Origin: Nitrospirales bacterium
GTDB taxonomy: Bacteria > Nitrospirota > Nitrospiria > Nitrospirales > UBA8639
Length of the DNA: 43,236 nt
Direction: 5' to 3'
NCBI GenBank assembly: GCA_020027535.1
Contig: JAHRAK010000017.1
Coordinates: 1 to 43,236, forward strand
The first letter of the stretch is position 1. Each line of letters starts with the position of its first letter. A program made the position numbers and the translations under genes. The notes beneath the pieces were generated by a model. It searched no databases and was not told where the DNA came from. It saw nothing but the letters and a program-made list of their open reading frames with translations. Shown here piece by piece: positions 1-43,236 of the stretch.

Positions 1-119
1 CAAGGCATTCTTTTCAGATAATCCTCAATCGTAATCATTTCAGCAGAAATAACGCCGGCCTCGATGTGCCTATTACCGATAGAACTTTTTGGTTTGTTTG
101 ACTGCTCACCAGTGTTCAT
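1..119 (-). CDS. Start of an unrecognised protein, cut by the window edge
   Basis: Reading the minus strand from an ATG at 119, the frame stays open to base 1, giving 39 codons that begin MNTGEQSNKP and include ISAEMITIEDYLKRMP. A GGGGAATT stretch sits just before the ATG and could serve as a ribosome site. I do not recognise the family and cannot see the rest. The start lies inside the 3' end of the broken sigma-54 regulator, exactly where that gene's homology stops, so this gene may have arrived with the event that cut the regulator. Confidence 0.35.
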   Translation of the reverse strand, partial: MNTGEQSNKPKSSIGNRHIEAGVISAEMITIEDYLKRMP

Positions 120-704
120 AATTCCCCAATTCCTTCCCCGTGCCCGACTCCCCGGTCAGCAAGACAGGCACATCGCCTTGCGCCGCCAAGCGCACGCTCG
201 AAAGACGTTCTGCATCGCGGCACTGCGCCCGATCATTTGCTGAAACGAATCCCTGGACCCAGCCTGTTCTTCCAATACCCGAATTTTTTCTTTGGCAAAA
301 ATAAAGGAGGTGAGATCCGTAAAAGTTCCCACAGCTCCCACAACCGTGCCGCGTTCATCCCGTAAGACGGACACGTTGCCATAGAGATAGAGTTCCCGCC
401 CGTCCTTCGACCATACCTTACATTCTTGATTGCAGATTCCCCACGGATAAGGCGTCGGGTTCTCCAAAAACTCGGCAAGTTTGTTAAACCCCTTACAGTT
501 CGGCCCTTCAAGAATATGGCAGGATTTCCCAATCACTTCATCGCTGGGATACCCGGTTATCCGCGCCGCGCCCGTACTCCACGCCACAATATGACCACGG
601 GCATTCACGGTAAACACCCCATCGCCTATGGCGTCGACCATGGTGCCGAGGACCTGTGGATTTTTGCGAAAATCGAGTTGAAAGTCTTCTTCTGAAATGG
701 ACAC
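106..704 (-). pseudogene. Broken sigma-54-dependent transcriptional activator (PAS domain plus start of AAA+ domain)
   Basis: The N-terminal part (GTG start at 704) is a PAS sensor domain: DGVFTVNARGHIVAWSTGAA, then a GKSCHIL...C...GICNQECKVWSKDGR segment typical of the PAS domains of NtrC-type activators, and a linker with EKIRVLEEQ. About residue 160 the QMIGRSAAMQNVF motif opens the AAA+ domain. The frame breaks at about 199-204: the first frame stops at 156, while one frame over the text continues as VRLAAQGDVPVLLTGESGTGKEL, the Walker A region of this family. After GKEL the homology ends and a stop follows at 106-108. The gene therefore has a one-base shift and has lost nearly all of its ATPase domain and its Fis-type HTH, so it cannot work as an activator. 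The 239 bases upstream (705-943) hold no gene I can support. Confidence 0.75.
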
Positions 705-943
705 GGCCAGAACCCGTCAAACCGTCACTGTAAGTTTACACTCTCTTTGCCGTATTGCGAGGCCAGTCTTCCCATCCGGGTCGAGACTTGACACCGGTTG
801 CTCCTTGTTCCGAGCAAATGCGAAGGGCAAAACGAAACCAGCCTGGAGAGGGCACCAAAGATCTCGATGCGGGACTGTTCGGCTCCGGACACAACTTGGC
901 CGCTAAAAACTGAGGAACGGCTGAATTCCCGCCCGGATTCACA

Positions 944-2686
944 TTAAGAATTCGCCGTCATCAACGCGTGGAACGTCGGGTCCGTTTCCACTAACCCTTT
1001 CAATGTATCATTTTGCAGGAGAAAGACCCAGGACCGGGTCGTGGCTCCCGGAATCTGCCGATACCAGCGTCGTGCTTCCTTCAAGAGTTCGAACATCGCC
1101 TGATTATCCCGTTTGGGGCGAAAGGCCAAACTGTACGCCTTGGCGTAGGCTGCGGAGAATTTGACCATGGGATCAGAGGACAACGTAAAAGCCTCATCGG
1201 CTTCCTGGTAGCCCTGAACAATATCGGGATCATCAAAAAAACGACTCCACGCGACCTTACTGATGCGTGACCAAGCCAAGGCCATCAACACCTTGGCACG
1301 CATGTTGGGTTGATCCATCGGCAATTCCGAGAGCAATTGCTGGGGAGTCATGATGGATGTGAGCGGGTCGTTCGTCCACCGGTAGGCATTCGTCAGTTTC
1401 AAGCGGGTTTCAAAATCCCCGGGTTGTAAATCAACCAGGGTTTCCATGGCGGGAATCAAGCGATACAGATAATCGGCCGGGGTCGGTTCGAGTTTCCCGC
1501 CCATTTCCATTTCAAGAGAAATATCCATCCGGTCGGTTTGCGATTGGATGGTCCAATAGAGTGCGTTAAATTCCTGATACAGCGGACCGCTCTCCACCTG
1601 AACGCCATGCGTCCGTGCTCCGAAATCCAACAGCCCGTCGTACAGTTCGACGATAATGGCTTGCAACCCCTCCACGTGCAAGGGGTCCACCACCAGAACC
1701 CGGTTGAGCATGGAGATCCGTTCCCGGCGCGTCGGCAACGTTTTCGCCCGCGCCAGCCCGGCGGTCAATGCCGCTTGCGCTTCATTCGGACTCCAATACT
1801 CCGTGGATTTCTGCTCGAACCCACCGGCGTCGACGACGAAAGGAATCGGCGTCCCCATGGCAGACGTCAACGGAATATTGAGCGCAGCCGTGTCCACCGG
1901 AAACCCATGCTGCAACAGCCCCGACAACACGACCCATTTCACGGTCACGGCCTTGACCGGGTGCATCGGTTTTTTATACGGCGTGACCCAATCCTGTTGC
2001 CCTGAGCCATGGGCCGCCGGCGAGGTCATCGGATCAGGATACGCGATCCGTACCCGGACCAACGTCGTCGGCACGGCCACCACATGATCCGATCCAGGCA
2101 CCTGAAAGGACGCATGGGGGAGCGGTGCCGTATCGAGCACGTCCAGGGTGAACCCCGGCACCTCGGACATATCACCGATCTCCGGCATCACAAAAAAGGA
2201 AGGGGCTCGCTGATAGGCGCGGGTTTCCGCGATCTCGAACCGTTTAAAGTCCAGAAAATTCACCAACTTCCCGACACCTGGCCATAACTCATCTAGTGCC
2301 CGGTCGCGGCTCTCGATCACTTCCGTGTGCGCTTGAGCCAGCCGATCCCAACACCAGGAATACACCGGGTCCGATTCAGGCAAAAACTGCCCTTTCCCCG
2401 TGGCACCGGCTTCCACCATCTTCAGCAAACAGACAACATCGTTTTGGGCCACCCCGGCGGAATCCCGGCTGGCCACCGCGTGAGCGTAGTTCCGGACCAC
2501 CTGCACCGCCGCCTGACTCTGTCCAGCCGGAACAGGCTCCGCGGCACGTGAAAGATTGCCCGTCCCTAACCCAGTCAGCCCGGTCATCAGGAGCCCAAGG
2601 CCGAGACTCCACATTTTGAAAACCCGGGATTGCTTGCAGCGACCTGCGCGGGTCCGTCCACCGCATAAAAAATTAACCAACGTCAT
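944..2686 (-). CDS. Large exported protein of unknown function
   Basis: About 580 residues. I place the start at the ATG at 2686, because GAGGAG lies eight bases before it; a GTG two codons upstream is too close to that site. The first 25 residues are basic, followed by a hydrophobic stretch (MWSLGLGLLMTGLTGLGTG) and a likely signal-peptidase site after LSRAAEP, so the mature protein should be outside the cytoplasm. The middle is rich in Pro, Val and Thr. The C-terminal third (from about residue 320) is helical with TPR-like alternation (LNRVLVVDPLHVEGLQAIIV, LKLTNAYRW, FSAAYAKAYSLAF). I recognise no catalytic motif and no family. It is followed 52 bases upstream by the cupredoxin gene on the same strand, so the two may be co-transcribed. 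Confidence 0.7.
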   Translation of the reverse strand: MTLVNFLCGGRTRAGRCKQSRVFKMWSLGLGLLMTGLTGLGTGNLSRAAEPVPAGQSQAAVQVVRNYAHAVASRDSAGVAQNDVVCLLKMVEAGATGKGQFLPESDPVYSWCWDRLAQAHTEVIESRDRALDELWPGVGKLVNFLDFKRFEIAETRAYQRAPSFFVMPEIGDMSEVPGFTLDVLDTAPLPHASFQVPGSDHVVAVPTTLVRVRIAYPDPMTSPAAHGSGQQDWVTPYKKPMHPVKAVTVKWVVLSGLLQHGFPVDTAALNIPLTSAMGTPIPFVVDAGGFEQKSTEYWSPNEAQAALTAGLARAKTLPTRRERISMLNRVLVVDPLHVEGLQAIIVELYDGLLDFGARTHGVQVESGPLYQEFNALYWTIQSQTDRMDISLEMEMGGKLEPTPADYLYRLIPAMETLVDLQPGDFETRLKLTNAYRWTNDPLTSIMTPQQLLSELPMDQPNMRAKVLMALAWSRISKVAWSRFFDDPDIVQGYQEADEAFTLSSDPMVKFSAAYAKAYSLAFRPKRDNQAMFELLKEARRWYRQIPGATTRSWVFLLQNDTLKGLVETDPTFHALMTANS

Positions 2687-2743
2687 GAGCACTTCTCCTC
2701 TTCAAAATCATAGTGGAACACAACAACTTTCTGGCATATCCGT

Positions 2744-3178
2744 CTAACCGTCAACGACGATCGTTCCGTTCATGATATGCCCTGGCAAATCACAGAAAAA
2801 CGGAAAAGAACCTTCTACCTTCGACGTGAACACCAGTTCGACCTGTCCGCCTGAAGGAATCAACACACGGTGGAACTCGTCTTTGCCGAACTGCGGCGCC
2901 CCGTTACCACTCACTTGGACGTTCGTCCGAACCAGGAGATTCGCAGGAACAAACGCATGGAGTTCAACGTCTTCGTTCTTCAGGATAAGACGAACCTGTT
3001 GCCCGGTGCGAAGGTTTACCACGTGGGGAATAAACCGACGACTCTCGATGCGAACCGTCACAGCGATCTCTTCCTGATCCAGCGTCCCGGCGGGCACGAA
3101 TTCACCAAAACCGATGCCCGGGCTCCACGTTCCACACACCAAGGCCACAAGAACACCGGCTCGTTTGATTCTCTTCAT
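2744..3178 (-). CDS. Exported cupredoxin-domain protein
   Basis: 144 residues with a short signal peptide (MKRIKRAGVLVALVCG) and one cupredoxin fold. The copper ligands are visible: a His in the strand VELHAFVP, and the C-terminal loop FFCDLPGHIMNG carrying Cys, His and Met in type 1 copper spacing. The sequence PHVVNLRTGQQVRLILKNED is the typical first half of such a domain. Proteins of this kind carry electrons or bind copper in the periplasm; the partner cannot be named from sequence. The Shine-Dalgarno AAGGAG lies about 17 bases before the ATG at 3178, which is far, so the true start may differ by a few codons. Confidence 0.8.
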   Translation of the reverse strand: MKRIKRAGVLVALVCGTWSPGIGFGEFVPAGTLDQEEIAVTVRIESRRFIPHVVNLRTGQQVRLILKNEDVELHAFVPANLLVRTNVQVSGNGAPQFGKDEFHRVLIPSGGQVELVFTSKVEGSFPFFCDLPGHIMNGTIVVDG

Positions 3179-3290
3179 CAGTCCGATCGTGTTTTCTCCT
3201 TATGACCCCTCATGAAGTACGTATCCAGTGTAACAAAGTCTCTGAAACCCGCACAAATGTACCCACTCCTGTCATCTCAGCGGTTACACC

Positions 3291-3320
3291 GTTGGGTTAC
3301 GCTACACGAATCCAACCTAC
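3291..3320. repeat. REP-like palindrome, degenerate copy
   Basis: GTTGGGTTACGCTACACG followed by AATCCAACCTAC forms an imperfect inverted repeat of the GTCGGGTTA...TAACCCGAC type seen many times in this window. It lies between divergent genes. Confidence 0.55.
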
Positions 3321-3365
3321 GGAGCGACCGTTCGCTTCCTTTGTTGTAGAGGAGAGGCGGATGAT

Positions 3366-3395
3366 TTGAAATCGTGACATTCCGCGTGGTACAAA
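3366..3395 (+). promoter_or_regulatory. Possible sigma-70 promoter of the SurA-N gene
   Basis: TTGAAA (3366-3371) and TACAAA (3390-3395) are spaced 18 bases apart and lie 35 bases before the ATG at 3430. The match is moderate. Confidence 0.3.
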
Positions 3396-3429
3396 TTTTA
3401 CGTTATGCTTCCACAAAACAGGTGGTCCC

Positions 3430-4143
3430 ATGATTAGGCTGATTCGCGAAGGCTCGACGAAATACCCTTGGATACTGAAGTTCGTCGTATTGGTGATCGC
3501 GGTCACCTTTACCATCGGGATGGGGTGGTTCGGGTATGAAACCTCGCAACAGCCCAACGTGGTGGCCGTGGTCGGGTCGTACCAGGTGGAACTGGATGAA
3601 TTCCGTCAGGCGTATAACAGAATCGACGCCTTCTACAAGAGAAATGAACTCGGGCAGGAAGCCCCCGACCCCAAAGAACTCAAGCAGACCGTCATGAACT
3701 CCCTGGTCCAACAGAAACTGTGGCTGGTGGCTGCCGACGATCTCAACCTGAAGGTGCATCCGGACGAACTGCGAGACACCATCATGAAGCGCGAAGAGTT
3801 TCAAAAGGATGGGGCCTTTGACCCGGTGGCCTATCACCGTCTCCTGGAGCTCAACCAGATTGCTCCGGCGCAGTTTGAAGAGAGCCTGACCACAGACCTT
3901 CGCCGGCAAAAAGTTCAGGTCCTTGTGCAAGACGTGGCCGCCCTCAATCCGGTGGAGGAGGAGGAAGCCAAGGAACTCGCCGCGCGGCAAACCGCGGGCC
4001 TGGAAGACGAAAAAGAAATCGAAAAGATCAACGCCCGCATCCGGCTTCAACTCCTAATCCAGAAGAAACAGCGGGCTCTCGAAGCCTTCCAACAGGCCAT
4101 GCGGGCCTCGTCCGGCGTCGAGATCCTGCAGGACTTCCTCTAA
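3430..4143 (+). CDS. Membrane-anchored SurA N-terminal domain protein (chaperone-like, no PPIase domain)
   Basis: 237 residues. A short basic N-terminus is followed by one transmembrane helix (about residues 14-34, WILKFVVLVIAVTFTIGMGW), then a SurA/PpiD-type N-terminal domain: VVAVVGSYQVELDEFRQAYN, LKQTVMNSLVQQKLWLVAAD, and FDPVAYHRLLELNQIAPAQF. That layout is PpiD- or PrsA-like: a helical chaperone domain facing the periplasm, held by one helix. Family members usually carry one or two parvulin PPIase domains after residue 220; here the protein ends at 237, so it should bind unfolded outer-membrane or secreted proteins without isomerase activity. The C-terminal third is Glu/Lys-rich and probably a long helix. 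AGGTGG lies before the ATG. Confidence 0.75.
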   Translation: MIRLIREGSTKYPWILKFVVLVIAVTFTIGMGWFGYETSQQPNVVAVVGSYQVELDEFRQAYNRIDAFYKRNELGQEAPDPKELKQTVMNSLVQQKLWLVAADDLNLKVHPDELRDTIMKREEFQKDGAFDPVAYHRLLELNQIAPAQFEESLTTDLRRQKVQVLVQDVAALNPVEEEEAKELAARQTAGLEDEKEIEKINARIRLQLLIQKKQRALEAFQQAMRASSGVEILQDFL

Positions 4144-4186
4144 ATTCTTTCCTCAATTCCATACGTGCCTGTGTGTCAGAGAGTCG

Positions 4187-4441
4187 CTATGAAGAGCGGC
4201 GTTTGAGGCGCTTTTCATATTGGGCGGCGTACAGATCAATGAGCCTGCGGATCATCGCCTGATACGAAGTCCGGCGTTTCCCGGCCTCTTTCTTAAAGAA
4301 ATCCACACTCGATTTGCTCAAAGAGATCGTGACCTTGACATGGTCCCGGCGAAGCACCAACTCTTCCGGCGGTGGAAGAAAATCTTCAATCACGCTCAAT
4401 TTGCCAAGAGGTTCATCCGTATATTCGATTTTGTTCTTCAT
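4187..4441 (-). CDS. brnA: CopG/BrnA-type antitoxin
   Basis: 84 residues from the ATG at 4441, chosen because AAAGGA lies just before it (a TTG at 4477 would add 12 Gly-rich residues). The second half, VKVTISLSKSSVDFFKKEAG then SYQAMIRRLIDLY, is a ribbon-helix-helix DNA-binding domain as in CopG and BrnA. The N-terminal part should wrap the toxin. The gene starts inside the end of brnT (29-base overlap), so the two are translationally coupled. The pair most likely represses its own promoter at 4704-4765. Confidence 0.8.
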   Translation of the reverse strand: MKNKIEYTDEPLGKLSVIEDFLPPPEELVLRRDHVKVTISLSKSSVDFFKKEAGKRRTSYQAMIRRLIDLYAAQYEKRLKRRSS

Positions 4442-4703
4442 AAATCCTTTTGCCCCTCCTCCAGTACCCTGCACCAATGATTCGAATCACATCTTTTCGG
4501 TACGTAAAGCGAACGGTTAAGATTGCATCTCCAACTCGACCAAAACAATAGTAACGCCCTTCCTCATGGCTATGGTCCAAATCCTCTGCAATCACGCGCT
4601 TCGGATCAACAAAGGCTTGCTGAGCGATTTCAAAGGAGACATGATGCTTTTCTTGGCTCTCAACGTTTTTAGTCCCATCCCATTCAAATCCTGTCTTTGC
4701 CAC
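4413..4703 (-). CDS. brnT: BrnT-family ribonuclease toxin
   Basis: 96 residues from a GTG at 4703. The motifs of BrnT are all present: FEWDGTKNVESQEKHHVSFE at the N-terminus, AFVDPKRVIAEDLDHSHEEGR in the middle and VRFTYRKDVIRIIGA near the end, a fold related to RelE ribonucleases. BrnT toxins cleave RNA and halt translation until bound by BrnA. The frame is open upstream to 4814, with an ATG at 4739, but residues before FEWD are not conserved in the family and the longer start would run through the operator, so I prefer the GTG. The cassette sits between convergent housekeeping genes. Confidence 0.8.
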   Translation of the reverse strand: MAKTGFEWDGTKNVESQEKHHVSFEIAQQAFVDPKRVIAEDLDHSHEEGRYYCFGRVGDAILTVRFTYRKDVIRIIGAGYWRRGKRIYEEQNRIYG

Positions 4704-4765
4704 AAATGAATTATATCCCTGACACGGGAATAAATCCATATAACTATACATATGTTTATATGTCT
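4704..4765 (-). promoter_or_regulatory. Promoter and operator region of brnT-brnA
   Basis: On the minus strand a TATAAT hexamer (4710-4715) lies six bases before the GTG of brnT, so the message would be nearly leaderless if it is used. Just upstream TCCC-GTGTCA-GGGA is a small inverted repeat, and 4737-4762 is an AT-rich palindrome: outer arms CATATAA and TTATATG match perfectly around a central ACATATGT, itself a palindrome. Nested half-sites like these fit a ribbon-helix-helix autorepressor. Confidence 0.5.
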
Positions 4766-4824
4766 GATGCGTTCTGGTGGCGTGCAGATTCGGAAGACTG
4801 GGATGGAGACTCAACCCCCTTCGC

Positions 4825-5847
4825 CTATTGAATCAACATGGCATCGCCGTAGCTGTAGAAGCGGTACCGTGCGGTGATGGCTTCCGCGTAGGCCGCTCGC
4901 AGGTGGTCGAGGCCGGCAAAGGCGGAGACGAGCATGAGCAACGTGGTGTGCGGCAGGTGAAAATTGGTCAGCAGGGCATCGACCATCGTGAAGCGAAACC
5001 CGGGCGTAATGAACAGCCGGGTCTCACCCGGACCCGGCCGGATTTCCCCGGCTTCGTTGACCGCCGATTCCAACGTCCGCACCGACGTCGTGCCGACCGC
5101 CACGACTCGCCGACCTTCAGCCTTTGCCGCATTGAGAAGCTTTGCCGTTTCCTCGGAAATTTCAAACCACTCGGCGGTCATATGATGGTCTTCGATACGG
5201 TCTACGGCGACGGGACGAAACGTCCCGGGGCCGACATGCAGCGTGACGGTCGCGAGTTGAATGCCCTTTTGTTTGAGGGCCACGAATAATTGTTCCGTGA
5301 AATGCAACCCCGCGGTCGGCGCGGCAACGGCCCCCTCCGAGCGCGCGAAGACCGTTTGGTAGGCCTCTTTGTCCCGCTCATTCGCCGGGCGCTTGATATA
5401 GGGCGGGAGCGGGACTTCACCTATCTTCTCCAGAAGGTCTTTGATGGACCCTTGGGTATCGATCCGCAGGACCGTTCGCTCCGGAGTCCGTTCTAGGACC
5501 TCGGCGGTTGCCTCATCCTGAAAGTGCAGGATTTGTCCCACGGCGACGTGGCCTTTCAACAGGACTTCCCAACTCGTTTCCTCCAAAGGTCGCACCAACA
5601 ACACCTCCACTTTTCCGCCACTTGACTGTTTGGTGCCGTGGAGCCTGGCGGGCATCACCTTGGTGTCGTTCAATACCACCACATCATCGGACCGCAAGAG
5701 GTCCGGCAGATCTTGCACCCGGGCATGTTGAAACGTGGATTCCCCTTTGCGCGGCACGACCAACAGCCGAGCATGATCTCTCGGAGAAACCGGATGATCG
5801 GCAATCAGCGATTCATCAAAAGGAAAATTGAATTCGGATAGTCGCAT
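4825..5847 (-). CDS. queA: S-adenosylmethionine:tRNA ribosyltransferase-isomerase
   Basis: 340 residues, normal length for QueA. The enzyme moves the ribosyl part of SAM onto 7-aminomethyl-7-deazaguanine at tRNA position 34, giving epoxyqueuosine. Seen in sequence: LSEFNFPFDESLIADHP at the start, NDTKVMPARL at residues 60-69, a central GEVPLPPYIKR segment, APTAGLHFTEQL, HVGPGTFRPV, and the C-terminal TNFHLPHTTLLMLVSAFAG. All are family hallmarks and no key part is missing. It is the last gene of the minus-strand run, 64 bases after the spoIID-like gene. No other queuosine gene is in the window. Confidence 0.96.
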   Translation of the reverse strand: MRLSEFNFPFDESLIADHPVSPRDHARLLVVPRKGESTFQHARVQDLPDLLRSDDVVVLNDTKVMPARLHGTKQSSGGKVEVLLVRPLEETSWEVLLKGHVAVGQILHFQDEATAEVLERTPERTVLRIDTQGSIKDLLEKIGEVPLPPYIKRPANERDKEAYQTVFARSEGAVAAPTAGLHFTEQLFVALKQKGIQLATVTLHVGPGTFRPVAVDRIEDHHMTAEWFEISEETAKLLNAAKAEGRRVVAVGTTSVRTLESAVNEAGEIRPGPGETRLFITPGFRFTMVDALLTNFHLPHTTLLMLVSAFAGLDHLRAAYAEAITARYRFYSYGDAMLIQ

Positions 5848-5911
5848 AGCGGATACCTATGTGGACAAAAAGAAGGTCGGACCATCAAGAACAGGGGACT
5901 GCGGGAATCAG

Positions 5912-7093
5912 CTATGAAGACGGCAGGGTCATGACCACCTGATCGCGTGGCAGGATCTCTGTTCCCGGGTAGTAGTAGCGCAGGATGGATTGGTAGGGGT
6001 ACCCCAGCTCAGCCATTTCTTTGGCGCCCCATTGACAGAGGCCTACTCCGTGCCCCGCCCCGTTTCCCGTCAACACGACATGTCTGTGAATCCGTTCAAT
6101 AGAAAACCTGGTGCTGCGCACTTTGGCATACCCGAGGAGCCGTCGAAACTCCTGGCCCGTGACGATGAGTTCTCCTCGTGAATGCAGGATCCTTACGTCC
6201 TTGACCCGACCGGCATTGGTCATGCGATAGGGTGTGAGCGTCGCAAGCCAGCCGATGGGGTACCCTTCATCCTTGAGCCGGGATTGGATCTCGTCAAACG
6301 GGATGGTCGCTTGCCATTCATACCGGGGGGACTTCTGATCGAATGGACAGTCCACTCCTTTCAGATAGGGCAAGTCTTTGGACCACACGTTCATGGCGTC
6401 TTCCGTGCGCCCGGCCGTGGTGGATGAATAGACGGCAAAAATGGGGCGGCCTTTATAGGTGACGACCCGGCCACGCGTGTGGCGCACGGCATCGAGTACC
6501 GCACGATTGACGTTCTGACGGCCCGTATACACCTGGTCCTGGACGCTCGCGTACACGTCAAACGGTTGCCCGGCATTTTCCAGTTTCTTGTGCAACACGT
6601 AGGTCCGTGCCGCCACGGCCTGCGTCCGCAGGAGTTCTTTGTGCCAATCCGGGTTGACTTCAGAGCTCACGACTCCCGCCACGTAATCTTCGAGGTCCAC
6701 CACGTTCACGACCAGGAGGTGTCCGTCCCTGACCGTGACATCGAGACTTCCATACACCATCCACTGTCGCCTGGCCGCATCAGGAGGTGGTCCTTGAATC
6801 GTCACCTGCAGTCCCTCGTGTGTCGCTTGAATCGCAAGACGGTTGCCTTGTACCAGGCGATCATCGACCTGCAACTCATGCCCCTTTGGAATAATGGTCA
6901 CCCCGGACGCCACGTCGATCCGATCGCCTGAAGGCAGTTCGAGACGAAGGTCGCCGGCGGACGCGACCGTGACGTGGCCGGCTTGTTCGGAGAGGGCGAC
7001 CCGAATGTGATCCGATGCGTGAACCCGGGGCAGAGGGCCCAGCCCCATCCCGATGATCAGCAGCAAAATTGCGACTGGAGAGAAGGTCAGCAT
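5912..7093 (-). CDS. SpoIID/LytB-domain exported protein (probable peptidoglycan lytic enzyme)
   Basis: 393 residues with an N-terminal signal sequence (LTFSPVAILLLIIGMGLG). The SpoIID domain occupies roughly residues 90-385: a conserved LEDYVAGVVSSEVNPDWH block followed by LLRTQAVAARTYVLHKK, whose Glu is the catalytic acid in characterised SpoIID glycan-strand hydrolases, and the C-terminal GNGAGHGVGLCQWGAKEMA with YPYQSILRYYYPGTEI. In non-sporulating bacteria such proteins are linked to septal or amidase-related wall turnover. It follows DUF2905 after two bases, so they are clearly co-transcribed. Confidence 0.88.
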   Translation of the reverse strand: MLTFSPVAILLLIIGMGLGPLPRVHASDHIRVALSEQAGHVTVASAGDLRLELPSGDRIDVASGVTIIPKGHELQVDDRLVQGNRLAIQATHEGLQVTIQGPPPDAARRQWMVYGSLDVTVRDGHLLVVNVVDLEDYVAGVVSSEVNPDWHKELLRTQAVAARTYVLHKKLENAGQPFDVYASVQDQVYTGRQNVNRAVLDAVRHTRGRVVTYKGRPIFAVYSSTTAGRTEDAMNVWSKDLPYLKGVDCPFDQKSPRYEWQATIPFDEIQSRLKDEGYPIGWLATLTPYRMTNAGRVKDVRILHSRGELIVTGQEFRRLLGYAKVRSTRFSIERIHRHVVLTGNGAGHGVGLCQWGAKEMAELGYPYQSILRYYYPGTEILPRDQVVMTLPSS

Positions 7094-7095
7094 GG

Positions 7096-7335
7096 TTACC
7101 GTTTGAGGAGGAAATAGAGGAGCAGACTCCCCACAATGCTGATGACGATACTGGTGCTCAGGGGAAAGTAAACAGTGAAATTGTCCCGTTTGATGAACAG
7201 ATCGCCCGGCAGCTTTCCCAGCCAGCCGAGCCCGGTCCCTTCACCCGGCCACTTACCGAGCCACGAGACGACGATGCCGAGGGCGACAATCCCCACGCCC
7301 AACACGATGAGCGTTTTCCCGATGAACTCCGGCAT
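7096..7335 (-). CDS. DUF2905 family small membrane protein
   Basis: 79 residues with two membrane helices (GKTLIVLGVGIVALGIVVSW and STSIVISIVGSLLLYFLLKR) joined by a loop carrying LGWLGKLPGDLFIKRDNFTV, the signature of DUF2905. No function is known. It is packed between asd (three bases) and the spoIID-like gene (two bases), so it belongs to the same message. Confidence 0.88.
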   Translation of the reverse strand: MPEFIGKTLIVLGVGIVALGIVVSWLGKWPGEGTGLGWLGKLPGDLFIKRDNFTVYFPLSTSIVISIVGSLLLYFLLKR

Positions 7336-7338
7336 GGC

Positions 7339-8382
7339 TCACTTCACCAGTTCCTCGGCAATCTGGACGGCATTGAGGGCGGCCCCTTTGCGCAGATTAT
7401 CCGCCACCACCCATAAGTTGAGGCCTTTGGGAATGGATTCATCCTCGCGAATCCGTCCGACGAACACTGCATCCGTTCCCACCGCATGGACCTGCAGGGG
7501 ATACAATTCCCTCGAGGGATCGTCATACAGTTGCACGCCAGGGGCGGTCGAGAGCATGGCCCGGGTTTCCGCCACCGACAACTTGTTTTTCGTTTCGACG
7601 TTGATGGATTCCGCGTGACCGACGAACACGGGCACGCGTACCGTGGTCGCGGAGATCCCGATCGATGGGTCACCCAGAATTTTCCGGGTTTCGTTGACCA
7701 TTTTCATTTCTTCCCGGGTATAGCCCGACGATACAAAGTCGTCGATGTGCGGCAAGCAGTTAAACGCGATCTGATGTGGATACACTTTTGAGGTCACGTC
7801 ACCGAAGCCCAACAACTGCCGGCACTGTTCCGCCAATTCATCCATGGCCTCTTTCCCGGTGCCGGACACGGATTGATAAGTCGAAACGACGACACGAGTG
7901 ATCCCGGCGTGGTCATGTATCGGTTTGAGTACCACCACCATTTGAATGGTGGAGCAATTCGGGTTGGCCACAATCCCCTGGTGTTTTTCGAGATCGTAGG
8001 GGTTCACTTCGGGGACGACCAACGGGACCTGCGGGTCCATTCGCCACGCCGAGCTGTTGTCTATCACCACCGCCCCGGCTTCGACGGCAACCGGCGCGTA
8101 CTCCTTGCTCACTCCGGCACCGGCGGAGAACAACGCGATATCGACCCCCCGGAACGAGTCCCGGGTGAGCAACTTCACCGTGACGTCATCACCCCGAAAC
8201 GATACTTCTCCACCCGCCGACCTGGACGAGGCCAACGGACGCACCTCTTCCACGGGAAACGTTCGTTCTTCCAGGATCGAGAGCATTTCCGTGCCCACGG
8301 CACCGGTGGCCCCGACGACGGCGACGGTATAGGCTGATTTCTTCTTCATCTTCTGCGGAGCGGTTGTCTTACGGGTTTTCAT
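7339..8382 (-). CDS. asd: Aspartate-semialdehyde dehydrogenase
   Basis: 347 residues. Reduces aspartyl phosphate to aspartate semialdehyde for lysine, diaminopimelate, threonine and methionine. Seen: Rossmann motif VAVVGATGAVGTEML (from residue 20), SAGAGVSKEYAP, the active-site Cys143 in ANPNCSTIQ, and the catalytic His257 in RVPVFVGHAES. The ATG at 8382 overlaps the stop of the NHL gene (14 bases); a second ATG at 8349, just before KKKSAYTVAVVG, is also possible because the first 11 residues are outside the conserved fold. No aspartokinase lies in the window. Confidence 0.96.
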   Translation of the reverse strand: MKTRKTTAPQKMKKKSAYTVAVVGATGAVGTEMLSILEERTFPVEEVRPLASSRSAGGEVSFRGDDVTVKLLTRDSFRGVDIALFSAGAGVSKEYAPVAVEAGAVVIDNSSAWRMDPQVPLVVPEVNPYDLEKHQGIVANPNCSTIQMVVVLKPIHDHAGITRVVVSTYQSVSGTGKEAMDELAEQCRQLLGFGDVTSKVYPHQIAFNCLPHIDDFVSSGYTREEMKMVNETRKILGDPSIGISATTVRVPVFVGHAESINVETKNKLSVAETRAMLSTAPGVQLYDDPSRELYPLQVHAVGTDAVFVGRIREDESIPKGLNLWVVADNLRKGAALNAVQIAEELVK

Positions 8383-9583
8383 TCACCACGACCCGGATAC
8401 GATGGCTGAAGGTATCCGCGATGTAGACGTGACCCCGGGCGTCAAGGGCCACACCGAACGGGTAGTTCAAACTGCTTTGCGCGGGATCTTTCCCATCACC
8501 GGAAAACTCCGCCTTTCCGTTCCCGGCCAGGAGCGACATTTCCTGTTTCTGCAGATTCCACATCCGGATCAAGTGGTTATCGCTGTCCGTAATGAACAGC
8601 CGACCATCGGGATGCAGAGCAATGGCATACGGCCGGGACAGGTTGGGCGAGGATTCATTTTCACCCGGCGTGAATTGAAACGCGCCGGTTCCTCCCGCCA
8701 CCGTCTCAACTGTTCCGGTGCGTCGATCCCATTTCCGAATCCGGCCGCTGAACGTATCGGCGATGTACAGGTTCCCTCCCTGATCCACGGCGAGGCCGCT
8801 GGGACCGGCCAACGCGGTTTCCGGACCCGATGCTCCATCGCCGTTGTACCCCGACTCCCCGGTCCCGGCGACCGTCGTGATCACGCCGGAAGTCAGCTCG
8901 ATCTTTCGGATCCGGTTGTTGCTTTGATCGGCGATGTATAACAGGTCCGGTCCATCGAGGGCCAGGGCCACGGGTTCATTCAGTGCCGCTTTTACGGCAG
9001 GGCCATTATCCCCGTAAAATTTCGCCTGGCCCGTTCCCGCGATGGTGGAGATGACCCCGGTGAGGGGATCCACCCGGCGGATACGATGGTTCCAGGTATC
9101 GGCAATGTACACGGTCCCGTCCTCAGCCACGGCCACGGCCGAGGGGAAATTGAGGGCGGCCTCGATCGCCGGGCCGCCGTCCCCTGAAAACCGCTGATCC
9201 TTCGACTGCGTCCCGGTCACGTAGCGGACCATCCCACTCAAGTCGGGTTGTTGCGTGTAGGCGTCACCCGGTTTGCCAATCGGATCCGCCAACGGATCTT
9301 CATCGTCTTCCGGAGGTCCGGGCACGGGCTCGGCAGGCGTCGAAGCGGGAGCTTCACCCACGCGGGTCCCGGCTATCGTCGTGATGATCCCGGTCCGTGC
9401 CTCAACCTTTCGCACCAGGTGATTTTCCGAATCGGCGATGTAGAGATTGCCTGCGGCGTCGAGGGCAATCATTTTGGGTTCGTTCAACAGGGCCGCGATG
9501 GCCGGACCGGCATCCCCCTCCCAACCCGGCTCCCCGGTCCCGGCGATGGTGCCGATCACACCGGCTTGCATGGCTTCCAACAT
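8369..9583 (-). CDS. NHL-repeat beta-propeller protein
   Basis: 404 residues built of repeated units of about 55 residues, each with a GTGxxGxxGDxGPAxxAxLNxP start and a xLYIADxxNHxIRKV end: for example IADSENHLVRKVEA, IADTWNHRIRRVDP, IADQSNNRIRKIEL, IADTFSGRIRKWD, ITDSDNHLIRMW and IADTFSHRIRVV. I count six, enough for a closed propeller. An acidic, Pro-rich insert (about residues 75-110, PAEPVPGPPEDDEDPLADP) separates blades one and two. There is no signal peptide, so it should be cytoplasmic, or exported without a recognisable leader. AGGAG precedes the ATG. NHL propellers bind protein, RNA or ligand; the partner is unknown. Its position inside an amino-acid operon is unusual. Confidence 0.85.
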   Translation of the reverse strand: MLEAMQAGVIGTIAGTGEPGWEGDAGPAIAALLNEPKMIALDAAGNLYIADSENHLVRKVEARTGIITTIAGTRVGEAPASTPAEPVPGPPEDDEDPLADPIGKPGDAYTQQPDLSGMVRYVTGTQSKDQRFSGDGGPAIEAALNFPSAVAVAEDGTVYIADTWNHRIRRVDPLTGVISTIAGTGQAKFYGDNGPAVKAALNEPVALALDGPDLLYIADQSNNRIRKIELTSGVITTVAGTGESGYNGDGASGPETALAGPSGLAVDQGGNLYIADTFSGRIRKWDRRTGTVETVAGGTGAFQFTPGENESSPNLSRPYAIALHPDGRLFITDSDNHLIRMWNLQKQEMSLLAGNGKAEFSGDGKDPAQSSLNYPFGVALDARGHVYIADTFSHRIRVVVNENP

Positions 9584-9606
9584 CTTTCTCCTACCCTTTC
9601 TTCCGC

Positions 9607-10683
9607 CTATCCCGCACTGATATTCTGAAGAATACGGTCACCCATCTCTTTGGTGCCGACGAAGGTGGTTCCCGGCGCGGCGATGTCTCCGGTGCGATAC
9701 CCCTGACCCAGCACGGTCTGAATGGCGTTTTCGATGAGGTCCGCTTCTTCCCCCAAGTCGAATGAATACCGCAGCATCATCGCGCCTGATGCAATCATGC
9801 CGATGGGGTTGGCCGCATCCTTTCCCGCGATATCCGGCGCGCTCCCGTGAATGGGTTCATACATACCGACGGACGCGCCGACGCTGGCCGACGGCAACAT
9901 TCCGATCGAGCCGGTCAACATGGCGGCTTCGTCACTCAAAATGTCACCGAACAGATTGGTCGTCAGAATCACGTCGAACTGCCGGGGATTCCGGATTAAC
10001 TGCATCGCGCAATTGTCCACGTACATGTGCCGCAGTTCCACGTCCTGATAGTCTTGATGGACCTCAATGACGATCTTCCGCCACAACTCCGAGGATTCCA
10101 GCACGTTCGCCTTATCGACGGAGGTGACGAGCCCCCGTCGCTTGCGCGCGACGTCGAAGGCGACCTTGGCAATCCGCGTAATTTCTTCCGTGGTGTAGAC
10201 TTCGGTATTGAATCCGCGGTGGCCGCCCGGCGTCGCCTCCACGCCCTTGGGCGTCCCGAAATAGATACCACCAGTCAGCTCACGCACCACCAACACGTCA
10301 ATGCCTTCGATGACCTCGCGTTTGAGGGTCGAGGCATCGGCTAATTCCGAATACAGTTTGGCGGGCCGGAGATTCGCAAACAGTCCGAGGCGTTCCCGCA
10401 GGCCCAGCAACGCCCGCTCCGGCCGACGCTCATATGCAAGCCCCTCCCATTTGGGCCCGCCCACCGCCCCCAATAGAACCGCGTCACTGGTTTTGGCCAA
10501 ATGGAGAGTTTCGTCCGGGAGTGGCCACCCCGTATCATCAATGGCCTTGCCACCGACCACCGCGGGAACAAACTCAAACGTATGGCCATCGCGTTTCCCG
10601 ACCGCCTCCAACACCGCCACGGCCGCCGGAACGATCTCCGGGCCAATGCCGTCACCCGCCAATACTGCAATTTTCTTGTTCAT
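9607..10683 (-). CDS. leuB: 3-isopropylmalate dehydrogenase
   Basis: 358 residues. Oxidises and decarboxylates 3-isopropylmalate to 2-oxoisocaproate using NAD, the third step of leucine synthesis. Seen: [20 protein letters not shown] at the N-terminus, [12 protein letters not shown], substrate-binding [27 protein letters not shown], the metal and substrate loop [20 protein letters not shown], and [16 protein letters not shown] at the NAD site. Complete and normal in length. It follows leuA with only a short repeat between. LeuC and LeuD, which make its substrate, are not in the window. Confidence 0.97.
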
Positions 10684-10708
10684 ATTCCGAGCTTCACCCT
10701 CACCCTAT

Positions 10709-10743
10709 CACCCTCACCCTAACCCTCTCCCATAGGGAAAGGG
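10709..10743. repeat. CCCTCACCC-type palindromic repeat
   Basis: CACCCTCACCCTAACCCTCTCCC followed by ATAGGGAAAGGG, preceded by two partial CCCTATCACCC units. Same family as the copies near 25256, 26346, 35231 and 40628. It fills the leuA-leuB gap and may fold in the message. Confidence 0.6.
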
Positions 10744-10752
10744 AATTACAGG

Positions 10753-12300
10753 TCAACAGAGTCCGATTTTGTCTCCCAGGTTGGCGCGACGCTCCAACTG
10801 CGACGCCAGTTTATTCAGGGCATTCAAATAGGCCTGGGCCGAAGCCACGATGATGTCAGTATTCGCCCCGTTCCCGGTGACGATTTCGCCGTCCTGTTCT
10901 ATTCGCACCGAGACCTCGCCTTGCGCGTCCGTTCCACCGGTAATGGCCTTGACCACGTAGGCCAACAGTTTACTCTTGGTCTGGGTGATCCCGGCAATCG
11001 TTCGATACACCGCATCGACGGGACCGTCACCGGTCCCCGTCTCTTTCATCACGTGCCCGTCCACTTCCAGTTCCACGGTCGCGGTCGGCACCTGATTCGT
11101 CCCGCTTTGCGTATTCAGGGAGTTTAACGAATACCGTTCGGGCACCTTGGTCACGGCTTCGGACACGATCGATTCCAGATCTTCCTCGAACAATTCCTTT
11201 TTCTGGTCCGCGAGCCGTTTGAATCGATCGAACGCCGCATTCACTTCTTCGTCCGTGAGCGCATAGCCCAACTTTGCCAATTCCGCCCGAAAGGCGTGGC
11301 GACCGGAGAGTTTCCCCATCACCAGACGGCTTTGCGTCAGACCGATGGAATCCGGCTGCATGATTTCATACGTGTTTTTATCCTTGAGCAACCCGTCCTG
11401 ATGGATCCCAGACGTATGCGCAAACGCATTCGCCCCGACGATGGCCTTGTTAGGTTGGACGACCATCCCGGTGATCTTGCTGACCAACCGGCTGGTCTTG
11501 GAAATTTCTTCCGTGCGAATCTGCGTCCCGGCGTCATAAAAATCCTTGCGGGTCCGCAGCCCCATCACGATTTCTTCCATGGACGCATTGCCGGCCCGTT
11601 CGCCGATTCCGTTGACGGTGCATTCCACTTGCCCTGCCCCCGCGTGGATGGCCGCCATGGAATTGGCGACCGCCAACCCCAAATCATTGTGGCAATGCAC
11701 GGAGATGACCGCACGATCGCAGTCACGCACCCGTGTCCGGAGCGTCCGGATAATTTCTTCAAATTCCTTGGGGGTCGTGTACCCGACCGTATCGGGAATA
11801 TTCACCGTACCCGCGCCGGCGTCGACGACCGCTTCCACCACTTCACACAGGTAGGAGACGTCCGAGCGCGTCGCATCCATGGGCGAAAACTCGACGTTCT
11901 CCACGTAGCTTCGCGCATGTTGGACCATCTCCACCGCACGACGGAGGGCTTGCTCCCTGGTCATGCGGAATTGGTGTTTCAGGTGAATGTCCGACGTGGA
12001 GAGAAAAGTGTGAATGCGCGGCTTAGGCGTCCCTTTCAAGGCTTTCCACGCGGAATCAATGTCCTCGGGCTTGGCTCGTGCCAGGCTACAGACGGTCGGG
12101 CCTTCCACCTCCTGGCCTATGCGTTGCACTGCCTCGAAGTCGCCGGGGGAACTGAAGGCAAACCCGGCCTCAATAATATCGACGTTCAAGCGAGCCAGTT
12201 GTTTGGCGACCAACACTTTTTCTTCCACGTTCATGCTGGCGCCCGGAGACTGCTCGCCGTCCCGCAAGGTCGTATCAAAAATTCTGATGTGTCGTCTCAT
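10753..12300 (-). CDS. leuA: 2-isopropylmalate synthase
   Basis: 515 residues, the usual length for bacterial LeuA with its regulatory domain. Condenses acetyl-CoA with 2-ketoisovalerate, the committed step to leucine. Seen: IRIFDTTLRDGEQSPGASM (catalytic TIM barrel, metal ligand Asp in TTLRDGEQ), HTFLSTSDIHLKHQ, VEFSPMDATRSD, ISVHCHNDLGLAVANSMAAI with the HCHND metal site, GIGERAGNASMEE, then the HTSGIHQDGLLKD linker. From about residue 390 the LeuA dimer domain begins (LNTQSGTNQVPTATVELEVD, ... TGDGPVDAVYR), where leucine binds for feedback inhibition. A leucine-rich leader ORF and terminator lie directly upstream, so transcription is probably attenuated by leucine too. Confidence 0.97.
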   Translation of the reverse strand: MRRHIRIFDTTLRDGEQSPGASMNVEEKVLVAKQLARLNVDIIEAGFAFSSPGDFEAVQRIGQEVEGPTVCSLARAKPEDIDSAWKALKGTPKPRIHTFLSTSDIHLKHQFRMTREQALRRAVEMVQHARSYVENVEFSPMDATRSDVSYLCEVVEAVVDAGAGTVNIPDTVGYTTPKEFEEIIRTLRTRVRDCDRAVISVHCHNDLGLAVANSMAAIHAGAGQVECTVNGIGERAGNASMEEIVMGLRTRKDFYDAGTQIRTEEISKTSRLVSKITGMVVQPNKAIVGANAFAHTSGIHQDGLLKDKNTYEIMQPDSIGLTQSRLVMGKLSGRHAFRAELAKLGYALTDEEVNAAFDRFKRLADQKKELFEEDLESIVSEAVTKVPERYSLNSLNTQSGTNQVPTATVELEVDGHVMKETGTGDGPVDAVYRTIAGITQTKSKLLAYVVKAITGGTDAQGEVSVRIEQDGEIVTGNGANTDIIVASAQAYLNALNKLASQLERRANLGDKIGLC

Positions 12301-12422
12301 GGCCCATGCTCCTCACAAGAAGATCCACCGCCTTCCGACAAGGCCGCGCCCGGTTCGACGCTCATGCAGCCCTGCTTCCGGCCCTTTTCAATCATAACCC
12401 AATCATCACCGGTTCCGACAAT

Positions 12423-12456
12423 AAAAAAGCCTTCACCCCGATGAGGTGAAGGCTTT
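12423..12456 (-). terminator. Intrinsic terminator in the leuA leader (attenuator)
   Basis: A 12-base-pair stem (12426-12437 with 12445-12456, arms AAAGCCTTCACC and GGTGAAGGCTTT on the minus strand) encloses a seven-base loop and is followed on the minus strand by a run of U beginning inside the stem. It stands 125 bases before leuA and 19 bases after the stop codon of the leader ORF. As a plain terminator it would end the pssA message; its position just behind a Leu-rich ORF argues for a regulated attenuator. Confidence 0.85.
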
Positions 12457-12472
12457 CTACCTGTTTCGGGGT
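12435..12472 (-). promoter_or_regulatory. Antiterminator pairing for the leuA attenuator
   Basis: On the minus strand ACCCCGA (12466-12472), just after the leader stop codon, is the exact complement of TCGGGGT (12435-12441), which covers the loop and the first bases of the 3' arm of the terminator. Formation of this seven-pair helix would prevent the terminator. A competing upstream hairpin, ATCAG with CTGAT around TGACCCC, could sequester the first segment when the ribosome is not stalled. Pairing was found by eye. Confidence 0.55.
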
Positions 12473-12474
12473 CA

Positions 12475-12570
12475 TCAGGGGGTCACTGATAGTTTCAGAA
12501 GTCCTGACAGTGTCAGCACCGCGTCACTTAAGCGAAGGGTGCCCCTTCCTTTTCCTTGCCATTGATCCAT
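12475..12570 (-). CDS. leuL: Leucine-rich leader peptide of the leuA attenuator
   Basis: 31 codons from an ATG at 12570 that lies four bases after the pssA stop, with AAAGGA eight bases before it. Residues 11-29 read TLRLSDAVLTLSGLLKLSV: seven of the 31 codons are Leu (CTT, TTA, CTG, CTG, CTT, CTG, CTA), five of them within nine residues, including the usually rare TTA and CTA. The stop is followed at once by the antiterminator segment and the terminator. This is the arrangement of classical amino-acid attenuators such as enteric leuL, though the peptide itself shows no similarity to them. A shortage of charged Leu-tRNA would stall the ribosome here and favour readthrough into leuA. Confidence 0.7.
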   Translation of the reverse strand: MDQWQGKGRGTLRLSDAVLTLSGLLKLSVTP

Positions 12571-12574
12571 GCGA

Positions 12575-13366
12575 TCAGTCCTTTGAATCCGACGACACGG
12601 ACGTCCGAAGCTGCGTGTCTCGCGTTGTTGCGACGGTGACGGCACTCCAACCTTTTTCCACCAACCCGGAAGCCACGTATCCCAAACAGAGCACAAACAA
12701 CATCAGTTGAGGATAGGCCATCACGGACACCAGAATCAAGACGGCCCAGACCAAATACATAAAATGATTGTGGCCTGCAAACTTCAACTGTTTCACACCG
12801 CGGTACTTCACCGTACTCACCATGAGAAACCCCATCAGCAAACTCATGGCAATCACCACCGAGGGCAGAACGCTTTCCGGCAGATGGCCGATGTGCGTAT
12901 TGAAAATATAAAACGTCGAGATGAACCCGGCTGCCGCCGGAATGGGCAACCCCGTAAAAAATCGACTGTCCCCACTGCCCGCCATGACGTTAAAACGGGC
13001 CAGGCGCAACGCGCCGCAGGCCACGTATGCGAACATGATCGCCGCCCCCAGCATCCCCGGGGACTCCAGCACCCACGCATAAATCAAAAAACCCGGGGCC
13101 AGCCCGAATGAAATGAGGTCCGACAAGGAATCGTATTCCACGCCAAACTCGCTCGTACTGTCGGTCAACCGGGCGGACGTGCCGTCCAGGACGTCGAACA
13201 CCATCGCAATCAGAATCGCAATCGCCGCCGTTTCCAATCGACCATGGAATACCAACACCACCGCGGCCAATCCACTGAACAGATTACCGGTGGTGAGGAT
13301 ATTGGGGATCAGCTGGACTCCCCGGCGGCGTTGCCCTTCTTTATTCTTAAAAATCCGGCCTTTCAC
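12575..13366 (-). CDS. pssA: CDP-diacylglycerol-serine O-phosphatidyltransferase
   Basis: 263 residues, integral membrane enzyme that makes phosphatidylserine. The CDP-alcohol phosphotransferase signature is complete: DG-TS-AR, eight residues, G, three, D, three, D (DGTSARLTDSTSEFGVEYDS and LSD). RRGVQLIPNILTTGNLFSG precedes it, and about seven hydrophobic helices follow, including ALRLARFNVM and FTGLPIPAAAGFI, typical of the Bacillus-type PssA rather than the E. coli soluble form. Start and end overlap psd by four bases upstream and abut the leu leader downstream. Confidence 0.95.
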   Translation of the reverse strand: MKGRIFKNKEGQRRRGVQLIPNILTTGNLFSGLAAVVLVFHGRLETAAIAILIAMVFDVLDGTSARLTDSTSEFGVEYDSLSDLISFGLAPGFLIYAWVLESPGMLGAAIMFAYVACGALRLARFNVMAGSGDSRFFTGLPIPAAAGFISTFYIFNTHIGHLPESVLPSVVIAMSLLMGFLMVSTVKYRGVKQLKFAGHNHFMYLVWAVLILVSVMAYPQLMLFVLCLGYVASGLVEKGWSAVTVATTRDTQLRTSVSSDSKD

Positions 13367-14013
13367 GTGAACTCCGCGAGTATGGATTCACCACCCTTGA
13401 CCCGGTCTCCGACCCTGACGCGGACCAGGCTTTCGACGTCGACATACGTATCCATCCGGGATCCGAACCGGATGAGGCCAAAGCGTTCACCTGCTACGGC
13501 GGCATCGCCCGGCTGGACCCAGCACACGATCCGACGGGCAACGAGCCCCGCCACCTGGACACACAGCACTTTTTTCTGCGACAGGGTCTCGATCATCAAC
13601 GCATTCTGTTCATTATGCACCGTCGCGTCCTGATCACTCGCGTCGAGGAACCGGCCAGGCTGGTAGGCCATATCCACCACGGTGCCCGCACACGGCATCC
13701 GATTGATGTGCACGTCAAAAATATTGAGAAAGATACTGATCCGGATACTTTGCTCTTTCAAATATCTTGGTTCAAATTCCTTTTGAATCGCGATCACTTC
13801 CCCGTCGCCGGAAGCCAGAATCAGGTCATCGCCCCGCGGGGTCGTTCGAGGAGGATTTCGAAAAAACCAGCCTGCAAAACATGCAAAGGCACCAAAGGCC
13901 ATGGCGGTTTTTCGCCAACCCAACAACCGGGCCACTGCCGCCGGTGCCGCCGCTCCCACGACAAAGGGCACCCCTTCCGGAGCAATCGGGAGACCTTTCG
14001 CACGATCAGTCAT
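13363..14013 (-). CDS. psd: Phosphatidylserine decarboxylase (short, archaeal-type)
   Basis: 216 residues, the short form of Psd found next to pssA. It decarboxylates phosphatidylserine to phosphatidylethanolamine. Seen: LPIAPEGVPFVVGAA, a hydrophobic anchor, FFRNPPRTTPRGDDLILASG, ISIFLNIFDVHINRMPCAGT with the active-site His region, and the self-cleavage site near the C-terminus, RFGSRMDTYVD, where the chain is cut between Gly and Ser to give the pyruvoyl group. ATGA overlap with pssA shows translational coupling, so product channelling between the two is plausible. Confidence 0.94.
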   Translation of the reverse strand: MTDRAKGLPIAPEGVPFVVGAAAPAAVARLLGWRKTAMAFGAFACFAGWFFRNPPRTTPRGDDLILASGDGEVIAIQKEFEPRYLKEQSIRISIFLNIFDVHINRMPCAGTVVDMAYQPGRFLDASDQDATVHNEQNALMIETLSQKKVLCVQVAGLVARRIVCWVQPGDAAVAGERFGLIRFGSRMDTYVDVESLVRVRVGDRVKGGESILAEFT

Positions 14014-14041
14014 TCCGACCCGTTTCCCCAGCTCACCCAGC

Positions 14042-15127
<1,086 letters not shown>

Positions 15128-15187
15128 TCAGAATGTTCAAACAGTTCCGTCCAGCCTCGTGCCCCGCCGGCACATTCGGCATTCCGA

Positions 15188-15709
15188 TTAGTTGGCTTTG
15201 GCAAGCGGACGCGACTGATTCGCCACCGCGCGAACAGGTTCTCGTGCAATGGCAATCCGGCCGGACCTGACGATTTCCTTGATGCCCAAGGGTTGGAGCA
15301 ACTGGATAATGGCGTGAATCTTCTGCACGTTACCCGTGACTTCAATCGTATATGACGTTGGAGATGAATCAATCACGTTCGCTCGAAAGATATCGGCAAT
15401 CCGCAGGGCTTCGGCTCGATCTTCCGACCGGGCGTGCACCTTAATCAAGGCGCTCTCCCGGCTGACGGCGTCACTTTCATTGAGGTCAACGACCTTGATG
15501 ACGTCGATGATTTTATTCAATTGCTTGAGGATTTGCTCAATGATGCGCTCATCCCCGTTCGTGACAACGGTCATCATCGACACGGTCGGATCGAGCGTGG
15601 GCGCTACCGACAGACTTTCGATATTAAACCCCCGCCCGCTGAACAGGCCCGCGACCCGGGACAACGCCCCGGATTTATTTTCCAACGTCACTGCAATAAT
15701 GTGTTCCAC
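15188..15709 (-). CDS. ilvN: Acetolactate synthase small (regulatory) subunit
   Basis: 173 residues. An N-terminal ACT domain (residues 1-75: IIAVTLENKSGALSRVAGLF then GRGFNIESLSVAPT) is followed by a C-terminal domain (about 78-165: RESALIKVHARSEDRAEALR, VIDSSPTSYTIEVTG). This subunit activates the large subunit and carries valine feedback inhibition; the length is that of IlvH/IlvN proteins. It lies between ilvB and ilvC on one message. The 132-base gap that follows contains a small hairpin (TCTCCG-GTTTG-CGGAGA) without a U run. Confidence 0.95.
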   Translation of the reverse strand: MEHIIAVTLENKSGALSRVAGLFSGRGFNIESLSVAPTLDPTVSMMTVVTNGDERIIEQILKQLNKIIDVIKVVDLNESDAVSRESALIKVHARSEDRAEALRIADIFRANVIDSSPTSYTIEVTGNVQKIHAIIQLLQPLGIKEIVRSGRIAIAREPVRAVANQSRPLAKAN

Positions 15710-15764
15710 GAATACTCCACCCTTTTCCCGTTGACGCGTCTTAAAACCGCTTTGTTCCGGCTCC

Positions 15765-17543
15765 TTACGCCGTCAAAATGGTATCCTTGCTCTCCCCTTT
15801 TCCCGCCGCCTCCGATGTCTGTCGCTTCTGCAGCTCGGGAGGATCTTCCAGAATCATTTCATGGTTGCAGCCCCCGGCCGGAATCATGGGATAACAATTC
15901 TCGAATTGGTCCACCGGCACGTCAACGAAGACCGGTTTATCAATGGCCATCGCCTCTCGAATCCCGTCATCCACTTCACCGACGTTTTGAATGCGAAGGC
16001 CGGCCGCGCCGTAGGCTTCCGCGAGTTTGAGAAAATCCGGAGATTGGTCCAAATAGCTGCACGCGTAGCGGCCTTCATAGAACAGATCCTGCCACTGTCG
16101 CACCATGCCGTGGAACCGGTTGTTGATGATAAACACTTTGACCGGCAGTTTTTCGATCACGGCCGTCGCCAGTTCCTGGGTGTTCATCTGGACGCTCCCA
16201 TCACCCGCAATGCACAACACGAGTCGATTTCGAAAGGCCGCCTGTGCTCCCAAGGCCGCGGGGAAGCCAAAGCCCATCGTCCCCAACCCGCCGGACGTCA
16301 GCCACGTATTCGGATTGGCAAGATGAAAGTATTGCGCCGCCCACATCTGATGTTGCCCCACGTCGGTGGACACGATCGGGTTGCGGTCCTTCGTCAGTTG
16401 GTAGATCCGATCGATCAGATACTGCGGTTTGATCAACTTGTCGGCATCCTGCTGGTAGCTCAGGGGGTGAGCGGTCTTCCACTCATTCAGTTGATCCCAC
16501 CACGGCTTGCGCAATTCTTTCTGGTCACCGTTCACCGTCGCGCGCAACACGTTGTTCAATTCCTGGAGCACGCATTTACAATCACCCACGATGGGAACGT
16601 CCACGTGAATGTTCTTGCGAATCGACGTCGGATCAATGTCGATATGGATAATCTTGGCATTCGGACAAAACTCGGCCACCTTCCCGGTCACGCGATCATC
16701 GAACCGGGCGCCTACCGCAATGACAAGATCGGAATAATGGATAGCCATATTGGCCACGTAGGTGCCATGCATGCCGAGCATCCCCAAGGATAACGGATGT
16801 TGACCGGGAAATGCCCCCAAGGCCATCAAGGTCTGATTCACGGGGATCTGAGTCATTTCGGCCAATTCGCGAACCTCTGCGGAAGCGCCGGACAACTGAA
16901 CTCCCCCGCCAATGTACAAGATGGGCCGGCGAGCCTTCATGATGGCATCGGCGGCTTGCTTGATCTTCCACTTGCTGCCTTCATAGGTCGGATTGTAGCC
17001 GCGAATCGAGACGGAGTCCGGATATTTAAATTCGGTCTTGTCCATGGAAATATCTTTGGGAATATCCACCAGCACGGGACCGGGTCTGCCGGTGGACGCG
17101 ATGTAGAACGCTTCCTTAATGGTCTGCGCCAGGTCGTTCACGTCCTTCACCAAGAAATTATATTTCGTGCAGGGTCGGCTGAGCCCGATGTTGTCGGCTT
17201 CTTGAAAGGCATCGTTCCCGATAAGCGGCGTGGGGACCTGACCGGAAAAGCACACCATGGGCACGGAATCCATATAGGCATCCGCCAAGGCGGTGATCAC
17301 GTTGGTCATGCCGGGACCCGACGTAATCAAGGCCACTCCGGGTTTCCCCGTGGCTTTCGCGTAGCCTTCCGCCATGTGGCCTGCCGCTTGCTCATGTCGG
17401 GTTAAGATGACTTCAATGTCTTTTTGTTGGTGCAGGACGTCGAAAATTTTCAGGACCACCCCACCGGGAAGAGCAAAAATCGTTTTCACACCTTCTCGCT
17501 TCAAGGCTTCCACAAAAATTTCGGCTCCTGTAAGCTGTGCCAT
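15765..17543 (-). CDS. ilvB: Acetolactate synthase large (catalytic) subunit
   Basis: 592 residues from the ATG at 17543; GAGGGAG stands before it, so I prefer it to a GTG at 17555. The enzyme joins two pyruvates, or pyruvate and 2-ketobutyrate, using thiamine diphosphate. Seen: [24 protein letters not shown], the catalytic Glu in [32 protein letters not shown], the FAD domain with [26 protein letters not shown], and the ThDP/Mg motif [15 protein letters not shown] ending in IINN. All catalytic parts are present. First gene of the long minus-strand run. Confidence 0.97.
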
Positions 17544-17561
17544 GATCTCCCTCACCTGTTT

Positions 17562-17690
17562 GAACCATAATCGGTTCAGTTTAAAATGTTTGGTGCCGTC
17601 CCACGTTCCTTGGCGTCCAAGAAACCCAATGGTTTCCAGGGGTTGTACCCCTAAACGAGTGATGATAAACCTGCGTTATCCACAAGTCAA
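17562..17690 (-). promoter_or_regulatory. Sigma-70 promoter and structured leader of the ilvB operon
   Basis: On the minus strand TTGACT (17685-17690) and TATCAT (17662-17667) are exactly 17 bases apart, placing the RNA start near 17655 and giving a leader of about 110 bases. The leader contains three small hairpins: AGGGG-TACAA-CCCCT at its start, CTTGG-ACG-CCAAG, and TGAACC-GATTAT-GGTTCA directly before the ribosome site. I found no Ile/Val/Leu-rich leader ORF and no U-run terminator, so classical attenuation is not evident here. Confidence 0.6.
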
Positions 17691-17814
17691 GGGACGGCAC
17701 GGGGACCGTCCCCTACAATACCCATGATGACCGCCTGGTAGGGACAACCCCCTGTGGTTGTCCGTCTTGTGGTCGGAATAGGCAGGTCGGGTTAGCGTAG
17801 CGTGACCCGACAAC
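17691..17814. repeat. Repeat-rich spacer, ending in a REP-like palindrome
   Basis: Two small inverted repeats (GGGGACCGTCCCC; GGGACAACCCCCTGTGGTTGTCC) are followed at 17784-17814 by AGGTCGGGTTAGCGTAGCGT and GACCCGACAAC, a member of the GTCGGGTTA family. It separates the divergent ilvB promoter and bioF. Confidence 0.6.
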
Positions 17815-17850
17815 GAACACAGACAAGCATACGCACCCGGATGTGGCCTC

Positions 17851-19020
17851 ATGTCACGCGACTTTAAACAAGAGATAAAAAATTTAGAAACTCGGCACCT
17901 GCGCCGGCAGCTACGGATCGTGGAGTCGCCTTCAGATACCACCATCATCATCGAAGGCCGCCAATTCATATCCATGGCCTCGAACAATTATCTCGGGTTG
18001 GCCAATCATCCCGCAGTCAACCGGGCGGCCATCGAAGCGATTGAACAATGGGGAGTCGGAGCCGGCGCCGCGCGTCTCATTTCCGGCACCATGACGCCCC
18101 ACCACCAACTGGAACAGGACCTGGCCCAATTCAAACAAGTCGAAGCTGCCCTGACCTTCGGCACGGGCTACACCACGAACTTGGGCCTTATCCCGGCACT
18201 CATCGACCGGGATGGCTTCATCCTCGCCGACCGCTACTGCCACGCCAGCCTGATCGAAGCCTGCCGGTTGGCCAAAGCCAAGCTACGCGTGTTTCACCAC
18301 AACGACGTCGAGCACCTGGAAAACCTGCTCAAAAAACGGGAAAAGGCCTGGCCCACCCTGGTCGTCACCGAAGGCGTCTTCAGCATGGACGGCGATCTCG
18401 CCCCACTCCCGGAGTTACTGGCACTCTGCCGGCAACATGAGGCCACGCTGGTCATCGACGACGCCCACGGCACCGGGGTCATGGGGGAAAACGGTCGAGG
18501 AACAATCGAACACTTCGGCTTGAATCCACAAGACCTCATCCAGATGGGCACACTCAGCAAAGCGATCGGAACCAGCGGAGGCTACGTCGCGGGACCGGCT
18601 TCCTTAAAAGACTACCTGATCAATACCTCAAAGGCCTTCATCTACACGACCGCCCAGCCACCAGCCATCGCCGGCGCATCGTCCACAGCCATTCGAATCA
18701 TTCAACGCGAACCCGCTCGCCGGGAACGCCTCCGGACCAACCGAAACGATCTCCATGCATCCCTGACGGGCATGGGCTTTCAACTCGCCGACTCGCAGAG
18801 CCCGATCCTGCCGATCATCGTGAAGTCGCCGGAACGAGCGTTGGAGATGTCTCAAGCCCTGTACGAAGCCGGCGTGTACGTCCCCGCCATCCGCCCCCCG
18901 ACCGTCCCCAAACACAGCAGCCGCCTACGCCTCACCGTGAGTTCGGAACATACGCAAGAGCAATTGGAGAACGTGGTTAGGAGCTTGCAAGAGGCAGGAC
19001 AAACCTTGCGTGTGATTTAG
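17851..19020 (+). CDS. bioF: 8-amino-7-oxononanoate synthase family PLP enzyme
   Basis: 389 residues, alpha-oxoamine synthase family. BioF joins pimeloyl thioester and alanine in biotin synthesis. Seen: SMASNNYLGLANHPAVNRAA, GSGAARLISGTM-like text (GAGAARLISGTMTPHHQLE), the PLP-stacking His in DRYCHASLIEA, TEGVFSMDGDLAPL, DDAHGTGVMG with the PLP-nitrogen Asp, and TLSKAIGTSGGYVAG with the Schiff-base Lys. The close relative 2-amino-3-ketobutyrate CoA ligase (kbl) has the same motifs; RRQLRIVESP near the start and the short C-terminus favour BioF. No other biotin gene is present in the window. Confidence 0.82.
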   Translation: MSRDFKQEIKNLETRHLRRQLRIVESPSDTTIIIEGRQFISMASNNYLGLANHPAVNRAAIEAIEQWGVGAGAARLISGTMTPHHQLEQDLAQFKQVEAALTFGTGYTTNLGLIPALIDRDGFILADRYCHASLIEACRLAKAKLRVFHHNDVEHLENLLKKREKAWPTLVVTEGVFSMDGDLAPLPELLALCRQHEATLVIDDAHGTGVMGENGRGTIEHFGLNPQDLIQMGTLSKAIGTSGGYVAGPASLKDYLINTSKAFIYTTAQPPAIAGASSTAIRIIQREPARRERLRTNRNDLHASLTGMGFQLADSQSPILPIIVKSPERALEMSQALYEAGVYVPAIRPPTVPKHSSRLRLTVSSEHTQEQLENVVRSLQEAGQTLRVI

Positions 19021-19053
19021 CGGTTAGGCGGCAGAAGTTTACTTGTAATACTC

Positions 19054-19278
19054 TCAACGAAAGCAGATTAGGCAAGGTGGACGACCAGCTTTCGCCGCTT
19101 CTTCTGCATTTGAATATGGCGGCTTCCAATAGTCCTCGACCGTATTTTTGTTTTGAGTGTGGGGACATCGACGACAGGGACAATGAAAAGGACGGATTTT
19201 GCCATGAGGTTTTTTGCTTGGGTTTTTTCTTGAAGCGATCACCTCTTTGACAGGCTTGTTACATAAATTACAAAGCAT
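19054..19278 (-). CDS. Small cysteine-rich protein, probably metal-binding
   Basis: 74 residues from an ATG at 19278 preceded by AGGA. Cys pairs at CNLC (residues 3-6), a CPCRRC cluster in the middle and CLIC near the C-terminus could hold one or two zinc ions. It is basic and ends in PPCLICFR. No family recognised. It could be a chance ORF, but the paired cysteines, the start and the spacing argue it is real. Confidence 0.5.
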   Translation of the reverse strand: MLCNLCNKPVKEVIASRKNPSKKPHGKIRPFHCPCRRCPHTQNKNTVEDYWKPPYSNAEEAAKAGRPPCLICFR

Positions 19279-19302
19279 TCTATTTTTCCTGTTAATGTCC
19301 TA

Positions 19303-19836
19303 TCACTGTCCAGGTTGCCACTCGCGCATCAGCCGTTGCGCTTCGGCAATCTGCGCCGGAGTCATTTTCGATGCGACCTCGTTGCGAGCTTGCACGGCCT
19401 TGTCTCGGAATTCCTGCTCGGAACTCGAAAGCCGAGAAGCCGCAAGATTGAACCATTTGTGCGCCTGAACATAGTTCTGCGGCACTCCTCGCCCCATAGC
19501 GTACATGGCCCCAAGTTTGGCCTGAGCCAAGACGTGGCCCTGTTCAGCCGCTTGATGATGCCAGCGCACGGCTTCGGCGTCGTCCTGCGGCACACCCCTG
19601 CCTTGTGCGTACATGAACCCGAGAAAGGCCTGAGCATCAGCAACGCCCTGCTCGGCAAGAGTGCGAAACGACTCGAAGGCAACGGCATAGTCGCCGCGAT
19701 TATACGCAGCCGAGGCTTCCTCAAACGTCTGTGCCCCCACGACCTGAGCGCTGAGCAGCACCAGCAGCGCCGAGGCGACCATACCTTGCAACCCAATACG
19801 GTGGATTCTCAATACTCTTGAGAGGAGTGAGGACAT
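19303..19836 (-). CDS. Exported Sel1-repeat (TPR-like) protein
   Basis: 177 residues with a signal peptide (GMVASALLVLLSAQVVGAQ, cleavage near residue 35). Then a TPR-like segment (YNRGDYAVAFESFRTLAEQG) and two clear Sel1 repeats, ADAQAFLGFMYAQGRGVPQD and VLAQAKLGAMYAMGRGVPQN. The C-terminal tail, KMTPAQIAEAQRLMREWQP, is a common ending of this family. Sel1 proteins act as scaffolds; no partner can be named. Confidence 0.85.
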   Translation of the reverse strand: MSSLLSRVLRIHRIGLQGMVASALLVLLSAQVVGAQTFEEASAAYNRGDYAVAFESFRTLAEQGVADAQAFLGFMYAQGRGVPQDDAEAVRWHHQAAEQGHVLAQAKLGAMYAMGRGVPQNYVQAHKWFNLAASRLSSSEQEFRDKAVQARNEVASKMTPAQIAEAQRLMREWQPGQ

Positions 19837-19842
19837 GCGCGT

Positions 19843-20214
19843 CTAGCCTTCCATGCTGTAAAAAAATTCTTCTTTCGTAATCTTGTCGTTCTCGACGGTA
19901 TAGAGGGCGACTTGTTCAAGTGTCATGCGCTGCTTGGTCTGTTTGCAGGTGACGTCGGTTTTGAACCAGAGCGCGAACCGGTCGCCATGGGGAAAGGGGC
20001 CGCGGAGTTCCCCGCTACGGACTTCATAATTCTCAAACCACCATTTGTTCTTCTTCTTGATCGCTTCAATGCCTCGTTGGATCTGTTCCATTTCGGGCAT
20101 GGCACAGGCTTCCACGCTCACCACGTCAGGGTGATACCATTTTTCAATGGCTTCCAGATTTTTCCCTTGCTGACACAGGACCACCAATTCCTTCCCGATT
20201 TCCATTACCGACAT
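19843..20214 (-). CDS. NTF2/SnoaL-like domain protein
   Basis: About 123 residues from the ATG at 20214, picked because AAAGGAG lies seven bases before it; the frame is open to 20265. The sequence EIGKELVVLCQQGKNLEAIE, KWYHPDVVSVEACAMPEME, a GIEAIKKKNKWWFENYE segment and RMTLEQVALYTVENDKITKE follow the cone-shaped SnoaL/NTF2 pattern used for small-molecule binding or catalysis. Substrate unknown. The gene ends six bases before the Sel1 gene begins, so they may form a two-gene unit. Confidence 0.78.
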   Translation of the reverse strand: MSVMEIGKELVVLCQQGKNLEAIEKWYHPDVVSVEACAMPEMEQIQRGIEAIKKKNKWWFENYEVRSGELRGPFPHGDRFALWFKTDVTCKQTKQRMTLEQVALYTVENDKITKEEFFYSMEG

Positions 20215-20490
20215 GACATGTCTCCTTTCCTCAAACAAGGCTTCAGAGTAGCAGATTTTCAGCATCGTTGATAATCCGAATCATCCCTGGCAGCGCAGGC
20301 GCCAAACAATTGGGAATCAACTCCGTATTCAATGCCAATTACGCTCTTGAGTTAATTTACTCAGTAGGCCTTTCATAAGACAAAGTCAGGGCAAAGCAAG
20401 CCGATATACAAAGAGATCGAAGGTCTTAATGCGCTTGTCGATGGCTTTTTCCCTTAGGCATGTGTTAAAGCATAGGCCACGGAGGGTGTT

Positions 20491-20727
20491 GTGATCCCTG
20501 AACGATACGTCAAGCTATTCAAGAACGGACGGAACCAGGCAGTGCGGATTCCTCGCGAATTCAAACTTCCCGGTGAGGTTGTCCTCATGCGCAAGGAAGG
20601 CGACCGACTGATCATTGAACCTGCCTCGCCAAAGTCCCTGCTGGCGGTACTGGCAACGCTAAGACCACTGGATGAGGAGTTCCCGCCGATCCCCGAGTTG
20701 CCGGTCCATTTCGTCGCACTCTTATGA
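20491..20727 (+). CDS. Orphan VapB-type antitoxin (AbrB fold)
   Basis: 78 residues from a GTG with GGAGG five bases before it. KLFKNGRNQAVRIPREFKLP followed by VVLMRKEGDRLIIEP is the SpoVT/AbrB DNA-binding domain of VapB antitoxins, and LRPLDEEFPPIPELP is the acidic tail that normally blocks the PIN toxin. The expected vapC does not follow: 34 bases on, a gamma-glutamyltransferase gene starts, and neither strand of that stretch reads as a PIN domain. The toxin was lost or replaced. Confidence 0.82.
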   Translation: MIPERYVKLFKNGRNQAVRIPREFKLPGEVVLMRKEGDRLIIEPASPKSLLAVLATLRPLDEEFPPIPELPVHFVALL

Positions 20728-20761
20728 TCTCCTCTCCGATGATCCCCTCAAAGTCCGGGAC

Positions 20762-22477
20762 ATGATTCTCTTCCTTGCAGCCTTTCTGCTTCTGACGCCG
20801 GTCTTCGCCCAGACGAGGGAGGAATCGAAGAATGCAACAGATTTCCCTCCAAAGCCGCTCACAGTAGCACAAGAAAACACGATCGTCGCGGCCAATCCCT
20901 TGGCGGCACAGGCAGGGGACCGGATCATGGCCGAAGAAGGATCGGCGGCGGATGCTGCGGTTGCCGCGCTTTTGGTCCTCAACGTGGTCGAACCGCAGTC
21001 CAGTGGCATTGGAGGCGGGGCCTTTGCGCTCGTCCATGGCCCGAAGGGGCTCACCACGTGGGACGCGCGCGAGACCGCACCTGCGGGCGCCACACCCGGC
21101 ATGTTCATGGAGAACGGCGAACCCCTGCCCTTTCGCGCTGCTGTGGCATCGGGGCGTTCCATCGGCGTGCCGGGTCTTGTGCGCCTGCTGGAGGCGCTCC
21201 ATGCGCGCAACGGCAAACTCCCGTGGGGCGAGCTGTTCCAGCCCGCGATCCTGTTGGCGCGCGACGGGTTCGAGGTAAGCCCGCGCCTGGCGAATGTATT
21301 GGCCCGATACGCCGCGCGCTTGAACGGAACGGACGCCGCGGCAATCTTCCTTCCCGGCGGCGAGCCGGTGGCGAAGGGCACGATCCTGAAACAGCCACGA
21401 CTCGCCGAGACGTTCGACCTCATTGCCGCGCATGGCGGCAACGCTCTTTACACCGGCCCTCTGGCTGAACAAATCGTCGCGGCGGCACGCCGCAGCCCGC
21501 GCCCAGGTTCGCTCAGCCTGCACGATCTCGCCGCCTACCGGGTCATTGAACGTCCTGCTGTCTGTCATCGCTACCGCCGCTATCGCGTCTGCGGCATGGG
21601 GCCGCCGTCCTCGGGAGCCACCACGACCGGCCAGATCCTCATGCTTCTCGACCGGTTCAAGCTGGATGACTTCAAGTTGGACGGGCCACGGCTCTGGCAC
21701 CTCTTCGCCAGCGCCTCGCGGCTGGCCTACGCTGATCGTGCCCGCTACCTCGCGGACGGCGATTTCGTGAAGGTGCCCGTCGAAGGTTTGCTCGATCCCA
21801 CGTACATGGACGCCCGCGCGCGGTTGATCAATCCGTTCGAAGCCGCGAAGGACGAAGCCGCGGCCGGTGATCCGCCAGGGCAAGCGGAAGAACTCCACGC
21901 ACCGGACATGCGGGAGGATCTGCCCGGCACGACCCACCTCTCGGTTGTCGACAAGGACGGGCTCGCGATCAGTCTGACCGCATCGATCGAGATTGCCTTC
22001 GGATCGGGCCGCATGGCTGGAGGATTCCTGCTCAACAACCAGTTGACCGATTTCTCATTCCGCGCAACGGACGCCGACGGCGTACCCATTGCCAATGCAC
22101 CAGCACCGGGCAAGCGCCCCCGTTCATCCATGGCGCCGACCATCGCCTATCTGGATAGCAAGCCGATCGTATTGACCGGTTCACCGGGCGGTGGGCGCAT
22201 TCCGGAATACGTCGCGCAGAGTCTTGTCGCCATGCTGACCTTTGAGGCGGACCCGGCCACCGCTGCGGCGCTGCCGCACGTCTCGCAGCGCAATCGCGGA
22301 ACAGTCGCGCTTGAGCCCGGCATGCCCGCCTCCATCACAGATGGCCTCAAGGCCCTGGGACACAAGATCGAGGAGGCGGAGATGACCTCCGGGCTGCATA
22401 TCATTCGCATCCTGCCGGACGGCACGCTCCTGGGCGGCGCCGATCCGAGGCGGGAAGGCGTGGCTGTCGGCCGCTGA
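20762..22477 (+). CDS. ggt: Gamma-glutamyltransferase
   Basis: 571 residues from the ATG at 20762; longer open frame upstream lacks any family similarity. A signal peptide (MILFLAAFLLLTPVFAQ) sends it to the periplasm, where the enzyme cleaves or transfers the glutamyl group of glutathione. The precursor cuts itself before the catalytic Thr390 in GTTHLSVVDKDGLAISLT. Also seen: ANPLAAQAGDRIMAEEGSAA, SSGIGGGAFALVH, the substrate Arg in WDARETAPA, and the small-subunit GSPGGGRIPEYV loop. Base composition is clearly higher in GC than the genes to the left (hand count 41 of 60 at 21241-21300 against 31 of 60 at 16021-16080), which suggests it was acquired. Confidence 0.93.
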   Translation: MILFLAAFLLLTPVFAQTREESKNATDFPPKPLTVAQENTIVAANPLAAQAGDRIMAEEGSAADAAVAALLVLNVVEPQSSGIGGGAFALVHGPKGLTTWDARETAPAGATPGMFMENGEPLPFRAAVASGRSIGVPGLVRLLEALHARNGKLPWGELFQPAILLARDGFEVSPRLANVLARYAARLNGTDAAAIFLPGGEPVAKGTILKQPRLAETFDLIAAHGGNALYTGPLAEQIVAAARRSPRPGSLSLHDLAAYRVIERPAVCHRYRRYRVCGMGPPSSGATTTGQILMLLDRFKLDDFKLDGPRLWHLFASASRLAYADRARYLADGDFVKVPVEGLLDPTYMDARARLINPFEAAKDEAAAGDPPGQAEELHAPDMREDLPGTTHLSVVDKDGLAISLTASIEIAFGSGRMAGGFLLNNQLTDFSFRATDADGVPIANAPAPGKRPRSSMAPTIAYLDSKPIVLTGSPGGGRIPEYVAQSLVAMLTFEADPATAAALPHVSQRNRGTVALEPGMPASITDGLKALGHKIEEAEMTSGLHIIRILPDGTLLGGADPRREGVAVGR

Positions 22478-22885
22478 GGTCACTGTCGGGTTACGCTGCG
22501 CTAACCCGACCTACTGTGGCTGAACGGATCGTCGCGGAGATCGCGGACGGTCTTGCAGGGCCTGAGCGCCCGGACGTGGGCCTCGGCGAGCGTGACCGTG
22601 GGCATGGGTGTGCATCCGGGTCGAGGTGCAGTCTGGTGCAAACTGTTGCACAAGCGGTCTCCTGAAAAGTAAAGTACTTAAAGAAAAGATTCCAGTGATT
22701 CAGCATCGGAGGTGCGGCGCAGTGCCGGCCTGACGTGTCGACAGACCGCAGGCGGCCTTATCATCCCCGGCGTGTGATGTATGCCCAGACCCGGATCAGG
22801 CAAAGCGCGAAAACAGGGTGAACAGCCCCATACGGCGTTGCGAAGACCGGAGCCCGCAGCCATAGGGCAACTGGACGAACCGCCG
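22478..22885. other. 408-base gap between ggt and carbonic anhydrase
   Basis: Starts with a REP-like palindrome (22485-22514). Then about 160 bases of GC-rich text that could be worn coding sequence (AERIVAEIADGLAGPERPDV in one frame, but stops and frame changes follow). A short AT-rich stretch with AAAGTAAAGTACTTAAAGAA lies at 22665-22690. I support no gene or promoter here. Confidence 0.4.
22485..22514. repeat. REP-like palindrome
   Basis: GTCGGGTTACGCTGCGCTAA then CCCGACCTAC: near-perfect inverted repeat, directly after the ggt stop; may act as a 3' stabiliser. Confidence 0.75.
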
Positions 22886-23527
22886 ATGGACGAGCCGCTA
22901 CCGCAGATCGGAATTCTGTTCGCGAAAAACCGGGAGTGGGCGAAGCACCTGAAGGAGACCGATCCGGACTACTTTAAGCACCTCGCCAAACAGCAGAAAC
23001 CGGAGCTCCTCTGGATCGGCTGCGCCGACAGCCGGGTACCGGCCAACCAGATCATCGACCTGCCGCCCGGCAAAGTGTTCGTGCACCGCAACATCGCCAA
23101 CGTGGTCGTCCATTCCGATCTGAGCTGCCTCTCGGTCCTGCAGTATGCGGTGGAGGTGCTGACGGTTCGGCACGTCATCCTCTGCGGCCACTACGGGTGT
23201 GGCGGGGTCCGCGAATCCCTGGCCGAACCGGAGCACGGGCTGATCGACAACTGGCTCAACCACATCCGCACTGTTCAGCGGCTTCACCGCGCCGAGCTCG
23301 ATGCCTTGGAAGGCGAGGCGCGTGAACGACGACTGTGCGAACTGAACGTGATCGAGCAGATGTGCAACGTAGCCAACACAACCATAGTGCGCGACGCCTG
23401 GGCGGCCGGCACGGGCCCGGACATTCACGGCTGGGTCTACGACATTGACGACGGACTGCTGCGGACGCTGTGCCTGTGGGTCCGCAACGACGACGCCCCC
23501 TTCATCGTGCACAAGGCGGGAGGGTAA
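22886..23527 (+). CDS. can: Beta-class carbonic anhydrase
   Basis: 213 residues from the ATG at 22886, which matches the normal N-terminus of Can proteins; the frame opens at 22781 but those 35 residues are low in complexity. Interconverts CO2 and bicarbonate. Zinc ligands are Cys46 in WIGCADSRVP, His102 and Cys105 in LCGHYGCGGV; Asp48 and Arg50 form the catalytic dyad. HRNIANVVVHSDLSCLSVLQ and LCELNVIEQMCNV and IHGWVYDIDDGLL match the E. coli Can type throughout. GC-rich like ggt. It could supply bicarbonate for CO2 fixation or carboxylases. Confidence 0.93.
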   Translation: MDEPLPQIGILFAKNREWAKHLKETDPDYFKHLAKQQKPELLWIGCADSRVPANQIIDLPPGKVFVHRNIANVVVHSDLSCLSVLQYAVEVLTVRHVILCGHYGCGGVRESLAEPEHGLIDNWLNHIRTVQRLHRAELDALEGEARERRLCELNVIEQMCNVANTTIVRDAWAAGTGPDIHGWVYDIDDGLLRTLCLWVRNDDAPFIVHKAGG

Positions 23528-23545
23528 ACGGTCAAGGGCGCCGCG

Positions 23546-24067
23546 CTACGGCACTTCTTCGATCTTCAGGAGATAGGTGATGATCTTGTCCAGGGCGCCG
23601 GCGGTGAGTTTTTGGCCGTACCACCGCGGCATGACGCGGTCGGGATACCCCTGGACAATATAGGCGCCCGGATTCAGAATGGATTCCTGCACGTATTCCC
23701 ACTCAGTTTTCGCGTTCCCGTGATAGTTCGGATCGGCCAGGCGCCGGCGGGCGTTCGTGCCCAATTCCAGCTTCGGGCCTTCCCGGTCTTTTGCGACGCG
23801 AATGCCCGGAATCATGTGACAGGCGGCACACCCGGACTGGACAAAAATTTTGTCGATGGGCTCTTTTCCCGTGGCCAGAGGCACCAGGGCTTTCTCCACC
23901 ACCTGCTTGGCCTCATCCTGGGTTTTTTCAATCTTATCTGCTGTTTCTTCCTGGGGCTTGTTCTCCAGCTCGACGCGGTTGAGCGTCCAAAGGAACACCA
24001 CGCACATGAGCCCGACGATGATGATGGTCTCTTTATTCCACTGACCCGGTTTTTTATGTGCAGCCAC
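23546..24067 (-). CDS. Membrane-anchored monoheme cytochrome c
   Basis: 173 residues from a GTG at 24067 with GGAAGGGAAAG before it. One N-terminal helix (ETIIIVGLMCVVFLWTL) anchors the protein; a charged coiled segment (EETADKIEKTQDEAKQVVEK) spaces the heme domain from the membrane. The heme site is CAACH, in FVQSGCAACHMIPG, and VMPRWYGQKL probably offers the axial Met. The domain ends with LDKIITYLLKIEE, the usual last helix of class I cytochromes. It carries electrons on the periplasmic side; the partner oxidase or reductase is not in the window. The frame stays open upstream to 4 codons before 24107, across the structured element at 24076-24147. Confidence 0.85.
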   Translation of the reverse strand: MAAHKKPGQWNKETIIIVGLMCVVFLWTLNRVELENKPQEETADKIEKTQDEAKQVVEKALVPLATGKEPIDKIFVQSGCAACHMIPGIRVAKDREGPKLELGTNARRRLADPNYHGNAKTEWEYVQESILNPGAYIVQGYPDRVMPRWYGQKLTAGALDKIITYLLKIEEVP

Positions 24068-24075
24068 GCACTTTC

Positions 24076-24147
24076 CCTTCCGGTTGGAGTCGAACCGACG
24101 CCCGTTTATTTCTAGCACAAGCCAGTGGGTCCCACCAACCGGGGAAG
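24076..24147 (-). promoter_or_regulatory. Structured 5' element before the cytochrome c gene
   Basis: CCGGTTGG at 24080-24087 pairs perfectly with CCAACCGG at 24135-24142, extended by TTCC/GGAA with a two-base bulge. Inside lie two small hairpins, GTGG-GAC-CCAC and GTCG-GTT-CGAC, making a three-way junction of 71 bases. It contains GGTTCGACTCC, as in a tRNA T-loop, but no anticodon arm folds. Function unknown: leader structure, or relic of a tRNA-like sequence. Confidence 0.35.
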
Positions 24148-24197
24148 CATTGTACCGCGTATTTTTGGTAGGCTGATGACCGGGAAACCGATTTTCT

Positions 24198-25220
24198 ATG
24201 CGACCGAATCAGAGCTTGTTACCGTTTGCTCCCCATCCTTGGTTAACGAATCCGCACGTCCAAACCCTGGTGGCCAAGTTTCGACGCCGGCCCCATCTTC
24301 TCGCCAACGTCCCGATGGAGGACCGCCTGTTCCAGGTCGATCCTCAATCGCAGATCAAAGGCGTGTGCAGTTGGCAACCGGACCGCCAGGCCCCCGCGCT
24401 CGTCCTGGTGCACGGGTTGGAGGGGTGCCATGACTCGCAATACATGCGAGGCATCGCCCACAAGGCCTGGCACGCCGGATTTCACGTCATCCGCTTGAAT
24501 CAACGAAACTGCGCGGAGACCGAACACCTCACCCTCACTCTGTACAACGCGGGATTGAGCCGGGACATTCGGGCCGTGGTGGACGAGTTGGTCGGAAAGG
24601 ACGGCATCCAAGCCCTCTGGGTCGTGGGGTATTCGATGGGTGGGAACCTGGTGTTGAAAATGGCAGGCGAGGCCGGGGAGACCTGTCCCGGTCTGCGAGG
24701 TGTGGCCACCGTCTGTCCCAACGTCCATCCAGCGGCGTGCGTGGCGGCGTTAGAGCAACGGCGTAATTGGATCTACCAGCAACACTTTGTGCGAAAGCTC
24801 AAGGCGCGACTCGAACGCAAAGCGACGTGCTTCCCGGGACAATGGGACCTGTCTCTTTTGCAAAACGTCCGGACCCTGTCTCAATTCGATGATGCCTACA
24901 CGGCTCCCGATGGCGGATACCGCAATGCGGCCGACTATTATGAACGATCAGGGTCCCGCCACGTGCTTGAAGACATTCGCGTCCCCACCTTGCTCATCAC
25001 GGCCCAAGACGACCCCTTTGTTCCTTTTGCCTCGTTCGATGTTCCACGGATCCATGCTAATCCCTGCATTCAACTCATCACCTCCGCGAAGGGCGGGCAC
25101 TGTGGCTTTCTCCAACAATCACGGGCAAGCGAAGACGCGCATTGGGCGGAAAATCGAATTGTCGAGTTTATTCAACGGGGTGACAAACAAGGCCGTAGTT
25201 CAGGTAGTAGGTCGGGGTAG
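24198..25220 (+). CDS. YheT-family alpha/beta hydrolase
   Basis: 340 residues. The family opening HPWLTNPHVQTLVAKFRRR is present, then LVLVHGLEGCHDSQYMRGIA (oxyanion loop), IRLNQRNCAETEHLT, the nucleophile elbow VVGYSMGGNLVLKMAGE, the acid in LLITAQDDPFVP and the base His in SAKGGHCGF. YheT and its relatives (ABHD1/3-like) are esterases or lipases with few known substrates. The last ten residues (QGRSSGSRSG) come from repeat-like DNA (AGTAGGTCGGGGTAG) at the edge of a REP element, so the stop was probably displaced by it. Confidence 0.9.
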   Translation: MRPNQSLLPFAPHPWLTNPHVQTLVAKFRRRPHLLANVPMEDRLFQVDPQSQIKGVCSWQPDRQAPALVLVHGLEGCHDSQYMRGIAHKAWHAGFHVIRLNQRNCAETEHLTLTLYNAGLSRDIRAVVDELVGKDGIQALWVVGYSMGGNLVLKMAGEAGETCPGLRGVATVCPNVHPAACVAALEQRRNWIYQQHFVRKLKARLERKATCFPGQWDLSLLQNVRTLSQFDDAYTAPDGGYRNAADYYERSGSRHVLEDIRVPTLLITAQDDPFVPFASFDVPRIHANPCIQLITSAKGGHCGFLQQSRASEDAHWAENRIVEFIQRGDKQGRSSGSRSG

Positions 25221-25248
25221 GTCGGATTAGCGAAGCGTAACCCGACAA
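25219..25248. repeat. REP-like palindrome
   Basis: GTCGGATTAGCGAAGCGTAA then CCCGACAAC, directly at the end of the YheT-type gene. Confidence 0.7.
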
Positions 25249-25255
25249 CGCAACT

Positions 25256-25296
25256 CCCCCTCACCCAAGCCCTCTCCCGCCAGGGGAGAGAGGGTT
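25256..25296. repeat. CCCTCACCC-type palindromic repeat
   Basis: CCCCTCACCCAAGCCCTCTC and, after CCGCCA, GGGGAGAGAGGG; inverted repeat between the convergent YheT-type gene and purC, where it may serve as a two-way terminator. Confidence 0.65.
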
Positions 25297-25300
25297 GACA

Positions 25301-26212
25301 TCAGGGGCTAAGAAAGCGTTCGAGGGCTTCACGATACTTCGCACTCGTCTGCGTGACCACCGCATCGGGCAAATGAGGCGGAGGCGGGTTGTGATCCCAG
25401 CCGACGGAGTCCAGATAGTCCCGGACGAATTGCTTGTCGAAACTGGGTTGTGATTTCCCGGGCTCATAGTGCGGCTTGGGCCAAAACCGTGAAGAGTCCG
25501 GCGTGAGCAGTTCATCGATGACCAGAAGCTGCTTCGTGTCCCGGTGCAACCCGAATTCAAATTTCGTATCCGCGATGAGAATGTCGCGTTCCTCGGCCAA
25601 GGCCGCCGCGCGCTGATACAGCGTGATGCTGACCGTCTTGACCTGTTCCACCAACTCTTCGCCGATGAGGTCTTTCATGGTGTCATAGGAAATATTTTCG
25701 TCATGCCCTTCGGTGGCCTTGGTCGAGGGGGTGAATAACGGCTCCGGGAATTTATCGGATTCCCGCAACCCCGCGGGGAGCGGCTGCGTACAAACGGTCC
25801 CCTGCGTCCGGTACTCCTTCCACGCCGACCCGGACAGGTAGCCGCGCACGATACATTCCACGGGCAACGGGTCGGCTTTCTCCACGAGCATACTGCGGCC
25901 CGCCAGAAGATCCACGTGAGGCCGGCACGACTCGGGGAATTCCTCGGGGTTCATGGTGCGCAGGTGATGCGGCACCAGGCCGCCGTCCTGCCACAGGCGA
26001 TCAAACCAGAACTTCGACAATTGCGTGAGCACGTAACCTTTGCCGGGAATCCCTTCCGGCAGAACCACGTCAAAGGCCGAAATCCGGTCGCTCGCGATCA
26101 ACAACAAGCTGTCACCGAGGTCGTACATATCCCGCACCTTGCCCTGCCGCTTCCGGCCAAGACCGGCGAGGTTCGTTTCAAACACCGCTGGAGATGTCCA
26201 CACGTCACTCAT
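25301..26212 (-). CDS. purC: Phosphoribosylaminoimidazole-succinocarboxamide synthase
   Basis: 303 residues, the longer form like the yeast and proteobacterial enzymes. Joins CAIR and aspartate with ATP in purine synthesis. Seen: GKVRDMYDLGDSLLLIASDR at the ATP loop, SAFDVVLPEGIPGKG, ECIVRGYLSGSAWKEY, EPLFTPSTKATEGHDENISY, DILIADTKFEFGLHRD with the Mg-binding residues, and LLVIDELLTPDSSRFWP. All are typical and nothing is missing. No other pur gene in the window. Confidence 0.96.
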   Translation of the reverse strand: MSDVWTSPAVFETNLAGLGRKRQGKVRDMYDLGDSLLLIASDRISAFDVVLPEGIPGKGYVLTQLSKFWFDRLWQDGGLVPHHLRTMNPEEFPESCRPHVDLLAGRSMLVEKADPLPVECIVRGYLSGSAWKEYRTQGTVCTQPLPAGLRESDKFPEPLFTPSTKATEGHDENISYDTMKDLIGEELVEQVKTVSITLYQRAAALAEERDILIADTKFEFGLHRDTKQLLVIDELLTPDSSRFWPKPHYEPGKSQPSFDKQFVRDYLDSVGWDHNPPPPHLPDAVVTQTSAKYREALERFLSP

Positions 26213-26345
26213 GGTTGGCGCTCTTTCTTTAAGGACCGTAAAAGCAACCCAATGGGAAAAACCGCACTCTAATCAGACCGATACCGTGCGTCAACGTTCT
26301 TCAGCCACCCATGGCCTCTTTGACCGTATTCACTCATTCGCTTCT

Positions 26346-26390
26346 CCCCCCTCACCCCAGCCCTCTCCCATATTGGGGAGAGGGGGTTGA
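26346..26390. repeat. CCCTCACCC-type palindromic repeat
   Basis: CCCCCTCACCCCAGCCCTCT and GGGGAGAGGGGG around CCCATATT; lies between divergent purC and the DUF3422 gene. Confidence 0.65.
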
Positions 26391-26475
26391 GTAGCAGGAG
26401 GCGTGTTCCCCTTGATCCCTCGCAAGGGATGGGGTAGAACATGGGAGCAGGCACGATCGGCAATAATCACCCTCA

Positions 26476-27879
26476 GTGAACACCATGAGTCAAAAACTTC
26501 CAGTTTCCAACCAAAGGTTTCTTCGGCACCTGCATGAACCTTCCAAGAAATATTTGGAAGAATGGTTCGACGTGCCGGCACACATTCACCACGTCGCCCA
26601 TCATATGGCAAACCCGCCGGTTGATCGCCCCCAAAGCCGGCAAGAGTTTCAACATCTTTTGCAGGGCATGGACATACCTGAAGAACATACCGTCATTCAC
26701 GAAAAGTTCGGCCATGGCGCCAAAATTGCCCCCAATGGGGACCGCCTGCTCGTCACGTGGGAAGCCCACACCGAATACTACAGTTACCAGGTCTGGCACA
26801 TACCGGACGACAAATGGAAACCGCTCGAATTCGGGCCGCTCAAGTTTCCCGACTATGCCATGCCGTTGTCACCGTTAGGCATTCAGGTCAATGCGTTGGA
26901 TATTCTGGTGCTGCCGCACACGACGCTGGGCATCGAAGAAGTCAAAAACATGATGCCCGGTCCCCAGCTCTATGGAAGCCGGATCTTCGGGGAGGATATT
27001 TCCGTGATGACCACCTTTACCCCGGATGAGTATAAACGCGAACGCTATCTCATCCTCTCACCGTCGTTTGACGTGTTGCTCACGCACGTGGCCCGCACCA
27101 TCGATACACTCGTGGCCATTGAAAACTATACACACCTGATTCTCTTCCCGTTTCACAGCTTCACCCAATCCGTGGATGAAGTCCATCAGTACGAACGACG
27201 TCATCTGTCTCAACGCGGCGTCATCACCGAGGAGATCGAGACCGCCATCCCCCAAAAACTCCAGCACTGGCTCACCGTGATGACGCAGGATTTCATGAAC
27301 GTCAGTCGCATGGCCGAATCCATGCGGTACAAACTGTCCGCGTCCGTGCCCTACGAACGCATCATTCGAGCCAACCTGGCGTTGCTGCACGAACAAGCCC
27401 TTGCGGACTGCCGGCGAATCTCCGAATACGTGGACGGGAAAACCATCGGGGTCACCGATGGGTACCAGCAATTCATCAGGCGAATCAATGCACTGGTGAA
27501 TGATTTTCAAGGATCCATTGCCGTGATCCGCACAAAGGTCGAACTCCAACTGCAAGACCAGAACCTCGCGCTGGAAAACCAGAACTTGAAGCTCCTGCGC
27601 AACATGGATAAGACGACCCGCCGCCAGGCGATCCTGCAGCATACGGTCGAGGGGTTATCGGTGATCGTCATTTCGTATTACCTGAGTGGTCTCGGCAGTT
27701 ACGTGTTCAAGGCCCTGGAAACACTGGGCTGGATTGAAAACCACGATCTGTTCTCCGGCCTGTTCGTGCCGATATCCTTGGGGATCGCGTTCGGACTTAT
27801 CCTGCTCGGCCGAAAGTTGATCTACAAACGCCGTTTCGATGATTCCGGGCCCGACCCTTCCGACCCACCCAACCATTGA
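26476..27879 (+). CDS. DUF3422 family membrane-anchored protein
   Basis: 467 residues. The family signature is clear: HPHLHEP-type opening (RFLRHLHEPSKKYLEEWFDV), FEKFGHGAK-like (VIHEKFGHGAKIAPNGDRLL), TWEAHTEYYSYQVWH, SRIFGEDISVMTTFTPDEYKR and a long helical part with LGRMVQRL-type text here reading VARTIDTLVAIENYTHLILF. Two membrane helices close the chain (SVIVISYYLSGLGSYVFKAL and LFVPISLGIAFGLILLGRKL), with most of the protein in the cytoplasm. Function unknown; helices from 225 to 380 look like a coiled coil (LQDQNLALENQNLKLLRN). Start may be ATG 26476 or the one at 26485. Confidence 0.9.
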   Translation: MNTMSQKLPVSNQRFLRHLHEPSKKYLEEWFDVPAHIHHVAHHMANPPVDRPQSRQEFQHLLQGMDIPEEHTVIHEKFGHGAKIAPNGDRLLVTWEAHTEYYSYQVWHIPDDKWKPLEFGPLKFPDYAMPLSPLGIQVNALDILVLPHTTLGIEEVKNMMPGPQLYGSRIFGEDISVMTTFTPDEYKRERYLILSPSFDVLLTHVARTIDTLVAIENYTHLILFPFHSFTQSVDEVHQYERRHLSQRGVITEEIETAIPQKLQHWLTVMTQDFMNVSRMAESMRYKLSASVPYERIIRANLALLHEQALADCRRISEYVDGKTIGVTDGYQQFIRRINALVNDFQGSIAVIRTKVELQLQDQNLALENQNLKLLRNMDKTTRRQAILQHTVEGLSVIVISYYLSGLGSYVFKALETLGWIENHDLFSGLFVPISLGIAFGLILLGRKLIYKRRFDDSGPDPSDPPNH

Positions 27880-27980
27880 CGACCGGCCCGTTCAACACCG
27901 ACAACTGAGCGATGCGTTCCTTTCGTTCAGACTGACAAAGTGGACGCGTTGTGCCTCCTTTCCGGCATTTGGTGCGAGCT

Positions 27981-28006
27981 GTCGGGTTACGCGACGCTCA
28001 CCCGAC
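27981..28006. repeat. REP-like palindrome
   Basis: GTCGGGTTACGCGACGCTCA then CCCGAC; follows the DUF3422 gene and precedes the vapBC promoter. Confidence 0.7.
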
Positions 28007-28029
28007 CGACCCTGAACGAACACGGCACA

Positions 28030-28058
28030 TTGACAAGAAAGTCCGGCCTGCCTATTGT
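28030..28058 (+). promoter_or_regulatory. Sigma-70 promoter of vapBC
   Basis: TTGACA (28030-28035), 17 bases, TATTGT (28053-28058). The start of RNA would fall inside the operator that follows. Confidence 0.7.
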
Positions 28059-28077
28059 ATGTGTAGACGCTACACAT
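28059..28077 (+). promoter_or_regulatory. vapBC operator palindrome
   Basis: ATGTGTAG-ACG-CTACACAT: two eight-base arms match perfectly around three bases. It adjoins the -10 box and ends 11 bases before the vapB ATG, the right place for VapBC autorepression. Confidence 0.7.
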
Positions 28078-28088
28078 GGAGGTTCCTC

Positions 28089-28301
28089 ATGGCGACTAAT
28101 TTAGCCATTGATGATCGGTTGTTACAGAAAGCGGTTCAAGCAGGAAAGCTCCGCACGAAAAAGGAAACCGTGACCAAAGCGTTGGAAGAGTTCATCCAAC
28201 GACGGCAGCAACGCAAAATCCTGCGCGTGTGCGGGACGTTTGAATTTCGCGAGGATTGGGATTACAAAGCTGATCGGCACGGCCGTGAATCTCGTCGTTG
28301 A
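28089..28301 (+). CDS. vapB: VapB-type antitoxin
   Basis: 70 residues from an ATG preceded by GGAGG at six bases. NLAIDDRLLQKAVQAGKLRT followed by KKETVTKALEEFIQRRQQ is the ribbon-helix-helix N-terminus of VapB2-like antitoxins; the tail with GTFEFREDWDYKADRHGRES should bind the toxin groove. The end overlaps vapC by 17 bases, so translation of the two is coupled. Confidence 0.88.
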   Translation: MATNLAIDDRLLQKAVQAGKLRTKKETVTKALEEFIQRRQQRKILRVCGTFEFREDWDYKADRHGRESRR

Positions 28302-28707
28302 CACGTCGGTGTGGTCCCTAATCCTGCGGCGACCGCAGGTGAAAGTCGACAATCCATTCGTCCAGGCCTTTCGCCGCCACCTGATGGCCGAAGACGGTCT
28401 ATTCCTGATCGGCAATATTCTCCAAGAACTGCTGGATGGCCTTCGTTCCCGGAGCCAGTTCCAACGCCTCACACGAAGTCTGGAGCCTTTCCCACTCCTC
28501 GTCCCCAACCGCGCGACCCATATCGAGGCAGCCCGTCTAAGAACCGCGTGTCGGGAAAAAGGAGTCCAGGCCGGTCCCGTCAATTGCCTGATTGCCGCAA
28601 TCTGCATTGAACAGGGCTTCCCCTTGTTGACTGCCGATCGAGATTTTCTCCGCATCGCACGCGATTCGGAGTTGGTGGTTTTGCCGCCTTTGAAAGAAGC
28701 CGGTTAA
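28285..28707 (+). CDS. vapC: VapC-type PIN-domain toxin
   Basis: 140 residues from the GTG at 28285; the frame opens at 28240 but earlier residues read through vapB and are not PIN-like. PIN-domain RNases use three or four acidic residues with Mg. Present are Asp6 in LVVDTSVWSL, Glu48 in NILQELLDGL and Asp118/Asp120 in TADRDF. At the position that is often Asp before CLIAA, the sequence has Asn100 (codon AAT in GPVNCLIAAICIE). If that residue is needed in this subfamily, the toxin is weak or dead; some PIN groups may tolerate it. The rest, including RTACREKGVQAGP, is typical. Confidence 0.87.
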   Translation: MNLVVDTSVWSLILRRPQVKVDNPFVQAFRRHLMAEDGLFLIGNILQELLDGLRSRSQFQRLTRSLEPFPLLVPNRATHIEAARLRTACREKGVQAGPVNCLIAAICIEQGFPLLTADRDFLRIARDSELVVLPPLKEAG

Positions 28708-28824
28708 TTCAGTACCGGTCTGCGTAACCGGCGCACACCTGCCCTTCCCTTCGGTGATCCAGTTCCCCTCTTCCCCACCCCATTGCTTGTGCATCCTCCG
28801 ATAATTTACGGCCCGTTGATTCCG

Positions 28825-28843
28825 CCGTAACGCCACCGTAACG
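28825..28843 (+). promoter_or_regulatory. Direct repeat resembling a Pho box before the porin gene
   Basis: CCGTAACG occurs twice, 11 bases apart (28825-28832, 28836-28843). PhoB boxes are paired seven-base direct repeats with 11-base period set in place of the -35 box; TCTAAA at 28851 could be the -10. The core differs from the enteric CTGTCAT. Confidence 0.4.
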
Positions 28844-28936
28844 ACAATCTTCTAAACCTTTTCGCGTATGAATTTGTATCAGGCGCAAATCAAGACTTCC
28901 ATGCCATTTACCATTCATTCGAGAAGAGATTGCCTT

Positions 28937-30412
28937 ATGAGCATTCAGCGAGGGATCTTTGGAATTGTGGCACTGTTTGTCATGATGGCCTTCATGCCGT
29001 CGCCGGCGACGGCAATGGACGGGGACTTACTCCTGGAAATCTTGCTGGAAAAAGGCATCATCACAAAGGATGAGGTGACTCAGATCAAAGCCGAAGAAAA
29101 GAAGCGGGAAGCCGCAAAAGCCGCGGATCAAGCCAAGAAGAAACCTGAGGTCAAAGTCGATGTCGTGAAAGAGAAGCAGCAAACCGTAAAAGCTGCTGAG
29201 CAAGCCAAGAAGAAAGCCGGGGTCCACGTCGGCTACGGGAAAAAGGGTTTTACTCTGGCCACTACGGACGGGGTATTCAAAACCAAGATCCAATGGCGGA
29301 CTCAAGGCCGGTACACCTTTCCCGAACGGTCAGACCCACGCGACAAGAAGGCTTTTGAAGATAACGAAGAAAGTACATTCGAGCTTCGTCGGATACGGCT
29401 GAAGGTCGGAGGACACGGATATCGACCCTGGCTCAAATACTATCTTGAGGTGGATTGGCAGCCCGGCCGTGACTTCGATGATGACTCGGAAGCCGCTTCC
29501 GCCAGAATGATCGATTGGCGCATCATGTTGGAGAAATATCAATGGGCCAAGTTGCGGATCGGTCAATGGAAAATCAATTACAACCGGGAGCGGGTCGACT
29601 CCTCAGGGAAACAGACCATGGTGGAACGGTCCATCATGAATCGTATCTTTACCATTGATCGGCAAATCGGCGCGATGTTGTACGGCCGCGTGAATCCCGG
29701 GACGATCCTCGATGCGAACTATTACCTCGGAATTTTTTCCGGCGGCGGTCGGGGCATGGCCAAAAATGACGACGATAATATGATGTACGTGGGGCGCCTC
29801 CAATGGAACGTGTTCGGCCGGGAGCTCAAATGGCGACAAAGCGACGTCAAATTCCACAAGAAACCCACGGCAAGTGTCTCGTTCGGCGCCTATACGAACA
29901 AGGGTAAATGTACGCGATGGTCGTCTGGCGGGTGCGGAAACTTGAGTGGCTTTACCAGTCCTGCGAGCGATGCCGTTCAAGATGGCCGGTTCCAAACCAG
30001 CGGGATGCAGTTCGGGTCGGCCTTTAAGTACCGCGGTTTTGCCTGGCAACATGAAACGCATTGGAAGAGAATTAAGGATTCCGGCAATGCTGACGAGGGC
30101 ATAGCCCCAATAAATGGAGGGGTGACAAATATGTTGGGAGGCTATTTGCAAGCCGGCTATTTCCCGCACGGTCTCATTTCGGCCGTTCCCAAGCCATTGG
30201 AGATCGCCTTCCGGTATTCACACGTCGATCCGAACACCGACGCTCCCGGAGACAGGCGCCAGGAATTTACCACGGGCCTCAATTGGTTCTTTGCCGGGCA
30301 TCGCAACAAGCTGACGCTCGACGCCTCGCACCTGACGCTGGAGAACCCAACCCCTAACTTGCCAGCCTACGCTGAACAGCGTGTCCGTCTCCAGTGGGAC
30401 GTGTCCTTCTGA
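28937..30412 (+). CDS. Outer-membrane porin of the OprO/OprP (phosphate-selective) type
   Basis: 491 residues from the ATG at 28937, chosen because the signal peptide (IFGIVALFVMMAFMPSPATA) then sits correctly. The mature protein opens with LLEILLEKGIITKDEVTQIK, the usual start of this family, then a Lys/Ala-rich coiled coil with two near copies of VKxxxQAKKKxxV. From about residue 100 the chain is a 16- or 18-strand barrel: TKIQWRTQGRYTFPE, FELRRIRLKVGGHGYRPWLK, LRIGQWKINYNRERVDSSGK, ending in RVRLQWDVSF, the C-terminal Phe signal for outer-membrane insertion. The ion it passes cannot be read from sequence; the phosphate genes nearby and the Pho-like repeat suggest phosphate. Confidence 0.85.
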   Translation: MSIQRGIFGIVALFVMMAFMPSPATAMDGDLLLEILLEKGIITKDEVTQIKAEEKKREAAKAADQAKKKPEVKVDVVKEKQQTVKAAEQAKKKAGVHVGYGKKGFTLATTDGVFKTKIQWRTQGRYTFPERSDPRDKKAFEDNEESTFELRRIRLKVGGHGYRPWLKYYLEVDWQPGRDFDDDSEAASARMIDWRIMLEKYQWAKLRIGQWKINYNRERVDSSGKQTMVERSIMNRIFTIDRQIGAMLYGRVNPGTILDANYYLGIFSGGGRGMAKNDDDNMMYVGRLQWNVFGRELKWRQSDVKFHKKPTASVSFGAYTNKGKCTRWSSGGCGNLSGFTSPASDAVQDGRFQTSGMQFGSAFKYRGFAWQHETHWKRIKDSGNADEGIAPINGGVTNMLGGYLQAGYFPHGLISAVPKPLEIAFRYSHVDPNTDAPGDRRQEFTTGLNWFFAGHRNKLTLDASHLTLENPTPNLPAYAEQRVRLQWDVSF

Positions 30413-30429
30413 TCGATCTCTTTTCCTGA

Positions 30430-30489
30430 GAGGAGCGTTGACTCCTCCTGTAGAGAAGCTCCCTGGATGCTGACGTTCCAGGGAGCTTC
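30430..30489 (+). terminator. Two hairpins after the porin gene
   Basis: GAGGAG-CGTTGA-CTCCTC (30430-30447) and then a 13-base stem (30455-30467 with 30477-30489, arms GAAGCTCCCTGGA and TCCAGGGAGCTTC). Only short T runs follow, so termination efficiency is uncertain, but the second stem is very stable. Confidence 0.6.
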
Positions 30490-30595
30490 CTTCCCCCTTA
30501 TCCCCTCTCCTGTGTGGCGATGGACCGATTCCCGTCGACGGGTAAACCGGGAGTAAACGTCACTTCGCTTCACTCAGGAACATCTCTGTCCCATC

Positions 30596-30641
30596 TTGAC
30601 AAAATGACGACTTCTCCCCCATAGTTTCCAAAAAGGAAACT
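30596..30641 (+). promoter_or_regulatory. Promoter and operator of higBA
   Basis: TTGACA (30596-30601), 18 bases, CATAGT (30620-30625). Overlapping it, AGTTTCC-AAAAA-GGAAACT (30623-30641) is a perfect seven-base inverted repeat, a likely HigA operator. Confidence 0.55.
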
Positions 30642-30659
30642 TTTGGCAAGGGGAAAACA

Positions 30660-30971
30660 TTGCACGTTATATCCAGAAAACCTTTTTGCAATGCTGCAGC
30701 AAGGTATCCGAATGACGCGGCGGCTATTGACCGAACGTATAAGGTTTTACGTAACGGCACCTTTAAGCGCCCGGATGACCTGAGAAAAGTGTTTCCCTCA
30801 CTGGACAACTTTACACATGAGGACAAATGGTGGGTCATTGATATAGGCGGGAACAACCTGCGGCTGATTGCCTTTATCGAGTTCAAAGACAACCGCGTGT
30901 ACGTCAAGCACATTGTGAACCATGCTGAATATGACAGGCTTTCCGGACAATACGAAAGGAGGGAAAAATAA
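30660..30971 (+). CDS. higB: HigB-type mRNA interferase toxin
   Basis: 103 residues from a TTG at 30660, with AAGGGG six bases before; no ATG fits. The HigB fold is clear: HVISRKPFCNAAARYPNDAA, DDLRKVFPSLDNFTHEDKWW, VIDIGGNNLRLIAFIEFKDN and the ending VYVKHIVNHAEYDRL, whose His and Tyr are the usual catalytic residues of this RelE-like ribosome-dependent RNase group. Toxin precedes antitoxin, as is normal for hig. The region is much more AT-rich than its surroundings. Confidence 0.9.
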   Translation: MHVISRKPFCNAAARYPNDAAAIDRTYKVLRNGTFKRPDDLRKVFPSLDNFTHEDKWWVIDIGGNNLRLIAFIEFKDNRVYVKHIVNHAEYDRLSGQYERREK

Positions 30972-31058
30972 TCACGGGAAAATAAAGTTGAATCGTTGAT
31001 CAGTCCCATATTCACACATACAATAAAAAGGATAAAATTATAAAGGAGATCTATTGAT

Positions 31059-31496
31059 ATGGGATTTACGGCCATTAAAAAAAAGGCCTCTGTGCTTTTC
31101 AGGGAGGCGTCTTTTATCAGTCAGATCAGGAACAAACGCGACTATGAACGGGCCATGACCCTCATGGACGAATTGATCGAAGATTACGATAACCAAAAAG
31201 CATTGATTGACGTGCTTTCTGTTTCAATCGCGCGGTGGGAAAATACGTCTCCTGAATTCAATGCGTTCAATGACCGCATTAAAAATCTCGATAACGGCAT
31301 AGCGACGCTGAAAGTCATCATGGAGCAACATCACCTGGGGGTTGCCGACCTGCCGGAGATTGGCAGCAAGTCACTAGTGTCCAGAATATTACGCGGAGAT
31401 CGCCGTCTGACGCGCAATCACATCGAAGCATTGAGTCAACGATTTGACATAAATCCCGCGTTGTTTTTTCAGGTGAATCAGGGCCGGGACAATTGA
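31059..31496 (+). CDS. higA: HigA-type antitoxin with C-terminal HTH
   Basis: 145 residues. AAAGGAG stands before the ATG. The N-terminal helices (ERAMTLMDELIEDYDNQKAL then IDVLSVSIARWENTSPEF) neutralise the toxin in this long HigA group, and the C-terminal part (LPEIGSKSLVSRILRGDRRL, RNHIEALSQRFDINPALFF) is a Xre-like helix-turn-helix that binds the operator. Follows higB after 87 AT-rich bases. Confidence 0.9.
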   Translation: MGFTAIKKKASVLFREASFISQIRNKRDYERAMTLMDELIEDYDNQKALIDVLSVSIARWENTSPEFNAFNDRIKNLDNGIATLKVIMEQHHLGVADLPEIGSKSLVSRILRGDRRLTRNHIEALSQRFDINPALFFQVNQGRDN

Positions 31497-31543
31497 AAAA
31501 GGAGCTACTGCAATGACCGAGCGTGCCAGTATCGCTCCATGTG

Positions 31544-32206
31544 TTACCGTAATTCCTTAAACCGGACCCCGGCTTGCCACGGCTTTCCCGTGACGATGGT
31601 GCCGAAGGTTTCTTTTTGCGGTGGGGCCATGAATTGAGGGGGATCAAACACCAGCTGGCCGGGTTGCGGCTCAAGCTGTTTGAGGGGCTGGAGTCTGACG
31701 GGTGAGTGGTATTCTTCGACATCCTGCCAAATTTCGGTCTGGGCCGCATGATTGCTGAGGATCACGTACAGCACGTTGCCCTGAATGAACAGCCCTCCGG
31801 AAGTCGTCAGTTCGTGCAGGTTGGAAATCTCCCCGCGCTCATAAAAGGTGACGACTTCGTTCGGCTGCGCCAAGCCGAACCCCTGGGCCAGCAGGGGCGC
31901 AAAAAATGCGATTTCGTTTTGATTGAAGACAGGGTAACGCTCCGATTGGCCCCCACCCAACAACGGCAAAGAGACGGCGGAGCTTCGGCGTTCGACGTAC
32001 AACCCTTTCAGCACGTTGGCTATGTCGCTGTTCTTGAGAAACGCCGGATGGGAAAACCCATCCCCCCGGCTGTTCTCGGAAACAATTTGAAGCCCGACCT
32101 CCCGATTGGGGTCCGCATAGACTTTCTGGGTCACAACGTGGGGGGGGCCGCCGCAAGCGGCGAGCAGCCACACCATACTCAATCCGAGTCCTGCCAAGAC
32201 GTTCAT
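31544..32206 (-). CDS. Lipoprotein of unknown function
   Basis: About 220 residues from the ATG at 32206 (AAAGGAG 11 bases upstream); ATGs at 32230 and 32266 are alternatives. A lipobox is visible in MVWLLAACGG, so the mature chain starts at that Cys and is lipid-anchored. The rest has few motifs: QKVYADPNREVGLQIVSENS, IWQDVEEYHSPVRLQPLKQL. Parts such as FDPPQFMAPP recall small bacterial lipoproteins with beta structure. No family recognised. Confidence 0.75.
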   Translation of the reverse strand: MNVLAGLGLSMVWLLAACGGPPHVVTQKVYADPNREVGLQIVSENSRGDGFSHPAFLKNSDIANVLKGLYVERRSSAVSLPLLGGGQSERYPVFNQNEIAFFAPLLAQGFGLAQPNEVVTFYERGEISNLHELTTSGGLFIQGNVLYVILSNHAAQTEIWQDVEEYHSPVRLQPLKQLEPQPGQLVFDPPQFMAPPQKETFGTIVTGKPWQAGVRFKELR

Positions 32207-32514
32207 CCTTCTTTCCACTCCTTTCTTCATGAAACGCTTTCTTTCGGGACTGATGGAAGGCGTCATCTCTACCTCCCCTTACCCCTCCTTACAAAGGAGG
32301 GGAAAAAACTGTGGCATGAAGCACAGTCCAAACTATGGCCAAAAATGCATCAATGCTAATACACGGGGCCACATCCTAGCATAACGTCACGACAAAGTTC
32401 CCCGTTTGCGCGGAGCATTCCGGCGATTTCGGTATTTGTTTACTTGACCCTAACGTCGCGGAAATCTTCCCTTTACATTGCGTGGATATTCTACCACCGG
32501 CAGGAAGGAGGCCT

Positions 32515-32673
32515 ATGCTTCGTATCGAAAAACTCATGAAACGAAACTTGATTTCCGTTCGGAGCGATGAAATCCGTGGCCGAGTTGAAGTATTCGTTCG
32601 GCAAGAATTGGGGCCGTTTTTTCGCGACCGGGGCAAAGAAGGGAGGGCGGACACGCAGGTCCGCCCCTACTGA
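32515..32673 (+). CDS. Doubtful short ORF ending in repeat sequence
   Basis: 52 codons from an ATG preceded by GGAAGGAGG at four bases. The first 30 residues (MLRIEKLMKRNLISVRSDEI) look protein-like and recall the start of CBS-domain proteins, but the last ten (RADTQVRPY) are encoded by an inverted repeat GGGCGGACACGCAGGTCCGC. Probably a gene start cut off by a repeat. Confidence 0.3.
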   Translation: MLRIEKLMKRNLISVRSDEIRGRVEVFVRQELGPFFRDRGKEGRADTQVRPY

Positions 32674-32790
32674 ACCCCCCTGCCCCCCTTATCAGGGGGG
32701 AGCGGAGTTCTGCCGTCCCCCTGAGAAGGGGGATTGAGCCTGTCCTGAGCGTAGCCGCGCGAAGTCGAAGGGAGCCTGTCGAAGGGGGGG
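32645..32790. repeat. Mosaic of palindromic repeats
   Basis: GGGCGGACACGCAGGTCCGC; CCCCCC-TTATCA-GGGGGG; CCCCCTGAGAAGGGGG; and GAGCCTGTCCTGAGCGTAGC with a following GAAGTCGAAGGG, the last shared with REP copies at 33559 and 36112. Confidence 0.6.
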
Positions 32791-32871
32791 TTGTCGTTCA
32801 AAGGCGAGGGAAAGAAAAAACGGAACGTGTCAACGAATGACGGAACATTTACAATCCTTGACTCCCCCTCC

Positions 32872-32970
32872 TGTCATCCCCGACCTGATCGGGGCTCCAG
32901 GGTTTTTGCTTTTCCTTCGTTTGTAAAAACAACGACACTGGATTCCCGCTAACTACCTGCGGGAATGACA
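32872..32970. repeat. TGTCATCCC...GGGAATGACA element, complete copy
   Basis: 99 bases: left end TGTCATCCCCGACCTGATCG with GGGGCTCCAGGG, a T-rich middle, right end TGGATTCCCGC...GCGGGAATGACA. Ends are inverted repeats, MITE-like. Confidence 0.7.
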
Positions 32971-33038
32971 GAGGGAGAAACTGCTAAGATGACGGACGGG
33001 GGGAATCGTGTTACACTTTTTTCCCCGAGGCCCCGACC

Positions 33039-33542
33039 ATGGATTGTATTTTATTCCGACATGGCATTGCCGCTGATTGGCGAGATTGGCAAAAGGAAGA
33101 TCACTCGCGTCCCTTGACCGAGGAGGGCGTCGAGAAAACGCGAAAAGCCGTGCAAGGCCTTATTCGGCTCGGCGTCACCCCCACTCACCTCCTCTGCAGC
33201 CCCTACCTCCGGACCCGACAAACCGCGGATATTGTCAAAGAAACACTGCAGTTTCCCGGGAAAACCCAACCGTGCGCCGAACTGCGGCCGGACGCATCTC
33301 CGGAAGATGTTTTCGACGTACTGATCGCGTTTTCCGAGGATGACTGCGTGCTCTGCGTCGGCCATGAACCGCTTTTGGGTCATACCGCCGGAGCCATATT
33401 GTTGGGCCAACCCGCTTCAGGCTTGTCGTTCAAAAAAGCCGGCGCGTGCTGTATCCGGTTCCACGGAAAGCCCCGACACGGAAACGGCGTGTTACTATGG
33501 TGGCTGGAACCGGCTCAACTCAGGAAACTGGCCAAAAGTTAA
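33039..33542 (+). CDS. sixA: SixA-type phosphohistidine phosphatase
   Basis: 167 residues, histidine phosphatase superfamily. The catalytic RHG is at residues 8-10 (ILFRHGIAADW), followed by DHSRPLTEEGVEKTRKAVQG, SPYLRTRQTADIVKE and the second catalytic His in VLCVGHEPLLGHTAG. SixA in E. coli takes phosphate off His in phosphorelay or nitrogen-PTS proteins. Homologues sit beside CHAD and polyphosphate genes in several phyla, as here. The stop lies beside a REP element. Confidence 0.9.
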   Translation: MDCILFRHGIAADWRDWQKEDHSRPLTEEGVEKTRKAVQGLIRLGVTPTHLLCSPYLRTRQTADIVKETLQFPGKTQPCAELRPDASPEDVFDVLIAFSEDDCVLCVGHEPLLGHTAGAILLGQPASGLSFKKAGACCIRFHGKPRHGNGVLLWWLEPAQLRKLAKS

Positions 33543-33558
33543 CCGTCACGTCGGCAAT

Positions 33559-33611
33559 GTCGGGGTACGCTCCGCCTGTCCTGAGCGTAGTCGAAGGGCT
33601 AACCCGACCTA
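33559..33611. repeat. REP-like palindrome carrying a second repeat
   Basis: GTCGGGGTACGCTCCG and AGGGCTAACCCGACC flank the unit CCTGTCCTGAGCGTAGTCGA. The same composite occurs at 36112-36165. Confidence 0.7.
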
Positions 33612-33613
33612 CT

Positions 33614-35179
33614 TCATTCGGCGGCGTTTGTCGAAAACCGCGGTTCCACCTGAACGGTGAAGGTGACTTCTCGTCCGAAGACTTTCTGAAACAGGTCCAC
33701 TCGTGATTGCGCGGTCCAGATTTCCAACTCCGAGTCGGCCATTGCCTTCAACTCGACATTCACTTTTTTCCCAAGCGTGACGTGAATGTCCTGGATAATG
33801 GAAAAGTGACTGCGATCCAACCCATCCGCAATGCGCAACATCGCACTGAGCGTCTCCAGGACCCTTCGCCTGGCGGGAGAAAGGACTTGATACGGCAGAT
33901 GCTCTATTCCGGGTAACGCCCGGCGATGATAGCGGGCGACGTTGGCGATCATCTCGATTTCTTCGACCGTAAATCCGGCCAGGTCGCTGTTCGTAATGAG
34001 ATAATAGCTGTGCTTATGGTGTTGGCGCGGGTTGATGGCGTATCCCACGTCATGGAGCAACGCGGCATATTCCAGCCATTCGCGCTCCTGATCATCCATG
34101 CCATGGAGGGGGTGCGTTTGGTCGAACAGCGACGTGGCCAACGTCGCCACGTGATGCGAATGCGTCTCGGGGTAATGACAGCGTCTGGCCAAGGCCACGA
34201 CGTTCCGCAAGCGAATATTCGGAATTTCCTGTTCGATCAGTAAGCCTTCCTGGTTCTTTTGGATAAAATCGTAGACCAACCCTTCACGCATGGCTCTGTC
34301 GCTGATCGTGACTTCCTTATGCCCGATGGCCTCGAGACACTGGCGAATCACCGACGTCGCCGCCAGCAGCGTATCCACCCGACGCGGGTCCAAACCCGGG
34401 ATGCCGAGCCGCGTGTCCACGTCGCTGGTCGCGAGCCGTTGCTCCACGGCACGAATTTCTTTCAGGGTAATGGTCGAGAGATTGATCTGGGGGATGGGAC
34501 TGCCGGTCCGTTCCAAATAGATGATTTCCGCCAGGTTCGCGGCCATGCCGGAAGAGATCACGATTCGATCAAACTCCGGTTGACGAAATCTCTCCAAGGC
34601 TGCGCGAATTTCCTTCTCGATGACTTCGTGCATGGCACGCAGTTTGGCTTTCGCGGGCGGCGCCTTGGTCAAAAACAGATCTTTCAGGCGAATGGCCCCG
34701 AGCTTGAGACTGACGGCGTGCAACAGGCGTTCCCGATTCCCCACGATGAGTTCGACCGATCCCCCGCCCACGTCGACCAGGAGCGTTGGACGATCGGTTA
34801 AATCCATGCTTTGGCGAACACCAAAATAAATGAGGCGCGCTTCCTCCTGCCCCGTCACGACTTTGACCCGCACGCCCGTGTTTTTGGACACCTCTTCGAT
34901 AAATTGGCCGCTGTTGCGCGCTTCACGAACCGCGCTGGTCGCCGCCATCAGGATGCGATCAAATCCTTTGTTCCGTGCCAGGGTCGTCAGGTGTTTCAGG
35001 ACTTCAACCCCTCGCTCCCGTGACTCGGCCGACAAACGTCGATGGCGAAACGTCCCATCGCCCAGACGGGTCATGTCCTTGAACCGGTCAAGAATCTTAT
35101 ACGAGCCATCCGGCTCGGCTTCCGCCAACACCATGTGGATCGAATTGGTCCCAATGTCTATCACGGCGATCTTCGACAT
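33614..35179 (-). CDS. ppx: Exopolyphosphatase / guanosine pentaphosphatase (Ppx/GppA) with HD domain
   Basis: 521 residues. ASKHA fold: IAVIDIGTNSIHMVLAEAE at the first phosphate loop, DMTRLGDGTFRHRRLS, the catalytic Glu region ATSAVREARN, and LLVDVGGGSVELIVGN at the second loop. From about residue 310 an HD-type domain begins: HSHHVATLATSLFDQTHPLH, LEYAALLHDVGYAINPRQHH and a HKHSYYLI continuation. Removes terminal phosphates from polyphosphate or pppGpp; sequence does not tell which is preferred. AAGGTGA stands before the ATG. Opposite strand to ppk1, 3 kb away. Confidence 0.93.
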   Translation of the reverse strand: MSKIAVIDIGTNSIHMVLAEAEPDGSYKILDRFKDMTRLGDGTFRHRRLSAESRERGVEVLKHLTTLARNKGFDRILMAATSAVREARNSGQFIEEVSKNTGVRVKVVTGQEEARLIYFGVRQSMDLTDRPTLLVDVGGGSVELIVGNRERLLHAVSLKLGAIRLKDLFLTKAPPAKAKLRAMHEVIEKEIRAALERFRQPEFDRIVISSGMAANLAEIIYLERTGSPIPQINLSTITLKEIRAVEQRLATSDVDTRLGIPGLDPRRVDTLLAATSVIRQCLEAIGHKEVTISDRAMREGLVYDFIQKNQEGLLIEQEIPNIRLRNVVALARRCHYPETHSHHVATLATSLFDQTHPLHGMDDQEREWLEYAALLHDVGYAINPRQHHKHSYYLITNSDLAGFTVEEIEMIANVARYHRRALPGIEHLPYQVLSPARRRVLETLSAMLRIADGLDRSHFSIIQDIHVTLGKKVNVELKAMADSELEIWTAQSRVDLFQKVFGREVTFTVQVEPRFSTNAAE

Positions 35180-35230
35180 CGCGTCACCTTCCGTTACACT
35201 TCATTTCGCTCCCTCATATCCCGACTGCCC

Positions 35231-35270
35231 TCCCCCGCACCCCAGCCCACTCCCGCCAGGGGAGAGGGAA
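35231..35270. repeat. CCCTCACCC-type palindromic repeat
   Basis: CCCCGCACCCCAGCCCACTC and GGGGAGAGGG around CCGCCA, between the inositol-phosphatase-like gene and ppx. Confidence 0.6.
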
Positions 35271-35289
35271 CAAGGCTTTTCAACATGCG

Positions 35290-36075
35290 CTAGAAGTGCA
35301 GTAATGACACCAATCGTTCGACCAGTTTGGGCGCTCCGAACAGGGCATCGATTTTATTCTCTACACGAGACGGACGAGTGACGACCGTCCCGCCTGCCTC
35401 TTCAACCAGGACTTGAGTGGCCATGGCGTCCCATGGATTGAGTGCCGGATCGACCATGGCGCCGACTGATCCCTTGATCACCAGCGTATGGCCGAAACAA
35501 TCGGTATAGCCCCGAAGATACGGACACACGCCGGCCAGTTGCCTGAACATTTCTTCGCAGCCCGCACTCGCGAATTGGGCAATATCTCCCGTGGCAATGA
35601 TGCTGGTCTCGAGTTCCGCTTCCCGGGAAACCGACACGGCCGTCCCGTTACAGACACACCCCAACCCTTGAGCCGCACTGTACGTCAGGTTCAGCATGGG
35701 CAAATGGATCACCCCGATGAGTACCTTGGCGGCTTCCCTATCCTCCAACGCCACGATTGTTCCGAACAAGGAGATCCGGTTCACGAAGGAACGCGTGCCG
35801 TCGATGGGATCAATCAACCAGCGATAGCGAGTCTTGCTCCCTTTCTCTCCAAACTCTTCTCCCAGCACGTCAAAGCCCGCGGCAACCGGATCGTCCTGTA
35901 ACACGTTCCGGATCGCGGTTTCCGCCTCGCGGTCCGCAATGCTCACCGGAGAGCCATCGCCTTTGTGTTCAACGCTGAGTGCAAGATCTGAAAAATAGTC
36001 GAGAAGCAGCCCGGCCGGCGTTTGTGCCGCACGGACTGCAAGGGCCAGCAGGTATTCTAGTTTAGTGGCATCCAT
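35290..36075 (-). CDS. Inositol-monophosphatase family phosphatase
   Basis: 261 residues. The metal sites are complete: LGEEFGEKG (Glu73/Glu74), WLIDPIDGTRSFVN (Asp89, Asp92) and WDAMATQVLVEEAGG (Asp216). GTRSFVNRISLFGTIVALED resembles HisN-type histidinol phosphatases more than SuhB, and CysQ is another relative; substrate cannot be fixed by eye. No his operon nearby. It runs in the same direction as ppx with 110 bases and one repeat between. Confidence 0.9.
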   Translation of the reverse strand: MDATKLEYLLALAVRAAQTPAGLLLDYFSDLALSVEHKGDGSPVSIADREAETAIRNVLQDDPVAAGFDVLGEEFGEKGSKTRYRWLIDPIDGTRSFVNRISLFGTIVALEDREAAKVLIGVIHLPMLNLTYSAAQGLGCVCNGTAVSVSREAELETSIIATGDIAQFASAGCEEMFRQLAGVCPYLRGYTDCFGHTLVIKGSVGAMVDPALNPWDAMATQVLVEEAGGTVVTRPSRVENKIDALFGAPKLVERLVSLLHF

Positions 36076-36111
36076 GAAAGGCTCTCGTTCCTCATTATGA
36101 ACCGGCCGACT

Positions 36112-36165
36112 GTCGGGTTACGCTTCGCCTGTCCTGAGCGTAGTCGAAGGGCTAACCCGACCTGC
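36112..36165. repeat. REP-like palindrome carrying a second repeat
   Basis: GTCGGGTTACGCTTCG and AGGGCTAACCCGACC around CCTGTCCTGAGCGTAGTCGA; nearly identical to 33559-33611. Confidence 0.75.
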
Positions 36166-36180
36166 CCGACTTTCTCCTTC

Positions 36181-36243
36181 TGTCATCCCCGGCTTGATCG
36201 GGGATCCAGGGTCTTTGCTTTTTCCTTCGTCCGTGAAGACGCG
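36181..36243. repeat. TGTCATCCC element, left half only
   Basis: TGTCATCCCCGGCTTGATCG and GGGATCCAGGGTCTTTGC, with no GGGAATGACA end after it. Confidence 0.6.
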
Positions 36244-36401
36244 GGACGGCTGGGGAGAGGGTTCTATTTTGCGCCTCACCCGCCAATCCGTCAAAAATGT
36301 CTCATTATCCATATACCTGGAAAAGACGATTTCGGCCTGAAGCGCAACGACTCCTCAAGGAACTTCACGTTCCCGAGTAAGTCCCTGCCCGTACTTTCTC
36401 T

Positions 36402-36430
36402 TTGTCTTCCATCGACCATCATGCTAATCT
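36402..36430 (+). promoter_or_regulatory. Possible sigma-70 promoter of the CYTH-CHAD gene
   Basis: TTGTCT (36402-36407), 17 bases, TAATCT (36425-36430); leader of about 15 bases to the ATG at 36452. Confidence 0.4.
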
Positions 36431-36451
36431 GTTTATTTACACCCTCGCTAA

Positions 36452-37912
36452 ATGTTTCACGATATGGACTGCGTTCTACGCCAAACGCTGGAGCGGGAAG
36501 TCACGCTCAAGACGGGCCTCCCGTTTCGCCTGCCCTATTTTCCCGGTGAGGCGCTTCCGCTTCGCCTGTTTACCTCCACCTACTTCGATACCGTTGATTT
36601 CAGACTGGCACGGCTGGGGGTGACGCTCCGTCGCAAGACTGAACAGAAACGCGTCTTGTGGCAATTGAAACTCCCGAGACAGACCGCCCGCTTGGAAATG
36701 GAGATGGCGTCCGGTCGCTCGACCCCGCCGGCGCCGTTGGAAGATCTCCTGTTTGGCCTGTTACGACGTGAACCGTTGACGGCCATTGCGAAACTTCAGA
36801 CGCGTCGTGCCGGCATCAGGGTTCAACCGCATGACAAACCCGTCGCCGACGTGGTCATCGACCGCGTCAGGGTTCTCAACGCCCGTCGAGTGGTCGGGCA
36901 TCTGAGCGAGATCGAGGTGGAACTGCGCTCAGGCAAGGAAAAGGAACTTACCGCGATCGTGAAGGCCCTTCGTGAAGCAGGAGCGTACGATGGAGATTCC
37001 CGCCCGAAAATCTTTCAAGCCTTGAACCTGAATGTGTCGGATCGCTGTCTTCCCGAATCAGCGCCCTTCTCGGAACGCCTCAAGACCATCCTGCAAAAAC
37101 AACTCCGGGATATCCTGCTCCACGACCCCGGAACGCGATTCGGCCAAGACCCGGAAGAACTCCACCAGATGCGCGTCAGGATCAGAAGGTTTCGAGCACT
37201 CCTGCGGGCGTCGAGAGTCTTACTGGAGCCGCAATGGTATGCGTCCCTGCAAGAGGAACTCAGATGGCTGGGGGCTATGCTTGGAACCGTTCGGGACCAG
37301 GACGTCCTGCTGTACCGGCTGTACACCGAAGCCCGCGTCCTTCCCACGGCCGAACGGAAAATTTTCGAACGCTTGCTGGCCACCTTTGAAACCCATCGGT
37401 CCCAAGCCCGCCGTGAGCTACTCGACGCCCTTCGTAGCGATCGCTATCTTGATCTTTTAGGTCGCCTCGAACGGGCCGCCCAAACTCCGGCTTTGCGCGA
37501 CGCGCCAGAAAACTCCCTGATGCACCTGGCTGCGCAGGAATTCAAAGAATTGATCAAAGCCGGCAAGAATGGGGCTGCCGACCCCTCGGACCACGAACTG
37601 CATCAACTGAGAATTCAGACCAAACGGACGCGATATGCCGCCGAACTCGCTCTCGAAACCATGGGGAAATCCGCCATCCGGTTCGTCCGCCAAACCAAAA
37701 GAAACCAGGACATCCTGGGTGACCACCAGGACGCCGTCGTCATGGAGGAACGACTCCGGCAATTGCTCCACACGACCCGCGGTGTGAAAACCGCATTCGC
37801 CATCGGACAGATCGTCGAGAGACTGCGGGCTCGCCGGCGCCGGACGAAAGCAATTTTCCCACGAGAATGGGCGAAACTCAAAAAGCGTGGTCGCGAGGTC
37901 TTTGCCCTATGA
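36452..37912 (+). CDS. CYTH and CHAD domain protein
   Basis: 486 residues. Residues 1-200 form a CYTH (triphosphate tunnel) domain: LEREVTLKTG holds the acidic and Lys residues of the tunnel opening, followed by LRLFTSTYFDTVDFRLARLG and VTLRRKTEQKRVLWQLKLPR and HLSEIEVELRSGK. Residues 208-480 are a CHAD domain, a helical bundle with two conserved His/Arg helices, ELHQMRVRIRRFRALLRASR and ELHQLRIQTKRTRYAAELAL. CHAD binds polyphosphate and such proteins are found on polyphosphate granules. The ORF ends 260 bases before ppk1 on the same strand. No ribosome site is evident; ATG 36464 is an alternative start. Confidence 0.93.
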   Translation: MFHDMDCVLRQTLEREVTLKTGLPFRLPYFPGEALPLRLFTSTYFDTVDFRLARLGVTLRRKTEQKRVLWQLKLPRQTARLEMEMASGRSTPPAPLEDLLFGLLRREPLTAIAKLQTRRAGIRVQPHDKPVADVVIDRVRVLNARRVVGHLSEIEVELRSGKEKELTAIVKALREAGAYDGDSRPKIFQALNLNVSDRCLPESAPFSERLKTILQKQLRDILLHDPGTRFGQDPEELHQMRVRIRRFRALLRASRVLLEPQWYASLQEELRWLGAMLGTVRDQDVLLYRLYTEARVLPTAERKIFERLLATFETHRSQARRELLDALRSDRYLDLLGRLERAAQTPALRDAPENSLMHLAAQEFKELIKAGKNGAADPSDHELHQLRIQTKRTRYAAELALETMGKSAIRFVRQTKRNQDILGDHQDAVVMEERLRQLLHTTRGVKTAFAIGQIVERLRARRRRTKAIFPREWAKLKKRGREVFAL

Positions 37913-37928
37913 CGTTACTGAATTTACC

Positions 37929-37957
37929 GTCGGGTTACGCTACGCGAACCCGACCTG
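37929..37957. repeat. REP-like palindrome
   Basis: GTCGGGTTACGCTACGCGAA then CCCGACCTG. Confidence 0.7.
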
Positions 37958-37963
37958 CCCCAC

Positions 37964-38090
37964 TGTCATCCCCGACGCTTGTCCCCGGCTTGATCGGGGA
38001 TCCAGGCAATCTACGGGGATCCAGGGTTTTTGCTTTTTCTTCGGTTGGCAAAGAGAACGACCCTGGATTCCCGCGTGCGCGGGAATGACA
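37964..38090. repeat. TGTCATCCC...GGGAATGACA element, complete copy
   Basis: Left end TGTCATCCCCGACG, an internal repeat of GGGGATCCAGG, T-rich middle, and right end TGGATTCCCGCGTGCGCGGG then AATGACA. 127 bases, inserted between the CYTH-CHAD gene and ppk1. Confidence 0.7.
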
Positions 38091-38174
38091 GAAGGAGCCA
38101 GTAAAAATGGTCTACGCATGAATGAACACGGACACGCCAGGCGCACATGGCGCGATGACACCGAGGGAACAACC

Positions 38175-40325
38175 ATGGCTATCGGTTCCGCTGAGACCAA
38201 CGCCCCGTCCGATTCTTTGACGCCGGACCTTGACGATCCCAAGCTGTATTTGAATCGTGAGCTCAGTTGGCTCCAATTCAACGCCCGTGTGCTCGAGGAA
38301 GCGGAAGATCACGGCAACCCGCTGTTGGAACGGGTGAAGTTTCTGTCGATCTTTTCGAGCAACCTGGATGAATTTTTCATGATTCGGATCTCGGGGTTGA
38401 GGGAACAACTGTCCGGCGGAGTGCGCGAAGGCCCTCCGGACGGCATGACCACCTCGGAACAATTGGCGGCCGTCCGGCAGGAGGTCCTCTGTCAACTGGC
38501 CCGTTTTTCCGACTGCTGGCAGAATGATGTTCTGCCGAAGCTCAACGCCCAGAACGTGTACGTGCTTCGCTACCACCAACTGCAACCGAAACAACAACAC
38601 TTGCTCCGCGGGTATTTTTCCAAAGAAATCTTTCCGGCGCTTACCCCCTTGGCCTTCGACCCTTCCCATCCGTTCCCCCATATTTCCAACTTGAGTTTGA
38701 ATCTAGCCGTCGTGGGGCAGGATCCCGAGCGGGGAGAATGTTTCGCCCGCGTCAAAATTCCCAATATTTTCCCGCGTCTCGTCCGTATCCCGAGCGAAGA
38801 CATGGTCAACGAGGCGAACCAATTCGGCTTGCCCGACTCGGCAGCCGACAACTTCGTCTGGATCGAAGACATCGTCGCCGCCAATCTCGACCTCCTGTTC
38901 CCGGGGATCACCATTCTCGCCGCCTACCTCTTTCGGGTGACGCGCGACGCCGATTTCGAAATCGAGGAAGACGAGGCGGACGACCTGTTGGCTTCGATTG
39001 AAGAACAAGTGGACAACCGTCACTTCGGTTCGGTGGTCCGGCTGGAAATCGACCAGACAACGCCCGATCATATCAGGGACATTCTGATCAGGAATCTTTC
39101 CTTGGCTCCTTACCAGGTCTACACGCAGGATCTTCCCCTTGGTTTGTCCAGCCTCATGGAGTTGACGCGCATCGATCGTTCGGATCTGAAATATCCGCCG
39201 TTCGTTCCGGAGATCCCGGATTCCCTCAATAAGAAGGAAAGCCTGTTTTCGGTCATCAGGCGTGGTGACGCCGTGCTGTACCATCCCTATGACAGTTTTA
39301 CCCCGGTCGTCGATTTCGTGCGCGAGGCGGCAAGCGATCCCAACGTGTTGGCCATCAAACAGACCCTCTATCGAGTGGGGACCAATTCCCCGATCGTCGA
39401 GGCGTTAATGGAAGCGAGAGTGAATGGGAAACAAGTCGCGGTGCTGCTTGAACTCAAAGCGCGATTCGATGAGGAAAACAACATCGAATGGGCCCGGAAA
39501 CTGGAGGATGAAGGCATCCACGTGGTCTATGGGGTCTTCGGGCTGAAAACGCACGTCAAGATGTGCCTGGTCATCCGGCGCGACGAGGACAGCATCCGGC
39601 GGTACGTCCACCTGGGCACGGGCAACTATAATCCGGTGACGAGCCGGATGTATACCGACCTGAGTTTCTTGACCTGCGACGCGGCCATGGGCGCGGACGT
39701 GGCCGATCTCTTCAACTCGTTAACCGGCTATTCCCGCAAGAATTCCTATGCCAAGCTGCTCGTGGCGCCCCAATTGATGCGGGAACAAATTCTGGAGAGG
39801 ATCGAGCGGGAGATTCAACGTCACAAGGAAAAGGGCGACGGGTACCTGGCATTCAAGATGAACGCCCTCGTGGACACACAATGCATTCAAGCGCTCTATC
39901 GGGCGTCACAAGCCGGCGTCACAATCGACCTTCAGGTTCGAGGGGTCTGCGGGCTTCGTCCGGGGATTCCCGGAATCAGTGAAACCATCACCGTGACCTC
40001 GGTCGTCGGACGATTCCTGGAACACGCACGGCTCTATTATTTTCGCAATGGCGGGCAGGAAGAACTGTTTCTCGGGAGCGCCGACCTCATGCCCCGTAAT
40101 CTGGACCGGCGCGTGGAACTCCTGTTCCCGATCGAGTCACCGCACCTCCGGAAAGTCCTGGTCGACGACCTGCTGCAAGTGGCGCTGCATGACACCGTCA
40201 AGGCCCGCCAATTGCTATCGAACGGGGACTATACCCGTCTCCAGCTCGTGCCCGAACACGCCCCCCTCAACTCCCAGGAATGGTGTCTGGACAATTGGAA
40301 AAGCCGCGGCACGGGCGCCTTGTAA
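38175..40325 (+). CDS. ppk1: Polyphosphate kinase 1
   Basis: 716 residues from the ATG at 38175 (GAGGGA seven bases before); an ATG at 38118 is also in frame but adds a non-conserved stretch. Polymerises the gamma-phosphate of ATP into polyphosphate. Seen: LYLNRELSWLQFNARVLEEA, FLSIFSSNLDEFFMIRISGL, FPHISNLSLNLAV, then the catalytic domain with LKARFDEENNIEWARKLED, His460 in LKTHVKMCLVIRR (autophosphorylated in the family), HLGTGNYNPVTSRMYTDLSF, His617 in LEHARLYYF and LFLGSADLMPRNLDRRVELL. All residues for catalysis are there. Confidence 0.96.
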   Translation: MAIGSAETNAPSDSLTPDLDDPKLYLNRELSWLQFNARVLEEAEDHGNPLLERVKFLSIFSSNLDEFFMIRISGLREQLSGGVREGPPDGMTTSEQLAAVRQEVLCQLARFSDCWQNDVLPKLNAQNVYVLRYHQLQPKQQHLLRGYFSKEIFPALTPLAFDPSHPFPHISNLSLNLAVVGQDPERGECFARVKIPNIFPRLVRIPSEDMVNEANQFGLPDSAADNFVWIEDIVAANLDLLFPGITILAAYLFRVTRDADFEIEEDEADDLLASIEEQVDNRHFGSVVRLEIDQTTPDHIRDILIRNLSLAPYQVYTQDLPLGLSSLMELTRIDRSDLKYPPFVPEIPDSLNKKESLFSVIRRGDAVLYHPYDSFTPVVDFVREAASDPNVLAIKQTLYRVGTNSPIVEALMEARVNGKQVAVLLELKARFDEENNIEWARKLEDEGIHVVYGVFGLKTHVKMCLVIRRDEDSIRRYVHLGTGNYNPVTSRMYTDLSFLTCDAAMGADVADLFNSLTGYSRKNSYAKLLVAPQLMREQILERIEREIQRHKEKGDGYLAFKMNALVDTQCIQALYRASQAGVTIDLQVRGVCGLRPGIPGISETITVTSVVGRFLEHARLYYFRNGGQEELFLGSADLMPRNLDRRVELLFPIESPHLRKVLVDDLLQVALHDTVKARQLLSNGDYTRLQLVPEHAPLNSQEWCLDNWKSRGTGAL

Positions 40326-40354
40326 CGTTCTCAGTCATCCCCGCCTTTCCTTCC

Positions 40355-40516
40355 TGTCATCCCCGACCAGATCGGGGATCCAGTGTCTTTGCTGTTTTCT
40401 GTGTCTCCTTCTGTCATCCTCGACATCTGTAATCGAGGATCCAGTGTCTTTCCTTTTTGCTTTCGTTTGGGAGGATACAAACTCAGGATTCCCGCTGAAA
40501 ATTTGCGGGAATGACA
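40355..40516. repeat. TGTCATCCC...GGGAATGACA element, composite
   Basis: Two left ends (TGTCATCCCCGACCAGATCG and TGTCATCCTCGACATCTG) precede one right end (GATTCCCGC ... GCGGGAATGACA), as if one copy was inserted in or duplicated beside another. Confidence 0.65.
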
Positions 40517-40540
40517 GAATGTGAAGAACCCCGTAGGAAT

Positions 40541-40564
40541 CCGGTTCGCGTAGCGTAACCTGAC
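40541..40564. repeat. REP-like palindrome, degenerate
   Basis: CCGGTTCGCGTAGCGTAACC then TGAC. Confidence 0.5.
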
Positions 40565-40595
40565 ATTCTTGCCGCGTTCGACGAAGACAGAAAAT

Positions 40596-40627
40596 GTCGG
40601 ATTACGCCTTCGGCTAATCCGACCTAC
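40596..40627. repeat. REP-like palindrome
   Basis: GTCGGATTACGCCTTCGGCT then AATCCGACCTAC; a perfect stem apart from the loop. Confidence 0.7.
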
Positions 40628-40670
40628 CCCCTCACCCCAGCCCTCTCCCTCAAGGGGCGAGGGAGTTAGA
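40628..40670. repeat. CCCTCACCC-type palindromic repeat
   Basis: CCCCTCACCCCAGCCCTCTC then CCTCAAGGGGCGAGGGAG. Confidence 0.65.
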
Positions 40671-40681
40671 GAGGGAGTCGC

Positions 40682-41350
40682 TCAGGCCTCTTGCGGGGGG
40701 ATGGTGTGGCGGATGATTTTTCCTTCCACCATGTATACCACCAGTTCCGCGACGTTCGTCGCGTGGTCGGCAAGCCGTTCAATGTACTTGGCAATAAAGG
40801 AGAGCCGAATGGCCCGGCTGATCGTCTTGGGATTTTCGATCATGAAGGACAGGAGTTCCCGGAACAGTTGTTCCGTCAGATTATCCACGAAATTATCATC
40901 ATGAATGACTTTCCGGGCCAACGCCGAATCCATTTTGACAAACGCGTCCAACGATTCTTTGACCATGATGCGGGCGCGCTCGGCCATGTGAGGAATGTCG
41001 ATATAGGGTTTCAGTTGGGGCTCTTCGTTGAGTTCGAGCGCTCGCTCGCAGATGTTTTCCGCCAAATCGCTCATCCGCTCCAATTCAGTGGAAATTTTCA
41101 TGGCGGTGGTCACAAAGCGTAGATCCCTGGCAACGGGCTGATACCGGACTAACGCATCGAGCGCCATTTCGTCGATTTCCACGTCAAACGTATTCACCTT
41201 GTGATCGTTCTCGATGACCCGCTGCGCCAGGGCTTCATCGCGTTCGACCAACGCGGTCAGGGCATTTCTGATCTGTTCCTCGACCAGGGAGCCCATCATG
41301 AGAATCTTGCTTTTCATCCTGTCAAATTCTTCTTCGAAGTGACGTTCCAT
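40682..41350 (-). CDS. phoU: Phosphate signalling protein PhoU
   Basis: 222 residues, two three-helix bundles. Seen: FEEEFDRMKSKILMMGSLVE, the acidic metal motif region EIDEMALDALVRYQPVARDL with RFVTTAMKISTELERMSDLA, and the second repeat DNFVDNLTEQLFRELLSFM with SFIAKYIERLADHATNVAE. PhoU couples the Pst transporter to the PhoR kinase and represses the Pho regulon when phosphate is high. AAGGGG lies before the ATG; 32 bases after pstB, same message. Confidence 0.95.
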   Translation of the reverse strand: MERHFEEEFDRMKSKILMMGSLVEEQIRNALTALVERDEALAQRVIENDHKVNTFDVEIDEMALDALVRYQPVARDLRFVTTAMKISTELERMSDLAENICERALELNEEPQLKPYIDIPHMAERARIMVKESLDAFVKMDSALARKVIHDDNFVDNLTEQLFRELLSFMIENPKTISRAIRLSFIAKYIERLADHATNVAELVVYMVEGKIIRHTIPPQEA

Positions 41351-41382
41351 GTCTTCTCATTTCCCCTTAAAAACGAGTCACA

Positions 41383-42165
41383 TCAACCAAACCTTCCGGT
41401 GACGTAATCTTCGGTCCGGCTGTCCGATGGATTGGTAAAGATGGTTTTGGTATCGGCGTATTCAATCAATTCCCCCATGAGAAAAAAGCCCGTCAGGTCG
41501 GAGATGCGCGCGGCCTGTTGCATGTTATGCGTGACAATCACCACGGTGAGTTGCTCTTTCAGGGAATGCAACAACTCTTCGATCTTGGCGGTCGAAATGG
41601 GATCAAGCGCGGAACAGGGCTCATCCATCAGCAGGACCTCGGGGTTGACGGCTAACGCGCGCGCAATACACAAGCGTTGTTGCTGTCCGCCGGACAGGCC
41701 GAGCGCGCTGTGATGCAAGCGATCCTTGACTTCCTCCCAGAGGCCCGCGCCCTGCAGGCTCTTTTCGACAATGCCGTCGAGCACGGAACGACGCCGCACG
41801 CCCTGAAGCTGCGGCCCATAGACCACGTTTTGGTAAATCGACTTGGGAAACGGATTCACTTTCTGGAAGACCATGCCGACCTTGGTCCGCAGGTCGGTCA
41901 CGTCCACTGAGGGATCGTAGATGTCTTTCCCGTCAAGACAAATCCTGCCGATGACCCGAGCCCCTTCAACCAGATCGTTTAACCGGTTGAAACACCGTAA
42001 CAACGTCGATTTCCCACAACCGGACGGGCCGATAAAGGCCGTGACGTGATGCGTCGGGACGGTCAGGGAGACTTTGAACAACGCCTGCTTCTCGCCGTAA
42101 AAGAAGTCGGTATCCTCGACCGTGAGCTTGTGTTCGTTGTCTTGAGAACGTTCAGAAGAAGCCAT
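41383..42165 (-). CDS. pstB: Phosphate ABC transporter ATP-binding protein
   Basis: About 260 residues from the ATG at 42165; a TTG at 42228 and an ATG at 42186 are alternatives, with no strong ribosome site for any. Powers phosphate import by the Pst complex. Seen: [20 protein letters not shown], Walker [21 protein letters not shown], the Q-loop [19 protein letters not shown], signature [20 protein letters not shown], Walker [21 protein letters not shown] and switch His in [15 protein letters not shown]. Very typical PstB. Confidence 0.96.
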
Positions 42166-42262
42166 GGTTGTTTCCGCCGTCTGCATGTGTCGAACAGCAG
42201 TTTCGATGGGGTTGTGATAATACGTCAATAGGTGAACTCATGAGACCAAAACCTGTTGAACC

Positions 42263-43236
42263 TTACACCGCCGACGCCTTGAATTTTTTCTGCATGTAAT
42301 TGCGGAGGGCCACGGCGCTGAGATTTAGAACAATGACCACCATCACCAGGATCAGAGTGGTGACGTACACCATCGGCTTCGCCGCTTCAACGTTCGGGGA
42401 CTGAAAGCCCACGTCGAAAATATGGAAGCCCAAGTGCATGAATTTGCGTTCAAAGTGCAGAAACGGGAAATGGTGGTCCAAGGGAAGCGCCGGCGCCAAT
42501 TTGACGACGCCGGTCAACATCAAGGGGGCCACTTCACCCGTTGCGCGGGCCACCGCCAGGATCAGCCCCGTCAAAATGCCCGGCAGGGCGCAGGGCAGGA
42601 TCACGCGAAGCATGCTTTCAAACTTGGTGGCGCCCAACGCCAGGGACCCTTCACGGTATTCCCGGGGGACGGCTGAAAGGCCTTCTTCCGTGGACACGAT
42701 CACCACCGGAACCGTCAACAGGGCCAAGGTGAACGACGCCCACATAATGCCACCCGTGCCGAACGTCGGAGTCGGCAAGGCTTCGGGATAGAACAGGTTG
42801 TCCAGGGTCCCGCCGACCGCGTAGACGAAAAACCCCAACCCGAAGACGCCAAACACGATCGACGGCACGCCCGCCAGGTTGTTGACGGCGATGCGGATCA
42901 CCCGAACGATCAATCCCTGTCGCGCGTACTCATGTAAGTAGAACGCAGCCAGGACGCCGAACGGCACGACGGCCACGCTCATGATCAACACCATCATGAC
43001 GGTGCCGAAGATCGCCGGGGAAATGCCCCCTTCGGTATTGGCTTCCCGTGGTTCTTCGCTCAGCACGGACCAGAAGTTCATGAAGTATCTGAGGATTTTT
43101 TCCAAGATGCCCATGTCGTTGGGACGAAGGGCTTTCACGATTTGACCCACCGCGAGTCGCTTCTCACGGCCGTTGGTTTCGACCAGTACCACGGAATACT
43201 CGTCGAGTTGACGACTCAACGTCCGAAGGGTTTCAA
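42263..43236 (-). CDS. pstA: Phosphate ABC transporter permease PstA, long form, runs off the right edge
   Basis: The frame is open to the window end, so the gene is cut; at least 324 codons are visible. Six hydrophobic helices follow FGTVMMVLIMSVAVVPFGVL, with NLAGVPSIVFGVFGLGFFVY, ALLTVPVVIVSTEEGLSAVP, the EAA-like loop EGSLALGATKFESMLRVILP and PGILTGLILAVARATGEVAP that touches PstB. Before the first helix the text ALRPNDMGILEKILRYFMNF and EEPREANTEGG matches the long PstA type known from Vibrio and others, in which an extra periplasmic or cytoplasmic N-terminal domain of some 200 residues precedes the core. pstC and pstS should lie beyond the edge. Confidence 0.94.
   Translation of the reverse strand, partial: ETLRTLSRQLDEYSVVLVETNGREKRLAVGQIVKALRPNDMGILEKILRYFMNFWSVLSEEPREANTEGGISPAIFGTVMMVLIMSVAVVPFGVLAAFYLHEYARQGLIVRVIRIAVNNLAGVPSIVFGVFGLGFFVYAVGGTLDNLFYPEALPTPTFGTGGIMWASFTLALLTVPVVIVSTEEGLSAVPREYREGSLALGATKFESMLRVILPCALPGILTGLILAVARATGEVAPLMLTGVVKLAPALPLDHHFPFLHFERKFMHLGFHIFDVGFQSPNVEAAKPMVYVTTLILVMVVIVLNLSAVALRNYMQKKFKASAV

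Follow-up and report, generated by a model that had tools for sequence, protein, structure and literature searches.

Exchanges between tRNA-sensing T-boxes and leader peptides have been described at hisS and other genes (PMC2965389). Exchange at the same gene is known, and the question it raises is how one kind of sensor turns into the other. In the ilv-leu operon of S. aureus a leucine-rich attenuator occupies the place taken by a tRNA-Leu T-box in B. subtilis, and its authors saw loose T-box-like features without stem I (PMC5794164). In Geobacter and Pelobacter, too, leuA is preceded by a T-box (PMC2494555). With incomplete journal coverage, our literature search found no report of T-boxes in Nitrospira and no case of a terminator retained across a T-box/leader exchange.

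The DNA analysed here, hereafter the window, is a contig of 43,236 nucleotides from a Nitrospirales bacterium. At a probability of roughly 0.78, its pssA-leuA gap carries a transcription attenuator that responds to leucine through the translating ribosome and that was built from what was left of a leucine T-box. The first half of this statement, a leucine attenuator by itself, is very likely on the sequence comparisons described below. Genomes are grouped as f1 (the window's family), g1 (its genus), g9 (a neighbouring genus) and f3 (the sister family, comprising Nitrospira and relatives); the named genomes from the window's genus and family are Nitrospirales MAGs.

All genes of the locus lie on the minus strand in the order ilvB, ilvN, ilvC, psd, pssA, leader, leuA, leuB, an NHL-repeat gene, asd, a small ORF, a SpoIID-domain gene and queA, the last being named from its ORF sequence alone. 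Directly upstream of the leader is pssA (13366-12575; CDP-alcohol phosphatidyltransferase, PF01066), which ends with the TGA at 12577-12575. The first gene under control would be leuA (12300-10753; PF00682, PF08502), followed after 69 nt by leuB (10683-9607; PF00180), probably in the same transcript. The leuA-leuB gap contains repetitive GGGTGAGGGTGA-type sequence at 10750-10695, and the NHL-repeat protein gene (9583-8369) lies between leuB and asd, inside an amino-acid operon.

An earlier note, made from the letters of the window alone, had proposed a leucine-responsive attenuator between pssA and leuA, beginning with a 31-codon ORF behind pssA that has its own AAAGGA site and seven leucine codons. 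All of these parts are present on the minus strand. The ribosome binding site (12584-12579) lies 8 nt 5′ of the ATG and overlaps the end of pssA, and the ORF runs from the ATG at 12570 to the TGA at 12477-12475, giving the translation MDQWQGKGRGTLRLSDAVLTLSGLLKLSVTP. Leucine accounts for 7 of the 31 residues (12, 14, 19, 21, 24, 25 and 27). The five leucines that the note had placed within nine residues do fall at residues 19-27 (CTG, CTG, CTT, CTG and CTA), although the TTA codon it had counted with them is residue 14 and lies outside the cluster. The locus thus has the short, translatable ORF rich in codons for the regulating amino acid, with its ribosome binding site, that is characteristic of leader-peptide attenuators.

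The 12-pair stem and U run of the earlier note are found downstream of this ORF and upstream of leuA, at 12456-12423, as AAAGCCTTCACCTC-ATC-GGGGTGAAGGCTTTTTT, with 15-16 pairs when flanking A-U pairs are included, a U run at 12428-12423 and a folding energy of -23.3 kcal/mol. An intrinsic terminator at this place between leader and structural gene is conserved in g1, g5, g7, g8 and g9. A terminator scan of the window gave no call at this hairpin, probably because the stem consumes the U run, and this is not evidence either way. An Rfam search of the window gave no match, including to the leu operon leader family.

The complementarity claimed for ACCCCGA (12472-12466) and TCGGGGT (12441-12435), the latter in the terminator loop and 3′ arm, is exact. 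An inner helix absent from that proposal, AGGT (12462-12459) with ACCT (12447-12444) of the terminator 5′ arm, lengthens the same hairpin, and its 5′ strand is equivalent in position to that of the AGGG/CCCU antiterminator helix of f3 T-boxes. In the folding, the antiterminator is a single hairpin (-16.9 kcal/mol) with 11 pairs and a further three that are weak. From the window sequence alone, a complement of seven bases has a chance probability of ∼0.01 and at least seven leucines in 30 residues one of ∼0.03. These values are only modestly unlikely by chance, and the case depends on comparison with relatives.

The pssA-leuA gap was read in 13 g1 and three g9 genomes. Their leader ORFs begin at the same place behind the same ribosome binding site, or a close variant at the same distance, and in 15 of the 16 genomes (12 of g1 and three of g9) the ORF is open and has 4-10 leucines. 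A gapless alignment of twelve leaders shows that leucine columns 12, 13, 14, 19, 21, 24 and 25 are nearly invariant while their codons vary (CTT/CTC, TTA/CTA and CTG/TTG/CTC/CTT). Pairwise dN/dS is 0.55 for the whole ORF and 0.17 for the leucine columns, compared with 0.93 and 1.28 for the other two frames, which mostly contain stops. In two genomes (G005 and G006) a mobile-looking insert (CAGGTCAGGACAGGCACAGGGGCCTGTCCCTACA or similar) is found in the leader ORF, which is still open, and the stop is shifted 8 nt upstream.

Antiterminator pairs are similarly maintained. With the two strands registered by hand, a choice that favours the structure and that was made because MAFFT misplaced the outer helix in some g9 and g7 rows, 180 of 187 pairs are standard across 17 genomes. 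The changes include an A-U to U-A double change in g9_G027 and G-U changes in g9_G026. Because it doubles as a terminator arm, the 3′ strand hardly varies, which limits covariation. In g8 the leader differs, with its leucines grouped near the end (CLFLLGKV and variants), the distance from stop to terminator arm is 34-35 nt versus 21-23 nt elsewhere, and the antiterminator is formed by CGATCGGG/CCCGATCG. This alternative pairing implies that the mechanism has drifted.

The expectation that relatives would keep a leucine-rich ORF and an antiterminator complement along with the terminator holds for 15 g1 and g9 genomes and for g8. It fails in g1_G007 (two leucines), g5_G017 (two or three) and g7_G019 (four, unclustered), where the terminator is kept with a leucine-poor leader. 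The leaders of these three f1 genomes may be decaying or otherwise regulated. A further set, comprising genus g10 (L039, L041, L044, L046-L047, L049-L050, L056-L060 and L062) together with L051 and L054, has pssA and leuA only 32-64 nt apart, and both T-box and attenuator are absent from these short gaps.

Folding of the RNA with and without a ribosome on the leader, which had been suggested as a check, gave the expected behaviour. A ribosome masked at the leader stop covers ACCCCGA, and the early antiterminator is then unable to form. With the mask at leucine codons 14-27, folding favours the antiterminator (-16.9) over every other structure as GGGGU emerges. In silico, antiterminator and terminator are mutually exclusive: a ribosome at the stop prevents the antiterminator, whereas one stalled at the control codons leaves it free to form. 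Once fully emerged, the terminator (-23.3) is the most stable structure in every ribosome state, ahead of the antiterminator, and we infer that the choice between the two hairpins must be kinetic.

These data suggest the following scheme. The leader ORF would be transcribed by polymerase that continues from ilvBNC-psd-pssA or starts at a promoter in pssA. With ample Leu-tRNA the ribosome would reach the stop codon and cover ACCCCGA, and the terminator would form. With scarce Leu-tRNA the ribosome would stall at leucine codons 12-27 and leave ACCCCGAAACAGGT free to pair with the emerging ACCTCATCGGGGT, which would block the terminator and permit transcription of leuA-leuB and probably also of genes beyond. 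Gene packing makes it plausible that readthrough would raise asd and queA too. Placed within a long operon, such an element suggests how leuA could be uncoupled from ilvBNC.

In a simpler view the hairpin is a plain terminator that ends the ilvBNC-psd-pssA transcript, the ORF is fortuitous and leuA is transcribed from a promoter of its own further downstream. This would be compatible with the spacing in most g1 genomes, where 104-134 nt separate terminator and leuA and a conserved TATGAT (12396-12391 in the window) could serve as a -10 element. However, a promoter search of this spacer found no match, and the leader ORF is under coding constraint. Moreover, the U run ends just 18-21 nt 5′ of leuA in g5, g7, four of five g8 genomes, one g9 genome and one g1 genome. 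A separate promoter does not fit into so short a distance, which implies that expression of leuA requires terminator readthrough. We consider the plain terminator very improbable. As a separate observation, the TATGAT past the terminator (GGGGTATGATTGAGAA in relatives) may give attenuation-independent leuA expression in that g1 subclade.

The sister family has a different element at the same place. RF00230 matches the pssA-leuA gap in all five f3 loci tested (84-99 bits), and occurs across f3 and three distant Nitrospirota families (f9, f10 and f13), nearly always between pssA and leuA. Leucine T-boxes of f3 are present in the Nitrospira-type genomes L065-L082 and L091-L114. The specifier is CTC in 60 of 65 T-boxes and CTG in two of 65, both of which are leucine codons. 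The earlier note had considered a position inside a long operon unusual for such an attenuator; the position is confirmed, and the f3 T-box at the same place accounts for it.

Given this shared position and the similar terminator, the f1 element could be imagined as a degenerate T-box in which direct sensing of tRNA-Leu persists. This is extremely improbable, since RF00230 matched none of 49 f1 genomes, nor any of nine f1 loci even at E up to 1. Stem I with its specifier loop is missing from the f1 sequences, and the AGGGUGGNACC T-box sequence with its tRNA-binding bulge (GGTACC) is present in f3 and absent in f1. Stem I remnants sought by eye within the leader ORF gave nothing convincing, and a conserved translated ORF is found instead.

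What f1 does appear to share with the f3 T-boxes is the terminator. The sequence GCCTTCGTCCC is identical, at the same position, in g5, g7, g8 and f3 T-boxes, and AGCCTTCGTCCC is found in g5, g7 and four g8 elements as it is in f3 T-boxes. An HMM of the 3′ domain of f3 T-boxes gives f1 elements scores of 9.5-20.4 bits, and in the entire window it matches 12456-12423 only. A score of 9.5 bits was reached by none of 4600 shuffled gaps and by 0.3% of random hairpins matched for arm composition, loop and U run; 0.09% of these hairpins reached 12 bits and 0.02% reached 18 bits. In a pattern search of seven genomes, the stem core GCCTTC..GAAGGCTTTT followed by a U run occurs once, at leuA, in six, the window's genome included, and one genome has one extra copy, indicating that these genomes do not use it as a general terminator. 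A T-box-type terminator at this place bears on descent rather than on membership in the T-box class.

These observations also bear on whether the leader-peptide attenuator was assembled independently, with the T-box lost or never present and the likeness of the terminators due to convergence. Attenuators are thought capable of arising repeatedly (PMC2965389), and the HMM score in the window's own genus is low (12.0 bits, within a g1 and g9 range of 9.5-13.4). T-box and attenuator are both absent from f2, a family of this order with pssA-leuA gaps of 1 and 13 nt. Within g1 and g9 alone the resemblance to the T-box is weak, and the case for descent depends on the intermediate genera g5, g7 and g8 and on synteny. 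Convergence must nevertheless account for an exact GCCTTCGTCCC in those three genera and in f3 T-boxes at the same position, for scores that matched random hairpins seldom attain, for a stem that is nearly unique in each genome and for the nesting of f1 within T-box-bearing f3. We regard it as unlikely.

This nesting comes from a tree of PssA and LeuA in which f1 is monophyletic (support 100), f1 and f3 group together (97) and f1 lies among T-box-bearing f3 genera (90%), with the caveat that a two-gene tree can mislead. Parsimony places a T-box in the ancestor of f1 and f3, one change to a leader at the base of f1, and later losses in g3, g4, g6 and g10. Most probably, the T-box was converted in place: its sensing part was lost and a leucine-rich ORF substituted, while the terminator was retained together with a shortened antiterminator. 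If the element is an attenuator, its in-place origin from a T-box is quite probable on the sequence evidence. The fuller proposal, in which a T-box sensing tRNA became, at its original site, an attenuator that senses the ribosome and serves the same gene and amino acid, with the expression platform outliving its sensor, is likely, though somewhat less so. Under this conversion reading, the ancestral T-box state and the derived leader state would both be extant in living Nitrospirales. Because a single order holds both states, and losses as well, at one syntenic position and with an apparently common terminator, the steps of change should be traceable and testable. The findings extend leucine attenuators to Nitrospirales and add T-boxes for Nitrospira.

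Among described systems, the enteric leu operon (leuL) is similar in having a leucine-rich leader ORF, antiterminator and terminator in that order, with a predicted response to Leu-tRNA charging. The earlier note had invoked this layout, and its order of elements holds. The exact geometry differs: in the window the antiterminator draws not only on part of the terminator 5′ arm but also on its loop and 3′ arm, and no clear 1:2 protector hairpin is established. The window element also differs from leuL in lacking an Rfam match and in sitting inside a long operon. The S. aureus ilv-leu attenuator belongs to Firmicutes and precedes the first gene, ilvD, and in the accessible part of its description descent from a T-box is not demonstrated (PMC5794164). 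The RF00230 T-box of Nitrospira shares the gene leuA, the pssA-leuA gap and a similar terminator, but detects the tRNA itself by means of stem I and the bulge, making a leader ORF unnecessary. The exchanges at hisS and elsewhere resemble our case in that sensing systems were swapped at the same gene, but the accessible part of that report describes them between distant groups or paralogs, with no shared terminator carried over (PMC2965389). Exchange between T-boxes and leader peptides is thus already known, and the retained platform is the new part.
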